Below are positions 1 through 64,000 of a stretch of 64,000 nucleotides of DNA, one piece after another. Each line of letters starts with the position of its first letter. The first letter of the stretch is position 1. The notes below the pieces were generated by a model. The model did not search any database and was not told the origin of the DNA. It worked only from the letters and a program-made list of their open reading frames with translations. Position numbers and translations under genes: made by a program. This stretch comes from a bacterium (lineage in GTDB: Bacteria > Bdellovibrionota > Bacteriovoracia > Bacteriovoracales > Bacteriovoracaceae): contig JAUHVL010000010.1 in the NCBI GenBank assembly GCA_030425045.1, forward strand, positions 1 to 64,000. The letters run 5' to 3'.

Positions 1-1179
1 AAATTCTGGAATGAGGTGCCTTTTCCTGAAAAATCTAAATGTAATGATCCCTCCTTGATATCGGTTTATAACCACCTCGAAAGTATTTTCTTTGTTATTA
101 ATAATTTTATGGAGAAAATAGAGCCATATGTTTCTCGCTTTGATGCCAATATGCTTGAAGGTGATATGCAAATGACGGCTTTTACGAGAATGGAGACCTT
201 CGTTTCTCAATTAGATGATATTCATCTGGCATTACAATCAATTATTGAGCATAAAGATGGTTTCACTCATAGCCTTAATTATCACGAGGAATACGGAAGT
301 CTTTTTAAAAGTGCTCCGATTGATACAGGTAAAATGTTACATCAACAATTATTAGAAACATCGAGTTCTGTTGTTATGGTTTCAGCAACTCTTGCTAACT
401 CAGATGGAACTACTGGTGTGAGGGGAATGGAGTGGGCAAGCGGCTACGCTTATTTACAACCAGAAAAAAGATTTAAGAGTGGTTTTTTCTTACCTTCCCC
501 CTACGATTATGAACAAAATACGAAAGTGTATCTTTGTGATGATATGAATCACTTTTCTCATCAAGATTTTGTTCCAGATGTCATAGATAAAATTTCACCT
601 TTAATTGAAAAACTTGGTGGAAGAACCTTACTGCTCTTTAGTTCTAGAGTTCGCTTTGAAACGGCCAGAGAAGTATTACTTGAAAAATTTTCAGAGGAAA
701 TTCCTCTTTTTTGCCAAGGTATGGGGGCAAATATAATTGACGAATTTAAAGCTTCTGAGAAAGGAATTTTATTAGGACTTGAATCATTTGGTGAGGGGAT
801 CGATATACCTGGAAGTAATTTGGAGTTTATTTTTATCGATAAAATTCCAGATCTTCGCATGGATCTGGTCATTAATGATCGACGACGTTTTTATGAAACT
901 CACTTTGGAAATGAGTTCCAAGATTATTATCTTTCTCATCGCGCTAGAAGTCTTCATCAAAAACTAGGACGTTTAATGAGAAGAGAGAGTGATCGCGGTG
1001 GCATTATTGTTTGTGATTCAAGAGTTAAAAAGTGGAAGAAAAGAACGATTGATCAGTTTCACGATCTCATGAGACCCTATGACATAAAAAGATCTACTAT
1101 TGATGAGGCTTGTCTCGAAATTTCGGACTTCCTTATTGATGAACCGGCTAATCCAACTCTAGAGAGTTTAAATATTTAA
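1..1179 (+). CDS. DinG-family ATP-dependent DNA helicase, C-terminal part (5' end outside window)
   Basis: The reading frame is open to the first base of the window, so this is the 3' part of a longer gene; the GTG at 16 is not needed as a start. The visible 392 residues hold the second RecA-like half of an XPD/DinG superfamily 2 helicase: a VSATL motif near residue 130, a GLESFGEGIDIPG motif V, and QKLGRLMRR, the motif VI with arginine fingers that contact ATP. The family unwinds DNA 5' to 3', often clearing R-loops or damaged forks. The N-terminal Walker A and any Fe-S domain would lie upstream and cannot be judged. The 3' end overlaps the convergent gene by 32 bases. Confidence 0.85.
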   Translation, partial: KFWNEVPFPEKSKCNDPSLISVYNHLESIFFVINNFMEKIEPYVSRFDANMLEGDMQMTAFTRMETFVSQLDDIHLALQSIIEHKDGFTHSLNYHEEYGSLFKSAPIDTGKMLHQQLLETSSSVVMVSATLANSDGTTGVRGMEWASGYAYLQPEKRFKSGFFLPSPYDYEQNTKVYLCDDMNHFSHQDFVPDVIDKISPLIEKLGGRTLLLFSSRVRFETAREVLLEKFSEEIPLFCQGMGANIIDEFKASEKGILLGLESFGEGIDIPGSNLEFIFIDKIPDLRMDLVINDRRRFYETHFGNEFQDYYLSHRARSLHQKLGRLMRRESDRGGIIVCDSRVKKWKKRTIDQFHDLMRPYDIKRSTIDEACLEISDFLIDEPANPTLESLNI

Positions 1180-1891
1180 TTTGTATTTTTGTACTACTCG
1201 TATCCTGAATGAGATAGGGAATAGTATCATATTTAGAGAGGTAGACTTTTACACTTGGGGGATTCCCTCTTTTTTCTCTATTGGCAATTTCTATGTCAAA
1301 AGAATCAAAAACACGATAAGGAGTACCTTTCAAAGTATGCTCGCCAACTTTAATACTTTCCATGGCCAGGCCTACTCTCTCAACAGCAACAGATTCCATT
1401 TTTGGCAGCTCTTCATAAGACCATTGGTTTTTACTTACAAGTAAATTATAAAAGTTCTTCGACGTCGTATCTTCTTTTTTTGATTTAAGATAAATCATAC
1501 TGGTGCATGCTGCAGGTGAGGCAATAGAAAATTTTGGTCCTGTGGAAATTTGCTTATGAATGGTTTCTTCACCTTCCTTACTGAAAAAATAATTGAGAAG
1601 ACTTTTTTTGGCATCAAAATCATAAATTTCTTTGACATCGTCTTTACCAAGTTTTTTTTCAGTAATAAGTTTAATAGGAACAAAATCTTTGCTGATTTCA
1701 AAGTCCACATTGATTTTGAGAATTTCTCCTGTGATGACTCTTATTCTAAGAACTGAATAGAAATTGATATTAAGTGTTTTTTTGTCTTTATAAACTTCAA
1801 ACTCTTCTTCACAGTATGTTGAGCCGGATTTGAAATACTCGTATGCTCCACGATAAATTTTATCTCCTACATGATCTTTTTTTAAATCCAC
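1148..1891 (-). CDS. hypothetical protein, 247 aa
   Basis: I do not recognise this protein. It has no signal peptide and no membrane segment, and begins MDLKKDHVGDKIYRGAYEYF. Long runs of alternating hydrophobic and charged residues suggest a mostly beta-strand fold, with repeated short strands such as LKINVDFEIS and SVKVYLSKY. The C-terminal TKIQIKYL resembles the last strand of outer-membrane-associated beta-sheet (DUF3108-like) proteins, but this is only an impression. It converges on the DinG-like gene, overlapping its last 32 bases, and is divergent from the MATE exporter across a 121-base gap. Codon use and AT content match the neighbours, so it is probably a real gene. Confidence 0.6.
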   Translation of the reverse strand: MDLKKDHVGDKIYRGAYEYFKSGSTYCEEEFEVYKDKKTLNINFYSVLRIRVITGEILKINVDFEISKDFVPIKLITEKKLGKDDVKEIYDFDAKKSLLNYFFSKEGEETIHKQISTGPKFSIASPAACTSMIYLKSKKEDTTSKNFYNLLVSKNQWSYEELPKMESVAVERVGLAMESIKVGEHTLKGTPYRVFDSFDIEIANREKRGNPPSVKVYLSKYDTIPYLIQDTSSTKIQIKYLNSLELD

Positions 1892-2012
1892 TGGTGATAT
1901 CCTTTATTTCTTGCCGCGAAACGAGAGAGCAAATTAATTGGAATACGAGAATATTCGCGGTATACCTTTCTTTTATAGTATTATAAAAATCAATAAATTA
2001 TAAGATGGTCAG

Positions 2013-3314
2013 ATGTTAGCTAAAATTAACTATAGTACTTTAGTAAAGTTTTCAATTCCTTCGGTGCTAGCAGCTTTGGTCGAGCCGTTGGCCTCTATTG
2101 TCGATACTTCACTTGTGGGTAGATTCTCTACCGAAATGTTAGCAGCTATGGCCATTTGTACGATTATTTTTAATTCGCTTTCTTGGATGTTTAATTTTTT
2201 AATTCATACATCCACTCAAAAGATTGCCGATTATAATGCTCAAAAAGACGAAACTATTTTATCTCAAAGAATACTCATTTCACTGTCATTGGCACTCATC
2301 ATTTCGTTACTTACGATACTTGTGATGTATTTGTTTAAAACGAATCTGTATCAACTCGCAGGAGCAGGGGAGGATCAATTTTATCTCGCCGATGAATACT
2401 ATTTAACTAGAGTCAATGGACACCTCTTCTCAGTCTTTTTTATGACATTATTATCAATTATTAGAGGACTCGGTTATGTCAGAGATGCTTTTTATATCAC
2501 GGTCTTTTCAACGGCCATAAATATAGCTCTCAGCTACAGTCTTTTACACACTTTTCAATTGGGTCTCACTGGTATTGCGCTTGGGACAGTTGTTTCTCAT
2601 GGGCTGGGTACATTTCTTTGTTTCTTACTAATCAATCAACGCAAAAAAGGCCTTCTTGGAAAGGTTTTAAAGGCCCGTCCCGTAAAATCAGAATGGGTTC
2701 ATTTTGGAAAAAATAGCTTGGATGTTTTTGGTCGATCTTTGATTCTCACAAGTTGTTTTTTCTTAGCGACGAGGTTCTCATCACTGCTTGGACATGAGGT
2801 TTTAGCAGCTCATCAAATCCTATTGCAGCTTTGGCTATTTTGTAGTTTTTTTATTGATGGCCTTGCTTCTAGTGCCAATATTTTGATGTCTTATTACTTT
2901 GGGAAAAAAGAGCTTGATCACTGCCGACTTATTGTAAGTATGTATACCAAAATTGCCTCAGCTTTTGGTGTCTTCTTTAGTTTGCTCTATATATTATTTG
3001 GCACTTCATTATTGAAAGTTTTCACTCTCGATCAAAATGTTATTATTCTTTGTTTATCCCTTCTTCCTATTATTTATAGTTCTCAGATTATTTCCTGTAT
3101 CGCTTTTATTTACGATGGTGTTTTATTTGGTCTCGAAAAATTTTCTTATTTAAGAAAGCATATGATTATAGGTGGACTTTTAATCTTCTTACCAATCAGT
3201 TCTGTCAGTATGCAAAGAAACGCGTTTATCTATATTTGGCTTGGTCTAGTTTTCTTAAACGTATACCGAGTCATCACAGGACATATTAAAATAAGAAGTG
3301 AGTTGTGTGCATGA
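2013..3314 (+). CDS. MATE family efflux transporter
   Basis: A 433-residue, very hydrophobic protein with about 12 predicted transmembrane segments, the usual size of MATE (NorM/DinF-type) exporters. The N-terminus (SIPSVLAALVEPLASIVDTSLVGRF) is the typical first helix of the family, in which the P-x3-D-x5-G spacing is conserved, and a second half-repeat starts near residue 235. Such proteins expel organic cations or drugs using a Na+ or H+ gradient; a Na+ gradient is plausible here because the window also encodes Na+-NQR. The stop codon overlaps the ATG of the next gene (ATGA), so the exporter and methyltransferase are probably translationally coupled. The substrate cannot be read from sequence. 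Confidence 0.85.
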   Translation: MLAKINYSTLVKFSIPSVLAALVEPLASIVDTSLVGRFSTEMLAAMAICTIIFNSLSWMFNFLIHTSTQKIADYNAQKDETILSQRILISLSLALIISLLTILVMYLFKTNLYQLAGAGEDQFYLADEYYLTRVNGHLFSVFFMTLLSIIRGLGYVRDAFYITVFSTAINIALSYSLLHTFQLGLTGIALGTVVSHGLGTFLCFLLINQRKKGLLGKVLKARPVKSEWVHFGKNSLDVFGRSLILTSCFFLATRFSSLLGHEVLAAHQILLQLWLFCSFFIDGLASSANILMSYYFGKKELDHCRLIVSMYTKIASAFGVFFSLLYILFGTSLLKVFTLDQNVIILCLSLLPIIYSSQIISCIAFIYDGVLFGLEKFSYLRKHMIIGGLLIFLPISSVSMQRNAFIYIWLGLVFLNVYRVITGHIKIRSELCA

Positions 3315-3970
3315 AAGATCATGGATTTGGAGAAGATTATTGGAAGGAAAATTACTCTGAGCCGTTAGAGATGGACGGTATTGCAAATGCTGATCGACAC
3401 GCACAATATATAAAGTCATTTTTTGATGTGGAGTATGTCGATATAAATTCCATTATTGATTTTGGCTTTGGTTTGGGGCATCTTTTTGATGAGGTTAACA
3501 AAATTTTTAAACCCTACAAAAGTTATGGTTTGGAGCCATCGCTCTACGCCTATGAAAAGGCAAGTAAGCGGTTAAAACCTCCAACTCCAACAACCAAGTT
3601 TAAGTTAAAGCATCAAAGTATAAAAGAATGGGTCGATAAATCTAAACCTAAATCTGCACGTTATGACTTAGGTATCTGTACATCCGTCTTGCAGTATTTA
3701 AGTGAAGAAGAAATTAATGAGGCACTACCTGTTATGGCCAAAAGAGTAAAATATCTCTACTTATCAGTGCCAACTGATAAGGAACTTGATCAACAGATTA
3801 ATGATTTAGACTTTTTTGATCGCTTTGCTTTGAGAAGATCTCAAAAGACATATTTAAAACTTTTAAAACCACATTTCACTGTAATTGGAAATAGAGTGCT
3901 AGAGAGTAAACATTTTTACTCTCTAGCTGATACTCATTTTACTGATTATTTATTTAGATTTAATGACTAG
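3311..3970 (+). CDS. class I SAM-dependent methyltransferase
   Basis: Starts at the ATG that overlaps the exporter's TGA; a GTG two codons upstream is less likely. The 219-residue protein has a Rossmann-type methyltransferase core. Motif I is IIDFGFGLGHLFDEV at about residues 48-62 (the glycine loop that binds S-adenosylmethionine), followed by YGLEPS (the acidic motif II at the end of strand 2), and YDLGICTSVLQYLSEEE matches motif IV/post-I. The substrate is unknown. Coupling to a MATE exporter suggests modification or resistance linked to export of a small molecule, which is inference. The 3' end shares the tetranucleotide CTAG with the convergent downstream gene: TAG is the stop on both strands. 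Confidence 0.8.
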   Translation: MKDHGFGEDYWKENYSEPLEMDGIANADRHAQYIKSFFDVEYVDINSIIDFGFGLGHLFDEVNKIFKPYKSYGLEPSLYAYEKASKRLKPPTPTTKFKLKHQSIKEWVDKSKPKSARYDLGICTSVLQYLSEEEINEALPVMAKRVKYLYLSVPTDKELDQQINDLDFFDRFALRRSQKTYLKLLKPHFTVIGNRVLESKHFYSLADTHFTDYLFRFND

Positions 3971-4533
3971 TAAGTTTTGGCGTTATTTTTAGGACAACTT
4001 TCAACAGCTGTCACGGCCTGATCGTTTCCAACAATCGTTCTAATCGTTTCTTTAAGAGAAGTATGTTTTGCCTTCTCTTTTGAAGAAAAACAGATCTTAA
4101 AATTATTATTATCAGAAACTCTTGTGTATTCACCAATTGTATCTCTCATCAGAGAAAGACCTAAATACGTCTGTAATCTTTTAATGGCATCTCTATCGAC
4201 CGTAGGATCAAGTTCAACGAGTATTTTTTGATCTTCTGTTGAATCTAGAGCTGTGGTCATTTGAATTCCAGACTTTGATGATTCAAGCATTGCCTTATTT
4301 TGTCCAATATTCCCATGAGTTTCAATTCCAATAGCATATTGGTCCTGAAGGTCTTGGATAGCATTGATATAGTCGTTAATATCACCATTTACCCAATCGA
4401 AATTTGAAAGGTCAGGACAACCATTTGAAGATCCGGGTGTTGGATCCAGGTCGAGGTCAAACCCTAGTCCGTTGGCATTTACACTTAATTGAAAACTTAA
4501 CATTAATAATAGAGATAAAATTAATTTTCTCAT
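3967..4533 (-). CDS. small secreted protein paired with TIGR02147 regulator
   Basis: 188 residues with a clear signal peptide (MRKLILSLLLMLSFQLSVNA). No known domain recognised. Two cysteines in the mature part (SNGCPDLSNF and FKICFSS) plus one near the C-terminus (ESCPKNNAK) suggest a periplasmic or exported protein with disulphides. Its ATG overlaps the TGA of the upstream regulator gene (ATGA at 4530-4533), so the two are one translational unit. The same regulator-then-secreted-protein order recurs at 13.6-15.0 kb in this window. Function unknown. Confidence 0.7.
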   Translation of the reverse strand: MRKLILSLLLMLSFQLSVNANGLGFDLDLDPTPGSSNGCPDLSNFDWVNGDINDYINAIQDLQDQYAIGIETHGNIGQNKAMLESSKSGIQMTTALDSTEDQKILVELDPTVDRDAIKRLQTYLGLSLMRDTIGEYTRVSDNNNFKICFSSKEKAKHTSLKETIRTIVGNDQAVTAVESCPKNNAKTY

Positions 4534-5273
4534 ACTTCATCCTCTGTGTTTGTTAATGGAAATAATGAAATGTATATATGATAAACTTCATCTTTTGTTT
4601 CACCTTCTTCTAAAAATTTAGAAATTTTTCTTCTAAATCTTCCGATCATCGCTTTTGCTTGCTCAAGTTTCTCAGAGCTAATCGCCATGGTTACTCCGGT
4701 GCTACTTCTTTTTTTCAAAGGGACATAGTTAATAGCGTCTTCGGCCTTATATAACATTTCCTTTTGATAACTTCTTAACGCTTCGGTTGTAATGTCATGA
4801 TCCATCGTTGAAAGGTTTCCACCGACATAACGAAAAACACCATCTTCTTCTTCCATCCAGCCAATTCTCACGAGCCTATCAAGTGCTGCTTGCGCCTGCA
4901 TAACTTGGATTCCTAATCTTCTAGCAATCCAGTGAGCGTCAGATCTAAAGTCTTGTAGCAGGCTTAATTGACATATGGCAAGGTGGTACCATTCACTTAG
5001 GATGGAAAACTGATCGACTTTGATCATTTGATATTCGTCGTTTTCTCCTCTGGCCACAAATTTAAAAAAGTCATCTGAGTTGAGGTTTAGTCTTTTTCCC
5101 AGTTCTGCCATCTTCTTATCTGAAAGATTTCGTTTTTTTCTAAGAAATTGAGAGAGAGAAGAGGGATCTATTTCCAAATGCTTAGCAAAAGACCTCAAAC
5201 TGTACTGAGGGTTCTTCTGACACCTTCTGGTGTACTCTGTTTGTAAATAAGATCTAAACTCTTCCGAGACCAT
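4530..5273 (-). CDS. TIGR02147 family (DUF4423-type) transcriptional regulator
   Basis: Matches the TIGR02147 family, which is expanded in Bdellovibrionota and Fibrobacter. The N-terminus (FRSYLQTEYTRRCQKNPQYS, then LRSFAKHLEIDPSSLSQFL) carries the family's hallmark R-x-K-N-P-x-YSLR-x-FA run and a helix-turn-helix. A winged-helix region follows near residues 105-155 (ARRLGIQVMQAQAALDRLVR), then a C-terminal DUF4423-like part. Starts are possible at 5333, 5285 and 5273. The 5333 ATG lies inside the inverted repeat at 5316-5332, and 5273 has GGAA seven bases upstream, so 5273 is preferred; 5285 remains possible. Coupled to the secreted-protein gene. Probably autoregulated through the GTGGCA sites upstream (inference). 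Confidence 0.8.
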   Translation of the reverse strand: MVSEEFRSYLQTEYTRRCQKNPQYSLRSFAKHLEIDPSSLSQFLRKKRNLSDKKMAELGKRLNLNSDDFFKFVARGENDEYQMIKVDQFSILSEWYHLAICQLSLLQDFRSDAHWIARRLGIQVMQAQAALDRLVRIGWMEEEDGVFRYVGGNLSTMDHDITTEALRSYQKEMLYKAEDAINYVPLKKRSSTGVTMAISSEKLEQAKAMIGRFRRKISKFLEEGETKDEVYHIYISLFPLTNTEDEV

Positions 5274-5315
5274 TTTGTATTCCATGACTAAAAAATAACA
5301 CGCGATATCATGCTT

Positions 5316-5332
5316 TGCCACTGCCTGTGGCA
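5316..5332. promoter_or_regulatory. inverted repeat TGCCAC-N5-GTGGCA (putative operator)
   Basis: Perfect 6-base inverted repeat with a 5-base spacer, just upstream of the regulator's likely start codon. It shares its half-site with the sites at 5398-5514. A binding site for the neighbouring regulator is inferred. Confidence 0.55.
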
Positions 5333-5397
5333 TTTTTACATCCTAGGCGTGTAAACTTCATACAGAAGGGTCAAGTTGACAACAGTTTTAAAACAAA

Positions 5398-5419
5398 ATG
5401 TGGCAGATTTATGCCACAT
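5398..5419. promoter_or_regulatory. inverted repeat ATGTGGCA-N6-TGCCACAT (putative operator)
   Basis: Perfect 8-base inverted repeat with a 6-base spacer in the divergent intergenic region. It is the most symmetrical of the GTGGCA sites and the best candidate for a dimeric regulator site. GG and GC are nine bases apart here, one short of the sigma-54 spacing, so it is not itself a good sigma-54 promoter. Confidence 0.6.
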
Positions 5420-5450
5420 AGTACTTCTTATTTATCCCTATATTGAATAT

Positions 5451-5471
5451 ATGTGGCATTTTATTTGCCAC
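5451..5471 (+). promoter_or_regulatory. sigma-54-like (-24/-12) promoter overlapping GTGGCA inverted repeat
   Basis: TGGCATTTTATTTGCC at 5454-5469 fits the sigma-54 consensus TGGCAYR-N4-TTGCW, with GG and GC exactly ten bases apart. Transcription would start near 5480, giving a leader of about 85 bases before the secreted-protein gene at 5565. The element is also an inverted repeat (GTGGCA/TGCCAC), so a weaker match exists on the other strand towards the regulator gene. It could be a sigma-54 promoter, a regulator operator, or both. Confidence 0.5.
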
Positions 5472-5476
5472 GATTA

Positions 5477-5514
5477 GTGGCAAATGTGATTGTTTTTTGA
5501 TGTGGCAAATGCCA
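5477..5514. promoter_or_regulatory. further GTGGCA/TGCCA half-sites
   Basis: GTGGCA at 5477-5482, GTGGCA at 5502-5507 and TGCCA at 5510-5514; the last two form TGGCA-AA-TGCCA. With the upstream sites this gives eight or more half-sites within 200 bases. Confidence 0.45.
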
Positions 5515-5530
5515 TAAACGGCACAAATGA

Positions 5531-5547
5531 TGGTGATGAGATCACCA
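5531..5547 (+). promoter_or_regulatory. leader hairpin before the ribosome binding site
   Basis: TGGTGAT-GAG-ATCACCA is a perfect 7-base-pair stem with a 3-base loop. It ends a few bases before the Shine-Dalgarno AAAAGGAG (5551-5558) of the gene at 5565. In mRNA it could stabilise the 5' end or tune initiation. Confidence 0.45.
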
Positions 5548-5564
5548 CTTAAAAGGAGATATTT

Positions 5565-6074
5565 ATGAAGAACTTAGTCCTCTTTCTTACACTTCTTGGG
5601 AGCCTTTCTACATGGTCTTATTCGGACTCTCAGGTTTTATCATTTCTCTTGGCCCATCCTGAAATCAAAGTTTTATTAGATGAGGGTGATATTGAGAAAA
5701 TAGCACTGAAAAAAACTAATTCAGGCACATCTTGGGATTACATCGCTACTTTTCAAATCGTGATCAAAGAAAGAACTCAAACGATTTTTTGTGATCATGC
5801 TGTATCTGTCACAAGTTATGGCGGTGTGGCCGGAAATTTCTTAGATGCCCCTGTCGTTGAGCGTAGCCAATGTCGTGTTTTACCTAATCATCTAAATCCT
5901 GATGACTTTTTGAACCCTAGAGTTTGCGGCATGGGAGGTCCTCTTATGGTTAATGAAAAGACTGGGGAATGTATCCAATCTCTTAGTACCTGCACAACAG
6001 CGAACCTAAGAAAAGCGGGGTTTAGGTCAGTAAAAGTTGGTGAACAAATCTGTAGCGAACAAACAACTTTTTAA
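5565..6074 (+). CDS. small secreted cysteine-containing protein
   Basis: 169 residues, strong Shine-Dalgarno (AAAAGGAG) seven bases before the ATG, and a signal peptide (MKNLVLFLTLLGSLSTWSYS). No domain recognised. The mature part has six cysteines, with one cluster near the C-terminus (NPRVCGMGGPLMVN, GECIQSLSTCTTAN, EQICSEQ), indicating disulphide bonds outside the cytoplasm. It lies divergent to the TIGR02147 regulator, with the sigma-54-like element and GTGGCA sites between, so it is a likely regulatory target. It is followed after 13 bases by another small secreted protein. Confidence 0.7.
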   Translation: MKNLVLFLTLLGSLSTWSYSDSQVLSFLLAHPEIKVLLDEGDIEKIALKKTNSGTSWDYIATFQIVIKERTQTIFCDHAVSVTSYGGVAGNFLDAPVVERSQCRVLPNHLNPDDFLNPRVCGMGGPLMVNEKTGECIQSLSTCTTANLRKAGFRSVKVGEQICSEQTTF

Positions 6075-6087
6075 TTGTGGAGTAGAA

Positions 6088-6444
6088 ATGAAAAAAATAT
6101 TATTTATTAATGTCTTGTTATTTATCCAATTATTGAGCGCTAATGCGCAAGCAATGAAAACTCATTTTTCAAGCGAGATACTAGGCTTTGAAATGGTGAG
6201 CGATGGTATGATCTTCATTGTCTATTCAGGTGGCTGTACCTCTAAAGAAGACTTTAGAATCGATATTTTAGAGTCCAATCCAGTTCAAGTTAATTTAGTT
6301 CGATTGGCCTTTGATCCTTGTGAAGCTTACCTTCCTTTAGGTCAAAAAATAAAATTTACTTGGGATGAAATGGGTCTAAGAAATGAGCAAAACTTTTTTC
6401 TAAGAAATCCCATTGGCCTTTTAACAAAGCCAAGTTTTAATTAA
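6088..6444 (+). CDS. small secreted protein, 118 aa
   Basis: The ATG at 6088 is chosen because GGAG lies just upstream and a signal peptide begins there (MKKILFINVLLFIQLLSANA); an in-frame start 51 bases upstream would bury the signal. Two cysteines (GGCTSKEDF, DPCEAYL) could form one disulphide. The sequence is beta-rich and ends with FLRNPIGLLTKPSFN. Function unknown. It follows the gene at 5565 by 13 bases and is closed by the hairpin terminator at 6457, so the two form a short operon. Confidence 0.65.
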   Translation: MKKILFINVLLFIQLLSANAQAMKTHFSSEILGFEMVSDGMIFIVYSGGCTSKEDFRIDILESNPVQVNLVRLAFDPCEAYLPLGQKIKFTWDEMGLRNEQNFFLRNPIGLLTKPSFN

Positions 6445-6456
6445 TGATATGGCCAG

Positions 6457-6486
6457 AGAAGAGGAGTTCTTCCTCTTCTTTCTTTT
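6457..6486 (+). terminator. Rho-independent terminator
   Basis: AGAAGAGGA-GTTCT-TCCTCTTCT is a 9-base-pair stem followed by TTCTTTT. It ends the secreted-protein operon and separates it from the Na+-NQR operon. Confidence 0.7.
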
Positions 6487-6518
6487 GCTTCGTGTTGAAA
6501 TCTCCTTAAAAAAATTAC

Positions 6519-6546
6519 TTACGGCCTGAACAATATTTGGTATAAC
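6519..6546 (+). promoter_or_regulatory. possible sigma-70-type promoter for the nqr operon
   Basis: TATAAC at 6541-6546 is a good -10; the -35 TTACGG, 16 bases upstream, is weak. It would give a leader of about 70 bases for nqrA. Confidence 0.35.
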
Positions 6547-6624
6547 TCAACGAAATTAGATAATTATTAGATCAAAGTATCCGGTTATTTTCCGGTCTTT
6601 TCTTCTCAATTTAAGGAAGGGTTC

Positions 6625-7971
6625 ATGCTTCATCATTTAAAAAAAGGACTAGATCTACCTATTTCAGGATTACCCTCACAAAAAATCGTAAATGCCGATC
6701 TTTGTAAAAGAGTTGCTGTTACTGGTTATGACTACAATGGAATGAAACCAACTATGCAGGTTGGGGTGGGTGATACTGTAAAAATTGGTCAACCTCTTTT
6801 TACATGTAAAAAAGTAGAAGGTGTTATTTATACTTCTCCGGCCAGTGGAAAAGTCGTAGCTATCAATAGAGGTGATAAAAGGGTTTTTCAATCGATTGAA
6901 ATTGAAGTTGAAGGTTCCGAACATACGAGTTTTTCTAGTTATAAAGTTAAGCCCATTGGGGACTATAGCTCTGAAGAAGTTGAGCAATTAATGATCGAAT
7001 CGGGAATGTGGACAGCTTTAAGAACACGTCCTTTTTCAAAAACGCCCAACCCCGGGTCACGCCCTCATTCCATATTTGTTAATGCCATGGACACCAATCC
7101 CTTGGCACCTGATCCCGCTGTGATTATTAGTGAATATGAAGATGATTTTAAAAATGGTTTAAGTGCCTTAACCAAAATCTGCGGCGAAAAGTTATTTCTC
7201 GTCAATAAGTCGGGAAGTGTCGTTCCTAGTCCAACTGATGATAAAATTTCAATGCATCAGTTTAGTGGCCCTCACCCTGCAGGGACTGTCGGTGTTCATA
7301 TTCACTTTCTAGATCCTGTAAATGCCGATAAAGAAGTATGGCATATCGGTTATCAAGATGTGGTTGCCTTAGGAAGATTACTTACAACAGGTAGACTTTT
7401 TCTTGAAAGAATTGTTTCGCTTGCTGGACCACTTGTTTATTCACCAAGATTATTAAGAACAAGATTAGGTGCAGACTTAAATACTCTTATTTCAGGACAG
7501 GTAAAGACCGAAGATAATATTAGAGTTATCTCAGGTTCTGTCTTTAATGGAAGAAGTCTCGATAATGTCTTTCATTATCTTGGTCGTTTTCACAATCAAG
7601 TGACGGTTTTAGCTGAAGGAAATATTCGCGAATTCCTAGGCTGGCAAGGACCAGGTAACGATAAATTCTCTGTGAAAAATACTTTTGTTGGTAAATTTAA
7701 AAACAAAGTTTTTCCATTTAATACAAATCTTCATGGTAGCAAAAGGGCTATTGTCCCTGTCGAATCTTTTGAAAAAGTTATGCCAATGGATTTGTTACCG
7801 ACACTATTATTAAAAGCTCTGTGTACTAACGATACAGAATTATCACAGCAGCTTGGTTGTCTAGAGTTAGATGAAGAAGATCTCGCTCTATGTACCTTTG
7901 TAAGTCCAGGAAAAGAAGACTTTGGACCTCTTTTAAGAAACCATTTAACGACTATTGAGAAGGAAGGATAA
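6625..7971 (+). CDS. nqrA: Na+-translocating NADH:quinone oxidoreductase subunit A
   Basis: 448 residues, the normal length for NqrA, the peripheral subunit of the six-subunit Na+-NQR. It starts after AAGGAAGG with the family N-terminus ([15 protein letters not shown]). A biotinyl-like or barrel-sandwich region lies near residues 40-85 ([17 protein letters not shown]), and the central part holds typical NqrA blocks ([27 protein letters not shown]). It is the first gene of a complete nqrABCDEF-apbE-nqrM operon; its TAA overlaps the ATG of nqrB. The complex oxidises NADH, reduces quinone and exports Na+ across the inner membrane. NqrA sits on the cytoplasmic face and has been implicated in quinone binding. 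Confidence 0.97.
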
Positions 7972-9173
7972 TGAAAATTATTAGAGATTTTCTTGATTCT
8001 CAACATGTGCATTTTGCAAAGGGTGGTAAGTTAGAAAAACTATACCCCGTATATGAAATGTTGGATACATTTCTATACACTCCAGGCACCACGGCAAAAG
8101 GTAATGTCCATGTGAGAGATGCTCTTGACCTAAAAAGGCTCATGGGAACAGTTGGTATTGCACTACTGCCTTGTATTTTATTTGCAATGTATAATACTGG
8201 ATTACAAATCCATCTGGCATTAGACAGCTCTGGAACACTTGCTCCCGCGGGATGGAGAGTCGATATCATGACTCTTATCGGTCTTAAGGCTGAAAATAAT
8301 ATTATCTCTAACTTTGTACATGGAGCACTCTACTTTTTACCAATCTTCTTAGTCACACAGATTGCTGGAGGGTTTTGGGAAGTTCTCTTTGCAACAGTTC
8401 GTAAGCACGAAGTAAACGAAGGTTTCCTCGTAACAGGTTTATTATTTCCTCTCACTCTTCCTCCTACAATTCCTTTATGGCAGGTAGCTGTTGGGATAAG
8501 TTTTGGGGTAGTCGTAGGAAAAGAGATCTTTGGTGGAACTGGTAAAAACTTTTTAAACCCAGCCTTAACAGCACGTGCGTTTTTATACTTTGCTTATCCT
8601 GCTCAGATTTCTGGTGACGCCGTCTGGACTGCGGTTGATGGTTACACTGGTGCGACAATCTTAGGTCAGGCAGCTGCTGGTGGGATGAGTGCTGTCACGA
8701 CAGACTGGATGACGGCATTTATTGGTTTCATCCCTGGTTCTATGGGAGAGACTTCAACGATTGCTTGTTTGATTGGTGCTGCTTATCTCGTTTTTACAGG
8801 TATTGGCTCTTGGAGAATAATGTTATCGCTTCTTCTCAGTACAATCGCTGTATCAGGACTTCTCAATGTTGTCGGCTCAGCGACAAACCCTATGTTTGAA
8901 ATGTCTCCGCTATGGCATATCGTTACAGGTGGCTTTGCTTTTGGAACGGTATTTATGGCCACTGACCCTGTTAGTGCCACCATGACGGTAACTGGTAAGT
9001 GGATTTATGGAGCCTTGATCGGAGTTATGGTTGTCCTTGTGAGAGTTATCAACCCAGCATTTCCTGAAGGAATTATGTTGGCGATTCTTTTTGGTAACTG
9101 TTTTGCTCCTCTCATTGATTATTTTGTTATGAATGCCAATATAAAAAGGAGGGCCCTACGTTATGCAAAATGA
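7971..9173 (+). CDS. nqrB: Na+-translocating NADH:quinone oxidoreductase subunit B
   Basis: 400 residues with about ten membrane segments. The covalent FMN site DGYTGAT is visible, with Thr229 as the expected phosphoester-linked residue (Thr236 in Vibrio). The N-terminal region, including [16 protein letters not shown], is family-typical. NqrB carries FMN and riboflavin and forms part of the Na+ pathway. The ATG overlaps the nqrA stop by one base, and the gene overlaps nqrC by 11 bases, so the subunits are translationally coupled. Confidence 0.97.
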
Positions 9174-9939
9174 TGGACCTTTAAGAACAATTTTTGTGGC
9201 CTTCCTCTTGTGTGTTACCTGCTCGGTTCTTGTTTCGACTGCTGCCGTAAAGTTTAAACCACAACAGGAAACGAATAAGAAATTAGATATTAAAAAGAAA
9301 CTACTGCTTACTGTTGGCCTCCTTGATAATCCAAAAGCGAAGGCTGATGAAATTGAAAGAGCTTATCAGCAAGTAGAACCTCAAATAATCGATTTAAAAT
9401 CAGGAAACGTTAGTAATGAAGTTGATGTTGAGTCTTTTGATGCAAAAGATGCAGCAAAAGATCCTCGTTATTCCGTTGCCATCGATGGGGCTGTTGATAT
9501 AGCTAAGATTAAAAAGAAGTCTCGCTTAGCTAAAGTTTTCTTTATTAAAAAGCAAGGCAAAGTAGACCAGGTTGTTTTACCAGTTCATGGAAAAGGCTTA
9601 TGGTCTACGCTCTATGGTTTCTTATCTCTTGATTCCGACTTGAAAACGATTCGTGGTTTTGGTTTTTATGAACATGCGGAAACACCAGGGCTTGGTGGTG
9701 AAGTTGATAACCCTCGTTGGAAAGAATTATGGGTTGGTAAGAAAGCTTTTAATAATAATGGAAATCCGGCCATTAAAGTTGTTAAGGGCACAGGAAAAGG
9801 ACAGCATGAAGTTGATGGGCTCTCAGGTGCTACTATAACAGCAAGTGGCGTTCAAGCCCTCGTTAATTTTTGGTTAGATGAGAACGGTTATGGACCTTTC
9901 TTAGCTCAACTTAAAAGAAGGATGAATAATGAGTATTAA
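9163..9939 (+). CDS. nqrC: Na+-translocating NADH:quinone oxidoreductase subunit C
   Basis: 258 residues: a single N-terminal membrane anchor (residues 8-28) and a periplasmic FMN-binding domain. The flavinylation motif [13 protein letters not shown] places the covalently modified threonine at residue 224, matching Thr225 of Vibrio Nqr[15 protein letters not shown] is another conserved FMN-domain block. FMN would be attached by the ApbE encoded downstream. The gene overlaps nqrB and nqrD by 11 bases on each side. Confidence 0.97.
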
Positions 9940-10546
9940 AAAAACACTGTTTGATCCTCTATTTAATAACAATCCCATTGCGCTTCAAATCTTAGGTATT
10001 TGTAGTGCATTAGCAGTAACGACGAAATTAGAAACGGTATTAGTTATGTCTGCAGCCGTGATAGCTGTAACAACGTGCTCTAATTTTTTTGTTTCCATCA
10101 TTCGTAATCAAATACCTTCAAGTATTAGAATTATCGTCCAAATGACAATTATTGCATCTTTGGTGATTTTAACGGACCAAATCTTAAAGACCTTCTTTTA
10201 TGAAGTATCAAAAGGTCTTTCCGTTTATGTCGGCCTCATTATCACCAATTGTATTGTGATGGGACGAGCAGAAGGTTATGCCATGAAAAATGGTCCGATC
10301 ATGAGTGCTATTGACGGGTTTGGAAACGGCTTGGGCTACTCGCTTGTCTTAATCTTTGTCGGTGTTTTCAGAGAATTATTCGGAAGTGGTACACTTCTAG
10401 GGATGACGATTTTTGAAACGGTTAATAATGGTGGTTGGTATGTTCCAAATGGGATGGCCTTATTATCACCAAGTGCTTTTTTCCTGATTGGTTTTTTCAT
10501 CTGGGGATTAAGAACATTTAAAAAAGAACAAATAGAACAGGAATAA
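9929..10546 (+). CDS. nqrD: Na+-translocating NADH:quinone oxidoreductase subunit D
   Basis: 205 residues, six predicted membrane helices, family-typical start ([28 protein letters not shown]). Cys25 and Cys107 (ITNCIVMGR) correspond to the two NqrD cysteines that, with two from NqrE, hold the intramembrane iron-sulfur centre. [21 protein letters not shown] is a strongly conserved block. The nqrE ATG lies four bases after the stop codon. Confidence 0.97.
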
Positions 10547-10549
10547 AAC

Positions 10550-11161
10550 ATGCTTGAACATTATTTATCACTTTTTATTAAAGCTGTTTTTGTAGAGAAC
10601 TTAGCATTATCTTTTTTCTTGGGGATGTGTACATTTTTAGCGGTATCTAAAAAAGTAAAAACATCACTCGGTTTAGGTGTTGCTGTTATCGTTGTTCAGA
10701 CAATTACAATTCCAGTTAACAACTTAATCTATAATTATCTTTTAAAGAAAAATGCTCTGTCTTACCTTGGTTATGAAGGTATTGATCTTAGCTTCTTGGG
10801 TCTTATTTGTTATATCGGCGTGATCGCGGCGATGGTACAAATTTTAGAAATGGTCTTAGATAAGTTTTTTCCTTCGCTTTATAATGCTCTTGGGATTTTT
10901 CTTCCTTTGATCACAGTGAATTGTGCCATTTTAGGTGGTTCACTCTTTATGGTTGAGAGAGAGTATAATTTTGCGGAAAGTGTCGTTTTTGGTTTTGGCT
11001 CCGGCCTTGGCTGGGCGCTTGCAATTGCGGCTTTGGCGGGAATTAGAGAGAAGATGAAATACTCAGATGTCCCTGAAGGATTAAGAGGACTAGGAATTAC
11101 ATTTATAACCGTTGGCTTAATGGCCTTAGGCTTTTTAGCTTTTTCTGGTATTCAACTGTAG
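10550..11161 (+). CDS. nqrE: Na+-translocating NADH:quinone oxidoreductase subunit E
   Basis: 203 residues, six membrane helices with inverted topology relative to NqrD, the normal length. Cys27 ([14 protein letters not shown]) and Cys125 ([10 protein letters not shown]) supply the other half of the intramembrane iron-sulfur site. [20 protein letters not shown] is the classic NqrE start. It lies between nqrD and nqrF with short gaps. Confidence 0.97.
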
Positions 11162-11177
11162 AGTTTAGGCAGGAATT

Positions 11178-12401
11178 ATGAACGAAATTTTATTAGGCGT
11201 CGGAATGTTCACTCTAGTCGTAATTGCCCTCGTGGTGGTTATTCTACTAGCAAAATCGAGGTTAGTTTCGAGTGGACCAGTAAATATCAATATTAATGGT
11301 GAGAAGGACTTCAGTGTTGGAGCTGGTGGTAAACTCCTTAATGTTCTTGCCGATCAGAAAATGTTTGTTTCATCGGCTTGTGGCGGTGGTGGTACTTGCG
11401 GTCAATGTAAAGTTAAAGTTGTTGATGGGGGAGGAGAGATTCTTCAAACAGAACTTTCTCATATCACCAAAAGAGAAGCAAAAGATAATGTCCGTCTTTC
11501 ATGCCAAGTGGCCGTAAAGCAAGATATGAAAGTAGAAGTTCCCGAAGAAGTCTTCGGTGTTAAGAAGTGGGAATGTACTGTTCGTTCAAATCATAACGTC
11601 GCCACTTTTATTAAAGAACTTGTTTTAGAGTTACCAGCAGGAGAGGAAGTACCCTTTAGGGCCGGTGGATTTATTCAGATTGAGAGACCCGCAGGTTTAA
11701 ATATCGATTACAAGAATTTTGATGTTGAACAAGAATACAGAGAGGACTGGGATAAGTTTGATCTATGGAGATTTAAGTCTAACGTAAAAGAGGAAGTAAT
11801 TAGGGCCTACTCTATGGCAAATTACCCAGAAGAAAAGGGAATTATTATGCTGAATGTGCGGATTGCTTCTCCACCTCCGCGAAACCCAAATGTTGAACCA
11901 GGAAAAATGTCTTCTTATATTTTTAATTTAAAGCCTGGTGATAAAGTGACAATCTCTGGACCTTTTGGTGAGTTCTTCGCAAGAGATACAAAAAAAGAAA
12001 TGGTCTTTGTCGGTGGTGGTGCAGGTATGGCGCCTATGCGTTCACATATTTTTGATCAGTTCAGAAGAATTTGTACTGATAGAAAAGTTACCTTCTGGTA
12101 CGGAGCTAGATCAAAACGTGAAATGTTCTATGTAGAAGACTTTGATACTATTCAAAAAGAAAATGAAAACTTCAAGTGGTATACGGCATTGTCTGAGCCA
12201 TTAGAAGAAGATAATTGGACTGGTTATACTGGTTTTATTCATAATGTTTTGTATAACGAGTATTTAAAAGATCATCCAAACCCAGAAGACTGTGAGTATT
12301 ACCTCTGTGGCCCTCCAATGATGAACCAAGCGGTTATTAATATGCTTTTGGATCTTGGAGTTGAGCGTGAAGATATTATGCTCGATGACTTTGGTGGTTA
12401 A
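11178..12401 (+). CDS. nqrF: Na+-translocating NADH:quinone oxidoreductase subunit F
   Basis: 407 residues, domains in order: N-terminal membrane helix (5-25), plant-type 2Fe-2S ferredoxin domain with ligands Cys68, Cys74, Cys77 and Cys109 ([12 protein letters not shown] ... LSCQ), FAD-binding domain with RAYSMA, and NADH-binding domain with [13 protein letters not shown] and a C-terminal [10 protein letters not shown]. NqrF is the electron entry point from NADH through FAD to the iron-sulfur cluster. All required cofactor residues are present, so the complex should be active. The 3' end overlaps the start of apbE. Confidence 0.97.
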
Positions 12402-13410
12402 AAAACTACTTCCACTATTTTCACTTCTTTTTCTTTTTGCTTGCGATAAAAAAGCTAAGCTAGAGCATATTGTAGGTAAAACTATGGGGACGACTTATTC
12501 TGTTAAGTATGTTCCCGTAAAAGATAGTTTAAAGCGAGCAGAGTTTTCGGCCATTATTAATACAAAGTTACGTGAAATTAATTCGATGATGAGTACTTAT
12601 AAACGGGACTCTGAAATAACTTTGTTTAATAAATCTCCAGCAGGAACACCCTTTAATATTTCAAAAGAATTTTATTTTGTTTTAAGTCATGCTCTTGAGG
12701 TTTCAAAAAAAACAGAAGGTTTCTTTGATCCTACTATTGGCCCTCTCGTAAATCTTTGGGGCTTTGGACCTGCTGGTATAAAAGAAGTTCCAAGTCAGGA
12801 GATGATTGATAAGACTCTCAAAAAAGTAGGTCATGAAAAAATAGTACTTAATGAAAAAGATAGCTCTCTTACAAAAACACACCCTGATGTTTACTTAGAT
12901 TTGTCTGCGAGTGCAAAAGGGCACGGTGTTGATGCTATAGCAAAAATACTATCAGAAAATAGAATCACAAATTTTATGGTTGAAATTGGGGGAGAAGTTA
13001 AAACGAAAGGTCGTAATCATAAGAGACCATGGAGAATAGCTATTGAAACACCTGATCCAACGACAAATAAACCTTATGAGGCCGTGGTAGAACTTAATGA
13101 TCAAGCTGTAGCGACATCCGGTAGTTATCGAAACTTTTACACTAAAGAAGGGAAGACATTTTCTCATACAATAAATCCAAAAACGGGAAGACCGATTACT
13201 CACAATCTTGTCAGTGTAACTGTTATAGATCCAGATTCTTGTATGAAAGCTGATACCTTTGCCACAGCTTTAATGGCCATTGGTGGAGATAAGTCTTTTG
13301 AAATGGCAAAGAATTGGGGACTTAATGCACTGTTTATTTTTCAAGAGACTCAAAACGGTAAAAAAGTCTTTACGAGAAAGCAAACTTCTCCTAATTTAAA
13401 ACTCAAATGA
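12385..13410 (+). CDS. apbE: FAD:protein FMN transferase, lipoprotein
   Basis: ApbE attaches FMN to threonines of NqrB and NqrC. The ATG at 12385, overlapping nqrF by 17 bases, gives a lipoprotein signal with lipobox LFAC ([20 protein letters not shown]), so the protein is tethered in the periplasm. Family blocks seen: [69 protein letters not shown] and the Mg-binding [11 protein letters not shown]. About 341 residues, normal length. Being in the same operon as its substrates fits a dedicated maturation factor. Its TGA overlaps the nqrM ATG (ATGA). Confidence 0.95.
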
Positions 13411-13586
13411 AAGATTTCCTCATCACATTCGCATTAATCGGTTTATCATTTATAGGAATGGCCATTGGCGTAATCCTTAGTAACCGTGAAGTAAAAGGTT
13501 CTTGCGGAGGTCTCGGTCAGATCATGGGTGAAGACTGTGACTTTTGCGAGTCTAAAGATGAATGTCCAGATTTAAAACAAGCTTAG
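13407..13586 (+). CDS. nqrM: Na+-NQR maturation protein NqrM (DUF539), 59 aa
   Basis: A short gene that is easily missed. ATG at 13407 overlaps the apbE stop. The protein has one N-terminal membrane helix (FLITFALIGLSFIGMAIGVIL) and then the four-cysteine signature of NqrM: GSCGGLGQI, EDCDFCES and ECPD. NqrM is required to assemble Na+-NQR, probably by delivering iron to the NqrD/NqrE cysteines. The position after apbE is the usual one in Vibrio-type operons. Its TAG overlaps the convergent gene by four bases. Confidence 0.93.
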   Translation: MKDFLITFALIGLSFIGMAIGVILSNREVKGSCGGLGQIMGEDCDFCESKDECPDLKQA

Positions 13587-14089
13587 ATTAAAATGCTATC
13601 GTTTCTTACCGATTCGCAAGAATCAAGTTGATAGTTTCTGGTGTCGTCTTGTTTCCAAACACCGTCTTCAAATCTGTTAATCTTGATCACTTGCTCTTCT
13701 GGAATTGAGTCAAGGTGCTCTTCCCAAACACAATCACCACTATTTTTAAGATCAACACAAACTCTTTTTCTGATTTCTCTTGGACGACTTACATATTCGT
13801 ATTGATAGATATAACCTTCGTCTGAGAACTTCCAACCTACAAGATAAGGCTTCTTGGATCGAACTGTATCAAAGGGGGCCAAACAAAGCCCATCGTAAGG
13901 AATAGCATATTTTTCAATTCTATAGACTGGAAAATCGGCCTTATAGTTTTCAGAAGCCTTGATTTCTTCCCAGGTCATACTCGTGGAACCACCGGCACTT
14001 CCGCCTGTTCCATTTGCTAATACTGAAACACTTGTTAAGCAAATAAAGGCAATCAATAAATGTGAAAATTTTGTCATTTGTTTTTTCAT
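13583..14089 (-). CDS. small secreted protein paired with a regulator
   Basis: 168 residues with a signal peptide (MKKQMTKFSHLLIAFICLTSVSVLA) followed by a glycine/serine-rich stretch (NGTGGSAGGSTS). Cysteines at GLCLAP, KRVCVDL, GDCVWEE and DSCESV suggest two disulphides. No family recognised. It lies nine bases after the regulator-like gene at 14099, mirroring the arrangement at 3967-5273. It converges on nqrM with a 4-base overlap. Confidence 0.65.
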   Translation of the reverse strand: MKKQMTKFSHLLIAFICLTSVSVLANGTGGSAGGSTSMTWEEIKASENYKADFPVYRIEKYAIPYDGLCLAPFDTVRSKKPYLVGWKFSDEGYIYQYEYVSRPREIRKRVCVDLKNSGDCVWEEHLDSIPEEQVIKINRFEDGVWKQDDTRNYQLDSCESVRNDSILI

Positions 14090-14098
14090 ATAACTACC

Positions 14099-14950
14099 TT
14101 AGTGAAGAATACCTTTGTCTCTATTACGTTGAGTCAACGTATCCGTTGATGTAAACGTAAAGGCCCTATGTTGACCGTGATTCTTAGGGTCTTTGGCCAG
14201 GTCTATCTTCTTTCTTAGAGCTTCTTCATCGATTTTAATCCACTCATTATATGCTTCTTTCGTTAACCCATAAGCTAAAAGGTAGGTGAAGTTTTCTCCT
14301 TCCTGATCACTAATTTCGGGTTTATAAAATTGCTTAACGAGATGAATCCCAATGCGCTGGAGACTCTCTGGTCCTAAACTTGCTTGTCGCGGACCTATTG
14401 AGTATACGTTGTTGCGAATACTAACAACAACTTTTTGCTCTAACATTTTCTCTAGAATATTAAGTCCGTATGATCCGTATTGAAATCCAATATACTCTTT
14501 TGTCACTTCACCAGTGACACATAAAAAATAGATTTCACAAAAGATAGGATCTTTTCTTAATTCTTCTTCGATATTGATTTTATAACTTACGCCTGCTTGG
14601 ATATTTCTATTGTCAGGGTAGGATTGCTTTAAGAAATGGCTGATTACTTCTGGAGCTTTAGCGATAACGTCATTATTGCTATCAACGTTATACAGTGCAC
14701 GATAAATTTTAAAAAGTGTTTGGTAACCTGGTCTGTTTTGACATTCCATTAACCTTTTAAGAGTTTTTTCATGGATGCCCATATAGGCAGACATTATCTT
14801 TAGGCCCTTTTTAGGATCTTTAAACTCTGAAAGTTTTACCTTCAGGTCACTGGCAACCTGTTCTTTTAGCGCTGTGTCTTCCTGGACCGCTTTTTCAGGT
14901 TCAATTTGAGTTTTGACAATTTCGTTTGTCGAATTCTCGAAGTTTTCCAC
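14099..14950 (-). CDS. putative helix-turn-helix regulator, related in layout to TIGR02147
   Basis: 283 residues. A charged N-terminal tail (1-40) precedes a predicted helix-turn-helix around KIMSAYMGIHEKTLKRLMECQ (residues 50-72), then a region resembling a winged helix (EVTKEYIGFQYGSYGLNILE) and an alpha-helical C-terminus. I cannot place it firmly in a named family; layout and size resemble TIGR02147/DUF4423 proteins, but the hallmark N-P-x-YS motif is absent. It is followed by a secreted-protein gene nine bases downstream, and a 10-base inverted repeat with core GTGGCA lies about 95-130 bases upstream of the start. A transcriptional regulator of the adjacent secreted protein is inferred. 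Confidence 0.55.
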   Translation of the reverse strand: MENFENSTNEIVKTQIEPEKAVQEDTALKEQVASDLKVKLSEFKDPKKGLKIMSAYMGIHEKTLKRLMECQNRPGYQTLFKIYRALYNVDSNNDVIAKAPEVISHFLKQSYPDNRNIQAGVSYKINIEEELRKDPIFCEIYFLCVTGEVTKEYIGFQYGSYGLNILEKMLEQKVVVSIRNNVYSIGPRQASLGPESLQRIGIHLVKQFYKPEISDQEGENFTYLLAYGLTKEAYNEWIKIDEEALRKKIDLAKDPKNHGQHRAFTFTSTDTLTQRNRDKGILH

Positions 14951-15044
14951 ATTCTCTCCAAAGTGATGAGAAATTCTATCGACAAGAATGATTGAATGAC
15001 TAGTTTTATCAGGAAAATATTAGCAGATGTAAGGAAAAGTTAGA

Positions 15045-15083
15045 AAAGGTGGCAGAAAACCTCTCTTGTTTAATGCCACCTTT
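15045..15083. promoter_or_regulatory. inverted repeat AAAGGTGGCA-N19-TGCCACCTTT
   Basis: A perfect 10-base inverted repeat upstream of the regulator at 14099-14950. Its core GTGGCA/TGCCAC equals the half-site found around the TIGR02147 gene at 5.3-5.5 kb. GG-N10-GC spacing is absent, so it is not a sigma-54 promoter. Confidence 0.55.
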
Positions 15084-15126
15084 ACAGATAATTTATCCCC
15101 GGGTTAGGCGAGACCCTGGAATTGGG

Positions 15127-15151
15127 GGTATTAGATTATTCATCTAATACC
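15127..15151. repeat. hairpin GGTATTAGAT-N5-ATCTAATACC
   Basis: Perfect 10-base-pair stem with a 5-base loop (TATTC). It is not followed by a T-run on either strand, so it is probably not a simple terminator. Operator or structured leader for the minus-strand regulator gene is possible. Confidence 0.5.
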
Positions 15152-15250
15152 TCGGGCTGTCAGAGACATAACAACCTTTCGACAAATGCATCTTAAAATC
15201 CTGCTAATAAGAAAACAATTAAATCTGAATTTGAAGAAAAATAATAAGAC

Positions 15251-15298
15251 ATTGTCCAAAATGACGGGGTGAATTGGGACAATATTAAAATATTGTCC
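15251..15298. repeat. triple ATTGTCC half-site array
   Basis: ATTGTCC at 15251-15257, GGACAATATT at 15277-15286 and AATATTGTCC at 15289-15298. The last two form a perfect 10-base inverted repeat separated by AA, just beyond the stop of the gene at 15311. Confidence 0.5.
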
Positions 15299-15310
15299 TT
15301 TAAGAGCTAA

Positions 15311-15577
15311 TTAGAGGCAGAAGAGTTGGCAAAATTTCCCATTATCAATGTTTTTTGCCAATACATGGTCACAATGGGCGCTACTTGCTGAGATAGAAGT
15401 AAAAAGGAGCTCATCACCGGTCTCTGCGAAGTTTTGAGTACAGCTACTGCTTACTTCATAGGTTTGACCTTCAATCGTTAGAAATCGTGAATTAGATACC
15501 TCTTCGACGATATAAAAAGCTTGGGTGAGAGAACAACAAAATAACAACGCTAGTACGACCCAGTTTTTTAAGCTCAT
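15311..15577 (-). CDS. very small secreted protein, 88 aa
   Basis: Signal peptide MSLKNWVVLALLFCCSLTQA, then a short mature domain of about 68 residues with four cysteines (SSSCTQNF, AHCDHV, FCQLFCL), consistent with two disulphides. SNSRFLTIEGQTYEVSS is beta-hairpin-like. No homologue recognised. AGGTGATTCCTTA before the ATG contains only a weak ribosome site. It is probably monocistronic, between an inverted-repeat region and the FkbH-like cluster. Confidence 0.55.
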   Translation of the reverse strand: MSLKNWVVLALLFCCSLTQAFYIVEEVSNSRFLTIEGQTYEVSSSCTQNFAETGDELLFTSISASSAHCDHVLAKNIDNGKFCQLFCL

Positions 15578-15673
15578 AGGTGATTCCTTAATGAATAATC
15601 TGAAAACAAACGTGTGTTACACCGTGTAGATCACCATGGCCAGTCTTATATAAAAAAACTAGGGGGCAAAGAG

Positions 15674-17497
15674 TTATTTGAGCTCAATTGAGGTTTTTAG
15701 CTCGTTATACTGCTCGATATTTAAGCTGAAAATCGTCTCGCTATCATCTGAACTGATCATTTCGAAGCCCAGTTCGGGGTAAAGATCTTTTACAATAATA
15801 TTTTTCTTTGTTGGGTAATAAAGACCTTTGATTTTTGATCTTCCACGAGCTTTGGCGATCTCAACCATTTTATTAAGGGCCAAATGTTCTACCTCTCTTT
15901 TTAGAACACGACAGCTCATGATCCAAGTATTGACCGCCATGGCATCTTCAGCAGGTAAGTCTTCTAGGATGATGACTGATATAAGACCGTAGTCACCAAA
16001 CTTATCTTGTAAACGGATTGTAAAAGGTGAAAAAGATTCATTATTTATCAAATCAATCACTTCTGCTTCACTACGTCTGATAGTGGTGAAGTTGAACTGG
16101 TTTGACTTGTTGATAAGTTGAGAAATTCTTGGAACATCAATTTTTTGAAAATCATTAATATTGCCAGTCATCTCAAGACTTTTTAAATATTCGTCCATAT
16201 TCATGCTGGTTTTTTGTAAACTTTTACGTTGATATTCCTGTTGATACTGGCCTGTTTTTTTACTGTCTTCAGCGGTTAATGTTCTTGGCTCAAAATAGCG
16301 TGAGTTTGCTACTCTTGAAGCGAATTCTGATGGGTCTCCATCCATTGTGATGGTTGCAACGGCAGGAACATATTGATTAACAATCTCGATTTCAGCGGGG
16401 TTATCGTCAATAAAGACAAAACTATCTAATCCTAGATTTAACTCCTCGGAGAGTTCTTTAATATTTTCACTTTTTGGATTCCAATTGATTTTCCAAGCGA
16501 CAAAATCATCTTTTCTGAGGACCATTTCGGGATGGTTCTCAATGGCCTCCATGGCAATGGATTCTTCGTTTTTTGAACATAAACAAAGGATGACGCCTCT
16601 TTTTTTAAGATCCTTAATTGTCTTTTGTAGTTTAACGAAAGCTTGTCCTTTGGTGGATCCACCGAGTTCAATTCCCTCGATTCCATCATCACCAATGATT
16701 CCCCCCCAAAGAGTGTGATCTAAATCACAAATCAGAACTTTTTTCATGGCCGACTTAAAATGATCGATAACGAGAGCGAGTTCACTTGCTACTTGAGGTA
16801 GAAAATCAGGTGCAAAAATATTTTTCGTTTCAAAATAAAAGTTTGGATCATAAGCTCGAGTGGTTCCGTACTCACATGCTAAATACTCAAGGTCACAAAT
16901 TTTATATTGAGAATGAAGTTGTTGTCCTAGAGTTGTATTGAAAGTTTTTATATATGTTGCTGGATCAAAGGGGAGGGTTGATCGCAAGGGACCGAAACTT
17001 CTATGAGATAAAGGCATGAAGTTTGTTGTGATCACTTGACCTGTTTTTATATTATCTAATAAAGATAAATGTTCGTTTACGTCACGATTAACTTGATGAA
17101 AAAGATCATCAAAACTCATTGTTGTTTGAAGCTGAGTGAGAAGGCGATCTGGAGTAGGAATAACGACGGTAATATCGGCTTCAAACTGGTGGTATTCACT
17201 AGCAGGGTTTAATATTTCTTGAATGTAATTATCGAATTCTCCAATGAAAAACTTGGGAGAGTATTGATTGATCGTTAAATAATGCTCTAGAAAGTCACTG
17301 AGAGGATAAAGAGTAGGTGATCCAAGCAGTGCGATTTTTAACGGTTTTCCCTCATCTTGGTTTTTATTTTTTTTTCTCAACGTTGATAAAAAGGAAAGTT
17401 CAGTAAAGGTAGGTGATTGAAGTGAGAACTTTTTTATTTCGGAAAAAAGAGAAGGGTCATTATTTTTGAGAAGTGTTTTTAATTTACTTTTATCCAT
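15674..17497 (-). CDS. FkbH-like HAD-IIIC family protein
   Basis: ATG at 17497 is preferred to a TTG 30 bases upstream because a G-rich ribosome site precedes it and it overlaps the previous stop by eight bases. About 607 residues. An N-terminal SGNH-like or structural region (1-240) is followed by the HAD domain with LICDLDHTLWGG (DxDxT nucleophile), CLCSKNEES and FIDDNPAEIE, then a GNAT-like C-terminal domain. FkbH proteins dephosphorylate 1,3-bisphosphoglycerate and load the glyceryl group on an acyl carrier protein. An ACP and a condensation-like enzyme precede it in the same operon, which supports that role; the final product is unknown. Confidence 0.82.
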   Translation of the reverse strand: MDKSKLKTLLKNNDPSLFSEIKKFSLQSPTFTELSFLSTLRKKNKNQDEGKPLKIALLGSPTLYPLSDFLEHYLTINQYSPKFFIGEFDNYIQEILNPASEYHQFEADITVVIPTPDRLLTQLQTTMSFDDLFHQVNRDVNEHLSLLDNIKTGQVITTNFMPLSHRSFGPLRSTLPFDPATYIKTFNTTLGQQLHSQYKICDLEYLACEYGTTRAYDPNFYFETKNIFAPDFLPQVASELALVIDHFKSAMKKVLICDLDHTLWGGIIGDDGIEGIELGGSTKGQAFVKLQKTIKDLKKRGVILCLCSKNEESIAMEAIENHPEMVLRKDDFVAWKINWNPKSENIKELSEELNLGLDSFVFIDDNPAEIEIVNQYVPAVATITMDGDPSEFASRVANSRYFEPRTLTAEDSKKTGQYQQEYQRKSLQKTSMNMDEYLKSLEMTGNINDFQKIDVPRISQLINKSNQFNFTTIRRSEAEVIDLINNESFSPFTIRLQDKFGDYGLISVIILEDLPAEDAMAVNTWIMSCRVLKREVEHLALNKMVEIAKARGRSKIKGLYYPTKKNIIVKDLYPELGFEMISSDDSETIFSLNIEQYNELKTSIELK

Positions 17498-18551
17498 TGG
17501 TGAGGCCCCCCGCGAGGATTTCGGCAATCTTAAATTCTTTTACCTCTTGCTCCTCAAGTTCGCGCGCTAAATCTTCACTGTTTAAGCCTATTTTGGCCAG
17601 TGAGGATTTGATCATTTCTGTTAAGAGTTTTTTTGTAGTGTCACTTTGTCCATCAATACAAGGATGAAGCATATTTGCGATTTGATATTGGCCGTTAAAT
17701 TCCATAAGAACCACACCGACAGGAGAAACTCTAGATACTACGGGCATAACGGCCAGGTGAATAGGGCAGTCTCCCTCAATAAAGTTCTCTGGCCATTTTC
17801 CTACGTTAGAGAAAAGACCAAAAACGGCCTTGGGGTATTTGGCGGCCAGTTTTTTGAGGCGATCATGTCCCATATAGGCCTGGATAAGACCTGAGACCCA
17901 AGAACCCCAATGAAATTTACTTTTAAGGTAAAACTTAAATTTATCTTGGATAAGCTGATCATCGACTTTTTCACTGGGGAAAAAGCGAAAGACAACAGAG
18001 GCAAAGATGTTTCTAGCGTCTAATTTCTGACCAAAAGGTCCTCTCATGTTGACAGGCACGATCCACTTTCGCTCACTTTCTTTCGTGAGAAAAAATTCAC
18101 GATTGACCCGATCGGCAATCTCTAAAAAAAAGGCCGTAGAAGAAATTTTATTTTCTTCAATATAACCATTTATTTTGTCGGATGTTTTTTTGGAAAAAAA
18201 AGAGTAACAGAGATTTTCAGGGTGTTTAATTAAATCCCAGTCAACAGTCTTTTTATAGTGGATATTATAACCACTACAATATTTCATATAGCGATAAAAA
18301 TAGATGAGGCGCTTTATCCAATTTGGTTTTTCGGTCTTTTTTAGCGCGGGAAGAGAAGTAACGTTTACCCCTTCTTTTTGGAAAATTTTATAGATACCGC
18401 CAACACCATCGACATCGGTGTGGCTTTGAACGGCCCAGCGATATGGTGGCCCTTTTAATTGATCTTTTTTGTGGACAGCAAAAATGACACGGCAACATTC
18501 GCCAAGCTCCCACATTACTTGATGGCGTATTCCTTGGCGATCTAAACTCAT
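17490..18551 (-). CDS. condensation-domain-like acyltransferase
   Basis: 353 residues. SHTDVDGVGG near residues 43-52 matches the HxxxDG catalytic motif of the chloramphenicol-acetyltransferase/condensation/wax-ester-synthase fold (His44, Asp48, Gly49). A later VPVNMRG (about residue 165) and VFGLFSNVGKWP correspond to the structural motifs of the second half-domain. Such enzymes transfer acyl groups from a carrier protein to an amine or alcohol. It starts three bases after the ACP stop and overlaps the FkbH-like gene, so all three form one operon. The exact substrate is unknown; alcohol O-acetyltransferase-like is an alternative name. Confidence 0.7.
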   Translation of the reverse strand: MSLDRQGIRHQVMWELGECCRVIFAVHKKDQLKGPPYRWAVQSHTDVDGVGGIYKIFQKEGVNVTSLPALKKTEKPNWIKRLIYFYRYMKYCSGYNIHYKKTVDWDLIKHPENLCYSFFSKKTSDKINGYIEENKISSTAFFLEIADRVNREFFLTKESERKWIVPVNMRGPFGQKLDARNIFASVVFRFFPSEKVDDQLIQDKFKFYLKSKFHWGSWVSGLIQAYMGHDRLKKLAAKYPKAVFGLFSNVGKWPENFIEGDCPIHLAVMPVVSRVSPVGVVLMEFNGQYQIANMLHPCIDGQSDTTKKLLTEMIKSSLAKIGLNSEDLARELEEQEVKEFKIAEILAGGLTNG

Positions 18552-18554
18552 AAC

Positions 18555-18785
18555 CTACTTTTTATTATCAATGATCGTGACCATTTCTTCTAAGTTAGAT
18601 GCCGTGGCCATTTCATCTAAGGTGAATTTACATTTAAATTCATCTTCCATCGCTTTAACGAGATTGATATGGGCCATAGAGTCCCACTCATCAATATCAG
18701 CGGCAGTGGTTTGTGGAGTGAGTTCGTATTCATCAATAAAGACTTCTTCAAAAATGTTTTTTAATCTTTCAAACGTGTCGGCCAT
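18555..18785 (-). CDS. acyl carrier protein
   Basis: 76 residues, starting at the ATG preceded by AAGGAGC (18785); an in-frame start further upstream lies before the -10 box and can be dismissed. The phosphopantetheine site is DEWDSMAHINL with Ser at about residue 36, and the acidic helix-rich sequence is typical of ACPs. It is unlike housekeeping AcpP (which has DSLD) and is a stand-alone carrier of a specialised pathway. It is the first gene of the ACP, condensation-like and FkbH-like operon. Confidence 0.88.
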   Translation of the reverse strand: MADTFERLKNIFEEVFIDEYELTPQTTAADIDEWDSMAHINLVKAMEDEFKCKFTLDEMATASNLEEMVTIIDNKK

Positions 18786-18827
18786 TTTTTGCTCCTTGTC
18801 GCAAAAGATACAACTTTGTCTTGCATG

Positions 18828-18855
18828 AGTATACTCACACAATATGTCATTTCAA
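18828..18855 (-). promoter_or_regulatory. sigma-70-type promoter of the ACP operon
   Basis: On the minus strand, TTGAAA (18855-18850), 16 bases, then TATACT (18833-18828). Start of transcription would be near 18821, giving a leader of about 36 bases with the Shine-Dalgarno AAGGAGC. Confidence 0.6.
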
Positions 18856-18869
18856 GTTCGTTATAGAGC

Positions 18870-18898
18870 ATGACAGAAATGTTTTATGGCCCTATGAT
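18870..18898 (+). promoter_or_regulatory. sigma-70-type promoter of the short-chain dehydrogenase
   Basis: ATGACA (18870-18875), 17 bases, TATGAT (18893-18898). The predicted start falls at about 18904-18906, that is, at or next to the ATG at 18905, suggesting a leaderless or near-leaderless message. Confidence 0.55.
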
Positions 18899-18904
18899 AG
18901 GCGC

Positions 18905-19729
18905 ATGTCGACAATACTAATTACAGGTGCATCTACAGGAATCGGGGAAAATATCGCTCACTCATTGACCCATAAAGGTCATAAAGTTTACGCTGGTGTT
19001 CGCTCAAGGAAAGATTTTGATAAATATAAAGAAGTTGGACACGAAAAGTTGATTCCCGTTATTTTAGATGTAACGAATGATGCTCATATTGATGAAGTTT
19101 ACGAGCAGATTGAAAATGCCTCAGATAAAGTAGACATTCTTATTAATAATGCAGGAATCGTGGTGGCATCTCCAATGGAATCTCTTAGTCTTGAAAGAAT
19201 GAGGTTTCAAATGGAAGTCAACTTCTTTGGCCCTTTTCGTTTAATTAAAAAGTTTTTACCTGATCTAAAAGAGAGGAAAGGCAGAATTATTAATATAGGA
19301 AGTACTTCTGGACTTGTGGCCTGGCCTTTTAACTCTGCTTATACGGCCTCCAAATTCGCTCTTGATGGCTGGGGACAAGCTTTGAGAGTAGAGTTGTCTT
19401 GTGTCGGAGTTAAAGTAACCACTGTTGCACCGGGGGCGGTGAAAACTCCTATCTGGAATAAAGCGACTGATGATTTTAATAAAACGGTAGAGGATCATCC
19501 CGACTATCGAACAGGGCTTCTCGGTACCAAAAGATTAATTGATAAAGGGGTGAAAAAAGCGGTTCATCCCATGGTCGTAACCATGAAGGTTGTCGCGGCC
19601 ATTAGGGCAGAAAACCCAAAAGAGCTTTATCTTGTTGGGCCTAGTGCCTATATGCAGTATTATATGGCGAAAGTTTTGCCTCGTAACTTCTTCGCTTGGT
19701 TAAAGACAAAACTTTGCCGCTGTTATTAA
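18905..19729 (+). CDS. short-chain dehydrogenase/reductase
   Basis: ATG at 18905 gives a 274-residue protein that begins directly with strand 1 of the Rossmann fold (MSTILITGASTGIGENIA). The TGxxxGIG cofactor loop, INNAG, catalytic Ser in GSTSG and YTASK (Tyr-x3-Lys) are all present, so it is an active classical SDR, probably NADP-dependent. C-terminal extension typical of retinol-dehydrogenase-like SDRs acting on lipids or steroids. Divergent from the ACP operon with back-to-back promoters; a shared pathway is possible. The stop shares TTAA with the convergent gene. Confidence 0.88.
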   Translation: MSTILITGASTGIGENIAHSLTHKGHKVYAGVRSRKDFDKYKEVGHEKLIPVILDVTNDAHIDEVYEQIENASDKVDILINNAGIVVASPMESLSLERMRFQMEVNFFGPFRLIKKFLPDLKERKGRIINIGSTSGLVAWPFNSAYTASKFALDGWGQALRVELSCVGVKVTTVAPGAVKTPIWNKATDDFNKTVEDHPDYRTGLLGTKRLIDKGVKKAVHPMVVTMKVVAAIRAENPKELYLVGPSAYMQYYMAKVLPRNFFAWLKTKLCRCY

Positions 19730-21090
19730 TTACAAATCGATAATTTTTTTGTTATGCCAGTTAAAACACTTTTATGACCTATTTTAACTTTGCCTCCGCT
19801 ACAGACTTTACAATTTACTTCGTACTCAGGTCTAAGGGTACTCCAGTAAAAAGCAATTCCTGCAAAACGATCTTTCTTTTCTTCCTCTGTGTATTTACAG
19901 GAAATACAATTTTTTCCACTACCAGAGGTGAGAACTTTAAAGAGTGAAAGGGCACACTTTAGGTTTTTTTGCGGATGATGAAGATCCTCTTTGCGTTCGA
20001 GGTGACAGCCATTGCGTTTAATCTTCGGAGACTGGACACTACTATAAGATATTTGAAGTAGCCCTCTACTGACAACTTCAAGCCCATTACCAAAAGCAGA
20101 TTCATCATTAATCCTGCCTGGTTGAAAATTAGATTCATATTTTGAGATTGCGGCCATTAAGTGAACCCAAAATTCGGCCCTATCTTCATCGGATTTCTCT
20201 TCATACTTAGGACAGTATTCTTTGATGTCTGATGGTGGATTTTCAATAAAAACACGAGCGTTATCAAGTACAAGTGACTTGGCCATTTTACTCCAGTTTG
20301 CCGTGTAAGATCGGTTATCCCAAAGGACTTTATCTTTAATTTTAATATGATCAAACCTGTTAGGTATCGAATACAGTTTTTTATTCATTTCATCTAAGCT
20401 AATGCCCTTTTCAAAGGTATAGAGTTTTAAATCATTTAATTGGTCAATTTCAGTTTGAGACTTTCCTGGTATTTTAGAAAAATATAGTGGCCCTATATAT
20501 CTGCCCGATGATTTTTTGATCGCTCCGTTACTGTTTTTATAATAGGGAAGTTCAATTACTTTATAAGGATCAAACGAAAAAGAACTCCCTTTAGGAAGAG
20601 TAAACATCTTTTTCATATAATACTTAGTTTTTGCTCCACTTGGTAAAACTGATTGGTCATAGACTTTGTAGCGTATGTCGAGCTTTTTTAAGGCCCTACT
20701 TCCTACATAATTTGAACGATCAATTCTTACGTACTCAATGACAGTTTTAGAAATATAAACTTCAGAGTACTTACTGACGTCACCGCCATCAGGTAATGAA
20801 TTAACTTTTGCTTTGAAAAAGGAACTACGTGAACGTTTGATTTCTCCGTTAAGATCATCATAGAGAACTTTGGAGACATAATCATCAGTATCATAGGTGA
20901 CAATTGTTCCCTCGGGAAGCTTTTCTAAAAGTTTGAGATAGAAGCTGTCTTTTTCATCTCCACTGTAGTCACTTTTGACTCTGACTGAGAAACTCTTTTT
21001 TTCTATTTCTACTTTTAATTCTTCTGCCCAAATTGTGTTGTTTAGCAAGAAAGCGATTAATAATGTCTGTAGAAAAAAATGTTTTATCAT
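19726..21090 (-). CDS. exported protein with lytic-transglycosylase-like C-terminal domain
   Basis: 454 residues with a signal peptide (MIKHFFLQTLLIAFLLNNTIWA). Residues 25-290 are beta-rich with repeated strands around KLPEGTIVTYDTDDYVSK and TLPKGSSFSFDPYKV, probably two related SH3-like modules. The C-terminal 150 residues look like the soluble lytic transglycosylase/goose lysozyme fold: AAISKYESNFQPG with Glu319 as the likely acid, then SRGLLQIS and later paired cysteines. If so, it cuts peptidoglycan glycan strands outside the cytoplasm, useful for predation or growth. The assignment rests on motif shape only. The gene converges on the SDR, sharing TTAA. Confidence 0.6.
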   Translation of the reverse strand: MIKHFFLQTLLIAFLLNNTIWAEELKVEIEKKSFSVRVKSDYSGDEKDSFYLKLLEKLPEGTIVTYDTDDYVSKVLYDDLNGEIKRSRSSFFKAKVNSLPDGGDVSKYSEVYISKTVIEYVRIDRSNYVGSRALKKLDIRYKVYDQSVLPSGAKTKYYMKKMFTLPKGSSFSFDPYKVIELPYYKNSNGAIKKSSGRYIGPLYFSKIPGKSQTEIDQLNDLKLYTFEKGISLDEMNKKLYSIPNRFDHIKIKDKVLWDNRSYTANWSKMAKSLVLDNARVFIENPPSDIKEYCPKYEEKSDEDRAEFWVHLMAAISKYESNFQPGRINDESAFGNGLEVVSRGLLQISYSSVQSPKIKRNGCHLERKEDLHHPQKNLKCALSLFKVLTSGSGKNCISCKYTEEEKKDRFAGIAFYWSTLRPEYEVNCKVCSGGKVKIGHKSVLTGITKKLSICN

Positions 21091-21282
21091 ACGTTTTGAC
21101 CCCCTGATTATGCTTTTGAAGCATTTGTTGAGCTATTCATATCTTTTTAAGAGAATATAGGATTGGAAATTGTAGAAATTTCACTCAAGTGCTTATTGGC
21201 CCTTAATGTAAGGAAACGAGAAGAATTTACAGGTTTTCAAGAGTTTAGTAGCAATTTATGCCAGATTTACTATAAATGATGT

Positions 21283-22356
21283 ATGAAGTTATTAAATTTT
21301 CTGGTGCATTTTGCACTATTTACCCTTCTTTTTAGCTGTGGTCAGCACAGAGAAAACGATCAAAAAATCGTTTCTTCTCACGCTTTTTTTGAAAACTCCA
21401 AGAGAGAGCTTTTTTATTCGAACCATATTGAGGCCAAAGGTTTAGCACGAGTTAATGGTTGTACTGGTTTTTTTATTCATAATGCTCAAAATAAAAATAT
21501 ACTTGTTTCTGCCAGACATTGTTTTGGTTTTCAGGCCACCAATTGGTGCTTAAATGGAGGCCTTGCGAAAGTTGAATATACGGGAGATATACTACAATGT
21601 CGTGAAGTCATAGCAGGTGATGCAAATCACGATATTGTCGTTTTACGTTTTGAGGATAATATTCGAGACCGTTCAAAAGATTTTATCTTAGGAACTTTTG
21701 ATCTTGAGAGTGATGATCGTCTCGCTATGTATGGTTTTCCTGCTGATCCGTTCAATGTCGGAAATCATCTCGCCCTAACAGAAAATTGCTGGGTAAAGAT
21801 GGCCTTTTCTTTTAATAGCTATCGTGAAGATGAAAACAATAAGGCCAATAAAACATTTACTCATAATTGTTCTACTTATGGGGGAAATAGTGGAGGTCCT
21901 ATGGTTTTAGAGGGCACACGTATTGTCGTTGGTCTACCTAATGCTTACTTCCCAAACCGATTTGAGAATAGACCTGAGACTCATTCTGTAGAAGGTATTT
22001 CCATGGCCAAATATATTAATGTATTTAAAAGTGATTTGGATCGTTTTCATATCTTTTATCAAGAATTTAAAATTACCAATGAAAAGAATTTTTTTACCTC
22101 AGGACTTTTTCAATCAATTCTCAATCCAGGATGTTTTCTTGAGATTAAAAAAGTTGCCTATAATACAAACGCGTTTCCTAGTTATTTAAGGCTGGAGTTT
22201 ACTAACCTAAGTTGTGGACAGGGAATGGATCTTGTATGTCATAATAATGGTCAATGTTTTTTTAATAATGAGTTGAAAGTGCAGCTTAATCATGAAAACA
22301 GCTTTCAATTGTTTGAAAACAATTCAATCTACAATTATATAAGAATTTCAAACTGA
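21283..22356 (+). CDS. trypsin-like serine protease, lipoprotein
   Basis: 357 residues. Lipoprotein signal with lipobox LFSC (Cys19). The S1-family (trypsin-like) catalytic triad is visible: SARHC (His79), NHDIVVLRF (Asp117) and YGGNSGGP (Ser203), each in the expected order and spacing. Cysteines 60/80 and 196 would form the usual disulphides. A C-terminal extension of about 110 residues (250-357) with further cysteines has no recognised domain. It is likely a surface or periplasmic protease. It is preceded by an AT-rich gap and followed by structured repeat copy A. Confidence 0.85.
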   Translation: MKLLNFLVHFALFTLLFSCGQHRENDQKIVSSHAFFENSKRELFYSNHIEAKGLARVNGCTGFFIHNAQNKNILVSARHCFGFQATNWCLNGGLAKVEYTGDILQCREVIAGDANHDIVVLRFEDNIRDRSKDFILGTFDLESDDRLAMYGFPADPFNVGNHLALTENCWVKMAFSFNSYREDENNKANKTFTHNCSTYGGNSGGPMVLEGTRIVVGLPNAYFPNRFENRPETHSVEGISMAKYINVFKSDLDRFHIFYQEFKITNEKNFFTSGLFQSILNPGCFLEIKKVAYNTNAFPSYLRLEFTNLSCGQGMDLVCHNNGQCFFNNELKVQLNHENSFQLFENNSIYNYIRISN

Positions 22357-22381
22357 CCCATCTGATTGGAGATAAGTTTTC

Positions 22382-22615
22382 AACGTAAACTCGTATCATT
22401 GATAAAGCTCCAAATACTTACAGAAAGTAAATTAAAACTTCCATGTTTTACGATAACCAATATCGGGTCATCCATGCCCCGACCCTTCGGGCAAGTCTTG
22501 GTCATCTCCTATTTTAAAAAAAGGGATGTTTAAAACTTGCCCACGAAGTGGGTGCGACCACGACGGGAGCATTTTAAATGTCTAAAAACAGGGATGTTTT
22601 TTATAGGACTATCTA
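22382..22615 (+). repeat. structured repeat/ncRNA family, copy A
   Basis: Fills most of the 326-base gap between the protease and argS. It aligns with copies B and C at 42.2-42.6 kb, including a 60-base 5' part shared only with copy C. Nested pairings: outer CCATGTTTT/AAAACAGGG (one mismatch), ACCAATA (22456-22462)/TCTTGGT (22496-22502), TTTAAAA/TTTTAAA, hairpins CCCAC-GAA-GTGGG and TGCGACC-ACGAC-GGGAGCA. It ends in a T-run at 22596-22602. Same + orientation as the other copies. Confidence 0.75.
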
Positions 22616-22682
22616 AAACAGTTTTAATTTAAAAAATGAAACATATCCAATTAATAAGTAAATCAGTTTATAAGAATTTAAA

Positions 22683-24461
22683 TTACATTTTTGAAGGAAC
22701 TTTAATTCCTAAAATATTTAAGCCTTGTTCCATGACGCTTCCAACAGCATGAGATAAGGCCATTCTTGCATGTTTTCTTTTTTCATTCTCATCATTTTTA
22801 ATAGGGCAGGCGGCATAGAAGCTGTTATAGAGCTTTCCAAGCTCATAGAGATAGGAGCATAGGTGAAGTGTTTGCAGCTTATTGACTGAAGAGAGTACGA
22901 CATCATTAAAAGACGTTAGTTTCACCATTAAAGCGAGTTCTTGCTCCATTTGTAATTCGTCCCAATAAACGTCTTTCGTTTTATCAAAATTTAATTTCTC
23001 ACAAAGTGATCGGCAGCGTGCACATACATACTGGAGGTAAGGACCCGTTTCCCCGTCGAGTTTCAAGGCCTCTTCCATATCAAACATGATTTTCCGATTA
23101 TTATCGACTCTTACCATGCCATATTTGATAGCCGCGTTGGCGATTAAACTGGCATTGGTATTTACTTCTTTTTGAGTCCAGCCCGAGTCTTTATCTTCAA
23201 GGTGTTTGTTTAAATAATCAGATTTAATTTTATCTTCCATCGAAGAGATCAATGACTCTAATGTAATAATATTTCCCGTTCGTGAGGACATTCCACCGCC
23301 GGGTAATTCAACCATGGCATAGGGGAGGTGAAAGCATTTTTTTGCTTGTTCAAATCCGAGTTTTTCGAGCACTTTAAAAACTTGTTTAAAATGATGGCTT
23401 TGGCGATCGTCTACAATATAAATAGAATGATCGATACCAAATTCTTCAAACTTTAAACGGGCGAGTTCAACATCTTTAGTGGCATAGAGCCCAGTCCCAT
23501 CAGATTTTACGAGTAAACAAAAGCCAAGTTTTTCATCTTCAAGATTTAATCCAATGGCCCCATCATCTTTAACAAGCTTTCCTTGTTCAAAAAGTTTATT
23601 GATATAGGAAATGGAAGGGGCATCAACTTCAGATTCATAGAACCAGCGATCAAACTCTACATCGGCCCACTGATAAACATCATTCATCATCTCCAATGAC
23701 CAATCTCTTGTTTCGCGCCAAATATCGTAAAATTCACCTTCACCAGCGTGAAGCTGCTGTAAAATTGTCGTGAGTTCACTGCGGTTTTGCTCTTCCTTTT
23801 CAGTACCTTTTTCTTCTTCGAGTAGGGTATTACTTTTGACATAAAGTTCGCCTAACCATTCACCCTTATTCTCTGAAGGCCAAGGTTTTTCTACGTGTTT
23901 GTTTAGATACCAAAGACATTTTGCCACGTGAGTTCCAACATCACCTGGGTAGGTAGCTGCCAAAATATCTAGACCGCTATAACGACACATTCTTATCAGT
24001 GCATTACCTAAACAAAGGTTTCTCATATGTCCCACGTGAAGAACCTTATGCGTATTAGGCTGACAATATTCGATCATCCATTTTTCATCAGATGAGATTA
24101 GACGTTGGTTGAAGTAAAGGCCTTTATTAATAGCGTTTAAAACTTCTCCTAGAAAGTCGGGCTTAAAAAAGAAGTTAAGGTAGGGACCTTCGGCATTCAA
24201 AGAAGCGAGAAAATTCGAAGAGTTTTTTTCAACAATTTCAGCTAATGCTTGAGCAATTTGAACGGGTGACTTCTTACAGGTTTTTGCTAGAGGGAAACAG
24301 GGGTAAGCAAGATGTCCCTTTTTGAATTCAGGTGCAGGGGCAAAGCTTTTTAAAATACTTTCCGTTGTTTGCCCATGATCAGGTGAGATATCGACAAGTG
24401 ATGTTAAAATGGTTTGGGCAAGTTTAGTGGTAATATTATTTTGGTAGAGTTCACTCATCAT
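22683..24461 (-). CDS. argS: arginyl-tRNA synthetase
   Basis: 592 residues, class I synthetase that charges tRNA-Arg. N-terminal Add1-like region (1-110), HIGH signature as HVGH (142-145, in THKVLHVGHMRN), catalytic domain with DRQSHHFKQVF, a degenerate KMSKS (GGGMSSRTG), and a helical anticodon-binding DALR domain (MVRVDNNRKIMFDMEEALKL, ETGPYLQYVCARC). The standard ArgS layout of AT-rich bacteria. A second ATG directly follows the first; either could be used. It lies alone, on the opposite strand to the protease, with repeat copy A beyond its 3' end. Confidence 0.97.
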   Translation of the reverse strand: MMSELYQNNITTKLAQTILTSLVDISPDHGQTTESILKSFAPAPEFKKGHLAYPCFPLAKTCKKSPVQIAQALAEIVEKNSSNFLASLNAEGPYLNFFFKPDFLGEVLNAINKGLYFNQRLISSDEKWMIEYCQPNTHKVLHVGHMRNLCLGNALIRMCRYSGLDILAATYPGDVGTHVAKCLWYLNKHVEKPWPSENKGEWLGELYVKSNTLLEEEKGTEKEEQNRSELTTILQQLHAGEGEFYDIWRETRDWSLEMMNDVYQWADVEFDRWFYESEVDAPSISYINKLFEQGKLVKDDGAIGLNLEDEKLGFCLLVKSDGTGLYATKDVELARLKFEEFGIDHSIYIVDDRQSHHFKQVFKVLEKLGFEQAKKCFHLPYAMVELPGGGMSSRTGNIITLESLISSMEDKIKSDYLNKHLEDKDSGWTQKEVNTNASLIANAAIKYGMVRVDNNRKIMFDMEEALKLDGETGPYLQYVCARCRSLCEKLNFDKTKDVYWDELQMEQELALMVKLTSFNDVVLSSVNKLQTLHLCSYLYELGKLYNSFYAACPIKNDENEKRKHARMALSHAVGSVMEQGLNILGIKVPSKM

Positions 24462-24500
24462 TTGCTCTCTTTTTGGCCCAGGGGAATAAAATAGTCATAT

Positions 24501-24529
24501 TTGGAGGTCCTGAGCCGTCGCGCTATAAT
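24501..24529 (+). promoter_or_regulatory. sigma-70-type promoter
   Basis: TTGGAG (24501-24506), 17-base spacer, TATAAT (24524-24529). It would start transcription near 24536, about 20 bases before the TTG start of the downstream gene. Confidence 0.6.
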
Positions 24530-24554
24530 ATATCATAAACATAGGTAGGAAAAC

Positions 24555-24911
24555 TTGAAAAAGGTATTGAGTATATTTTTAATTTTTCTAACCGTTCAAA
24601 CGAATGGTGAGCAGAAGAAAAAAGCAGAGGAAATTGAAATCTACTCAGGTATCAAACGTATTTCAATGAGATTCACAGAGGGTCAATTTCTCATTTATGA
24701 TTGCGATAACAAACGTTATGTCTGCGTCGATGAAGAGGGAAATGATAAGTGTAAATATATTCGCATGCAGAAAAAACAAGGTCGTTTTGAGAACCTTGGT
24801 TGTGCCCCATTGAAGTTACACAGAAACCCTAATGAGTGTTTTGAGCAGCAAAGACAATTAATTCTGAGGACAAAAAGCACTCCCTTTTGCGATTATTCTA
24901 ATTTTCAATAA
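24555..24911 (+). CDS. small secreted protein, 118 aa
   Basis: TTG start at 24555, preceded by TAGGTAGG. The N-terminus (LKKVLSIFLIFLTVQTNG) is a signal peptide. The mature protein has six cysteines in a compact region (YDCDNKRYVCVD, DKCKY, LGCAP, NECFEQ, PFCDYS), consistent with three disulphides and export. The family is not recognised. Its end overlaps the convergent gene at 24905 by seven bases. Confidence 0.65.
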   Translation: MKKVLSIFLIFLTVQTNGEQKKKAEEIEIYSGIKRISMRFTEGQFLIYDCDNKRYVCVDEEGNDKCKYIRMQKKQGRFENLGCAPLKLHRNPNECFEQQRQLILRTKSTPFCDYSNFQ

Positions 24912-25483
24912 ATTTCAGATATTTTTAACAGTCTTTTCATCGCAATCGTTCCCACAGCTTTGGTAAAAAAACTAAAAAGTGTTGAACTGATATTAGTGTG
25001 GGGGCCACTCCAAGATGCTTTGGTGTGAAAAAGACATCTCTTTTTGTATTCACTGATATCGATTGTTCCCTTTAAACCAGTTAAAAAACCACTATCAAAT
25101 GAGAAGTGATAGAGTCCAGGCTTGGAAACACGATCTAGTTTAAAATGTAGACTCATATCAAAGGGCATAAATGTATGAGAGAGATGAAGGTAGATAAATT
25201 TATTTTTCTCGTTATAACGACTTTTTTTTACGATATCGAGAAACTCACTATAACGTTCGTATTGAGATAAGCGACTTAAAGCAATTTGACATTTTTTCTT
25301 ATGGAGCCCGGCTATGGAATAGTCGAGTTTTTGTTTTTTTCCCTTTTCTAAATCTTCAATAATAACTTTTGAGAAGGTTGTTTCTTTTTCTAAATATTTT
25401 AATTTTTTTTGAGATAGCTTTTGGCCTTTTGCATAAGTAAAAAAGCCTATCAGTAAAAAAATTGCAGCGAAAAAATAGCGCAT
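24905..25483 (-). CDS. exported protein, possible START/SRPBCC-like fold
   Basis: ATG at 25483 gives a signal peptide (MRYFFAAIFLLIGFFTYAKG); an ATG at 25507 would add eight residues. The mature part of about 170 residues contains long amphipathic strands (FIYLHLSHTFMPFDMSLHFKL, GLYHFSFDSGFLTGLKGTIDI) and ends in a helix (AVGTIAMKRLLKISEIY), an order seen in START/SRPBCC hydrophobic-ligand proteins. This is a weak structural guess only. It is single, convergent with the previous small gene. Confidence 0.55.
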   Translation of the reverse strand: MRYFFAAIFLLIGFFTYAKGQKLSQKKLKYLEKETTFSKVIIEDLEKGKKQKLDYSIAGLHKKKCQIALSRLSQYERYSEFLDIVKKSRYNEKNKFIYLHLSHTFMPFDMSLHFKLDRVSKPGLYHFSFDSGFLTGLKGTIDISEYKKRCLFHTKASWSGPHTNISSTLFSFFTKAVGTIAMKRLLKISEIY

Positions 25484-25648
25484 TGCGCCTTTTCGAGAAC
25501 ACCTCATTTCCCTAACCTTGAAAAATAACAGTAGTAGTCACCATACTTAACTGCTTAATTTTTCAGCACCAGAATTGGTCTAAATTAAACAAAGTATACA
25601 GGGCTTCACTAGCTTTTCTCAAGAAAAAGCAATGTTTAGGGGTAAGTA

Positions 25649-27859
25649 ATGGCAATTGAATCTGTAAAACGACGCGGTAAAACAAAAGATGCGGTGATTG
25701 AAAGTAAAGATCAGCGTTGGCATTGCCGTAATCGAATTACATTGGTCTTTGGTTCCAATGATGTCGAAGAGCTCGACACCTATGTTTACACCGATACTGG
25801 TCTCGATTTCAAAACGGTGAAATTTCATCAGGCCAAATCTAAGGCAATTGAAGAAATTCTCGATAATTGTATTGATGAATTTTATCGTGGACATGTCTCA
25901 GAAGTTCATACCTATTTAGATAAAGATAAAAAAACAGTAACCATTGAAGATAATGGAATAGGGTTTCCCCTGACAGCGGCGAAACAGGTTTATTCTGAGT
26001 TTAGGACAGGATCTAAATTTAAAGACGAAGAAGTTGATGAAAAAGGCTTTCTCTATAGAACCCTAGGGCAAAACGGACTTGGGGCGGCGGCCACTTGTTT
26101 AACCAGTGATGTCTTTAAAGCAAGAATCCGTCATTACAATACCAAAAAAGAGCAGACTTATACTTTTACAGATGGTGCCCTCAAAACCACAAAGACTAAG
26201 GCCAAGCCTTTTAAAGGCCATTCGGGTGTTCAAATTCAGCTGGTTCTCGCTAAAGAAGTTTATAAAAATAATACTATTGATGAAGAGTTACTTAGAAAAA
26301 GAGTGATTGACCTTGCTTATAATAATCCGGGACTGACTTTTTACTTTAATGGTGAAAAGTATCTCTTTAAAAAAGGTCTCTACGAGCTGGCCCAAAGAAT
26401 AGATGAAGCCAGCTCTCAAAATATTGTTGATGATACGTTTGTTTACGAAACGACAAATCAGAAGGGAAAGAAAGTTAAAGGTAAAATCGATCTTCATTTA
26501 TCGATATGCCTAGATAAGTCTTCTGAAGAGAGAGAGCGTTTTATCTCTTTTGTTAACTCCACACCAACATTTGACGGTGGTTTTCACCAAGATCGATTTA
26601 GAAGAATCTTTATCAATTCGATTAAAGATAAATTAGAAAGAATAGCAAAAAAAGAAAAACTAAATATTGTCGATAACGATATTCTTACGGGGATGACCTT
26701 TGTGGTTGGCGTTACGATGCCGAATCCTCGATTTGAATCTCAGACTAAAAGAAAACTGGTAAGAGATACTTTTTTAGAAAAGGGAATTGAAAAGTTGATG
26801 GATAAAACCATGGATAAATTTATTCGTAAGAATAAAGAATTCATGGAACTAATCGTTGAGCGAGCAAAAAGCCGTCATCGTTTTCAAATGCTAAAAGAGG
26901 CCAGTAAAAAAGGGAAGAGGCAGAAAAAACAAAGAGTAGAAAAATTACTTGATGCCAATGAGAGGAGAGATCGAAGTAAATGTACTCTTTTTATTTGTGA
27001 GGGAGACTCGGCCATAGGGGGACTTCGCTCCGCCCGAAACAAACTTTATCAGGGGGGCATCGCTCTTCGTGGTAAACCAATGAATGTTGCGCAATCGACA
27101 ATTAAAGATATTCTCAATAATCAAGAATTTTCAGATATTATGGCCAGTATTGGTCTTACTCTTGGTCAAGAAGTCGATTGGGATAAACTTCGCTATCGAA
27201 AAATAGTCTTTCTCGCCGACTCCGATGTGGATGGTGGGCATATTAATACGCTGCTGACGAATTTCTTTTATACTTTTTGGCCTGAACTTTTTGAACAAGG
27301 TGTGATTGAGATGGCCAAAGCGCCACTTTTTGAAGTGGTGACTGATAAGGAAACTCTTTATCTTGAAACCCCAGGCCAGCTAGAAGACGTAAAAAAGAAA
27401 AATATAAAAGTAAAAGCGATTCATCGAAATAAAGGGTTAGGGGAAATGAGTCCCGAGGCATGGAAATATCTTATGTCTAAGGATCATTACACCACGATCA
27501 CGTCAGAGGACACCGGTGAATCAAAGAAAATGCTAAATATTTGCTTTGGAAAAGATACCAGTTTGAGAAAAGATCTCTTGATGGACGGAGAGTCTGCTGG
27601 CTCTGTCGAAGTTTCAACTGGATTAGATTATACAAAAAAGACAACCAAAAAGGCTGCTTCAAAAACTACCAAAAAAGTAACTAAAAAAGTTGCTAAAAAA
27701 GCTACTAAAAAAACCACGAAGAAGGCCGCTAAAAAGGCGACTAAGAAAACGACTAAAAAAGTGACAAAAAAGAAAGTTGCTAAAAAGACGACAAAGAAAG
27801 TGGCCAAGAAAACGACCAAAAAAACCACTAAGAAAAAAACGAAAAAGAAGACAAGGTAA
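25649..27859 (+). CDS. parE: type IIA DNA topoisomerase subunit B (ParE/GyrB-like) with lysine-rich tail
   Basis: 736 residues. GHKL ATPase domain: EEILDNCIDEF, EDNGIGFPL and GQNGLGAAAT. Transducer domain in the middle. TOPRIM domain: LFICEGDSAIGGLRSARN (about residue 448) and ADSDVDGGHI (about 525), the metal-binding acidic residues. Unlike GyrB there is no long insert, so the size suggests topoisomerase IV. From about residue 664 to the end the protein is a low-complexity chain of (TKK/AKK/VTKK) repeats, like histone H1 tails, probably binding DNA. It works with the A subunit encoded next (start five bases downstream). Calling it gyrase or topoisomerase IV needs comparison with the rest of the genome. 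Confidence 0.85.
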   Translation: MAIESVKRRGKTKDAVIESKDQRWHCRNRITLVFGSNDVEELDTYVYTDTGLDFKTVKFHQAKSKAIEEILDNCIDEFYRGHVSEVHTYLDKDKKTVTIEDNGIGFPLTAAKQVYSEFRTGSKFKDEEVDEKGFLYRTLGQNGLGAAATCLTSDVFKARIRHYNTKKEQTYTFTDGALKTTKTKAKPFKGHSGVQIQLVLAKEVYKNNTIDEELLRKRVIDLAYNNPGLTFYFNGEKYLFKKGLYELAQRIDEASSQNIVDDTFVYETTNQKGKKVKGKIDLHLSICLDKSSEERERFISFVNSTPTFDGGFHQDRFRRIFINSIKDKLERIAKKEKLNIVDNDILTGMTFVVGVTMPNPRFESQTKRKLVRDTFLEKGIEKLMDKTMDKFIRKNKEFMELIVERAKSRHRFQMLKEASKKGKRQKKQRVEKLLDANERRDRSKCTLFICEGDSAIGGLRSARNKLYQGGIALRGKPMNVAQSTIKDILNNQEFSDIMASIGLTLGQEVDWDKLRYRKIVFLADSDVDGGHINTLLTNFFYTFWPELFEQGVIEMAKAPLFEVVTDKETLYLETPGQLEDVKKKNIKVKAIHRNKGLGEMSPEAWKYLMSKDHYTTITSEDTGESKKMLNICFGKDTSLRKDLLMDGESAGSVEVSTGLDYTKKTTKKAASKTTKKVTKKVAKKATKKTTKKAAKKATKKTTKKVTKKKVAKKTTKKVAKKTTKKTTKKKTKKKTR
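27637..27856 (+). repeat. low-complexity lysine/threonine/alanine codon repeats
   Basis: This is the coding region for the B-subunit tail, made of near-repeats of AAA/AAG with ACT/GCT codons. The repetitive AT-rich purine run is prone to slippage; length variation between strains is expected. Confidence 0.8.
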
Positions 27860-27863
27860 ATAA

Positions 27864-29291
27864 ATGGAAGAGCAATATTTACACTCCCTCCCTTCAGTTC
27901 CACTAGACTCTATTGTTAAAGAGGAATACCGAAATTATCAGATCTATACATTGATGGATCGAGCGATTCCTTATTTACAAGACGGTTTGAAACCCGGGCA
28001 AAGAAGAATTCTTTACACACTTTGGAAAAATCAAAGTAAAGGCCTTGTCAAAGTAAGTGCTGCCACAGGTTTGGTTTTAACCTTACACCCTCACGGACCT
28101 GCTTCTATAGAAAGTGCGATTGTTAACCTTGCTCAAGATTTTACGTTTTCAAACAATTACCCACTGATCGATAAAAAAGGTTATTTTGGTGAGCGGATGG
28201 AGACTTCTCCAGCTGCGGGAAGGTATATTGAATGTAAGCTCGGTAAGATTGCTGAAATTTTACTTTTTGACGACATGAACCAGGTCGACATGACCCCTAA
28301 TTTTGATGAAACAGTAATGGAGCCTGTGGCCATGCTGCCAAAGCTTCCTATTATGCTTTTGAATGGTGCAGAGGGGATAGGGACTGGATTTTCTTCTTCG
28401 ATTCCTTGTTTTCATCATCGTGATATTTGTGATTCGATTGTTCAGTTTTTAGAGACAGGTAAACCAAAAAGATTAAAGCCGTTTGCCCATAATTACTCAG
28501 AAAAAATCCTTTCCGATAAAAATAAATATATTTTCCCTATGAGAATTGAAGAAAAAGCGGGAAAGTTTTTTATTACGGAACTTCCACGTGGCTATGATGC
28601 GGTAAAAATCTATCGCCATCTCAATAAACTTATCGATTCCGATTTCATCAAAGATTATATCGATAGTTCAGTTGATAATGACATTAATATTGAATTGGTT
28701 TTTAAAAGAGGTGTTACACCGACGATGGATGACGTTCAAAAGAACGTTTATATGCAAAGTGCTCAGACTCCTAATTACACATTGATTAGTGAAGGGGGAG
28801 TGCGAATTTTTGATCGTCCTGAAGAAATTATCCAACTTTTTGCTGAACAGAGATTAAAGGTCGTAAAGAGACGTTATGAACTATTAAGTGAAGATTATGA
28901 AAGACGAATTCGTCAGCATAATGAAATTATTCGCTTCATTAAACAAAAAGAATACGTTGTTGCTACCAAATCAAAAAATAGAAAAAGCTTTATCGAGCAT
29001 CTGGCCAAAAAGAAGTTTACCTTTGCAGAGTACCTGGCCGACATGTCTATTTATAGAATGACAAAAGATGAAGTCACCAAACGTCAGCTGTTGGTGAAAG
29101 ATGAAACGGCAAAATTAAAAGAGTTTCAAAAGATTGCTTCATCTCCTAGGCTTGTTCAAAAAAAGTTGATTGAAGAGCTCGGAGAAGTGCGTGAAAAACT
29201 AGATCAATGGCTGAAAGATCGTGAGAGAGAGCGTAAAGACTTACGCAAAAAACTTGAGAAAAAAGGTGGGCGAACAAGAAAGAAAAATTAA
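27864..29291 (+). CDS. parC: type IIA DNA topoisomerase subunit A (ParC/GyrA-like), short form
   Basis: 475 residues. The N-terminal winged-helix/cleavage domain has KPGQRRIL, LHPHGPASIESAIVNLAQ and SPAAGRYIECKLGKIAE, with Tyr121 as the expected DNA-cleaving tyrosine (Tyr122 in E. coli GyrA). The tower and coiled-coil gate follow (YERRIRQHNEIIRFIKQKE), and the C-terminus ends with a lysine/arginine-rich helix. The usual beta-pinwheel C-terminal domain (about 300 residues) is absent, so it cannot wrap DNA like gyrase. Short A subunits also occur in some other bacteria such as chlamydiae. It is coupled to parE by four bases between the stop and ATG. Confidence 0.88.
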   Translation: MEEQYLHSLPSVPLDSIVKEEYRNYQIYTLMDRAIPYLQDGLKPGQRRILYTLWKNQSKGLVKVSAATGLVLTLHPHGPASIESAIVNLAQDFTFSNNYPLIDKKGYFGERMETSPAAGRYIECKLGKIAEILLFDDMNQVDMTPNFDETVMEPVAMLPKLPIMLLNGAEGIGTGFSSSIPCFHHRDICDSIVQFLETGKPKRLKPFAHNYSEKILSDKNKYIFPMRIEEKAGKFFITELPRGYDAVKIYRHLNKLIDSDFIKDYIDSSVDNDINIELVFKRGVTPTMDDVQKNVYMQSAQTPNYTLISEGGVRIFDRPEEIIQLFAEQRLKVVKRRYELLSEDYERRIRQHNEIIRFIKQKEYVVATKSKNRKSFIEHLAKKKFTFAEYLADMSIYRMTKDEVTKRQLLVKDETAKLKEFQKIASSPRLVQKKLIEELGEVREKLDQWLKDRERERKDLRKKLEKKGGRTRKKN

Positions 29292-29313
29292 TGAGTTTTT
29301 TATAGATTTGATT

Positions 29314-29342
29314 TTGCTTTCCTGCTAACCTATTAATAATTA
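29314..29342 (+). promoter_or_regulatory. possible promoter before ihfA
   Basis: TTGCTT (29314-29319), 17 bases, TAATTA (29337-29342). Moderate match. The ihfA ATG is 33 bases downstream after an ACGGAGG ribosome site. Confidence 0.4.
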
Positions 29343-29374
29343 GATAAAAAGCGACCATATTTCACGGAGGATAT

Positions 29375-29785
29375 ATGAGTCTAACCAAAGCAGATATTGT
29401 TGAGAGAGTTTATAAGGAAGCTGGTTTTTCTAAGAAAGAAGCAGCTGATCTTGTGGACATGGTATTCAAAGTAATCAAAGACACACTTTCAAAAGGCGAG
29501 AAAGTAAAGATCTCTGGTTTTGGAAATTTTTCAATTCGTGACAAAGCAACGCGTATTGGGAGAAACCCTCAAACTGGTGATGCCATGGAAATTTCCGCTC
29601 GAAGAGTGTTAACTTTTAAGCCATCTCAAGTTCTTAAAGAAGATGTGACAGCACGATATTCACATCGTCTAGATGAGAAAGGAAAAGAAGATACTTCAAT
29701 TCCACCTCAAGAAGGTTCTTACCGAGCATTAAATAGTTTTATGAGTAACACAGAAGATCCTGAGGATGATCTCAACGACTTCTAG
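29375..29785 (+). CDS. ihfA: integration host factor alpha-like DNA-bending protein with C-terminal extension
   Basis: 136 residues. The first 92 are a full HU/IHF fold: SLTKADIVERVYKEAGFSKK (dimer helices), KISGFGNFSIRDK and the DNA-contacting arm RIGRNPQTGDAMEISARRV with the conserved intercalating Pro. The arm and FKPSQVLK make the alpha subunit more likely than HU. The extra 40 acidic residues (TSIPPQEGSYRALNS... EDPEDDLNDF) are unusual and of unknown role. Followed by a MerR-type gene 27 bases later, the same ihfA-merR order seen in many proteobacteria. Confidence 0.88.
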   Translation: MSLTKADIVERVYKEAGFSKKEAADLVDMVFKVIKDTLSKGEKVKISGFGNFSIRDKATRIGRNPQTGDAMEISARRVLTFKPSQVLKEDVTARYSHRLDEKGKEDTSIPPQEGSYRALNSFMSNTEDPEDDLNDF

Positions 29786-29811
29786 TTATTCAAATAAAAA
29801 AAAGAGGAAAC

Positions 29812-30363
29812 ATGAATATTGATGTAAAAGACCTCGAAATACCTGCCATCGATATACCAAATAAATCATTATTTAAGATGAATGAAGTCTGTGGGCTGAC
29901 AGGTGTTAAGCCGTATGTTCTTCGTTTTTGGGAAAGTGAGTTTGAAGAAATTAATCCTATGACTTCATCCACTGGTCAAAAGCTTTTTGAGCACAAAGAT
30001 ATCGAATCAATCTTAATTATTAAAAACTTGTTGTTTGAAAAAAAATTAACAATTGAACAAGCCAAGGCCGTTTTAAAATTACATTCTTATCATTTGGAAA
30101 GTACTCACATTGAAGAGGAAATTCATACCAGTGAAAAAGAAGAGTTGATCAATGAAGTTGAAGAGGAAGATTACACACTTCTTTTTGAAAACATTCCCCG
30201 CTCTTTTTGTTTTGTAGAAGATATTCCTGTTATTGAACAAACAGTTTCTGCTACTTCTCGAAAAAATTATGAAGTTGATGAAAACCTCATCATGGCAAGA
30301 GCAAGACTAAAGAAAATGATTGGCCGCGCGCAAGAAGTTTCTCAGCGTCACGGTTGGCATTAG
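29812..30363 (+). CDS. MerR family transcriptional regulator
   Basis: 183 residues. The N-terminal winged helix-turn-helix (FKMNEVCGLTGVKPYVLRFW, ESEFEEINPMTSSTGQKLFEHKDIESI) is the short MerR type found next to ihfA in many genomes. The C-terminal half is acidic, without cysteines arranged for metal binding, so no inducer can be named. Ends with an amphipathic helix (ARARLKKMIGRAQEVS). Ribosome site AAAGAGGAAAC before the ATG. It is in an operon with ihfA. Confidence 0.85.
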   Translation: MNIDVKDLEIPAIDIPNKSLFKMNEVCGLTGVKPYVLRFWESEFEEINPMTSSTGQKLFEHKDIESILIIKNLLFEKKLTIEQAKAVLKLHSYHLESTHIEEEIHTSEKEELINEVEEEDYTLLFENIPRSFCFVEDIPVIEQTVSATSRKNYEVDENLIMARARLKKMIGRAQEVSQRHGWH

Positions 30364-30496
30364 TGTTCACTTATTGGTGAATATCTCTTTCTAAAATTTT
30401 CATACATTTATTTCAAGACAATTGAATTCTTAAAATAAGAACTATATAAATCCCTCCATCACACAACTCATACAGACAATAGATAGGGGGATCCTT

Positions 30497-31072
30497 ATGC
30501 GATTCATTGCGTTTTTTATTCCATTTTTTCTCTACATTAATATTTCAGCTGGTGTTCTCAGTGATTTCGAAAATGGCGTATGTGTGAATTTTGATGATCT
30601 TCGTTATGAAGTAAATTCTCAAATGGAACCGGTTGATAAAATCTTTTACATTCAAGGAAATTTTTCAGATCGTTATGCAAGTGAAGGTAATATAAGCTTA
30701 AACTTATTTGCCGATAATCATTGTTCAGATAATAACGCGGGATATTTTAATAGATCTTGGAATGGAGAATTATTTTACTGTTCTTCAGGAGGAGTAACTC
30801 AATGTTATCGCCAAAAAGGTCTCTATACTTATATGACAGAGTTGGTTCTTGAATTATTAAAGCATCATAAGTTTAGATTATTTTGTATTGGAAGCTTTGC
30901 AGATACAAATAAGCAAATGTTCAATAATGTTGATGGTTCAGAAGAAGAACAAATTTTAGGTACGGCCATCGGAAAAACGGTGATTAATTATTTCGGTCAT
31001 GATGCCATTGTGAAAGCTGAGCATATTGATAATAAAGGATATTGTATTGAGCTTGCCGCTTTTGCTTGGTAG
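30497..31072 (+). CDS. secreted cysteine-containing protein
   Basis: 191 residues with a signal peptide (MRFIAFFIPFFLYINISAG) after a G-rich ribosome site (ATAGGGGGATCC). About seven cysteines in the mature part (NGVCVNF, NHCSDN, FYCSSGGVTQCYRQ, LFCIG, GYCIEL) imply an extracytoplasmic location. No domain recognised. The 3' end directly abuts the convergent ung gene, with no gap. Confidence 0.6.
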   Translation: MRFIAFFIPFFLYINISAGVLSDFENGVCVNFDDLRYEVNSQMEPVDKIFYIQGNFSDRYASEGNISLNLFADNHCSDNNAGYFNRSWNGELFYCSSGGVTQCYRQKGLYTYMTELVLELLKHHKFRLFCIGSFADTNKQMFNNVDGSEEEQILGTAIGKTVINYFGHDAIVKAEHIDNKGYCIELAAFAW

Positions 31073-31762
31073 TTATTGAATACACCAATTGATGGGGCCT
31101 ATGCCCTTTTCTTTTAAATAGTGATTACACTTTGAAAAATGATGTTGTCCAAAAAAACCACGGTGGGCCGAGAGCGGTGAGGGGTGAGGTGATTTTAAGA
31201 CGAGATGCTTTTCACTGTTGACGTTTTTGGCCTTTTTTTGAGCAGGAGATCCCCATAGGAGAAAAACGAGGTTTTCTTTTTCCTTGTTTAAAAGATCAAT
31301 AACTCTATCAGTAAAGATCTCCCAGCCTTTGCCTTGATGTGAACCGGCCATTCCTTTTTCAACAGTTAAAACTGTATTGAGTAGTAGAACTCCTTGGTCC
31401 GCCCAGCTTTGTAATAAACCATGTTGTGGTGTCTCAATGGAAAGGTCAGACGCGAGTTCTTTATATATATTCCTTAGTGAAGGAGGTATTTTCACTCCTT
31501 TTTTAACACTAAAACACATTCCATGGGCCTGATCTTCTCCGTGGTAGGGATCTTGCCCTATAATAACGACTTTTACTTTATTAAAGGGAGTACTGTTAAA
31601 AGCACTAAAAACGTTATTGCTTTCAGGGTAAATAGTTTTACCACGCTTCAACTCACTGGTTAAAAACTCTCTTAAACTGTGCATATATTCTGCTTGAAAC
31701 TCGGTTTCAAGGTGAGTCTTCCAACTATTTTCAATATTTAAAATATTTAAATTTTTTCCCAT
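31073..31762 (-). CDS. ung: uracil-DNA glycosylase
   Basis: 229 residues, normal family-1 UDG length. Water-activating motif [20 protein letters not shown] (catalytic Asp in GQDPYH), [10 protein letters not shown] for base recognition, and [13 protein letters not shown] with the catalytic His of the leucine loop. It excises uracil from DNA at the start of base excision repair. Single gene on the minus strand, its promoter in the 75-base gap shared with the eno upstream region. Confidence 0.97.
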
Positions 31763-31823
31763 AATTTAATTTATCGAAATCAGATATTTCTGTCTCTCAC
31801 TAAGCGCGTTAAATTCATCACTA

Positions 31824-31852
31824 TTGTCTGAAACAATTGAAATCGCTATACT
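31824..31852 (+). promoter_or_regulatory. sigma-70-type promoter of eno
   Basis: TTGTCT (31824-31829), 17-base spacer, TATACT (31847-31852). Expected start near 31859. This supports the eno start at 31891 over an in-frame start at 31837, which would lie inside the promoter. Confidence 0.6.
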
Positions 31853-31890
31853 GCCGGGGAATTTTAAATCTCTATTCAAAAGGATCTTTT

Positions 31891-33171
31891 ATGCCGGCCA
31901 TTAAAAAAATTTTTGCACGACAAATTTTAGACTCAAGAGGTAATCCAACTGTAGAAGTTGATGTTACGTTAGAAAATGGACTAATGGGCAGGGCCGCTGT
32001 TCCCTCTGGAGCTTCGACGGGGAAAAAAGAAGCCTTAGAGTTACGAGATGGTGATCAAAATTGTTTTTTAGGTAAGGGTGTGCAGAAAGCAGTTAAGAAT
32101 ATTAACGAAAAAATTGCACCGGCCCTCATTGGAAAAGAGGTCACAGATCAAAGAGCAATTGATGGTGCTATGTTGGAAATGGATGGAACAGATAATAAGA
32201 GTAATCTTGGTGCTAATGCTCTGCTTGGTGTTTCAATGGCCGTTTGTCGCGCAGGAGCGTTAAGTGAAAAGAAAGAATTATTTGAATATATGTTTTCAAA
32301 TATTAATGTTCCCAACCCAAATAAAAAAATGTGTTTACCTGCACCTTTGATGAATATTATTAACGGTGGTGCTCATGCTTCAAATAATTTAGATATTCAA
32401 GAATTTATGATCGTTCCTCATATGAATGTTTCTTTTGGTGAAAACTTAAGAGCTGGAGTTGAGGTTTTTCATCATCTGAAGAAAGTTTTATCAGGAAATG
32501 GGCATAGTACAAATGTTGGTGATGAAGGTGGTTTCGCTCCTAATTTAAACTCTCACGAAGAAGCATTAGATTCAATCATGAAGGCCATTGAACTATCAGG
32601 AAGAAAGCCTGGTGTGGATATTTCAATTTCTCTTGATAGTGCTAGTAGTGAGTTTTTCAAAGATGGCAAATATCATATGCAAGGAAAAAGCTTAACATCT
32701 TCTGAGATGGTTGATTACTATCAGGGACTTTGTCAAAAGTATCCAATCTACTCGATTGAAGATGGACTTGATGAAGATGATCACCAGGGTTGGCAGGAGA
32801 TGACTAAGAAACTAGGTGAGTCTACTGTTCTGGTTGGAGATGATTTATTTGTGACGAATAAAGAGATTTTTCAAAAAGGTATCGAGCAGGGAGAAGGGAA
32901 CGCTATTTTAATTAAAGTTAATCAAATTGGTACACTTTCTGAGACTTTTGATACTTTGGCGTTAGCTTATCAAAATGATTATAAAACAATTATCAGCCAT
33001 CGCTCTGGTGAAACTGCTGATACACTCATTGCTGATTTGGCCGTTGCTTGTGGTTCTGGTCATATCAAAACGGGCTCTGCTAGCCGTTCAGATAGAATTG
33101 AGAAATATAATCAACTACTTCGAATTGAAGAGTCTTTAGGGGAAAATGCACACTATAATCTGATTAAATAA
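31891..33171 (+). CDS. eno: enolase
   Basis: 426 residues starting [25 protein letters not shown], preceded by AAAAGGAT. It catalyses 2-phosphoglycerate to phosphoenolpyruvate in glycolysis. Conserved blocks: [36 protein letters not shown], the metal ligands in [14 protein letters not shown] and VGDDLFVTN, and the catalytic lysine region [14 protein letters not shown] with [10 protein letters not shown]. All are intact. A hairpin at 33191 follows the stop by 20 bases. Confidence 0.98.
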
Positions 33172-33190
33172 GCAGCTTCATTTCACCGAA

Positions 33191-33215
33191 AAGAGAGTAT
33201 GAAATATACTCTCTT
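33191..33215 (+). promoter_or_regulatory. hairpin enclosing the start codon of the histidine-kinase gene
   Basis: AAGAGAGTAT (33191-33200), GAAAT, ATACTCTCTT (33206-33215): a perfect 10-base-pair stem. The ATG at 33199 and its AGAGAG ribosome site are inside the stem and loop. No long T-run follows, so translational masking is as likely as termination of eno transcription. Confidence 0.5.
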
Positions 33216-34467
33216 TCGCTCTATATTTCTTTCAACTTATCTTTATTGTTCGGTGATCTTATCGTCCGCTCTTTTGTTGATTCATAGTTCGCCATTTTCA
33301 TCACTATCAATATTAGAAAATAGCTCACTTTATATGATGTTGTTTTCTAATACACTAGCGCTAATTACGTTTAGGCCCTATATAGGTCACTATGCTAAAA
33401 CCGATGGCCCGATAGCTTATTTTTCCTTACAGTTTTTACTTTTTGTTATGTTTGCAGTTGAGCAATCAAACTGGAGTTATATTTATTTCACTGAAATTCC
33501 ACTTTTAGTTGGAGTAATTTTTAAAATGAGAGAAGATCGAATCGGTCATCTTCACCAGCTAAAACAAATTCTTATTATTTCTGCTGTAGGACTTTTTGCT
33601 CAAATCATCTGTCATGAGATTTTCTTTAAAGAAAGTGGTCATTTCTATAAAGTGATCTTAAATATAAACACTCTTTGGAAACTTGTTCCTCTGATTGGTG
33701 TTTATACTTTTCACCGGCAAAAACAAGACCGCAAGAAGGTCGCTACACCGCTTAAGAAAAATGTTTATGTCGGTCAACAAAACCCAAAAGATTCATTGTT
33801 TTTTCACGACATGATTAATTCCACACATGGACTTATTTTGTTTTTATCATCAAAACTAAAAAACTATGAACAGAGCACTCTTAGTCGTAAAGATTTACAA
33901 GGTGTTCTCGATGAAGTGAAAACCATGCAATCACTTTTAAAAGATCATTTCAGTTATAATCATAAAAACCTAGAGAATGATCATCATCTGATGAATATAA
34001 AAAGTGCTATCGAAAAATCAGTTACCATGATTGAACACTACCTTCCTAAAGAGCACTATCAAACTGAGCTGATGATCAAAGGGCTTGAGGACGCTCGCAA
34101 TAAATTTATTTATTACCCATCGTTTTATCGAATTTTAAATAATATTGTAAAAAATATAAGTGATAAACAAAGCGAGCATATCGAGTTTATTTTTAATATT
34201 GGTTTTGAAAATATTGAAATTACCGTGAGAAATAGTATTTACCATCTTAATAAAAACCATACTCAGTTATCAGAAAACTTGAGTCGTATTATCAGAAATG
34301 AAGAACAGATTACTTTTGATAATGAAAGTAAAGGTCTAGGGCTTCAGTCCATAATGAATCTTTGTCATGAGCAAGGTGGACACTTTAGATTTTTCATAGA
34401 AGAGGGGAATTGGGTCAGTAAAGTTTACCTACCTCTGGGAGATTTAGACAAAAAGTCAGCCGCTTAA
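33199..34467 (+). CDS. membrane sensor histidine kinase (atypical)
   Basis: 422 residues. Residues 5-170 form six or so transmembrane helices without a large periplasmic sensor. FFHDMINSTHGLILFLSSKL near residue 202 resembles the H-box, with His203 as the possible phosphorylation site, followed by a dimerisation helix (DLQGVLDEVKTMQSLLKDHF). The ATPase part is divergent: YRILNNIVKNI (N-box) and ESKGLGLQSIMNLCHEQGG (G-box) are visible. No response regulator is adjacent. Its start codon sits in a stem-loop just after eno, so expression may be linked to eno. Confidence 0.65.
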   Translation: MKYTLFRSIFLSTYLYCSVILSSALLLIHSSPFSSLSILENSSLYMMLFSNTLALITFRPYIGHYAKTDGPIAYFSLQFLLFVMFAVEQSNWSYIYFTEIPLLVGVIFKMREDRIGHLHQLKQILIISAVGLFAQIICHEIFFKESGHFYKVILNINTLWKLVPLIGVYTFHRQKQDRKKVATPLKKNVYVGQQNPKDSLFFHDMINSTHGLILFLSSKLKNYEQSTLSRKDLQGVLDEVKTMQSLLKDHFSYNHKNLENDHHLMNIKSAIEKSVTMIEHYLPKEHYQTELMIKGLEDARNKFIYYPSFYRILNNIVKNISDKQSEHIEFIFNIGFENIEITVRNSIYHLNKNHTQLSENLSRIIRNEEQITFDNESKGLGLQSIMNLCHEQGGHFRFFIEEGNWVSKVYLPLGDLDKKSAA

Positions 34468-34542
34468 AAAATAATCTAAATTTCCCTTGTCTGCCATTTA
34501 AATCCATTCTAAGCTAAAGATAGCTTACTTAGAGGAGTGGTC

Positions 34543-35157
34543 ATGAGTGCCTACTTTATTGGATTAACTTTTAGTTCTGCCTGTCCTCACTATCAAGAAA
34601 TTAATCGTTATCGTGCTTTGTTTGATGATAAATTTAGTCGTAATAATAAATTACAAATGACTCTCATTCCTCCATTTCAGATAAACCTCAGCAATAAGAA
34701 TAAAGTTTATGACTTTGAAGAGCATCTTCAAGAAGTTATCGACAATCACCTCCTAGGTCATCCTATTGATCGTAAGATGACTTTTCACTCTATCGGGATG
34801 GCCTTAGATCGTGCCGGTATGATTTATTTACGTTTAGATGCAGGTGATGATCTTCTTCATATTCAAGAAAGCTTGATGGAAGTTGTCGGTGAATATGGTG
34901 GAAGTTTTCACTTCTTACAAAAAAGAAGAAGTACAAATATTAACGAAAGAATTGTTCTTCCCATTGGAAGGACTTCTCAAAAAAACTTTGACCTCGCACT
35001 AGAGGAAGCAAAATGTCGATTCGACTTACCTCTTTCGTTAAAACCAGATTCCATTTCACTTTTTGAAAAAAAACCAGGACTATGGCCTTTAAAAATGACA
35101 CTTTTTCGTTATCCTATTAATGAACAATCATTTTTAATGGAAACGACTTTTGCTTAA
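34543..35157 (+). CDS. hypothetical protein, possible 2H-phosphoesterase-like fold
   Basis: ATG at 34543 follows AGAGGAG with 5-base spacing; a GTG six bases upstream overlaps the ribosome site. 204 residues, cytoplasmic. The general shape (LQMTLIPPFQI early, then IVLPIGRTSQ late) recalls 2'-5' RNA ligase/2H phosphoesterases, but the first H-x-T has Gln in place of His and the second lacks His, so if related it is probably inactive. It overlaps the next gene by eight bases. Confidence 0.5.
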   Translation: MSAYFIGLTFSSACPHYQEINRYRALFDDKFSRNNKLQMTLIPPFQINLSNKNKVYDFEEHLQEVIDNHLLGHPIDRKMTFHSIGMALDRAGMIYLRLDAGDDLLHIQESLMEVVGEYGGSFHFLQKRRSTNINERIVLPIGRTSQKNFDLALEEAKCRFDLPLSLKPDSISLFEKKPGLWPLKMTLFRYPINEQSFLMETTFA

Positions 35158-36346
35158 AAAAATTTATTTAACTTTATTATGTTTATATTCTCTATCACTT
35201 TATGCTGTCGATAAGTTTCATCTGTATATGCCAGAAGCATTAACGTTGATCGAAGGCTCTTACCGGATTCATGGAGATATCAATCTCTTTAATACTACGG
35301 GAAACTTTGATCAAAATGGTACAAAGCAGTCTTTAAGTGGAGGAACGAGTTTTCAAAAAGTAGATACTTCTCTTGATGCTTATTATGGTGTTACTGATAA
35401 ACTTCAGCTGGGGGCAGGGTTACTTTTTAGGCAAAATGAATCTCAAATAAATGGTGGCAATACTGTTACCAATTCAGGAATTGAGTCTTACTACGGGCGG
35501 GCCAAGTTTTATTTTATGGAAAAGGTTCGCCATCACCTCGCTGCTGTTGGTGAATATCGTGTTGCTACTTATGAAAATAAAAATTATCAGTTTGCTACAT
35601 CATTGCCGAGTAATGAGCTTGTTTTAGGTGATGGTGGTGAGACAATTATGGTGGGTGGTATTTATACCTACCGTCGTACAACGGATCACTCTTTCAATCT
35701 CTTTGCTGGATATCAAGTACCGGGGAATGATTTAAGTACGGAAGTTGTTTATAAAATTGATACGGCCTTGACTTGGGAAAAGTTTGCACTCGTTTTAGGG
35801 GGAAGAGGGGTCTATTCTATGCAAGATGGTAAGTATAGCTCTAATAGAGATGCGAGACCTTTCCAGTCTACTGGGGCAACGGCACTTTTTAATTCTATTG
35901 ACCGCCAATATTTTGAGCCAGTGATTGAAATGTACTATGCCTTTGAGAGCTTCAGAATGGGTCTTTATGGCGCTCAAAGAATGAATGGGCAGAATACGGA
36001 TCAAGGGACAACTTTGGGCTTAAATCTAACTTTTCAAGGCTCTCAAAACAGAAGAAACACCAGAGAGAAGATAAAATCTTTTAAAGAATACAATATAGAA
36101 GCCTCTATAATAAAGGTAAGTCCAAGAGGAAAGTTTGCTCAAATTGATAAAGGACTTTCTGAGGATATCGTTAAAGGAATGGAGTTCGATATCTATGAGA
36201 CTGATTACTTCGGTAAAAACGTTCTTGTTGCCGAAGCCTTTGCCTACGAAGTAGGTGTGAAAAAAGCTATTTTAAAAATTACTAAAAAAGTCAAGAATGT
36301 GAAAATCAGAAGCGGTTTTACGGTGAGAGGAAAGCAAGGCCTGTAA
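35150..36346 (+). CDS. outer-membrane beta-barrel-like protein
   Basis: TTG start overlapping the previous gene by eight bases; signal peptide LKKIYLTLLCLYSLSLYA. The 380-residue mature part has many alternating amphipathic strands with aromatic ends (GVTDKLQLGAGLLFRQN, MGLYGAQRMNGQ, LGLNLTFQGS), as in porin or transporter-type barrels. The last 90 residues (KIKSFKEYNIEASIIKVSPR ... VRGKQGL) look like a separate domain with a FlgT/CsgG-like small beta fold (KVSPRGKFAQIDKGLSEDIVKGM). The function is unknown. Confidence 0.6.
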   Translation: MLKKIYLTLLCLYSLSLYAVDKFHLYMPEALTLIEGSYRIHGDINLFNTTGNFDQNGTKQSLSGGTSFQKVDTSLDAYYGVTDKLQLGAGLLFRQNESQINGGNTVTNSGIESYYGRAKFYFMEKVRHHLAAVGEYRVATYENKNYQFATSLPSNELVLGDGGETIMVGGIYTYRRTTDHSFNLFAGYQVPGNDLSTEVVYKIDTALTWEKFALVLGGRGVYSMQDGKYSSNRDARPFQSTGATALFNSIDRQYFEPVIEMYYAFESFRMGLYGAQRMNGQNTDQGTTLGLNLTFQGSQNRRNTREKIKSFKEYNIEASIIKVSPRGKFAQIDKGLSEDIVKGMEFDIYETDYFGKNVLVAEAFAYEVGVKKAILKITKKVKNVKIRSGFTVRGKQGL

Positions 36347-36427
36347 GATTTTTTTTTGTGTTTGATCCAAGTAGCGTTACAATAAATATAAGTATTTAGT
36401 TAAAGAAACTTCAAAGTAGAGGAAGTT

Positions 36428-37192
36428 ATGAAGATTAACGTTATCGTTGTTTGTTTATTGTTTTTATGTACTTTTCAAATTGAAGCAAAAAGATTTACTA
36501 GCCAGTATTGTGAATTTGAGCTTCCCAATGGTTGGGAGTGTGCACTCGAGGGAACAGAGTGGGTTTGCCAGTCGACAAATAAGCAAAGAAGAAAAGAGGC
36601 CATCATTATCCTTGCTGCAAAAATTCGTGGTAAGCAAGACGACCTCGCTCAATATCAAGCTTACTTAAAAAAGCCCAAAACTTTCGGTCTTCCCGATGGA
36701 AAAACACAAGTTTCAGACCCTAAATATGTTAAGAAAAATAGTGTGAACGGCCATAACTGGGTTGATGCTCTTCACTTAGCTTCAGAAGTTCCAGGTTTTT
36801 ACACTCGTTATATGGCCACTGTTAAAGAAGACTTAGGTGTCGCGGTAACTTTTTCCGTTGCAAAAGATCATTATGATGATTACCAGGTAATTTTTGATCG
36901 TATTATCGCCACGATGAGAGTCTTTAGACAAAAAAGTACCAAGGCCTCGGATTTTGTGGCCAAAAAACAAAATGAAAATCTCGTCGATGGAGTATTTGAT
37001 GCCGGTCTTGATACTGACGCTAATCAGTATAATATTGGAGCTAGGAAAAAAGGAAAAGCGGGGAGTGGAGGCACTTCTACCGATGACCTTTTACTTTACG
37101 GGTTAATTGCTGCTGTCGCAGGTTTTGCCTTTTTCAAAATGAAAAGTGGTAAGAAAGGCAAAGGCACCAAGAAGAAAAAGAAAAAATCTTAA
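36428..37192 (+). CDS. secreted/membrane protein with poly-lysine C-terminus
   Basis: 254 residues. Signal peptide MKINVIVVCLLFLCTFQIEA. Residues 22-170 form a compact domain with one pair of cysteines (SQYCEFELPNGWECAL, WVCQS), resembling PsbP/DcrB-like folds (inference). A linker rich in glycine and charged residues leads to a hydrophobic helix (LLLYGLIAAVAGFAFFKM) and a tail of lysines (SGKKGKGTKKKKKKS). This gives a type I membrane topology with a strongly positive cytoplasmic tail. It lies between a beta-barrel protein and a deacetylase-like lipoprotein, all on the same strand. Confidence 0.6.
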   Translation: MKINVIVVCLLFLCTFQIEAKRFTSQYCEFELPNGWECALEGTEWVCQSTNKQRRKEAIIILAAKIRGKQDDLAQYQAYLKKPKTFGLPDGKTQVSDPKYVKKNSVNGHNWVDALHLASEVPGFYTRYMATVKEDLGVAVTFSVAKDHYDDYQVIFDRIIATMRVFRQKSTKASDFVAKKQNENLVDGVFDAGLDTDANQYNIGARKKGKAGSGGTSTDDLLLYGLIAAVAGFAFFKMKSGKKGKGTKKKKKKS

Positions 37193-37215
37193 TTCACAAC
37201 ATACAGGAGAAAACT

Positions 37216-38691
37216 ATGACTAGGATGGTTGTAGCACTTTTATTACTCACTCTTATTTCGTGTTCGACAAACGATAGTGAAAGAGGCCCTGCTTCTACAG
37301 ATCGTCCTCCTCAATACGTTTTATTATCTTTTGATGGTTCTAAAAGTTTAAGAATGTGGAATGAAATTTTAAACTTTGCAGATCAATTAGAAGATGAAGG
37401 AAGACCTGTTAAGTATTCCTTTTTTGTTTCAGGTGTTTACTTTGTTACGAGTAAAGATAAAAACCTTTATACTCCTCAAGGATTAAATGGCAGTCGTTAT
37501 CTAAGCCAAGGTCAGTCGGCTATTGGATGGGCCGATAGTAAAGAAGGAATCCAAAAAAGAATTGAGTTTATGAACCGGGCGGTAAGAAGTGGTCATGAAA
37601 TTGGCTCCCATGCTGTTGGACATTTTAGTGGTCATAAATGGACACATTCAGAATGGATGAATGAGTTTTCAGAATTTAACGATCTAGTTTTTAATTGGAA
37701 AAGAAACAATAGAATAGGTGGTGATAACCTCATTATTTCTCAAGATGATATTAAAGGTTTTCGAGCGCCACAACTTGGTGTATCGGGAGGTCTTTGGACG
37801 ACACTGAGAGATTTTAATTATTCTTATGATACCAGTGAGTCAAAAGATTATACACTTTGGCCTGTGCTTGGGTCGACTAGTGGAGCATGGAATATTCGGC
37901 TTGGGTTTATGCCTATTGTAAATACTTCAAGTAGGACCATTGCTATGGATTATAATTTTTATTTCAGACATAAAAAACAAACAAACCCCTCTACTTTAAA
38001 GTTTTATGAAGATCAAGTTTATGAAAGTTATATGAATTATTTTTATAAAAGTTATTATGGAAATAGAGCTCCTGTTGTCATCGGACATCACTTTTCACTA
38101 TGGAACCAAGGAATTTATTGGAATGCTTTCAAAAAATTTGCTCGCGCTGTTTGTGGACAAAGAGAAGTTGAATGTATAACTCATAAAGATTTTTCGGATA
38201 GAATGAGTAGCACTCCTAAAGCAACTTTTGCAAAGTATAGAAGGGGAGATTTTCCACGCTATACCAGAAGAAAGACATCTGACCCAGAATATTTAAAGAT
38301 TAAAGCGAGAAAGATCTATGATCTAAGAGCAAAGGTTAAACCTTATGAAGCTGGGGTAACATTTCAAGTAGAGGGTGAAGATAAAGACCTTCCTTACGAT
38401 TATCAGTTTAAATTTAATAACACTGCCATCTCTGGTAAAAAGTTATTAGAGCTCGCGGATCATATGAAGCAAAATAATGTTACGAGAGCACTATTAGAGT
38501 CTCAAGTATCTCATAATGACAATATTGTTTCTTCAGAAGTTCGAGCAGTGAAGTTAAACGACAAAGGGACAATTGATATTGCCCCGAAAAGTTTTGTCGA
38601 ATACCACAGTAATGATCACCATCTTGCCCACGATCAGGAGCCTGATATCGACAAGATGATGGAACATTATCTCAATAATTCAATTGAATAA
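37216..38691 (+). CDS. polysaccharide deacetylase-like lipoprotein
   Basis: 491 residues; lipoprotein signal with lipobox LISC (Cys16). NodB-like signatures: YVLLSFDGS (motif 1, Asp40), GHEIGSHAVGHFSGH (motif 2; His132 and His136 as metal ligands), FRAPQLGVS (motif 3), and late VVIGHHFSLW (motif 5 His). Motif 1 normally reads TFDDG; here the second, metal-binding aspartate is replaced, so activity or metal use may differ. Family members remove acetyl groups from chitin, xylan or peptidoglycan. The last 150 residues are an additional unrecognised domain. The stop abuts the convergent gene. Confidence 0.75.
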   Translation: MTRMVVALLLLTLISCSTNDSERGPASTDRPPQYVLLSFDGSKSLRMWNEILNFADQLEDEGRPVKYSFFVSGVYFVTSKDKNLYTPQGLNGSRYLSQGQSAIGWADSKEGIQKRIEFMNRAVRSGHEIGSHAVGHFSGHKWTHSEWMNEFSEFNDLVFNWKRNNRIGGDNLIISQDDIKGFRAPQLGVSGGLWTTLRDFNYSYDTSESKDYTLWPVLGSTSGAWNIRLGFMPIVNTSSRTIAMDYNFYFRHKKQTNPSTLKFYEDQVYESYMNYFYKSYYGNRAPVVIGHHFSLWNQGIYWNAFKKFARAVCGQREVECITHKDFSDRMSSTPKATFAKYRRGDFPRYTRRKTSDPEYLKIKARKIYDLRAKVKPYEAGVTFQVEGEDKDLPYDYQFKFNNTAISGKKLLELADHMKQNNVTRALLESQVSHNDNIVSSEVRAVKLNDKGTIDIAPKSFVEYHSNDHHLAHDQEPDIDKMMEHYLNNSIE

Positions 38692-39408
38692 TTAGAAATG
38701 AATTAACTCATTAGTGCCAGTGAGGTGAAAGCTTTCAGCTGTCTCATGGGCACTGGTGATGGTGTGAACTTTATGTCTCACTTCTACTGTTGCACCGGCA
38801 ACAGGATCATCTTGAGTTCCTCTGTTGGTAATAGAGATGAGTCTTGCGGCAGCATCTAAATTAAATCCCCAACGGACATTAATATTTTTAGCGGTTACAG
38901 TTAGCCCTGCTACGTAACTTCCTTTTCCGTCATAAGATCCACCATGCTGGTAATGGACTTGGTAATCAAAACTTGCGACGACCATACCAAAACCATTTTT
39001 ATACTCCACTCTGTGTGTTGCCACAGTAGGTGCAGACCATCCATACATTGAGTAAAAAGTACTATCGGTTACAATCCCATTATCATCTGTAATTTTAGGA
39101 ATCACATTGATAGGGTTTTGGAGGGCCATATTATAAGTTGGTTTACCTTTTTCAATGATGCCCCAAACTTTTGTCCCCAAAGCGACAAGTTGATCAACCA
39201 TAGCAATAACTTCACCGATATTTCGATTACCTGTAGGCTCAGAATATTGATGTTCTAGGTTGAAAGGTTCCGCTTCAATTTTTGTGACGTTGACTTCTGA
39301 AATTTGAAAATAAGGATCAACTTCTTCTGTTTGATTTGCCAATGTTGAAGCACTAAAGACTAGTGATGTTACCAAAATCCATTTTTTGGCGAGAGTGTAA
39401 ACGACCAT
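38692..39408 (-). CDS. secreted protein of unknown function
   Basis: 238 residues, signal peptide at about 9-24 (WILVTSLVFSASTLA). The mature protein is beta-rich (VATHRVEYKNGFGMVVASFD, VQVHYQHGGSY-type strands), contains no cysteines and ends IHF. GEVIAMVDQLVALGTKVWGIIEKGKPTY forms the only clear helix. I do not recognise the family. It abuts the convergent deacetylase gene without a gap and is divergent from lexA. Confidence 0.6.
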   Translation of the reverse strand: MVVYTLAKKWILVTSLVFSASTLANQTEEVDPYFQISEVNVTKIEAEPFNLEHQYSEPTGNRNIGEVIAMVDQLVALGTKVWGIIEKGKPTYNMALQNPINVIPKITDDNGIVTDSTFYSMYGWSAPTVATHRVEYKNGFGMVVASFDYQVHYQHGGSYDGKGSYVAGLTVTAKNINVRWGFNLDAAARLISITNRGTQDDPVAGATVEVRHKVHTITSAHETAESFHLTGTNELIHF

Positions 39409-39575
39409 GTTTCCCCCGAATTGAAATGTTGTACTTTAACGTTAAAAAAAATTGAATGCTGCCGTCAAGTAAGCACAAGGCTTATATTTTCTAACTCTCT
39501 AACAATTTATCAGAGTAATGATGTCCACTTTTTGACTGTTGTTTTCTTTTGGTTTTTTAATGGTTAAAAAATTAT

Positions 39576-39603
39576 TTGACTTACGCAAAAATTACGCTAA
39601 TAT
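39576..39603 (+). promoter_or_regulatory. lexA promoter with direct repeat TTACGC
   Basis: TTGACT (39576-39581), 16 bases, TAATAT (39598-39603). TTACGC occurs at 39581-39586 and 39592-39597, 11 bases apart, one helical turn, overlapping the spacer. It may be the LexA operator. The known Bdellovibrio SOS box (TTACN3GTAA) is not present in exact form. Confidence 0.55.
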
Positions 39604-39610
39604 TTTCATT

Positions 39611-40240
39611 ATGGGATTAACAAAAAAGCAAATGGAAGTTTATCGATTCATCAGCCAGTACACTGATGAACATGGTATTGCGCCTACACAAAGAGAAATC
39701 AAAGAGCACTTCGGACTCAAATCATTTGGTTCGGTGCAGCGCTATCTTAACTATCTTATGGACGCAAATCTACTCGAAAGAGATTTGAATGCCAGAAGGG
39801 GAATTGCCTTATGTTCTGAGGGGCCTTCAAAGAGCACTCAAAATGAAAGTGTTTGTGAGCTCCCTTTATTAGGTTTGGTTGCCGCAGGTAATCCGATAGA
39901 AGCTTTAGAAAACCCTGATGATCATTTTCCTGTACCTGTCCAGATGATTAAGTCCTCTCACCAGCATTTTGCTCTGAGAGTACAAGGGGATTCAATGATT
40001 GAGGATGGTATTTTAGAGGACGATATCGTTATCGTAAGGCAAACGGCCAAAGCAGAAGTTGGTCAAACGATTGTCGCCGTTATCGATGGCGATGCCACCT
40101 TAAAAAAATACTTTCCCTTTAAAGATAAAATAGAATTAAGACCAGCTAATTCGAGGCTGGGACCTATTACTGTTGGTGAAGATGTGGCCGATTTTAAAAT
40201 TGTAGGAAAGATGGTTGGCCTTATTCGCTCTTATGAATAA
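39611..40240 (+). CDS. lexA: LexA repressor
   Basis: 209 residues from ATG at 39611, the conserved start (MGLTKKQMEVYRFI). N-terminal winged helix: GIAPTQREIKEHFGLKSFGS. C-terminal S24 protease domain: cleavage bond Ala92-Gly93 (GLVAAGNP), Ser128 in GDSMIEDGI, Lys165 in TLKKYF. LexA represses SOS genes until RecA triggers self-cleavage. No ribosome site precedes the ATG, and the -10 box ends only seven bases before it, suggesting leaderless translation. An in-frame extension upstream would include the promoter and is rejected. The stop overlaps menE. Confidence 0.96.
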   Translation: MGLTKKQMEVYRFISQYTDEHGIAPTQREIKEHFGLKSFGSVQRYLNYLMDANLLERDLNARRGIALCSEGPSKSTQNESVCELPLLGLVAAGNPIEALENPDDHFPVPVQMIKSSHQHFALRVQGDSMIEDGILEDDIVIVRQTAKAEVGQTIVAVIDGDATLKKYFPFKDKIELRPANSRLGPITVGEDVADFKIVGKMVGLIRSYE

Positions 40241-41465
40241 GATAACAAAGATCATTGACGATTTTCTCGAGTTTAATAATTTAAAATATCAATTTGAAAA
40301 AATATCTTTTGAAATTAAAGAAAACCATAATTCTGACCCTTATCTCGTCATCAATTCTCACCCTTTTTCATGTGATTATTTTTTAAGTGTTCTTGCTTGT
40401 CTTAAGTTTCAGATGACGGCGATTTTATCAAACCCCTTTTGGGGAGATAGCGAAAAAAAGAATCTAGATAAACTTGTCAGTAATTTTGATTTTCCCAAAA
40501 ATGAGTTTCACTTAATTCTCTTTAGTTCTGGTAGCTCAGGTACGCCTAAAGGAATTCTTCATACGTTAGAATCACTGATGGAAGCCTCTGAAAGTGCTAT
40601 CAACTATTTTCACATGGAAAAAGGAGATAGCTTTCTTGTCAGTTTACCTCAACATCATATTGGTGGTTTGATGATAGGTCTAAGAGCGCTATTTTGTGGA
40701 GGTAAACTTTGTTTTTTAGAGCATCAACAAAAAGTTGAAGATAAGCTTAAAAGTAATTCTTATGATTATATCTCCTTAGTGCCAGCACAATTAAAAAATT
40801 TAATAAAAGAGAATCACGTTAATTTAAAAAAGGCCAAAGGAATTCTTCTGGGAGGTGCAAAAGAGGATCATGATTTACAACAGTTAATTCACGATTACCC
40901 TGTCTATTTAACTTTTGGCATGAGTGAAACGGCTGCCATGATGATGGCCAGAAAAGGTGGTGAGGAAGGTTTTGATCTCATGCCCGGAAGAATTGTTAAA
41001 CTAGATGAACAGAAAAAACTAAACGTTGGGAAATATGGCCTGATGAAAGGTTATATACTTGATGGGATTTTTCGAGCTGAGCTCTCAAAAGATTATCTTC
41101 AGACTCAAGATCTATTTGAAGTTCGCGATGGAAAGTATTTTTTCTGTGGGCGCAGTGATTTGATGATTAATAGCGGTGGAGAAAATATTGATCCGATCGA
41201 GATAGAAAATATAATAAAAAGTATTTCCGGTATCAAAGATGCCCATGTGGTGGGGAAAGCTCATGAAAAATGGGGTGAAGTGGCCGTTGCTTTTATTGAG
41301 CCTATTGATCTAGAAGAGCTTGTACAAAAAGAACTAGAGAAAAAATTGCTAAAATATAAGATTCCTAAACAGTTTATGGCCTATCCGAGTAAGATTTTAA
41401 AAGATTCTGATAAGCACGTTAAGCTTTCACGAAATGAATTAAAACAATTCGCGAAATTATTATGA
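40233..41465 (+). CDS. menE: o-succinylbenzoate-CoA ligase-like acyl-AMP ligase
   Basis: 410 residues; ATG at 40233 overlaps the lexA stop by eight bases. ANL-superfamily adenylating enzyme, with LFSSGSSGTPKGILH (P-loop A3), YLTFGMSETAAM (A5), LFCGRSDLMINSGGENIDP (A8 hinge) and a C-terminal Lys-containing tail (KHVKLSRNELK). It is shorter than typical fatty-acyl ligases, as MenE is. The next gene is MenH-like, which makes MenE the best call. The pair catalyses steps of menaquinone synthesis, and menaquinone may serve as acceptor for Na+-NQR. Other men genes lie outside the window. Confidence 0.75.
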   Translation: MNKITKIIDDFLEFNNLKYQFEKISFEIKENHNSDPYLVINSHPFSCDYFLSVLACLKFQMTAILSNPFWGDSEKKNLDKLVSNFDFPKNEFHLILFSSGSSGTPKGILHTLESLMEASESAINYFHMEKGDSFLVSLPQHHIGGLMIGLRALFCGGKLCFLEHQQKVEDKLKSNSYDYISLVPAQLKNLIKENHVNLKKAKGILLGGAKEDHDLQQLIHDYPVYLTFGMSETAAMMMARKGGEEGFDLMPGRIVKLDEQKKLNVGKYGLMKGYILDGIFRAELSKDYLQTQDLFEVRDGKYFFCGRSDLMINSGGENIDPIEIENIIKSISGIKDAHVVGKAHEKWGEVAVAFIEPIDLEELVQKELEKKLLKYKIPKQFMAYPSKILKDSDKHVKLSRNELKQFAKLL

Positions 41466-42163
41466 AAAAACTCTTTTTACATGGATTTATGGGAGCGGGA
41501 AGTGATTGGAATATTACTCAAGGTCTGACTCCGGATTTACCTTGTTTTGGAGATAATTCTGAGCAGTTCGAAAGCCGTGAAGAGCTTTTTGAAAAACTCT
41601 ATCAACATTTTGTAAATGATCTTAAGATAACAAAAGAAGATTGTATTATCGGCTATTCCCTAGGGGGAAGAGTCGTTATGGAGCTCGTTTATAAAATGAA
41701 GATGCCCGTTAATAGATGTTTTATCTTATGTGCGCATCCGGGACTTGCAAGCTTAGAGCAAAGAGAGCAAAGAAGTGTTCAAGAGAAAAAGTGGATTCAA
41801 GCATTAGCTGAAAAAAATAAGTTTTTAGAAAATTGGTATAAAAATGATCTCTTTAGTGAACTGGTTAAGTTAAATCATTTTAATGAACTTTATCAAAGAA
41901 GACTTGAAGATAAGGGGGAGTATTGGCGAAAGTCTTTTGACTATTATGCTCTTTCAAAACAGCCTGATCTCTCACCGTTGATTCAAAATTCGTCTATAAA
42001 AATGGATTATTTTTATGGAGAGTTTGATAAGAAGTTCAGAGCAATAGCAAAAAATCTTAATTTATTAGGCGATCATATTACTATTCATCAGGTCGAAGGT
42101 GCCGATCATGCACTTCCTTGGATGTGTGATATTGAGGGATTGATTGATCAAATTTTAGATTAA
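41462..42163 (+). CDS. menH: MenH-like alpha/beta hydrolase (SHCHC synthase)
   Basis: 233 residues. FLHGFMGAGSDWNI (oxyanion hole HGFxGxxxDW), IIGYSLGGRVVMEL (nucleophile elbow with Ser) and VEGADHALPWM (catalytic His) are the MenH blocks; the Asp lies in MDYFYGEFDKK. It eliminates pyruvate to form 2-succinyl-6-hydroxy-2,4-cyclohexadiene-1-carboxylate. Its ATG overlaps the menE stop (ATGA). Downstream are repeat copies B and C. Confidence 0.8.
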   Translation: MKKLFLHGFMGAGSDWNITQGLTPDLPCFGDNSEQFESREELFEKLYQHFVNDLKITKEDCIIGYSLGGRVVMELVYKMKMPVNRCFILCAHPGLASLEQREQRSVQEKKWIQALAEKNKFLENWYKNDLFSELVKLNHFNELYQRRLEDKGEYWRKSFDYYALSKQPDLSPLIQNSSIKMDYFYGEFDKKFRAIAKNLNLLGDHITIHQVEGADHALPWMCDIEGLIDQILD

Positions 42164-42184
42164 GGATATTTACTTTAGCCAAAA

Positions 42185-42375
42185 AACTTCCTGTTTTTCG
42201 ATAGCCAATATTCAGCCATCCATGGCCTCACCCTAACGGGCAAGTATTGGCCATCTTTACGATTAGAGTGAAACGATATTTAAAACTGGCCCACGAAGTG
42301 GGTGCGACCACGACGGGAGCATTTTAAATGTCAAAAAACATGGATGTTTTTTTTTAGATAGACTTAAACTTCATA
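42185..42375 (+). repeat. structured repeat/ncRNA family, copy B
   Basis: Core aligned to copies A and C, without the 60-base 5' extension. Pairings: CCTGTTTTT/AAAAACATGG with one bulged T, GCCAATA (42204-42210)/TATTGGC (42245-42251), GCCAT-CC-ATGGC and CCC-TAAC-GGG hairpins, ATTTAAAA/TTTTAAAT, CCCAC-GAA-GTGGG, TGCGACC-ACGAC-GGGAGCA. Ends in nine Ts at 42347-42355 and the tail AGATAGACTTAAACTTCAT shared with C. Confidence 0.78.
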
Positions 42376-42406
42376 AACTGATCCCTTTTATTAGAGTCAA
42401 GTTATG

Positions 42407-42647
42407 AACGTAAACTCGTATCATTTACAAAGTTCCAAATACTTACAAAAAATAAATTAAAACTTCCATGTTTTGCGATAACCAATATCGGGTCATCCAT
42501 GCCCCGACCCTTCGGGCAAGTATTGGTCATCTCCTATTTTAAAAAAAGGGATGTTTAAAACTGGCCCACGAAGTGGGTGCGACCATGACGGGAGCATTTT
42601 AAATATCAAAAAACATGGATGTTTTTTTTTAGATAGACTTAAACTTC
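42407..42647 (+). repeat. structured repeat/ncRNA family, copy C
   Basis: Longest copy: 60-base 5' part shared with A, the structured core, and the T-run plus tail shared with B. Pairings: CCATGTTTT (42466-42474)/AAAACATGG (42610-42618), a perfect 9-base-pair closing stem; ACCAATA (42481-42487)/TATTGGT (42521-42527); CCC-TTC-GGG; TTTAAAA (42554-42560)/TTTTAAA (42597-42603); CCCAC-GAA-GTGGG (42565-42577); TGCGACC-ATGAC-GGGAGCA (42578-42596). Nine Ts at 42622-42630 make a terminator-like end. It lies in tandem with copy B in a convergent gap. Confidence 0.78.
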
Positions 42648-42651
42648 ATTT

Positions 42652-43209
42652 TTAATAAACCGGATTAGCACTCATCCCACGATTAGGCTTATTGCCGAAT
42701 TCTTCGTGAATTGTACGATTCCAGGTATTGAGAACCTTGCCTGTTTCTGAGTCGGCAAGGGCATTAAAACTATATTGTTTGCCTTCGGCCGTGATGGTGG
42801 TCACGATGACTTTTTCAACGTAACGACCTTTTCCATTTTCTACTTTGATATTTCCACTAACTTCTTTGATAAAGACCTTCGTTCCCGGAAGGCGGTGATC
42901 AAGTAAGTTATGACCTAACTTTTCTTTCCAGTCACTTGCTGGTTGGTTGATAAATTCGTTAATCTGTTTTTTATTTTTACCTAAAAAGACTCTTTCTCGT
43001 TTAATATTGGCCGGCACTCTTTTTGTTTCTTTTTTTGCATTAATTTTTTTTAATTCAGCACTGGTAGATTTATGATGCTTTACTTTATCTTTTTGAGTTT
43101 TTTCAAATGTCTCCCAGCTAGCGATATGTTGATCTTTATGAGAGATATAATAGATGAGAGCTCCAATCACTCCAATAAGGGCAAAAATGGCAAGGTATTT
43201 TAATTTCAT
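42652..43209 (-). CDS. membrane-anchored exported protein, possibly PepSY-like
   Basis: 185 residues: an N-terminal membrane helix (LKYLAIFALIGVIGALIYYI), a basic linker (30-80), and a C-terminal domain of about 100 residues (GTKVFIKEVSGNIKVENGKG, KVIVTTITAEGKQYSFNALA, then DSETGKVLNTWNRTIH). The order of strands resembles a PepSY domain, which often inhibits the propeptide-bearing metallopeptidase encoded nearby; here the gene before it encodes a metallopeptidase-like protein, so this pairing is suggestive. It starts at the stop of the upstream gene (shared base). Confidence 0.6.
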   Translation of the reverse strand: MKLKYLAIFALIGVIGALIYYISHKDQHIASWETFEKTQKDKVKHHKSTSAELKKINAKKETKRVPANIKRERVFLGKNKKQINEFINQPASDWKEKLGHNLLDHRLPGTKVFIKEVSGNIKVENGKGRYVEKVIVTTITAEGKQYSFNALADSETGKVLNTWNRTIHEEFGNKPNRGMSANPVY

Positions 43210-45632
43210 TAGTCTATTACCGTAAATGAAAAGTTAATAACTCTAAAAGGTTTTGCACCCGAAAACTCTTTATCCTTATAATTATCATTTCCATTATCTT
43301 CGTCATGAAAACAGTCATCACAGTTTGTAAATCTGGCCCTCATCCGACAGTTAAAAACTGTTCCTGGTGGAATCCACGGGTTGATTTCAAAAAAGATAAC
43401 ATTATTAAAATTAAACGTTGGTACACCGTTTTCATTAACTAACGTTTCGGCCCATGTCGATTTAGGATCAATGATAGAGTAGTTAGCAGAGTCAGCGCCT
43501 TTAATGGCCCTGACAAAACAATCATCTGTTGAGTCTGATCCACCTAAACAATAAGAAGAATCGAGTCCAATTTTTGTTAATAGTTTTGATTGTTGATACC
43601 ACTGTGTTGAGCTCGTTTCGTTAATTTCAACAAAACAGACGGGGGCCAATTCTTCATTTGGTTCGGCCAGCGTGTTTGAACCGTTATATTCAGTGACAAA
43701 GTCACAACCACCTTCGACTCCTTCACCTGAGGTGAGATCAGCTGCTCCCTCTGATGCCAAAGGCCAATTGTCTTCAAAGGTATTACAAGGTTTTCCACCT
43801 TTGGTATGATCCCAGTCGTTAGCAAGAACTTGCACACCGGCCATGGGGGAGTTGGAGTTATTATAAAGACTAAGTGAAAGCCCTACGACCTCACCGGGAG
43901 AAATTTTTCCATTTCCATTATTATAGGCAAAGTTGGGGTCAATCATGCCCGAGACTGAAGCAATTTGACCACTGGCCTTGAGTGAGTCCATCGCCGCAGA
44001 AATATCTTCTTGGTCGTCAATGATGAACGCCTTAGGTTTACCTGGTCTACTATCTAATTTGAGATAACTTTTATCAATTAAAACGGTTTTGACTCGTTCA
44101 CTTGGCGTCACAGAAGTATTGATGCCTGCGTGACCGTTAACAAGACCATTTCCATTTTCGTTATATGTTTTAAAAAGTAATAATCCATAGTCATCGACAA
44201 GAGACTCATAGGTTGTCATAGAAAAAGCCCCACCGTTACAGTGATTTAAAGAGCTATTTCCAAGGGTGTATTTAAAGTATTTAGAGAAGACCTGCATAAA
44301 AGATCTAAAGTTAATGGGATTAACTGTTGAAATCCAATCGTGTGCATGATCAGGACTATGATTGATGGTATACTCTGGAGCTCCGTCGTAACCAAGGGCC
44401 GTTTGATCACCTAAGTGAGCAAATGTTTCCATTAAAAGATGCATCACTCTTTGTGTTGCATTTTCTCTTGTCATACTACAATTAGATTGGATTGATTTTA
44501 CAAGGGCGACCATAAAGTGAGAAATGATCTGACCAGAGTAGTGAATATCTTCAAGACGCTCCGTTGGAAAGTTAGGATCATAGGGAACAAAATCTGGATA
44601 AGAAATTCTTCCAGGTGTTGATTCACTCACTCCAGGAGCGTGAAGAGGATCATTTTCTTCCATTGGTCTTGATGCTCTTAAAAAGCGACCTAGGGCCCAC
44701 TCACCAAAGTGACCACGATAATTCATATAGAAACTAAAAAAGTCTGCAAGACCTTCTCCAATACCACCGGCTTCATCATAGAATTGATAACCTAAATTGG
44801 TGTCATGAACGAAGGTTAAACCACTTGCTGTATTTCTAGTATTGAGCATGATTTGATTAAAAGCATGACCGACTTCATGCCAGGTAACAGTGGGATCACT
44901 TACAATATAAAGGTTATTGGCCACTGTTAATTTTCCTAAACAAATTTCAAGTCTAGAGGGAGAGAAAAAAGCGTTATCATCGATATCGCAATCAGAATAA
45001 GTGAGTAATGTTCCATCGATACCAAGACTGGTATTTTGCTTAAACCAAAATGCCGGATTACTGGATGAAAATAAGTTTACGGGATGGGCCGTTTGGTAGG
45101 GGTAGCTTAACCCATAATTATAACTAAAAACTAAATCAGAATGAAACTTGTTTATAATATCTCGTACACTTCCAAAGGCCTGCACTTGTCTAAAATAACT
45201 CGTGGTTGTGCTAAAACCCCAGCGATTATCTGATGGAGAAAAGAAATTAGCGTTACTTGCTGACTTGACCCCATGGCAATTGGTTCTCGTGACACCTTTT
45301 GCACTACAGGATTCAAGTAACTGATTATTGCTGGTGATAAAATCTTCGTTACGGCTTAGGTATTTACCTAAATTTTCATTGGCCGAGAGATTATTATTTC
45401 CTGAAAGGGCGATAGGGTTATCTTTTAAATAACGACCATTATTTGGATTAACTCCTCTGGTTGAATTATCTCCACCAACATTAGATCGTCCACTACTGCT
45501 TCCTGAATTTGAGCTATCTGTGAGATCGGTTACACTACTGGTAACGCTGGTGAGATCACCGACACATGAGGAGAGAAGCACTAGGCACAGTGCTGTTATC
45601 AAAGTTTGAATTTTATTTCCCCACATTTTCAT
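43209..45632 (-). CDS. large lipoprotein with zinc metallopeptidase-like domain
   Basis: 807 residues; lipoprotein signal with lipobox LSSC. A serine/asparagine-rich linker (25-75) precedes a gluzincin-like domain: TWHEVGHAFNQIM (HEXXH, about residue 252) and EAGGIGEGLADFFSFYMN, where the Glu 30-40 residues downstream is the likely third zinc ligand, as in M36/M4 peptidases. The C-terminal third contains several cysteines (KPCNTFEDNW, GGCDFVTEY, FNCRMRARFTNCDDCFHD) and beta strands, probably a binding module. It is surface or periplasmic. The operon with the coiled-coil protein upstream and the PepSY-like protein downstream is tightly packed (28- and 0-base gaps). Confidence 0.72.
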   Translation of the reverse strand: MKMWGNKIQTLITALCLVLLSSCVGDLTSVTSSVTDLTDSSNSGSSSGRSNVGGDNSTRGVNPNNGRYLKDNPIALSGNNNLSANENLGKYLSRNEDFITSNNQLLESCSAKGVTRTNCHGVKSASNANFFSPSDNRWGFSTTTSYFRQVQAFGSVRDIINKFHSDLVFSYNYGLSYPYQTAHPVNLFSSSNPAFWFKQNTSLGIDGTLLTYSDCDIDDNAFFSPSRLEICLGKLTVANNLYIVSDPTVTWHEVGHAFNQIMLNTRNTASGLTFVHDTNLGYQFYDEAGGIGEGLADFFSFYMNYRGHFGEWALGRFLRASRPMEENDPLHAPGVSESTPGRISYPDFVPYDPNFPTERLEDIHYSGQIISHFMVALVKSIQSNCSMTRENATQRVMHLLMETFAHLGDQTALGYDGAPEYTINHSPDHAHDWISTVNPINFRSFMQVFSKYFKYTLGNSSLNHCNGGAFSMTTYESLVDDYGLLLFKTYNENGNGLVNGHAGINTSVTPSERVKTVLIDKSYLKLDSRPGKPKAFIIDDQEDISAAMDSLKASGQIASVSGMIDPNFAYNNGNGKISPGEVVGLSLSLYNNSNSPMAGVQVLANDWDHTKGGKPCNTFEDNWPLASEGAADLTSGEGVEGGCDFVTEYNGSNTLAEPNEELAPVCFVEINETSSTQWYQQSKLLTKIGLDSSYCLGGSDSTDDCFVRAIKGADSANYSIIDPKSTWAETLVNENGVPTFNFNNVIFFEINPWIPPGTVFNCRMRARFTNCDDCFHDEDNGNDNYKDKEFSGAKPFRVINFSFTVID

Positions 45633-45660
45633 TTTTAACTCACGTACAACAATTTTTTCC

Positions 45661-48600
45661 TTATTGGTTTGTCGTATTTATCAAGTTTCCTGAGTTACCA
45701 GGACCAAGTATTCTGTCTTGTTGTGCTTGAAATGGGCTTACTCTTCCCGTATTAAAGTTTCCTTGCCCCGCTAGGTTGGTACAAGGAACTGAGCGAAGCT
45801 GTTGTCCCATCGCAAAACTACTACTATTGGTGACGTTTCCTCTTCTTGCTCTTCTTCCGGTTCTATCAACACTGGCAATTCCTCTGGCAACTTCTCTTAT
45901 TCCGGCATTACTTAAATCTCTATCGCCTTCTAGCATTTCTCCAGCACGGTCGATAACTTGGGCGGGAGTGCGATCTCCTCCGGCAGCACTTTCAAGCGCT
46001 TGAAGTCTCAAACGAAGGCAAAAATTTGAATTCGTTTCGGCCAGCTCATCTGAGATGTCACCTGTTGCCGTTAAAATGGCCCTTACGTCAGTTGCAGCTG
46101 CTTCACTTCCAAGATATTCTTCTAGGTCATCGTTACTAATACCTGTAAGAAGATCACCAGAGAATTCATCAGCTAGATCTGTTTCTTCAGCCTCCGCGAG
46201 TGCTTCTCTTAGGGGCTCAATATGTGTTCTTAAAAAAGAGTCTTGTGCAGATACAGAAGAGGGTAGCTGATCTGTTTCTCCACTTGCATAACGTTGAATT
46301 GCATCCCAGTCTCCAACAAGATCTTGAGGAAGGTTTCTTTCAAGATTTCTTAGGGCCGTACTTCTGAATGTAGAAGCGTTATTGCCTTCACATGCTTGGG
46401 CGAGGTCTCTTGTTTGCTCTCTTTCTGAAGCGAGCTCAGGGATACTCTGTGTCGCTCCCTCATCATCGCCACCATCATTACCATCAGGGCAAAAGTCTCT
46501 CTCTACTGCTTGGGCATTACTATGAGCGGCTCCAACTAAGCTTCCCGCACTTTCAATACTTGCTCCGGCCAGTGATGAAACACGACCACAGCTTGGTTGA
46601 GCGGCTGCTCTATTATAATCTGTACAAAAACCATTGGCCTCGGCGAGGGCCTGGTTTTGTTGGGCCTCCATTTCGCCTTGTCTTTGGCGGGCCTCTGCAA
46701 TTTGTTGATTACATTTTTCAGCAAGTTCTTCCCAATCTTTTTTAGCTTCTTGCATATTATCTTCTTGAAGCGCGATATAATCGTTTACTTCTCTTTCAAC
46801 TTTTTGACTTTGGTCTTGAAGAAGTTGTTTCATTTGTCTAATTCTTTCTTTTAACTGATCAATAGATTCAAAATCCCCAGCACCTCTTAAATGAACACCA
46901 AGTTCACCTACTAACTCTGGTTTAGGGGGAGTGAGTGCTAATGATTCACCTTGAAACTCCCATGCTGTTCCGGGAATCATTTGGTTAACCATTTCAGCAA
47001 GACTTAAAATATTGGCCTGAACTTGCTGAGCAAGTTGATTTTGCTGGGCCACAAGAGCAACAAAATTATTATTGTATTCTTCTGCTAAGATTGCCGTATG
47101 GTCTTTTTTAACTTTGATCTCATCTTCTGCTTCTTTATGACAAGCTTTAAGATCAGTGGAACATTGAGAGGCGTGAGCTATACAAAAATTATCCCCAGCG
47201 GGATTAAGCATGGTTTCTGCTCCCGCTACAGTACAAGCTCCCGCTGCCATCGGTGCATTTGAACAATTAATAACTTCATCTAGAATTTGGTTATCAATAT
47301 TTCTAACAAAACGGTCTTTATCCGCTTTTATTTCATTGATAAGTCTTTGGGTTTCTTCTACTTTTTCTTGTAGAGAGAGCTGACCCGCTTCACCTGGTTG
47401 AGTTAACTGGGCCTCACAAAGATCTAATTGTTGATTATAAAGTTGATAGGGAGTTACCGAACCATTAGAGCCATCAAAATGGTGCATACTAATTTGCACA
47501 TTACCGCCAATTCTAGCATCGAGTAGGCGAATCTCTTCAATCTTCTGTCTCATGGTACGGTCACTATTTAAAATAGATCTCAAGCTAGTCGCATAACTTT
47601 CAAGAGTACTACCTGTACCATCTGTTGGAATATAATTAAGATTTTGAATAATTTGTTCTGTTGTAAGAGCAGAGACACTTCGATCTCTTCCCGACATACA
47701 ATCGTCTACGGCCTGTTGTAGATAAAGATTAGAAGCGTTTTGAGAAAGTCTTTCTAGCTCACTTTCAAATTTATGATCAAGCGCGGGAAGACTAGCGTCT
47801 GCAATATTATAATCGGCAATGATTCTTTGATAAGTCTGATATTTTTTCATTAGTTTTTCAGACTCTTTTGCGATAACGGCATCGATACCTTTAAATTTAA
47901 TTTGACCTCTTCCTGGAACAACCCCAGTACTAGGATCGTAAGAAGCAATTCCATATTCTTCAAAGTCATTTAAAAGATTAGAAACTTGTTCTCTAATTTG
48001 TCTTTCGTAATCAGGCTGATTTCTTTGATAAAGAGTTGAGGCCTGAGCAACGGGAGTTAAGAGCTCTTGATTAAGTCCATCGAGACCATTTGAAACACCA
48101 CCAAGGGCACTGAGGCCTATGATTTCCTGACACCCTTGAGAAAAAGAGTCTTTTAGCTTCAAGTGAGCAGCATTGGCCTTTCCTCTAAAATTTGTTCCAT
48201 ACAGAAGATAAGCGTTATCTGCCATGGCCGAAACTCTCGCTTCGTTTTGTTCAATAAAGGCCTTATTGTTGAGATCGATTCGCCCAATCAAGGCTTCGAG
48301 CTCTTGTTGTTTTTTTGTAAATTGATCTTGTAGCTCTTTTGCTTCTCTGTGAAGACAAGCAAGTCCCTCATTCGTCGCAGGATTATTTGTATCGAGGTTG
48401 ATGAGTGTATCAATAGAAAGAATTTTTCCTTGGGCCATTTGAGCGATGGTTGTTGACTGACCAACTTGTTGAACAGCGGCCAACCTTCCCATGAAATCAC
48501 CAGCTCTTGTTGCCACGGGGAGTTGCCCTTCACAAGCTCCCACTGGGAGATTAGTTCTGGCAGGTAAAACCATACACTGACCGGGAAATAATTTAGAGGG

Positions 48601-48831
48601 GACTTTCGCTACTTGTTGTGGAACCACTGGACCTTGCTGAGACATGGCCGAGACGACTTCCATCGTAACGTTTTGAATAGCAGCACCAACACCAGCGGCC
48701 ATCGCCGTTGGAGGAGCTGAACCTTGGGCCAATGTAGAAGGCGCAACGATTAAACTAAAAGTTAAGAAAGCGATATTTGTCACTTTGAGAAAATGTTTAA
48801 TGCGTTTTAAGTGCAAAATATTCCTTTTCAT
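45661..48831 (-). CDS. large exported coiled-coil protein
   Basis: 1056 residues with a signal peptide (about 15-36, NIAFLTFSLIVAPSTLAQ). Much of the protein is glutamine-, glutamate- and alanine-rich with long predicted coiled coils (KELQDQFTKKQQELEALIGR; LAQQVQANILSLAEMVNQ; KCNQQIAEARQRQGEMEAQQ). Cysteines are scattered and often paired (CSNAPMAAGACTV, AHASQCSTDLKACHKEAED). It ends with an asparagine-rich stretch (GNSGNLINTTNQ). I do not recognise the family. First gene of an operon with a metallopeptidase-like lipoprotein and a PepSY-like protein, so it may scaffold or be processed by that peptidase (inference). Confidence 0.65.
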   Translation of the reverse strand: MKRNILHLKRIKHFLKVTNIAFLTFSLIVAPSTLAQGSAPPTAMAAGVGAAIQNVTMEVVSAMSQQGPVVPQQVAKVPSKLFPGQCMVLPARTNLPVGACEGQLPVATRAGDFMGRLAAVQQVGQSTTIAQMAQGKILSIDTLINLDTNNPATNEGLACLHREAKELQDQFTKKQQELEALIGRIDLNNKAFIEQNEARVSAMADNAYLLYGTNFRGKANAAHLKLKDSFSQGCQEIIGLSALGGVSNGLDGLNQELLTPVAQASTLYQRNQPDYERQIREQVSNLLNDFEEYGIASYDPSTGVVPGRGQIKFKGIDAVIAKESEKLMKKYQTYQRIIADYNIADASLPALDHKFESELERLSQNASNLYLQQAVDDCMSGRDRSVSALTTEQIIQNLNYIPTDGTGSTLESYATSLRSILNSDRTMRQKIEEIRLLDARIGGNVQISMHHFDGSNGSVTPYQLYNQQLDLCEAQLTQPGEAGQLSLQEKVEETQRLINEIKADKDRFVRNIDNQILDEVINCSNAPMAAGACTVAGAETMLNPAGDNFCIAHASQCSTDLKACHKEAEDEIKVKKDHTAILAEEYNNNFVALVAQQNQLAQQVQANILSLAEMVNQMIPGTAWEFQGESLALTPPKPELVGELGVHLRGAGDFESIDQLKERIRQMKQLLQDQSQKVEREVNDYIALQEDNMQEAKKDWEELAEKCNQQIAEARQRQGEMEAQQNQALAEANGFCTDYNRAAAQPSCGRVSSLAGASIESAGSLVGAAHSNAQAVERDFCPDGNDGGDDEGATQSIPELASEREQTRDLAQACEGNNASTFRSTALRNLERNLPQDLVGDWDAIQRYASGETDQLPSSVSAQDSFLRTHIEPLREALAEAEETDLADEFSGDLLTGISNDDLEEYLGSEAAATDVRAILTATGDISDELAETNSNFCLRLRLQALESAAGGDRTPAQVIDRAGEMLEGDRDLSNAGIREVARGIASVDRTGRRARRGNVTNSSSFAMGQQLRSVPCTNLAGQGNFNTGRVSPFQAQQDRILGPGNSGNLINTTNQ

Positions 48832-49083
48832 GGTTTCGGACCTTTTTTCATTCTCTATCCCATTTCTTTTTCGGTTTTCTTAGGCTCGGGATTTAGAAAA
48901 ATTAAACAGTTATCTTATTATTGTAATACCGGATTATGTTACTCAGACTAATTTTGTGGAAAATAGAGCGAAACTTGGCAATTTAGCTCCCTTAAGTAGA
49001 ATAAGTATTGGAAATTAGTTTTTATAGATTACTTTATTGAGAGAGCAATCTTATCTTAGCTCAGAAAGGGACTGCCAATAATT

Positions 49084-50718
49084 ATGGCCACAAATAACCT
49101 TTTAAGGGCCCTGGCGGCCATATTTGATTTTATTCTCTGTATCCCCCTGCATTTGCTATTGGGACAAAATGAAGTCTATCGAGAGTGGAGCCTTGGTCTA
49201 TTTGATTTTCTCTCAGTGCATGTGAATCTACCGTGGAGTGTCCTGACAATTTTCCCAGCGATTATTTGTATTTTTATTATTTTGGTTTTCTATCGTTTAT
49301 TTTGTCAGCTTATTTTTAATAGAAGCTTTGGACAGGCATTACTTGGTCTTGAGTTAAACGTTTCTGGTATTAAGGGGAGGATGCTTGGGCTTCTTTATGT
49401 GCTTGCTTCAGTAATACTATGGCCCATTAACCTTGTTTTAGAATCACTCGATCTCTTCTCTCTCAGTAAGTTTTTTTCTGGGGTAGAGCAAAAAGAAGTT
49501 GATGAGATTTCAACTGCTAGAGTTTTATTGATGATCACTTTTAGTATTCTCTTTATTGCAATTAGCATCGCTTTACCTGTGACACTGCAGTTAAAGCAAT
49601 CAGTTGTTGTGTATGATGATCGGGATTCGATAAAAGTATCAAGTCAGATTGATGAGATCTTAAAACAGAAAAAAGTCATCGCTGACGAACAGACTATTTT
49701 TTTCACTTCCAATCGTATGAAACTGATGTCATCAATGCGTTTAGATGATCAGCGTTTTATCGTTTTACCTGATTTTGATTTTTATAAAGTTAAAAAATCG
49801 ATAAAGTTCGAACCTGTTATTCAAATTGTTGAAAGTGAAACAAACTCAAAAGGGACCATCAAAATTCACGGAACAGTGGATATCATGAAGATGTTAAAAT
49901 CAGCTTTTGTCGGTGATCCCTTATCTTCTCTTGTTTACGAAAAACTTCATGGGGAGGTTTTTTCAAAAAAACCCTACGGACAAAAAGTTTGGAGTCGTGA
50001 TGATTCAACTATTGGAGTGATGCATCCGCTAGTTGTTGAGGATAAAATTGAACTTCTCAAGTACATACTTGAATTTGATATGCTTAAACGTCCGCTTCAA
50101 AGTATCTCGAATGGTCCTTTTACCAGTGGTCGATTATCGCTAAGAGCACATATTCGAAAACTTATGAAAATGGATCAATCTTCAAAGGTCCTGATTGAAA
50201 CCCATGGCAATTATAAATTTCTTGTTTCACGAATTCTTGAACCAAAAGGAATAAGAGAGTATTGGCTACCTCTGGGAACACGTTATCCTCTTTTATTAGA
50301 GTTTGAATGGCAGGGAAATAATAACGCTCAAGGATTCTTAGAGGAATTTAAATTGGCCTTTTTTAAAAATGCGTTTTGGTTTTTTGATTATCAAAGTCTC
50401 GGCCGCTTTCCCGAACTCGAAGCTGATATGACCGTCTTTAATATTTTTGATGAGCTGACAACCAGAGAGATTGACGTTAATAAAGTTGATCTGCTTGAAG
50501 AGTATATTTACCGTTTCTTTTATAATACTTGTCGAGCTGAACTTTTTTTAAATGGAGCGCAAAGAAGGGGATATATTAAACGAAGTCTAGAGAGAACGAG
50601 TAAGATTATCACCATGCGTGGGCAGTATCGAAAAACATTTTCTTCGTTTTTTCTTGGTCAAATGGAATCTCTGGTTAAGGCCTATACAAATAAAGATAGG
50701 AAGTATTTTAATTTATGA
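49084..50718 (+). CDS. RDD-type membrane protein with large C-terminal region
   Basis: 544 residues. The first 175 contain four or more membrane helices and an RDD-family-like segment (RSFGQALLGLELNVSGIKGRM). Residues 180-544 are soluble, mixed alpha/beta, with no recognised domain (VVVYDDRDSIKVSSQIDE; GTIKIHGTVDIMKMLKS; FEWQGNNNAQGFLEEF). One possibility is a sensor or enzyme domain in the periplasm. It overlaps uppP by four bases, suggesting a link with lipid-carrier recycling or the cell envelope. Start: ATG preceded by a weak site (AAAGGGACTGCC). Confidence 0.6.
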   Translation: MATNNLLRALAAIFDFILCIPLHLLLGQNEVYREWSLGLFDFLSVHVNLPWSVLTIFPAIICIFIILVFYRLFCQLIFNRSFGQALLGLELNVSGIKGRMLGLLYVLASVILWPINLVLESLDLFSLSKFFSGVEQKEVDEISTARVLLMITFSILFIAISIALPVTLQLKQSVVVYDDRDSIKVSSQIDEILKQKKVIADEQTIFFTSNRMKLMSSMRLDDQRFIVLPDFDFYKVKKSIKFEPVIQIVESETNSKGTIKIHGTVDIMKMLKSAFVGDPLSSLVYEKLHGEVFSKKPYGQKVWSRDDSTIGVMHPLVVEDKIELLKYILEFDMLKRPLQSISNGPFTSGRLSLRAHIRKLMKMDQSSKVLIETHGNYKFLVSRILEPKGIREYWLPLGTRYPLLLEFEWQGNNNAQGFLEEFKLAFFKNAFWFFDYQSLGRFPELEADMTVFNIFDELTTREIDVNKVDLLEEYIYRFFYNTCRAELFLNGAQRRGYIKRSLERTSKIITMRGQYRKTFSSFFLGQMESLVKAYTNKDRKYFNL

Positions 50719-51506
50719 GTAACCTCGAGGGCATACTTTATGGGATTATTCAGGGGTTATCTGAATTTCTTCCGATCAGTTCAAGTGGTCATCTTGCCTT
50801 ATTACCCCATTTTTTAAACATTGAAGATCCCGGTATTCTTTTTGATTTAAGTATGCATGTGGGAACGGCCCTTTCCATCTTGATTTATTTTAGAAAGAAA
50901 ATAATGACTCTTCTTATTCAACTTCTTGGATTTTTAAAAGGCAACAGAGAGCATTACGAGGCGATCAATATGGTCGTTTCAACCTTAGCTTCTTTTGTCA
51001 TTATTTTACTCATTAAAAACGTTGCTGCTGAATACGGAAGAACTCCTTTTATGATTGCTCTCAATCTTTTGATTTTTGGTCTAATTATGTGGATTTTTGA
51101 TGTGGTGATGCCTTCTGAAAGTGAAACAAAAATGAATAAATGGCAGCCCACTAAAGCGCTTCTCATTGGTATCGCCCAAGCACTGGCCGTTTTTCCAGGG
51201 GTGAGTAGAAGTGGTATTACGCTTACGGCAGCAAGGGCCTTAAATTTATCCCGCCGCGAAGGGACGGAATACTCTTTTTTACTTGCCCTTCCCATTATCG
51301 TGGCCGGCTTTCTCTACAAAGTTCCAGAGTTTTTTAATGGATCAGCAAATTTTGATTTTTCAGTTTGTTTACTAGGCATGCTCGTTTCATTTGCCACAGG
51401 GATTGTGACCATTCACTATTTTTTAAAGTTTATCGCCAAAATGGGACTTGTTCTTTTCTTTTTCTATCGTGCTTTTATCGCACTTTTAATTTACTGGCTG
51501 CTTTAA
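50715..51506 (+). CDS. uppP: undecaprenyl-diphosphatase
   Basis: 263 residues, integral membrane enzyme that recycles undecaprenyl diphosphate to undecaprenyl phosphate for peptidoglycan and glycan synthesis; overexpression confers bacitracin resistance. Signature motifs: GLSEFLPISSSGHL (Glu, Ser and His near residue 15-27), FDLSMHVGTALSI and FPGVSRSGITLTAARALNLSR (about residue 160), and about eight helices. Operon with the RDD-type protein. The stop shares TTAA with the convergent giant gene. Confidence 0.96.
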   Translation: MSNLEGILYGIIQGLSEFLPISSSGHLALLPHFLNIEDPGILFDLSMHVGTALSILIYFRKKIMTLLIQLLGFLKGNREHYEAINMVVSTLASFVIILLIKNVAAEYGRTPFMIALNLLIFGLIMWIFDVVMPSESETKMNKWQPTKALLIGIAQALAVFPGVSRSGITLTAARALNLSRREGTEYSFLLALPIIVAGFLYKVPEFFNGSANFDFSVCLLGMLVSFATGIVTIHYFLKFIAKMGLVLFFFYRAFIALLIYWLL

Positions 51507-54500
51507 TTACAAGGAATTGCATTTTCATATTCTGCAGGAACGCAGTAAAAATGAGTGTTCCATCTCAGTCCTTCATCATAGAGATCAACCAGTCCTGAGA
51601 AATTGTTTGAATTATCTGTTCCATCTAAAAACCTAATAATACTTTCATCTGCTTTTGTATCATGTCCTGGAACTCTTAATGAAGAGATTGTAATACCGGT
51701 AGCAAAACTTCCTGAAGCACAGATATTTTTCTCACAGATAAGTTTTGTTGTTGTCCCACTATCGAGATAACCCGTTTCTGTATCGAAGCTTGTTAAGGGC
51801 TCATCTTTAGCTGTAGAAGAGACATATTTATTTAAAAAGACGGAAACATTACTAAAGTCCGGTAGCTGACAGATTCCTTTTCCTCCAGGTCCAGCTGCGA
51901 TAAAACCGGTACAGCAAATATTGGGGTCATCATTCGTTTCTACTTCCGTACCTGGTGGTAAACAGCAGGTAATTTTGTCTGGAGAAAAGACAGTCTTTAA
52001 ATTGTCTGTATTAAGATTATTTTCATCGGCAGCACTATAGAATCTTTCATTGTCACCAACATCAGCATATTCGGCATCATCACCAGCGACAGCACCATCA
52101 GGGTCTTGTAAAAGTCCTCTTGGAATAATGCCTGCACCAGAAGAAGATTGATCACCTGGATCGACATTACAAGAGATGGCGCTATTATCTTTTGTTTTAA
52201 TTCTAATTTGTGGAATACCTGTTAACTCCATAGTGGCAATCCAGTCAAAAATAGCGTTGGCCTGAGAGCTTCCAGGAAAAGTTGTTTTAATTCTACAGCT
52301 AGGATCAAATGACGTTTCCGTATGATCACATGTAAAGAAATTTGAACCACAAGTAACACCAGGTGAACACTGAGACCAGTTATAACAACGGAATGTCTCA
52401 ACCGGTATCGTTTGCATTTTTTCTGGTCCCCATTTATGGCCGCCACCATTGCTATCACTAAATTCTCTTACCCAGTTTCCTGAACAACATGTTCTTTCAC
52501 CAAAGGCCGAGAATGTATTAAATTGACGATCTAAATCTGTATCGAGTCCACAGGTCGCATCACTTGCGTCGGTACAAGTATCAGCTGCTTGAGTTTCTAA
52601 TGGCGGAAAGTTAGCAGCAGATCCACCGGATCTTAAATCCCAAATCGTACTCATTCGACTATAGCGTAAAGGATCACTTAGGCTAATACCAGCAGTTGAG
52701 AGCCCTGGAATATTAGTGGTGTCGACATCTCGTGAGCCACCACCAGAGGGATCGAAAGTTGCAGTCGCAATCGTGATTGAGTTGTTGGTTTCTCGACAAC
52801 ATTTATTATCCTGGACACTGAAATCTTCATCACCAGGAGATTTCTCTTGTGAACAAATGAGTTCTTCTTGCCAGAATTTTACTTCATATTTATTGAGAAT
52901 AGTTTGAATGGTGCTATTTTCACTATCTATCACACTAATTTGATCGGCAATAAAGCTATTGGCGGCACAATCCATATTAGAAAAACATGTGCTTCCTGGT
53001 GCTCTCAAACAGCGATTTTCTTGAAGAAATAATTCATCAATATGTTCAGCATTAAAGTTCTTAATAATCTCATTATCAGTCATATTAGATGACTCAAAAA
53101 TGCTAAGAGCATTAGTACTGAGGGCCTGAGAGGCGGCCACATTTGCAATGGCGCTATCACTTAATAGAGTACCACTGGCCTCTGATTTATAAATATAATT
53201 ACCATCGGTACCAAAAACAGAGCAACTACTATAGTAATCGTCAGAGGCCGTACCTGAAGGTGTGACACCGATGCCATTAATTTTATCTCCGTCATCATTA
53301 CTTGAGGGAACAACAGTATGGTTATCAAGAAGTGTGGTATCACTTGGATCTCTTCCTGGGATACACATACTAAAAGCTTTATTTCTTGTTAGGTTACTTC
53401 TAACATTACTTGGAATTTCATCAGTACCAATCCACTCATATGATCGACCAATACTTCTGGCATGCAGACCGACATAATCGAGTTCACCAAGTGTTCCATC
53501 ATCGAGAATATTTTGGTTGGCCACTGATTTACCATAACGAGAAATTCTAATATTGAATTTATCTACGAGAGTTCCATCTTCAAATTTTTGACAATAATTA
53601 TTACTTGAACAAGCATGAAGTCCATTTTTCGTAGTTCCTGAAAAAGTATTATTACCATCACTTGTTTCATATCCACCAATACAAAGAGCACCTTTACCAC
53701 GATAGACACAGCGTTTTGAAGTTCCCCCTCCGCCAAGAGTAAAGAGGTTCGCGAGATTTTCTAGAGGCTCATCATTTGGTAACTCTGTTGCTTGTGAATC
53801 AAAAGATGGCCATGGAGAAGTCATGCTACTTACCGATTCACAACTATAATCCCAACCAAGAGAAGCGGCACAATCAGAATCCGTTTCACAGATATGATAC
53901 TGCTGACATTCTGCCCCTGTGGTTTCAAGGTTCGTTGTTGGAATGGGGTTGTCATCTATGGTTGTCACACTGTCTTGAATTGTGACTTGAAAGGAATTAT
54001 CGACAGTTAAATCGGCAAAATAAGCATTTACTGCTAAGTAGAGTTTATTAGAGGTTGCTGTAATTCTTCTTTTGTTTCCGATTGAAAACCAAAGCACCCC
54101 ATCAAATGATCCAATCACTGAACCATAATCAAATCCATACCAGTCCCTTTGATAACCGTTGGCGAACATAAAATGTTGAGCTGCCAAACGATCAAGTCTT
54201 TGTGCTTGAACATCACTTTGTGCTCGATGTGTCCAAGGAATCATCGTGGCCGGAACCCAGCATGCCCTTCCAAATAAAATATCATCTTTTCTGTATTCTC
54301 TATTACTAGAAGAACCAAAAACGTCAGTGACATCTCTTGGTTTTAATCCACCACCAAAATCAAAAGGGAAGCTATCGGGAAAGAGTTTCATTAAGTTGTT
54401 ATAATAATCATTACCACATTGAAGACATGTGGCAAAAACTCCATTGTCGACAAAAATATCATAGGATTTTCTTTTGACAACATCGATTTCCATTGCGGGA

Positions 54501-56476
54501 CGTGTATCAGTATAGGTATTGAGTGAACCATAGATTTCATTAAATCCTACATACTGATCGACATTATTTGGTTTTAGAACATTATTATTGGTGTATTCAA
54601 ATTTATTACCCTCTTGTTCTTCTGCATTACCTAGATCTGTTTGGTGAAGACCGTTGGTATCAAAATAACGATGGGGAATAGTTCTGGTATCTAGGGCCAC
54701 TACTTTAAAAAGAGGAGCATTATCGTTTGTGTCGGGATAATCGCAGATATAATCGATAATTTCACCAGTTTTATCAAGCTTAGGCTCGAAACGACATTTA
54801 GTATCAGAACAATCACAAATACTTTTAATTTTCTCTAGGGCCGCTTCTTTTTGTACCATTAAATTAGGATAGGTTGTGAGATCAACATAATAAGTAAGTT
54901 TTACTTTTTGATCATTTAAAACAGACATGGTTGTTGTTCCACCTGGAAACTCAACATAGGGTGGAGAGGCCGTTGCTTGAAGGGTGTAGTGAAGAACACT
55001 TTCTTTTTTAGTCCCATCGACTTCAACGATAACATTTCTATTGGTATCGGCATAAAAAGGCATATGAAATTGATTTGAAACAGGGAAGTGGTCATCTACT
55101 TCCCCTTTATTTTGACCCTGAATATATTCTTTATAACATTTTGCCAGTCTTGAAGATAACTTCTCACAAGAGCCATCTACTTTATATCTAATTTTTAACG
55201 TATCATCTGGTGCTGTATTTCCTGGCGTATGAGAAATATCGATTTGTTGGGTATCTGTTAAGTTGTCATTTCCTGTGCCATTTCCTGATGGCCCAATGGT
55301 CATGCCTTCGATGATGGCACCATCTTTATAAAGTGTTTCTCCAGCGTAAATAACCTGATCAATGGAATGACTTGGTAACCCTACAGTACCGTAATAAGTA
55401 TTATTAAAATTACGATCGTCTTCACTGGTATAAAATGTTGGACCGGATTGCGACGCATTTAAATATGTAATTGTACAAAGAGACATTTCACCATCAATGG
55501 GTGTTGTACATTCATAAAGTTCTCGTTTAGAGAGAACTTGCTCTTTAACACCTTCTTCAGGATCTTCTGGTGGTTCAGGGGTAGGATCGGGAACCACCAC
55601 TTGGGGACAAAGATTATAAAACTGCGGATAGTTTCTTATATTATTATGATCTTCTTCAATATCGGCTTGCGCTTGCTTATACTCATCTGAGCTTTCATCG
55701 ATGCCACTTTTTTTCGAACCGTGCATGATACATTGTCCACCGGCACAGCAATCAAAATTTTTGCTGGTACAAGTTGAATTAGATGTACAAGAAAAAAAGG
55801 TATCATCAACTTGGCTTGAAGTTTGAGTGAGAATCGTAATCCCAAGATAACTGATATCAATTTGCTGAGGTCCAATAACTGTCCCCGTTGGGGTCATAAG
55901 GATGATATCGCTAGAATTGAGTTGAAAAAAACTACAATTGGGACAAGCGTTTTGTATCAGGTTTGTCGAAGTGTAGGTTGGATAAACAGTCGTCATATAA
56001 TTAGTGACACTTGCTGTATTACAATGAGTGGCCGCTTGATCTGAATTTGGATTGAATTGAAAAAATAATTCCAACTCACCTGAGCCGTAGTTGATCGCCG
56101 ATTGTGGAGAGAGTGCCGTGATAACAATTTCATCACCCGTTGAAGTGGGATAAACAGTTAAAAGACAATGGACTTGGCTTGTTTGAGTTGTTTTTAAATA
56201 TTCATTGACCTGTTTACCTCTTAAAAAGATAAGATCATTATAATCGTGTTCAATGTCGACAAAACCAGAAATTTGCTTATTAACTTTTTGAAACAAGTTT
56301 AAACTTGTCCCAAGATCTGGTTCCTCAGGAGTTTTTGTTTCTGTAGGAGTACCGCTTGAACCTGAAGAAGTTTTTCTTGTTTGTGAACCAGATGATTGGC
56401 CTAGTTGAGCAACATCAACACACGAAGTGAGAACAAACCCCAACATAAATAAATGAATTTTTATTATCCTTAACAT
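51503..56476 (-). CDS. giant cysteine-rich lipoprotein, about 1657 aa
   Basis: The ATG at 56476 gives a lipoprotein signal with lipobox LTSC (MLRIIKIHLFMLGFVLTSC) and is preferred to an in-frame start 81 bases upstream, which would hide the signal. The protein has a Ser/Thr/Pro-rich linker after the lipidated cysteine (to about residue 60) and then several cysteine-rich segments with CC pairs: TSKNFDCCAGGQC, ERTCCSGNW, DKITCCLPPG, PNICCTGF. Beta-rich segments lie between them. No catalytic domain recognised. The largest protein in the window, likely exposed on the cell surface; adhesion or prey contact is possible but unproven. Converges with uppP. Confidence 0.65.
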   Translation of the reverse strand: MLRIIKIHLFMLGFVLTSCVDVAQLGQSSGSQTRKTSSGSSGTPTETKTPEEPDLGTSLNLFQKVNKQISGFVDIEHDYNDLIFLRGKQVNEYLKTTQTSQVHCLLTVYPTSTGDEIVITALSPQSAINYGSGELELFFQFNPNSDQAATHCNTASVTNYMTTVYPTYTSTNLIQNACPNCSFFQLNSSDIILMTPTGTVIGPQQIDISYLGITILTQTSSQVDDTFFSCTSNSTCTSKNFDCCAGGQCIMHGSKKSGIDESSDEYKQAQADIEEDHNNIRNYPQFYNLCPQVVVPDPTPEPPEDPEEGVKEQVLSKRELYECTTPIDGEMSLCTITYLNASQSGPTFYTSEDDRNFNNTYYGTVGLPSHSIDQVIYAGETLYKDGAIIEGMTIGPSGNGTGNDNLTDTQQIDISHTPGNTAPDDTLKIRYKVDGSCEKLSSRLAKCYKEYIQGQNKGEVDDHFPVSNQFHMPFYADTNRNVIVEVDGTKKESVLHYTLQATASPPYVEFPGGTTTMSVLNDQKVKLTYYVDLTTYPNLMVQKEAALEKIKSICDCSDTKCRFEPKLDKTGEIIDYICDYPDTNDNAPLFKVVALDTRTIPHRYFDTNGLHQTDLGNAEEQEGNKFEYTNNNVLKPNNVDQYVGFNEIYGSLNTYTDTRPAMEIDVVKRKSYDIFVDNGVFATCLQCGNDYYNNLMKLFPDSFPFDFGGGLKPRDVTDVFGSSSNREYRKDDILFGRACWVPATMIPWTHRAQSDVQAQRLDRLAAQHFMFANGYQRDWYGFDYGSVIGSFDGVLWFSIGNKRRITATSNKLYLAVNAYFADLTVDNSFQVTIQDSVTTIDDNPIPTTNLETTGAECQQYHICETDSDCAASLGWDYSCESVSSMTSPWPSFDSQATELPNDEPLENLANLFTLGGGGTSKRCVYRGKGALCIGGYETSDGNNTFSGTTKNGLHACSSNNYCQKFEDGTLVDKFNIRISRYGKSVANQNILDDGTLGELDYVGLHARSIGRSYEWIGTDEIPSNVRSNLTRNKAFSMCIPGRDPSDTTLLDNHTVVPSSNDDGDKINGIGVTPSGTASDDYYSSCSVFGTDGNYIYKSEASGTLLSDSAIANVAASQALSTNALSIFESSNMTDNEIIKNFNAEHIDELFLQENRCLRAPGSTCFSNMDCAANSFIADQISVIDSENSTIQTILNKYEVKFWQEELICSQEKSPGDEDFSVQDNKCCRETNNSITIATATFDPSGGGSRDVDTTNIPGLSTAGISLSDPLRYSRMSTIWDLRSGGSAANFPPLETQAADTCTDASDATCGLDTDLDRQFNTFSAFGERTCCSGNWVREFSDSNGGGHKWGPEKMQTIPVETFRCYNWSQCSPGVTCGSNFFTCDHTETSFDPSCRIKTTFPGSSQANAIFDWIATMELTGIPQIRIKTKDNSAISCNVDPGDQSSSGAGIIPRGLLQDPDGAVAGDDAEYADVGDNERFYSAADENNLNTDNLKTVFSPDKITCCLPPGTEVETNDDPNICCTGFIAAGPGGKGICQLPDFSNVSVFLNKYVSSTAKDEPLTSFDTETGYLDSGTTTKLICEKNICASGSFATGITISSLRVPGHDTKADESIIRFLDGTDNSNNFSGLVDLYDEGLRWNTHFYCVPAEYENAIPCN

Positions 56477-56652
56477 CGTTACACACAATCTCCCGTGATT
56501 GTGGATATTCCACATCTCTCTTAACGGAAAATTGAGGGTTTTGATTAAAATTCTCACCCTTTTATTTTAAATTTCTTATGCTCTAGTCAGGTATATAAAT
56601 AAGCTAACATTATGTAATTATTGAATTCTCGAGTTTCCATCAGGTCTTGAGG

Positions 56653-56687
56653 ATAAAAAAAAATGCCTCTTTAATGGGGCATTTTTA
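56653..56687 (-). terminator. Rho-independent terminator of the acyltransferase/MMPL operon
   Basis: Read on the minus strand: AAAAATGCCCC, loop, GAGGCATTTTT, then further Ts. An 11-base-pair stem with one G.T pair and a T-run; overlaps the stop codon of the gene at 56685. On the + strand it is also hairpin-forming but lacks as long a T-run. Confidence 0.7.
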
Positions 56688-57407
56688 CGATTTTTCGAAT
56701 AAATCTTTAGAAAAGGAGGGGTACATCTTCTTTTTGGGGTTTGCAAAGATATACTCAAAGTTTTCAATTTTTTGGTTATCAGCAACTTTATCAAAGTAAA
56801 GAATATTATGAGCACCAATAAAACAGTTCTTTCCAATGGTTGTCCTTGGCCCCACTGTTGTATTCATTCCGATAAAAGTGTTTTCGCCAATATGAAGTTT
56901 CCCAAGCATAAGTCTTTCACCTTCAAAAGTATGACAGGAGATATGATTATAAGCCGAAAAAGAAACGCCTTTTTCAATGGTAATCAGTGGGTACTCTCTA
57001 AAGGTTACAAGTGTCGAACAAACGACTCCAAAAGGTACAGTCATGCCCATGGCGCGCCAGTATAACCAACGAGTGGTATGAAATGAATAAATGGGAATTT
57101 TTAAACCAGCATTTTCAAGAGCATTAGCGAGAGCATTGTTGAGGTGCCAGACTATAATTTGTGGACTTGCTCCAGGTCGGTAAAGACCAGGTTTCATTTT
57201 AGGAAGTGCTCTTTGGAAAACAAAACAGATAAAAATAAAGCTCATCATGAGAATGAGTGGTGATGCTAAAAGAAGAGGAATACAGAATTCGTATCGATAA
57301 AGAAGAGTAATGGTAAGCGACCAGGAAAAAAGACCAGGGAAAATGGCATAAACATAACCAATAATATCGCCAAAAATTAAAAGTGGAGTTTTCGGTTTAT
57401 TTTTCAT
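56685..57407 (-). CDS. left-handed beta-helix (hexapeptide-repeat) acyltransferase, membrane-anchored
   Basis: 240 residues. Two or three N-terminal membrane helices (8-75), then a cytoplasmic hexapeptide domain: YPLITIEKGVSFSAYNHISC, LHIGENTFIGMNTTVGPR, TTIGKNCFIGAHNIL. These IGx/VGx steps form the trimeric left-handed helix of acyl- or acetyltransferases. The shape matches the membrane-linked transferase at the C-terminus of some NRPS/PKS proteins. It overlaps the MMPL gene by four bases (ATGA), so it works with the exporter, perhaps acylating its cargo. Confidence 0.75.
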   Translation of the reverse strand: MKNKPKTPLLIFGDIIGYVYAIFPGLFSWSLTITLLYRYEFCIPLLLASPLILMMSFIFICFVFQRALPKMKPGLYRPGASPQIIVWHLNNALANALENAGLKIPIYSFHTTRWLYWRAMGMTVPFGVVCSTLVTFREYPLITIEKGVSFSAYNHISCHTFEGERLMLGKLHIGENTFIGMNTTVGPRTTIGKNCFIGAHNILYFDKVADNQKIENFEYIFANPKKKMYPSFSKDLFEKS

Positions 57408-59692
57408 GAGGGCCTTTCAAATTTAAAGATCTTATTTGTTGCGAGAATTAACGTTGGTAATAAAATAAGATCGAAGATGAGTGCACAAGCTAAGATGATG
57501 GCCGATAGTATCCCAAAGTTTGAATTGGTAATATGATTAGAGAAAGCAAAAATACCAAAGCCTAAAACAAGCACCACTGTTGTAATAATCAGTGAATTGC
57601 CCGTTCCATGAAGGACATTGATAAAATTTTCTCGCAAGGTGAGCTTCTTTTCTCTTCCATCTAGAAAGTGAGTTAAAAAGTGTAGGGTATCGTCAACGGC
57701 AATACCTAAACAGACTGAGAGGACGACCACAACACCACTGTCAATATCGTGATTGGTTAACTTTAAGTAACCAAGACCTACTAGTAAGGGAAAGAGGTTT
57801 GGAATTAGTGAAAAAATTCCGATACTGATGGATCTCAAAAAGATGGTAATAAAAAGAGTAATACAAAAAAGAGCAAGCCCCATAGAACTAAGGAGAGATT
57901 TAACAATGGTATCGTTGATTGTTTGATAAAGTTTTACTCGTCCCGTAACAAAAGCATTCAGACCTAATTCTTTGGCCTTTTGTTCAATTTCTTTAACACG
58001 AACTTCAGACTCGAGGGCACTTTGAATTGTCCAAAGAACACTCATACGGATTTTTCTTTGGTCAAGAGACATCATATGGTTAATATTCATTCCCTGAGGT
58101 AAACCTAGAGTATAAAGAAAGTGAAGTTCGGCCACTGTACTTTGAAGTTCTGGAATTGTTTCACTACCTTCGTCTCCCTCCAGGACACCATTCATTCTTT
58201 TGACAATATCAACAAAGGAAGATGCGCTATTGACCTCAGGTAAGTCAGTTATCCAGGCTTGTAAGGCTTCAACTTTTCTTAAAAAGGCAGGGTCTTTCAC
58301 TCCATTATCTTTTCCGCTATCAATTATAAGTTCTGGACCTAAAGCACCTCCAAAGTTATCAAGCAAGAACTGGTTGGCCCTTGTTACTTGTACTTCGTTT
58401 TTAAGACTGGCAAAGAAATTATAATTAACTTTGCTTATACTTGTTAAATAAGTCATGAAGACCAGAAGGATAGAGAAAAAGACAATTAAGGGAGCTTTAA
58501 ACTTAGTCAGTTTATCAACCACCACTTCGATAAGGTGAACATCAAATTGAAAAGATCGACTTTTACCTGACTCACTAGCAAACATTGTCATAAGAGGTGG
58601 TAAAATGATGACTGTTAAAAACCAGGCCATCAAGGTGCCGATTCCTGAAACGATTCCTAATGTTTTAATAGGAAGAAGGTCAGCTGTTAAAAGAGAGAAA
58701 AAACCGATAGATGTGGTAATACTTGTTAAAAGTGTAGGGTAGAAATTTTTAATGAATGAATTTCTTAAAGCATCACTTTTTCTTTGTTCTTTTCTATTTC
58801 GATAATAAGTCGCGATAAAATGAATAGAGTCAGCAATCGCAATGGCCATAAGGCTCATAGGGGTGACAAAGGTTAAGGTATTAAACTGTAAGCCTAGGTG
58901 CCCCATCATCCCAAAACTGGTAATCAATGTAGAGATGACAATAATGACTGGAACGACAACTCCAACAACTGATCGAAAGTAAAAAATAAGAAGGAAAAAG
59001 ATCATGACTAAAAGGAGAGGCGTAAAAGTATTGAGATCGCTAAAAACAACATCTCGTCCCTCTGCTGTAATGGCAATGGTCCCTGTTACATAGATTTGAA
59101 TATCATCAGACTGGTAAGGTTTTAATAAACTCTTAACTTCATTATCGATACTTTTATGATCGGGACGATCTTCGAAATAGGGTTTAAGGTGTCCAAAGAT
59201 AAGTGTTGTCTTTGCATCCTTAGAGATAATTCTTCCAACCAACTGATCTTGAGAAAGCGCCGTTTTTTCTTTTTGTTTTAATGTATCTTGACTCAGGTTT
59301 TCCGTTTCTGAAAATAAAGGTTCAATGATGATTTCATCATCTTCTGTGTAGCTGTGGTTGTAGTTAATTAGTGATTCAACTCGGATGATGTCTTTTACTT
59401 GCCAAAGTTTATCCGTAATTTCATTGACCACTCCGACGGTGTCCTTAGTAAAGACGCCTTTATTTGAGTGGACGGCGATAACGACTGTTTCATCACTGCC
59501 AAAAAGTTTTGCAAATTCATCAAGCTCATTGAGAATTTCAGCATTCTTGGGGAACCAAACTTCTGGCCCTATGGCGAGGCTTAATTTTTTTATTCCCGTA
59601 AATGTAAGGATATTTAAAATTAAAGTGAAAAGTAAAAAGAAGTATTTCCACTTTACGATAAAATCAAAAATTTTTCCTGAGAGTTTTTTCAT
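57404..59692 (-). CDS. MMPL/RND-type lipid exporter
   Basis: ATG at 59692 is preferred to a GTG nine bases upstream, since GGTGG precedes it well. 762 residues with two repeats: a membrane helix, a large periplasmic loop (about 40-205 and 400-590), then five clustered helices each time (VVFSDLNTFTPLLLVMIFFL ... and DTIVKSLLSSMGLALFCITL ...). MMPL-family proteins export lipids, hydrophobic metabolites or polyketides; mycobacterial members carry complex lipids. The conserved acidic residues of the membrane core (MAIAIADSIHF, CLGIAVDDTLHF) are present. The operon includes the acyltransferase, and the divergent biosynthesis genes suggest the cargo is their product. Confidence 0.85.
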   Translation of the reverse strand: MKKLSGKIFDFIVKWKYFFLLFTLILNILTFTGIKKLSLAIGPEVWFPKNAEILNELDEFAKLFGSDETVVIAVHSNKGVFTKDTVGVVNEITDKLWQVKDIIRVESLINYNHSYTEDDEIIIEPLFSETENLSQDTLKQKEKTALSQDQLVGRIISKDAKTTLIFGHLKPYFEDRPDHKSIDNEVKSLLKPYQSDDIQIYVTGTIAITAEGRDVVFSDLNTFTPLLLVMIFFLLIFYFRSVVGVVVPVIIVISTLITSFGMMGHLGLQFNTLTFVTPMSLMAIAIADSIHFIATYYRNRKEQRKSDALRNSFIKNFYPTLLTSITTSIGFFSLLTADLLPIKTLGIVSGIGTLMAWFLTVIILPPLMTMFASESGKSRSFQFDVHLIEVVVDKLTKFKAPLIVFFSILLVFMTYLTSISKVNYNFFASLKNEVQVTRANQFLLDNFGGALGPELIIDSGKDNGVKDPAFLRKVEALQAWITDLPEVNSASSFVDIVKRMNGVLEGDEGSETIPELQSTVAELHFLYTLGLPQGMNINHMMSLDQRKIRMSVLWTIQSALESEVRVKEIEQKAKELGLNAFVTGRVKLYQTINDTIVKSLLSSMGLALFCITLFITIFLRSISIGIFSLIPNLFPLLVGLGYLKLTNHDIDSGVVVVLSVCLGIAVDDTLHFLTHFLDGREKKLTLRENFINVLHGTGNSLIITTVVLVLGFGIFAFSNHITNSNFGILSAIILACALIFDLILLPTLILATNKIFKFERPS

Positions 59693-59828
59693 TGATACCA
59701 CCAGCGATTTGCCCGTTAGTATAGGCGCATCAGAGCATTATTCCAATTGTTTTGCACTTAGAGAATAATGTCATGACAGTTTTACAAGGAAGGTGCATAA
59801 TGTCCTTTATCCATGGAGTGGGTGAGTT

Positions 59829-60848
59829 ATGTTTAAAACTACAAAATGGTCTGAGGCCTTTGAAATTGATCACATCGCAACTTGTAATTTCGAAAATCTT
59901 ACACCGATGTCAAATAAAGAAATTCTTGAGTTTGGCAGAGAAGGTGTTGTCGATACACGCTTAGAAGCCTTCTTTGAAAAGAAAATGGGAATTAAAAACC
60001 GTTATTTTGTTTCAAAAGAAAGAAACGCCTACGATTTAGCATTAGAGTCATTAGAAAACTTACTTAAAAAAGATCCAAGTTTGATTGAAGAAGCGGAGTT
60101 TTTAATCTTTGGTGGTATCTCTAATGCTCTCCCTACTGTTTGTCATGCGTCATTAATGGCCTGTGAGACTGGACTAAAAAATGTGAGCTGTTGGGATTTG
60201 AAATCAGGTTGCTCTACAGGTGTTTTGGCCTTGGTTCAGGCATTAGAATGGTTTGAAAAGGGAGCGAAAAAAGGCATTATTGTTTGCTCTGAAACATTTT
60301 CTAAATTTACTCAACCTGAAACTTTACAAATGACGGCCTCTATTGGAGATGGTGCAGTCGCTTTATCTGTCTCTCAATCGTCAAATTGGAAAACCCTTGG
60401 CGTTGTCCATGGTACTGATGCCACCTATTTTAAATCTATGTTTGTTCCAGGAGTCTATCCCATTGATAGTGAAACATATAAAGCCGAAGATTATTTCTTC
60501 AAGTTTGAAAATGCTCCAGAAACATTAGTGAAGACGGGCCATTATTGGAACCAATCTCTGGTGGATTTATTTGAATTAACGAATGTACCAGCTGCATCTA
60601 TTACTCACTATATCGCTCATCAGGTTGATGGCAGCAAAAATAAAATGTTTGCTAAATCCTGTGGGATTGCAGATGAGGCCATTATGACCAACTTTGTAAA
60701 TTTTGGTAATATGGGTTGCCCAACTATTTTTATTAATTACTATCAGAACCTCGATAAGATGACCTTTAAAAAAGGTGATCGCATGATCTACCATGCTGTT
60801 GGTGGAGGGCTATCATGGGCCTCAATCATGTTAGAAAGAACATCATAA
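59829..60848 (+). CDS. beta-ketoacyl-ACP synthase III-like enzyme (first)
   Basis: 339 residues, thiolase fold. Cys128 in DLKSGCSTGVLALVQ is the acyl-accepting nucleophile, His264 is in YIAHQVDG and Asn294 in NFGNMGCP: the FabH triad order. The N-terminal half has IFGGISNALPTVCH. It condenses an acyl group with a malonyl- or other ACP thioester. Differences from FabH around the active site and the presence of a second homologue two genes later suggest a specialised, OleA- or PKS-like role rather than fatty acid initiation. First gene of an operon with ACP, ligase, KAS III and an epimerase. Confidence 0.8.
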   Translation: MFKTTKWSEAFEIDHIATCNFENLTPMSNKEILEFGREGVVDTRLEAFFEKKMGIKNRYFVSKERNAYDLALESLENLLKKDPSLIEEAEFLIFGGISNALPTVCHASLMACETGLKNVSCWDLKSGCSTGVLALVQALEWFEKGAKKGIIVCSETFSKFTQPETLQMTASIGDGAVALSVSQSSNWKTLGVVHGTDATYFKSMFVPGVYPIDSETYKAEDYFFKFENAPETLVKTGHYWNQSLVDLFELTNVPAASITHYIAHQVDGSKNKMFAKSCGIADEAIMTNFVNFGNMGCPTIFINYYQNLDKMTFKKGDRMIYHAVGGGLSWASIMLERTS

Positions 60849-60860
60849 CCGAGATCGATT

Positions 60861-61103
60861 ATGGACCATTTAGCACTCATAAAAAAAATAATTGATGAAA
60901 ATGAAGATTTAGGCTGTCGTCTTAAAAGCTCTGAAATAACAGAAAATCATTTAATTCAAAAAGATCTCGGACTTGATTCCATCGGACTGATGTCTCTTAT
61001 TTACGATATTCAAGATGTCTACCCGGATCTTGATGAGACATTAATGACAAACTGGCAGAGTCTTAAAGATTTGATTGAAGAAATGAAAAAGCATGAAAGC
61101 TAA
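60861..61103 (+). CDS. acyl carrier protein
   Basis: 80 residues. DLGLDSIGLMSLIYDIQDVYPD carries the phosphopantetheine Ser at about residue 36, in a small acidic four-helix protein. It lies 12 bases after the KAS III gene and overlaps the ligase by 11. A specialised carrier likely shared by the two KAS III enzymes and the adenylating enzyme. Confidence 0.85.
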   Translation: MDHLALIKKIIDENEDLGCRLKSSEITENHLIQKDLGLDSIGLMSLIYDIQDVYPDLDETLMTNWQSLKDLIEEMKKHES

Positions 61104-62268
61104 CGTTTATTTTCTTAAAGATAAACAAAGTTCTCGTTTTGCCAAAAGGTTTAGAGAACTCATTTCTGAAGGCCATTGTCCAATTTGTTTACCTTCTTCT
61201 TTAAGTGATCAACAAGTAAAGACGTATCTCACTCAATATCCTGACTATGGCTTCTACGATGGCGATGAGCTGTTAAAAGAAAGTACGGGGAGTGCAGATT
61301 ATGAAAACTGTTATGGAACTCTTACTTCCGGTACGACTTCGAAGCCAAAAATATGTTTTTTAAATTGCAATAGGGCAAAAGCAAATGCACAAGTTCATGG
61401 AGAGTCTCTCAACTTAAATTCTGATTTAACGATACTACAAGCCCTACCCATTTATCACTCTTTCGGGATTATGAACTATATCTGGCTTCCTGAAGTGATG
61501 AATATGAATATATGTTTTCACGATGGCATGTTAGGTTTAAAAACAATTAATAAACTTGAAAAAGAAAACCTCTATCTTGCAATAAGTCCTTCTCAGTTGA
61601 GATTTTTTCTTAAAGAAAAAATCTCTAGTACTTCAATTCGCGTTCTAAGTGTTGGGGGAGGTCTTGCTCGTAAAGATGAGTTAATACAAATCAAAGACAA
61701 ACTTCAATGTGATGTCTATGTCACTTATGGCCTAAGTGAAGCTGGCCCTCGCGTGAGTACTGCTCTTGTCGATACACATTATGTTGATGGATCTCTCGGG
61801 AGTGCCTTAAAAGGAATCACTCTTAAGCAAAATGAAGACGAAACACTTTTAATTAAAACACCTTATGAAAAGTTAAATATATCACCAGAAGAGAAAAATG
61901 GTGATTATTTGATCACAAGAGATGTTGTAGATTTAAAAGATGGGGAGATACTTTTTAAAAATAGAAAAGATGATCTTATCGATTTTGGAGGGGTCAGCAT
62001 TTATCCACAAGATATTGAGAATGTCGCCCTAGGCTTAGAAGATGTGATTGATGCCATCGTGCTCGCTAAAAAACATAAAATTCATGGTGAAGTACCTATA
62101 TTATTTGTGGAAACGAACAGTTCGTTAACAAGTGAACAGTTTGATCATCTTTTAATTGATAAAATTCTTCCTTATCAAAGGCCACATGAAATTATTTGTC
62201 TACCGTCTCTTCCCCGTACTTCTCTAGGTAAAGTGGATCGAAAAAAATTAATTGGAGAGTATTTATGA
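61093..62268 (+). CDS. acyl-AMP ligase (ANL superfamily)
   Basis: 391 residues, shorter than usual. CYGTLTSGTTSKPKICFLN is the A3 P-loop, VTYGLSEAGPRV the A5 motif, LFKNRKDDLIDFGGVSIYP the A8 hinge, and a C-terminal lysine (RTSLGKVDRKKL) the A10 catalytic residue. It activates a carboxylic acid as acyl-adenylate and probably loads the ACP encoded just upstream. The missing N-terminal ~100 residues compared with full-length ligases resembles MenE or benzoate-type forms. The stop overlaps the next KAS III gene. Confidence 0.8.
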   Translation: MKANVYFLKDKQSSRFAKRFRELISEGHCPICLPSSLSDQQVKTYLTQYPDYGFYDGDELLKESTGSADYENCYGTLTSGTTSKPKICFLNCNRAKANAQVHGESLNLNSDLTILQALPIYHSFGIMNYIWLPEVMNMNICFHDGMLGLKTINKLEKENLYLAISPSQLRFFLKEKISSTSIRVLSVGGGLARKDELIQIKDKLQCDVYVTYGLSEAGPRVSTALVDTHYVDGSLGSALKGITLKQNEDETLLIKTPYEKLNISPEEKNGDYLITRDVVDLKDGEILFKNRKDDLIDFGGVSIYPQDIENVALGLEDVIDAIVLAKKHKIHGEVPILFVETNSSLTSEQFDHLLIDKILPYQRPHEIICLPSLPRTSLGKVDRKKLIGEYL

Positions 62269-63248
62269 ATATCGCTTTAAAGTCGTGTTCGTTTTATGTC
62301 CCTGAAAATATCGTAGATAATCAGTTTATCATTGACCTCAATAGTCTGAAGATGAAGGCAAGTTGGGTCGAAAAAAGAATTGGTATTACCCATAGGCATT
62401 GGGCCAGTGAAGATCAGGCGGCTAGTGATCTTGCCACTGAAGCCGCTAAAAAACTAAACCTTAAAGATTTTAATGGGTCTTTATGGGTCTCAACAATTTC
62501 CCAAGATTTCTATACACCTTCAACAGCTTCATTAGTGAAAAAAAGATTAGGTATAGAGGGAAATGCACCGGCCATCGATTTAAATGGAGCGTGTGCAGGA
62601 CAAATATTTGCACTAGACTGTGCTTATCGAAGACTTCTAGCTAGTGATGAAAAAGAGGCGCTCGTCATTGCGACAGAATTGAGAAGTAAGTTTTTAAATA
62701 AACACGATAGAAGAACTGTTTTTCTTTTTGGTGACGGTGCGAGTGCCATTCATCTTAAAAAAGAAGAGGGGGATCATTCTCTTCATTGGGTAGAATCTCT
62801 AACTATTCCAAGTGATCAATATGATATCTTTATTCCCGCTGGAGGATCGCGAGAACCACTGACGGCGCAGTCCATTGAGGAGCATAAAAATAAAATTACG
62901 ATGAATGATGGTGTGGGAATCTTTGAAAAAACAACAGAGAGTTTAGTTGAAGTAATCAATAAATTGATTCACGAAAAAAATGAGTCACTATCAGATTATG
63001 CTTATTTTATGTTTCATCAGGGAAATGGAGCAATCATAAGAAAAATTCTTGAAAATCTAAACCTATCAGAAGAGCAAACTCATATTAATTTTAATAAATT
63101 TGGTAATACCTCTTCTGCTAGTATGGGAATCGCATTGGCCGAGGCGATAGAGTTAGGAAAAATTAAAAAAGGTGATAAGGTTATGTGTCTTGCTATGGGG
63201 GCAGGTTATCATATTGGCGTTATGTCCTTTACTTGGGGTGGCCATTGA
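62265..63248 (+). CDS. beta-ketoacyl-ACP synthase III-like enzyme (second)
   Basis: 327 residues, FabH-length. Cys110 (DLNGACAGQIFALDCAYR), His251 (YFMFHQGNGAII) and Asn281 (NKFGNTSSASMGIALAEA) match FabH residues Cys112/His244/Asn274. GDGASAIHL is the conserved central loop. It is closer to canonical FabH than the first homologue. Two KAS III enzymes in one operon suggest sequential condensations, or a heteromeric pair. Its start overlaps the ligase stop by four bases and its stop overlaps the next start. Confidence 0.85.
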   Translation: MNIALKSCSFYVPENIVDNQFIIDLNSLKMKASWVEKRIGITHRHWASEDQAASDLATEAAKKLNLKDFNGSLWVSTISQDFYTPSTASLVKKRLGIEGNAPAIDLNGACAGQIFALDCAYRRLLASDEKEALVIATELRSKFLNKHDRRTVFLFGDGASAIHLKKEEGDHSLHWVESLTIPSDQYDIFIPAGGSREPLTAQSIEEHKNKITMNDGVGIFEKTTESLVEVINKLIHEKNESLSDYAYFMFHQGNGAIIRKILENLNLSEEQTHINFNKFGNTSSASMGIALAEAIELGKIKKGDKVMCLAMGAGYHIGVMSFTWGGH

Positions 63249-64000
63249 AAATCTTATTAACAGGAAGTACTGGTCTATTAGGATCTCATCTTCTTGAGCA
63301 AGGTCTCGAGAAAGGTTATCATTTTAAGCTACCCACACGTAAAATTTCACCACGTTCTTATTTAAATTCAGTTGTGGAAAACCCCTTGATCACTCATTAC
63401 GATGTCTCTGATTCTTGGGATGATGCTATTTTTAAAGATGTTGATTTTATTATTCATTGTGCAGGATTGGCCTCCCCCTTTGAAAAAGATTTTGAAGAAA
63501 TGGATAAGGTAAATATTGAGCTTACAAAATATCTTTATGAGCGCAAAGGAAAAGCAAAGTTTGTTCATATCTCAAGTATCGCTACATTAAGCTCTGGAAG
63601 TGAAGATTATACCATTTCTGAGGATAACCCCGGTCGTGTTCGCGATACATATTACGCTCAAACAAAAAAGAAAAGTGAAACGTGGCTTGAAGAACAAAAC
63701 GATTCAGAACTTCTCATTATCCACCCTTGTTATATGTTAGGTAAGTACGATAGCAGACCATCTTCTGGTTCTATCTTTTTTACCTTAAAAATGGGTAAGG
63801 TAAGCGAGTATATCAATAACGTAAAAAACTTTGTCGCGGCTTCTGATGTGGCGTCAGGTATTTATCAAGCTCTTGAGAAGGGCAATATCTCTGGTCATTA
63901 TATTCTAGGTGGCGAAAATATTGAGTTAAAATATTTTTTTAAACAAGCACTAGTGGAGTTACAACTTGAAAAAGAACTAACTCAAGTGACTCATTCTGAT
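63245..64000 (+). CDS. NAD-dependent epimerase/dehydratase, partial (3' end outside window)
   Basis: Starts at the TTG overlapping the KAS III stop (TTGA) and runs open to the end of the window, at least 252 residues. LKILLTGSTGLLGSHLLEQG is the extended-SDR Rossmann start (GxxGxxG), IIHCAGLASP the strand-4 region, VHISSIATLSSGS holds the catalytic Ser, and YYAQTKKKSE the Tyr-x3-Lys. It is a nucleotide-sugar epimerase-like or beta-hydroxy/keto-acid reductase, like OleD. In this cluster, reduction of a beta-keto product made by the KAS III enzymes is likely (inference). Confidence 0.85.
   Translation, partial: MKILLTGSTGLLGSHLLEQGLEKGYHFKLPTRKISPRSYLNSVVENPLITHYDVSDSWDDAIFKDVDFIIHCAGLASPFEKDFEEMDKVNIELTKYLYERKGKAKFVHISSIATLSSGSEDYTISEDNPGRVRDTYYAQTKKKSETWLEEQNDSELLIIHPCYMLGKYDSRPSSGSIFFTLKMGKVSEYINNVKNFVAASDVASGIYQALEKGNISGHYILGGENIELKYFFKQALVELQLEKELTQVTHSD

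Follow-up and report, generated by a model that had tools for sequence, protein, structure and literature searches.

Structured MITEs are already known from bacteria. In the Bacillus cereus group, the repeats bcr1-bcr3 are MITE-like, non-coding and 100-400 bp in length, and are often located in UTRs; bcr1, with on average 39 copies per strain, folds, as do its relatives, and transcripts arise from about half of all bcr copies (PMC3446304, PMC6542083). The NEMIS/Correia, ERIC, RUP and YPAL elements are small non-coding units with inverted ends and, for the most part, target duplications, whose base-paired transcripts can affect neighbouring mRNA (PMC2229807). REPINs, which are mobilised by RAYT, are dispersed hairpin repeats that exhibit compensatory changes within a single genome (PMC3116915), and Efa-1 of Enterococcus faecalis is an intergenic repeat of ~163 bp in which two adjacent stem-loops make up a complex fold (PMC2267715). 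The family described here was recognised in a stretch of 64,000 nucleotides from a member of the Bacteriovoracaceae, hereafter the window, which harbours three of its copies (A, B and C).

A preliminary description had placed copies B and C at 42185-42647 as a tandem pair on the + strand, with a closing stem followed by nine Ts. Both copies are present, and each has such a T tract after P1 (Table 1), but the unit is larger than that extent and element C already starts at ~42374. The gene to the left of copy A, on the + strand, has its end at 22356, and the one to the right, on the - strand, at 22683. Copy B (42183-42355) is old and diverged; its arms are eroded and it possesses B-type features (see below for the subfamilies). 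In copy C, the 5' arm and the 5' part of the core are C-type, whilst from within P4 to 42649 the sequence is ~98% identical to copy B, including the flank of B. On this comparison copy C is a chimaera carrying the 3' half of B, which probably arose by gene conversion or template switch. Its 3' half is thus not independent evidence, and of the tandem only about one and a half copies count as independent.

Table 1. Coordinates of copies A, B and C of the element within the 64-kb window.
Feature	Position	Strand	Basis or remark
Copy A element	22349-22670	+	Complete C-type, both inverted ends; ends and target duplication from alignment to arm consensus
Target duplication TAAGAATTT, left of copy A	22340-22348		9/9 identical to 22671-22679
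Target duplication TAAGAATTT, right of copy A	22671-22679		Identical to 22340-22348
Copy A structured core	22434-22602	+	Covariance model, 207 bits
Copy B structured core, diverged, arms eroded	42183-42352	+	Covariance model, 175 bits; fold z -4.47
T9 tract 3' of copy B P1	42347-42355	+	Sequence
Copy C element 5' arm, first bases are inverted end TAAACTGAT	42374-42458	+	91% identity to arm consensus
Copy C structured core	42459-42626	+	Covariance model, 206 bits; pair counts; coordinates from sequence
Copy C P1	42459-42474 with 42610-42625	+	
Copy C P2	42482-42487 with 42521-42526	+	
Copy C P2a; P2b	42489-42506; 42508-42516	+	
Copy C P4; apical hairpin	42550-42560 with 42597-42607; 42565-42577	+	
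T9 tract 3' of copy C P1	42622-42630	+	Sequence
B-derived stretch of copy C (approximate)	42550-42649	+	~98% identity to B, 19 bases of B flank included

Alignment of the flanks places the core within a unit of ~317 bp, whose 5' end, TAAACTGATCCCTTTAATTGG, is answered at the 3' end by a near-inverse, CCATTTAAGTACATCAGTTTA. These terminal inverted repeats are imperfect (TAAACTGAT...ATCAGTTTA), with ~16/21 positions matching in the longer ends, and the unit is flanked by 9-bp direct repeats whose sequence varies by copy. The target duplication is identical at 9/9 positions in 11 of the 28 scorable copies, in each case with the ends left unshifted, and at 8/9 in 6 more. No open frames of note are found in or across the unit. 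Inverted ends together with 9-bp duplications indicate insertion by a DNA transposase and, as there is no coding region, the unit is a MITE, a non-autonomous DNA transposon. The mobile unit, the sRNA with its own terminator and the attenuator suggested earlier do not exclude one another: this MITE-type unit carries an RNA-like domain whose end resembles a terminator. The Y1 gene of this genome is not flanked by the repeat, as would be expected of a REPIN/RAYT system. That gene, the only RAYT-like Y1 transposase gene present, is a 207-aa frame at G000:C65:17527-17784 (L102); core or P1-like sequence does not occur around it beyond chance. An autonomous element with matching ends was found neither by end pattern in the genome nor around two DDE_Tnp_1 loci, one Transposase_mut locus and one Y1 locus (three families searched). 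Such a partner is not required of old MITEs, and the mobiliser of the unit may be gone. The Transposase_mut (IS256-type) gene is single-copy, a 420-aa frame at G000:C8:121633-122757 (L103) around which no matching inverted ends were found. As the IS256-type family often gives duplications of 8-9 bp, a lost relative of this gene could have been the mobiliser.

The preliminary description had proposed a covariance-model search of the genome, and this search, with a model built from 41 copies and combined with BLAST, identified ~60 copies, many of them at intergenic sites, in the 3.97-Mb draft (91 contigs). These comprise 51 near-complete cores together with partial ones that are truncated at contig ends or have internal deletions. 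Three subfamilies can be distinguished, the C-type (~168 nt), to which window copies A and C belong, the B-type (~170 nt) and the D-type (~181 nt), the last detected by the covariance model only. Contigs that end in or next to an element include C34, C38, C52, C55, C64, C65, C70, C71, C73, C76, C86 and C89; with so many contig ends at the element, the true copy number is perhaps slightly miscounted. One further copy, L036:2001-2172 (G000:C36:34328-34499), has a B-type core very near that of L038, with ~27 nt of 5' arm and no 3' arm, and is either a core-only copy or an old copy that was recently converted.

Beyond this genome, the only one representing its genus, the family has not been encountered. 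A covariance search of 129 family genomes (own included) under strict filters matched the own genome only, and one of 37 relatives under laxer filters gave no match outside it; for the 128 other family genomes covered, the filters of these searches may miss distant relatives. A DNA search with the whole element across 124 family genomes returned one 40-bp match (in G073), which is AT-rich, has no core nearby and was taken as chance. The most conserved motif is absent in exact form from 84,980 genome records, a search that misses diverged relatives and a collection from which records near the own genome are maybe excluded, and from viral contigs. Rfam contains no family that matches at the gathering score, in agreement with the earlier statement that no named family was recognised. 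The literature on MITEs at convergent genes and on repeats in Bacteriovorax yielded nothing of use.

The 168-nt core folds into a closing stem, P1, of 16 positions (two of them often mismatched), a branched P2 that bears the hairpins P2a and P2b, and a P4 of 11 pairs with an apical hairpin. That the repeat is dispersed and covarying had been proposed from the window copies and is upheld in an alignment of 50 copies made by sequence only, structure not being used. In this alignment, 93.7% of cells pair and 11 pairs are altered on both sides, compared with 37-51% of cells and 1-4 double-changed pairs after sliding of the partner over 1-3 columns. As the structure was partly derived from the same sequences, it has an advantage over the slid versions in the share of cells paired and less of one in the double changes. 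The slid control was relied upon because a shuffle control does not keep the relatedness of the copies. The strong pairs are in P4, which has the TTTAAAA/TTTTAAA stem previously noted, and in P2a: in P4, TTTAAAA/TTTTAAA is replaced by CTTAGAA/TTCTAAG or CTCAGAA/TTCTGAG and, in L097, by CTCATAA/TTATGAG, and P2a occurs as GGGTCAT/ATGACCC, GGTCCAT/ATGGACC, GGCCAT/ATGGCC and GGGACAT/TTGTCCC. The pair 42481/42527, also cited, is indeed A-T in copy C and G-C in copy B, but it is a poor example, being A-T in 28 members of the family, G-C in 2 and unpaired (A.C) in 19. The folding energies of copies B and C lie well below those of dinucleotide shuffles (z -4.47 and -4.62, respectively). At the apex of P4, rival hairpins can be drawn, CCCAC/GTGGG, or GTGG/CCAC inside GCCC/GGGAGC; these columns hardly vary, so the two are indistinguishable. 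Two partial copies have lost parts of the fold, L044:2090-2198 most of P3 and P4, and L047:2122-2271 exactly the 17 nt of the P4 apical hairpin. Several resemblances to known signals were considered and set aside. The P2b loop may be an RNA tetraloop (UUCG, UCCG or UACG; UAAC in the B-type), but UCUG, UGAG and others also occur there, and it was not used as evidence. The GGA of the P1 3' strand, a candidate CsrA site, is accounted for by its pairing with an invariant TCC, and integron attC was dismissed by inspection, there being no arrays and no R-box consensus.

The + strand is favoured for the fold, although it is not proven. Two adjacent P4 pairs are G-U wobbles in 57/98 cells and, with a single exception, standard on the + strand; the minus strand would have A.C in place of these wobbles, so that they pair on the + strand only. 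Furthermore, 49/50 copies have a T-run of 5 or more after P1, and in 45/50 the A-run with which it pairs is exactly 4, so the extra Ts do not serve for pairing. Other observations do not separate the strands or point the other way. The minus strand of copy C folds almost as well (z -4.28), such that energy alone does not give the strand; amongst rare changes, A.C is about as frequent as G.U; and the A.C state of the P2 pair 42481/42527 in 19/49 copies counts against a + strand fold. The reverse complement of most cores scores ~50-80 bits with the covariance model, e.g. G000:C35:42458-42625 (-), and the fold is thus roughly symmetrical between strands. A simple terminator scan of 42100-42720 found none with its loop limit of 8, to which P1 is invisible. 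Where an intrinsic terminator has a G+C-rich hairpin with a short loop followed by a T-run, the element has the T-run, but the stem before it closes a loop of ~135 nt.

The structured and unstructured parts of the unit have diverged to very different degrees. Across 20 C-type copies of full length, the private substitutions per site reach 0.68 in one arm and 0.77 in the other, counting the inverted ends, and 0.65 in the spacer of 17 nt that separates P2 from P4, against 0.26 in the P2 domain, 0.14 in apical P4, and 0.09 in both the P4 stem and P1. The arms have 108 such changes in 3000 cells, compared with 26 in 3000 for the core minus its spacer (Fisher p = 2.5e-13). The spacer itself is distinct from the core (p = 8e-4) and resembles the arms (p = 0.88). 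The Fisher test assumes independent cells, which related copies do not provide. The core is less diverged than the arms in 20/20 copies, with medians of 3.3% and 10.7%, and the inverted ends are as variable as the arms. Searches by either arm alone recover nearly the same copy set (40 best candidates scored), so ascertainment through the core is an unlikely cause; among these 40 best candidates, no copy has good arms and a core that has been point-mutated away. Judged from this pattern of substitution, it is likely that the fold is maintained in resident copies whilst the transposition ends decay. Conservation of the structured parts alongside decaying arms and inverted ends, within the resident copies of one genome, is what is new here.

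The copies also occupy particular positions. Among the 47 for which both neighbours were called, 27 have convergent neighbours, 4 have divergent ones, and 7 (++) and 9 (--) have co-directional ones, the gene calls being rough and ORF-based. In the window, 11/55 neighbouring gene pairs are convergent, and the 27/47 of the copies exceeds this background with a binomial p = 2e-8. Most insertions lie within ~15 bp of a stop codon, and the stop is often within the target duplication. The attenuator that had been offered as one option finds no support, as the copies are situated at gene 3' ends and not in leaders. Seven of the 11 convergent window pairs abut or overlap at their stops (gaps 0, -4, -7, -32), e.g. 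37216-38691 (+) and 38692-39408 (-), which leaves no room for a usual terminator. Element-free convergent gaps in the window are mostly 0 bp or overlapping, and the positions of the elements may therefore simply be tolerated ones.

The best, but unproven, reading of these data is an RNA domain that was dispersed by a MITE, has a terminator-like 3' end and is retained where genes end. The unit spread by transposon-type insertion, probably in successive waves; its fold is conserved with compensatory changes, and resident copies likely keep it. The + strand RNA would come from read-through of a neighbouring gene or from some other promoter, and the domain closed by P1, with its U-tract, would end transcription or protect the 3' end in cis. 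The inferred role would be that of a transcription boundary between converging genes, retained by the host whilst the transposition ends decay. That the 168-nt domain acts in this way, as a structured RNA when the + strand is transcribed and as a boundary kept by the host, we regard as a real possibility that falls somewhat short of an even chance. The fuller proposal, a new class of structured RNA scattered by a transposon to ~60 gene ends and maintained copy by copy by the host as a transcription boundary, is held tentatively and is slightly more doubtful. The main difficulties lie in the last step: the absence of orientation bias (7 ++ versus 9 --) argues against a + strand terminator, which should prefer ++, and cores lacking an upstream + gene are no worse than others (by inspection, without a formal test).

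Alternatively, the folded core could be a selfish signal for mobility, recognised as RNA or ssDNA by a trans-acting enzyme as in REPINs, in which case the lineages that retain the fold would be the ones that multiply, and the element, not the host, would account for the conservation. REPINs likewise show compensatory changes (PMC3116915), a Y1 (RAYT-like) transposase gene is present in the genome, the B-type core of L036 near that of L038 has almost no arms, and terminal branches may contain additional, unseen rounds of transposition. This is nevertheless rather unlikely, as the Y1 gene is without flanking core-like sequence, the inverted ends, which transposition should need, vary like the arms, and the target duplications lie outside the arms and do not adjoin the core. 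Were the product instead a free small RNA, made from the promoter of each copy, ending at the T-tract and acting in trans, then the complex fold with its U-tract end and the apparent independence of core conservation from an upstream + gene (by inspection) would be expected; we consider it improbable, given that the 5' arm, where the promoter would be, is unconstrained at 0.68 private changes per site, that a promoter scan found one weak site, fewer than in shuffles, and that selection on ~60 redundant copies is hard to explain for an RNA acting in trans.

Ectopic gene conversion among copies, in place of selection, could in principle produce the low variation of the core, and exchange between copies does occur, copy C being a chimaera and L036 looking converted. 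Conversion should homogenise the 17-nt spacer too, yet this segment inside the core is as variable as the arms, and the compensatory changes by which the subfamilies differ would not have been spared; this explanation is accordingly given little weight. Least probable is that the fold acts as DNA in the gaps between converging genes, where it would form a cruciform or bind a protein. Positive supercoils meet at convergent positions, where the copies are found, and both strands fold almost equally well; however, the tandem G-U pairs of P4 form on the + strand only and the one-sided extra Ts would be left unexplained. If the RNA boundary reading is instead true, purifying selection acts on the RNA domain of every resident copy even as the mobile unit decays; bacterial MITE copies are usually expected to decay neutrally once inserted. 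The system, in which an RNA-like fold with no match in Rfam is kept with compensation in dozens of parallel copies, lends itself to a direct test of whether selected RNA elements can be seeded by a transposon at the ends of genes.

In comparison with the systems outlined above, the family resembles the bcr repeats in being MITE-like, non-coding, folded and present in dozens of copies. The mobility of bcr repeats, however, is tied to a TTTAT motif, in contrast to the variable 9-bp duplications found here, and the present unit has less conserved arms on either side of its folded domain; the two are set apart here by description. With NEMIS/Correia, ERIC, RUP and YPAL it shares a small non-coding unit, inverted ends and target duplications. 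Those elements are below ~200 bp, mostly have TA ends and form a single long stem-loop with their own ends at its base, whereas the branched domain of the present unit is closed by a stem further inside, separate from the inverted ends. Like REPINs, it is a dispersed folding repeat with compensatory changes in a single genome, but it measures 317 bp, has inverted ends and 9-bp duplications, and does not lie beside the only Y1 gene of the genome. Efa-1 is likewise an intergenic repeat with a complex fold, a likeness drawn from its description. EFAR inserts at stem-loops, and here there is no sign of insertion into such structures. The unit thus differs from structured MITEs, bcr repeats and REPINs in its enclosed branched domain, its 9-bp duplications and the contrast between a conserved domain and its decaying arms.
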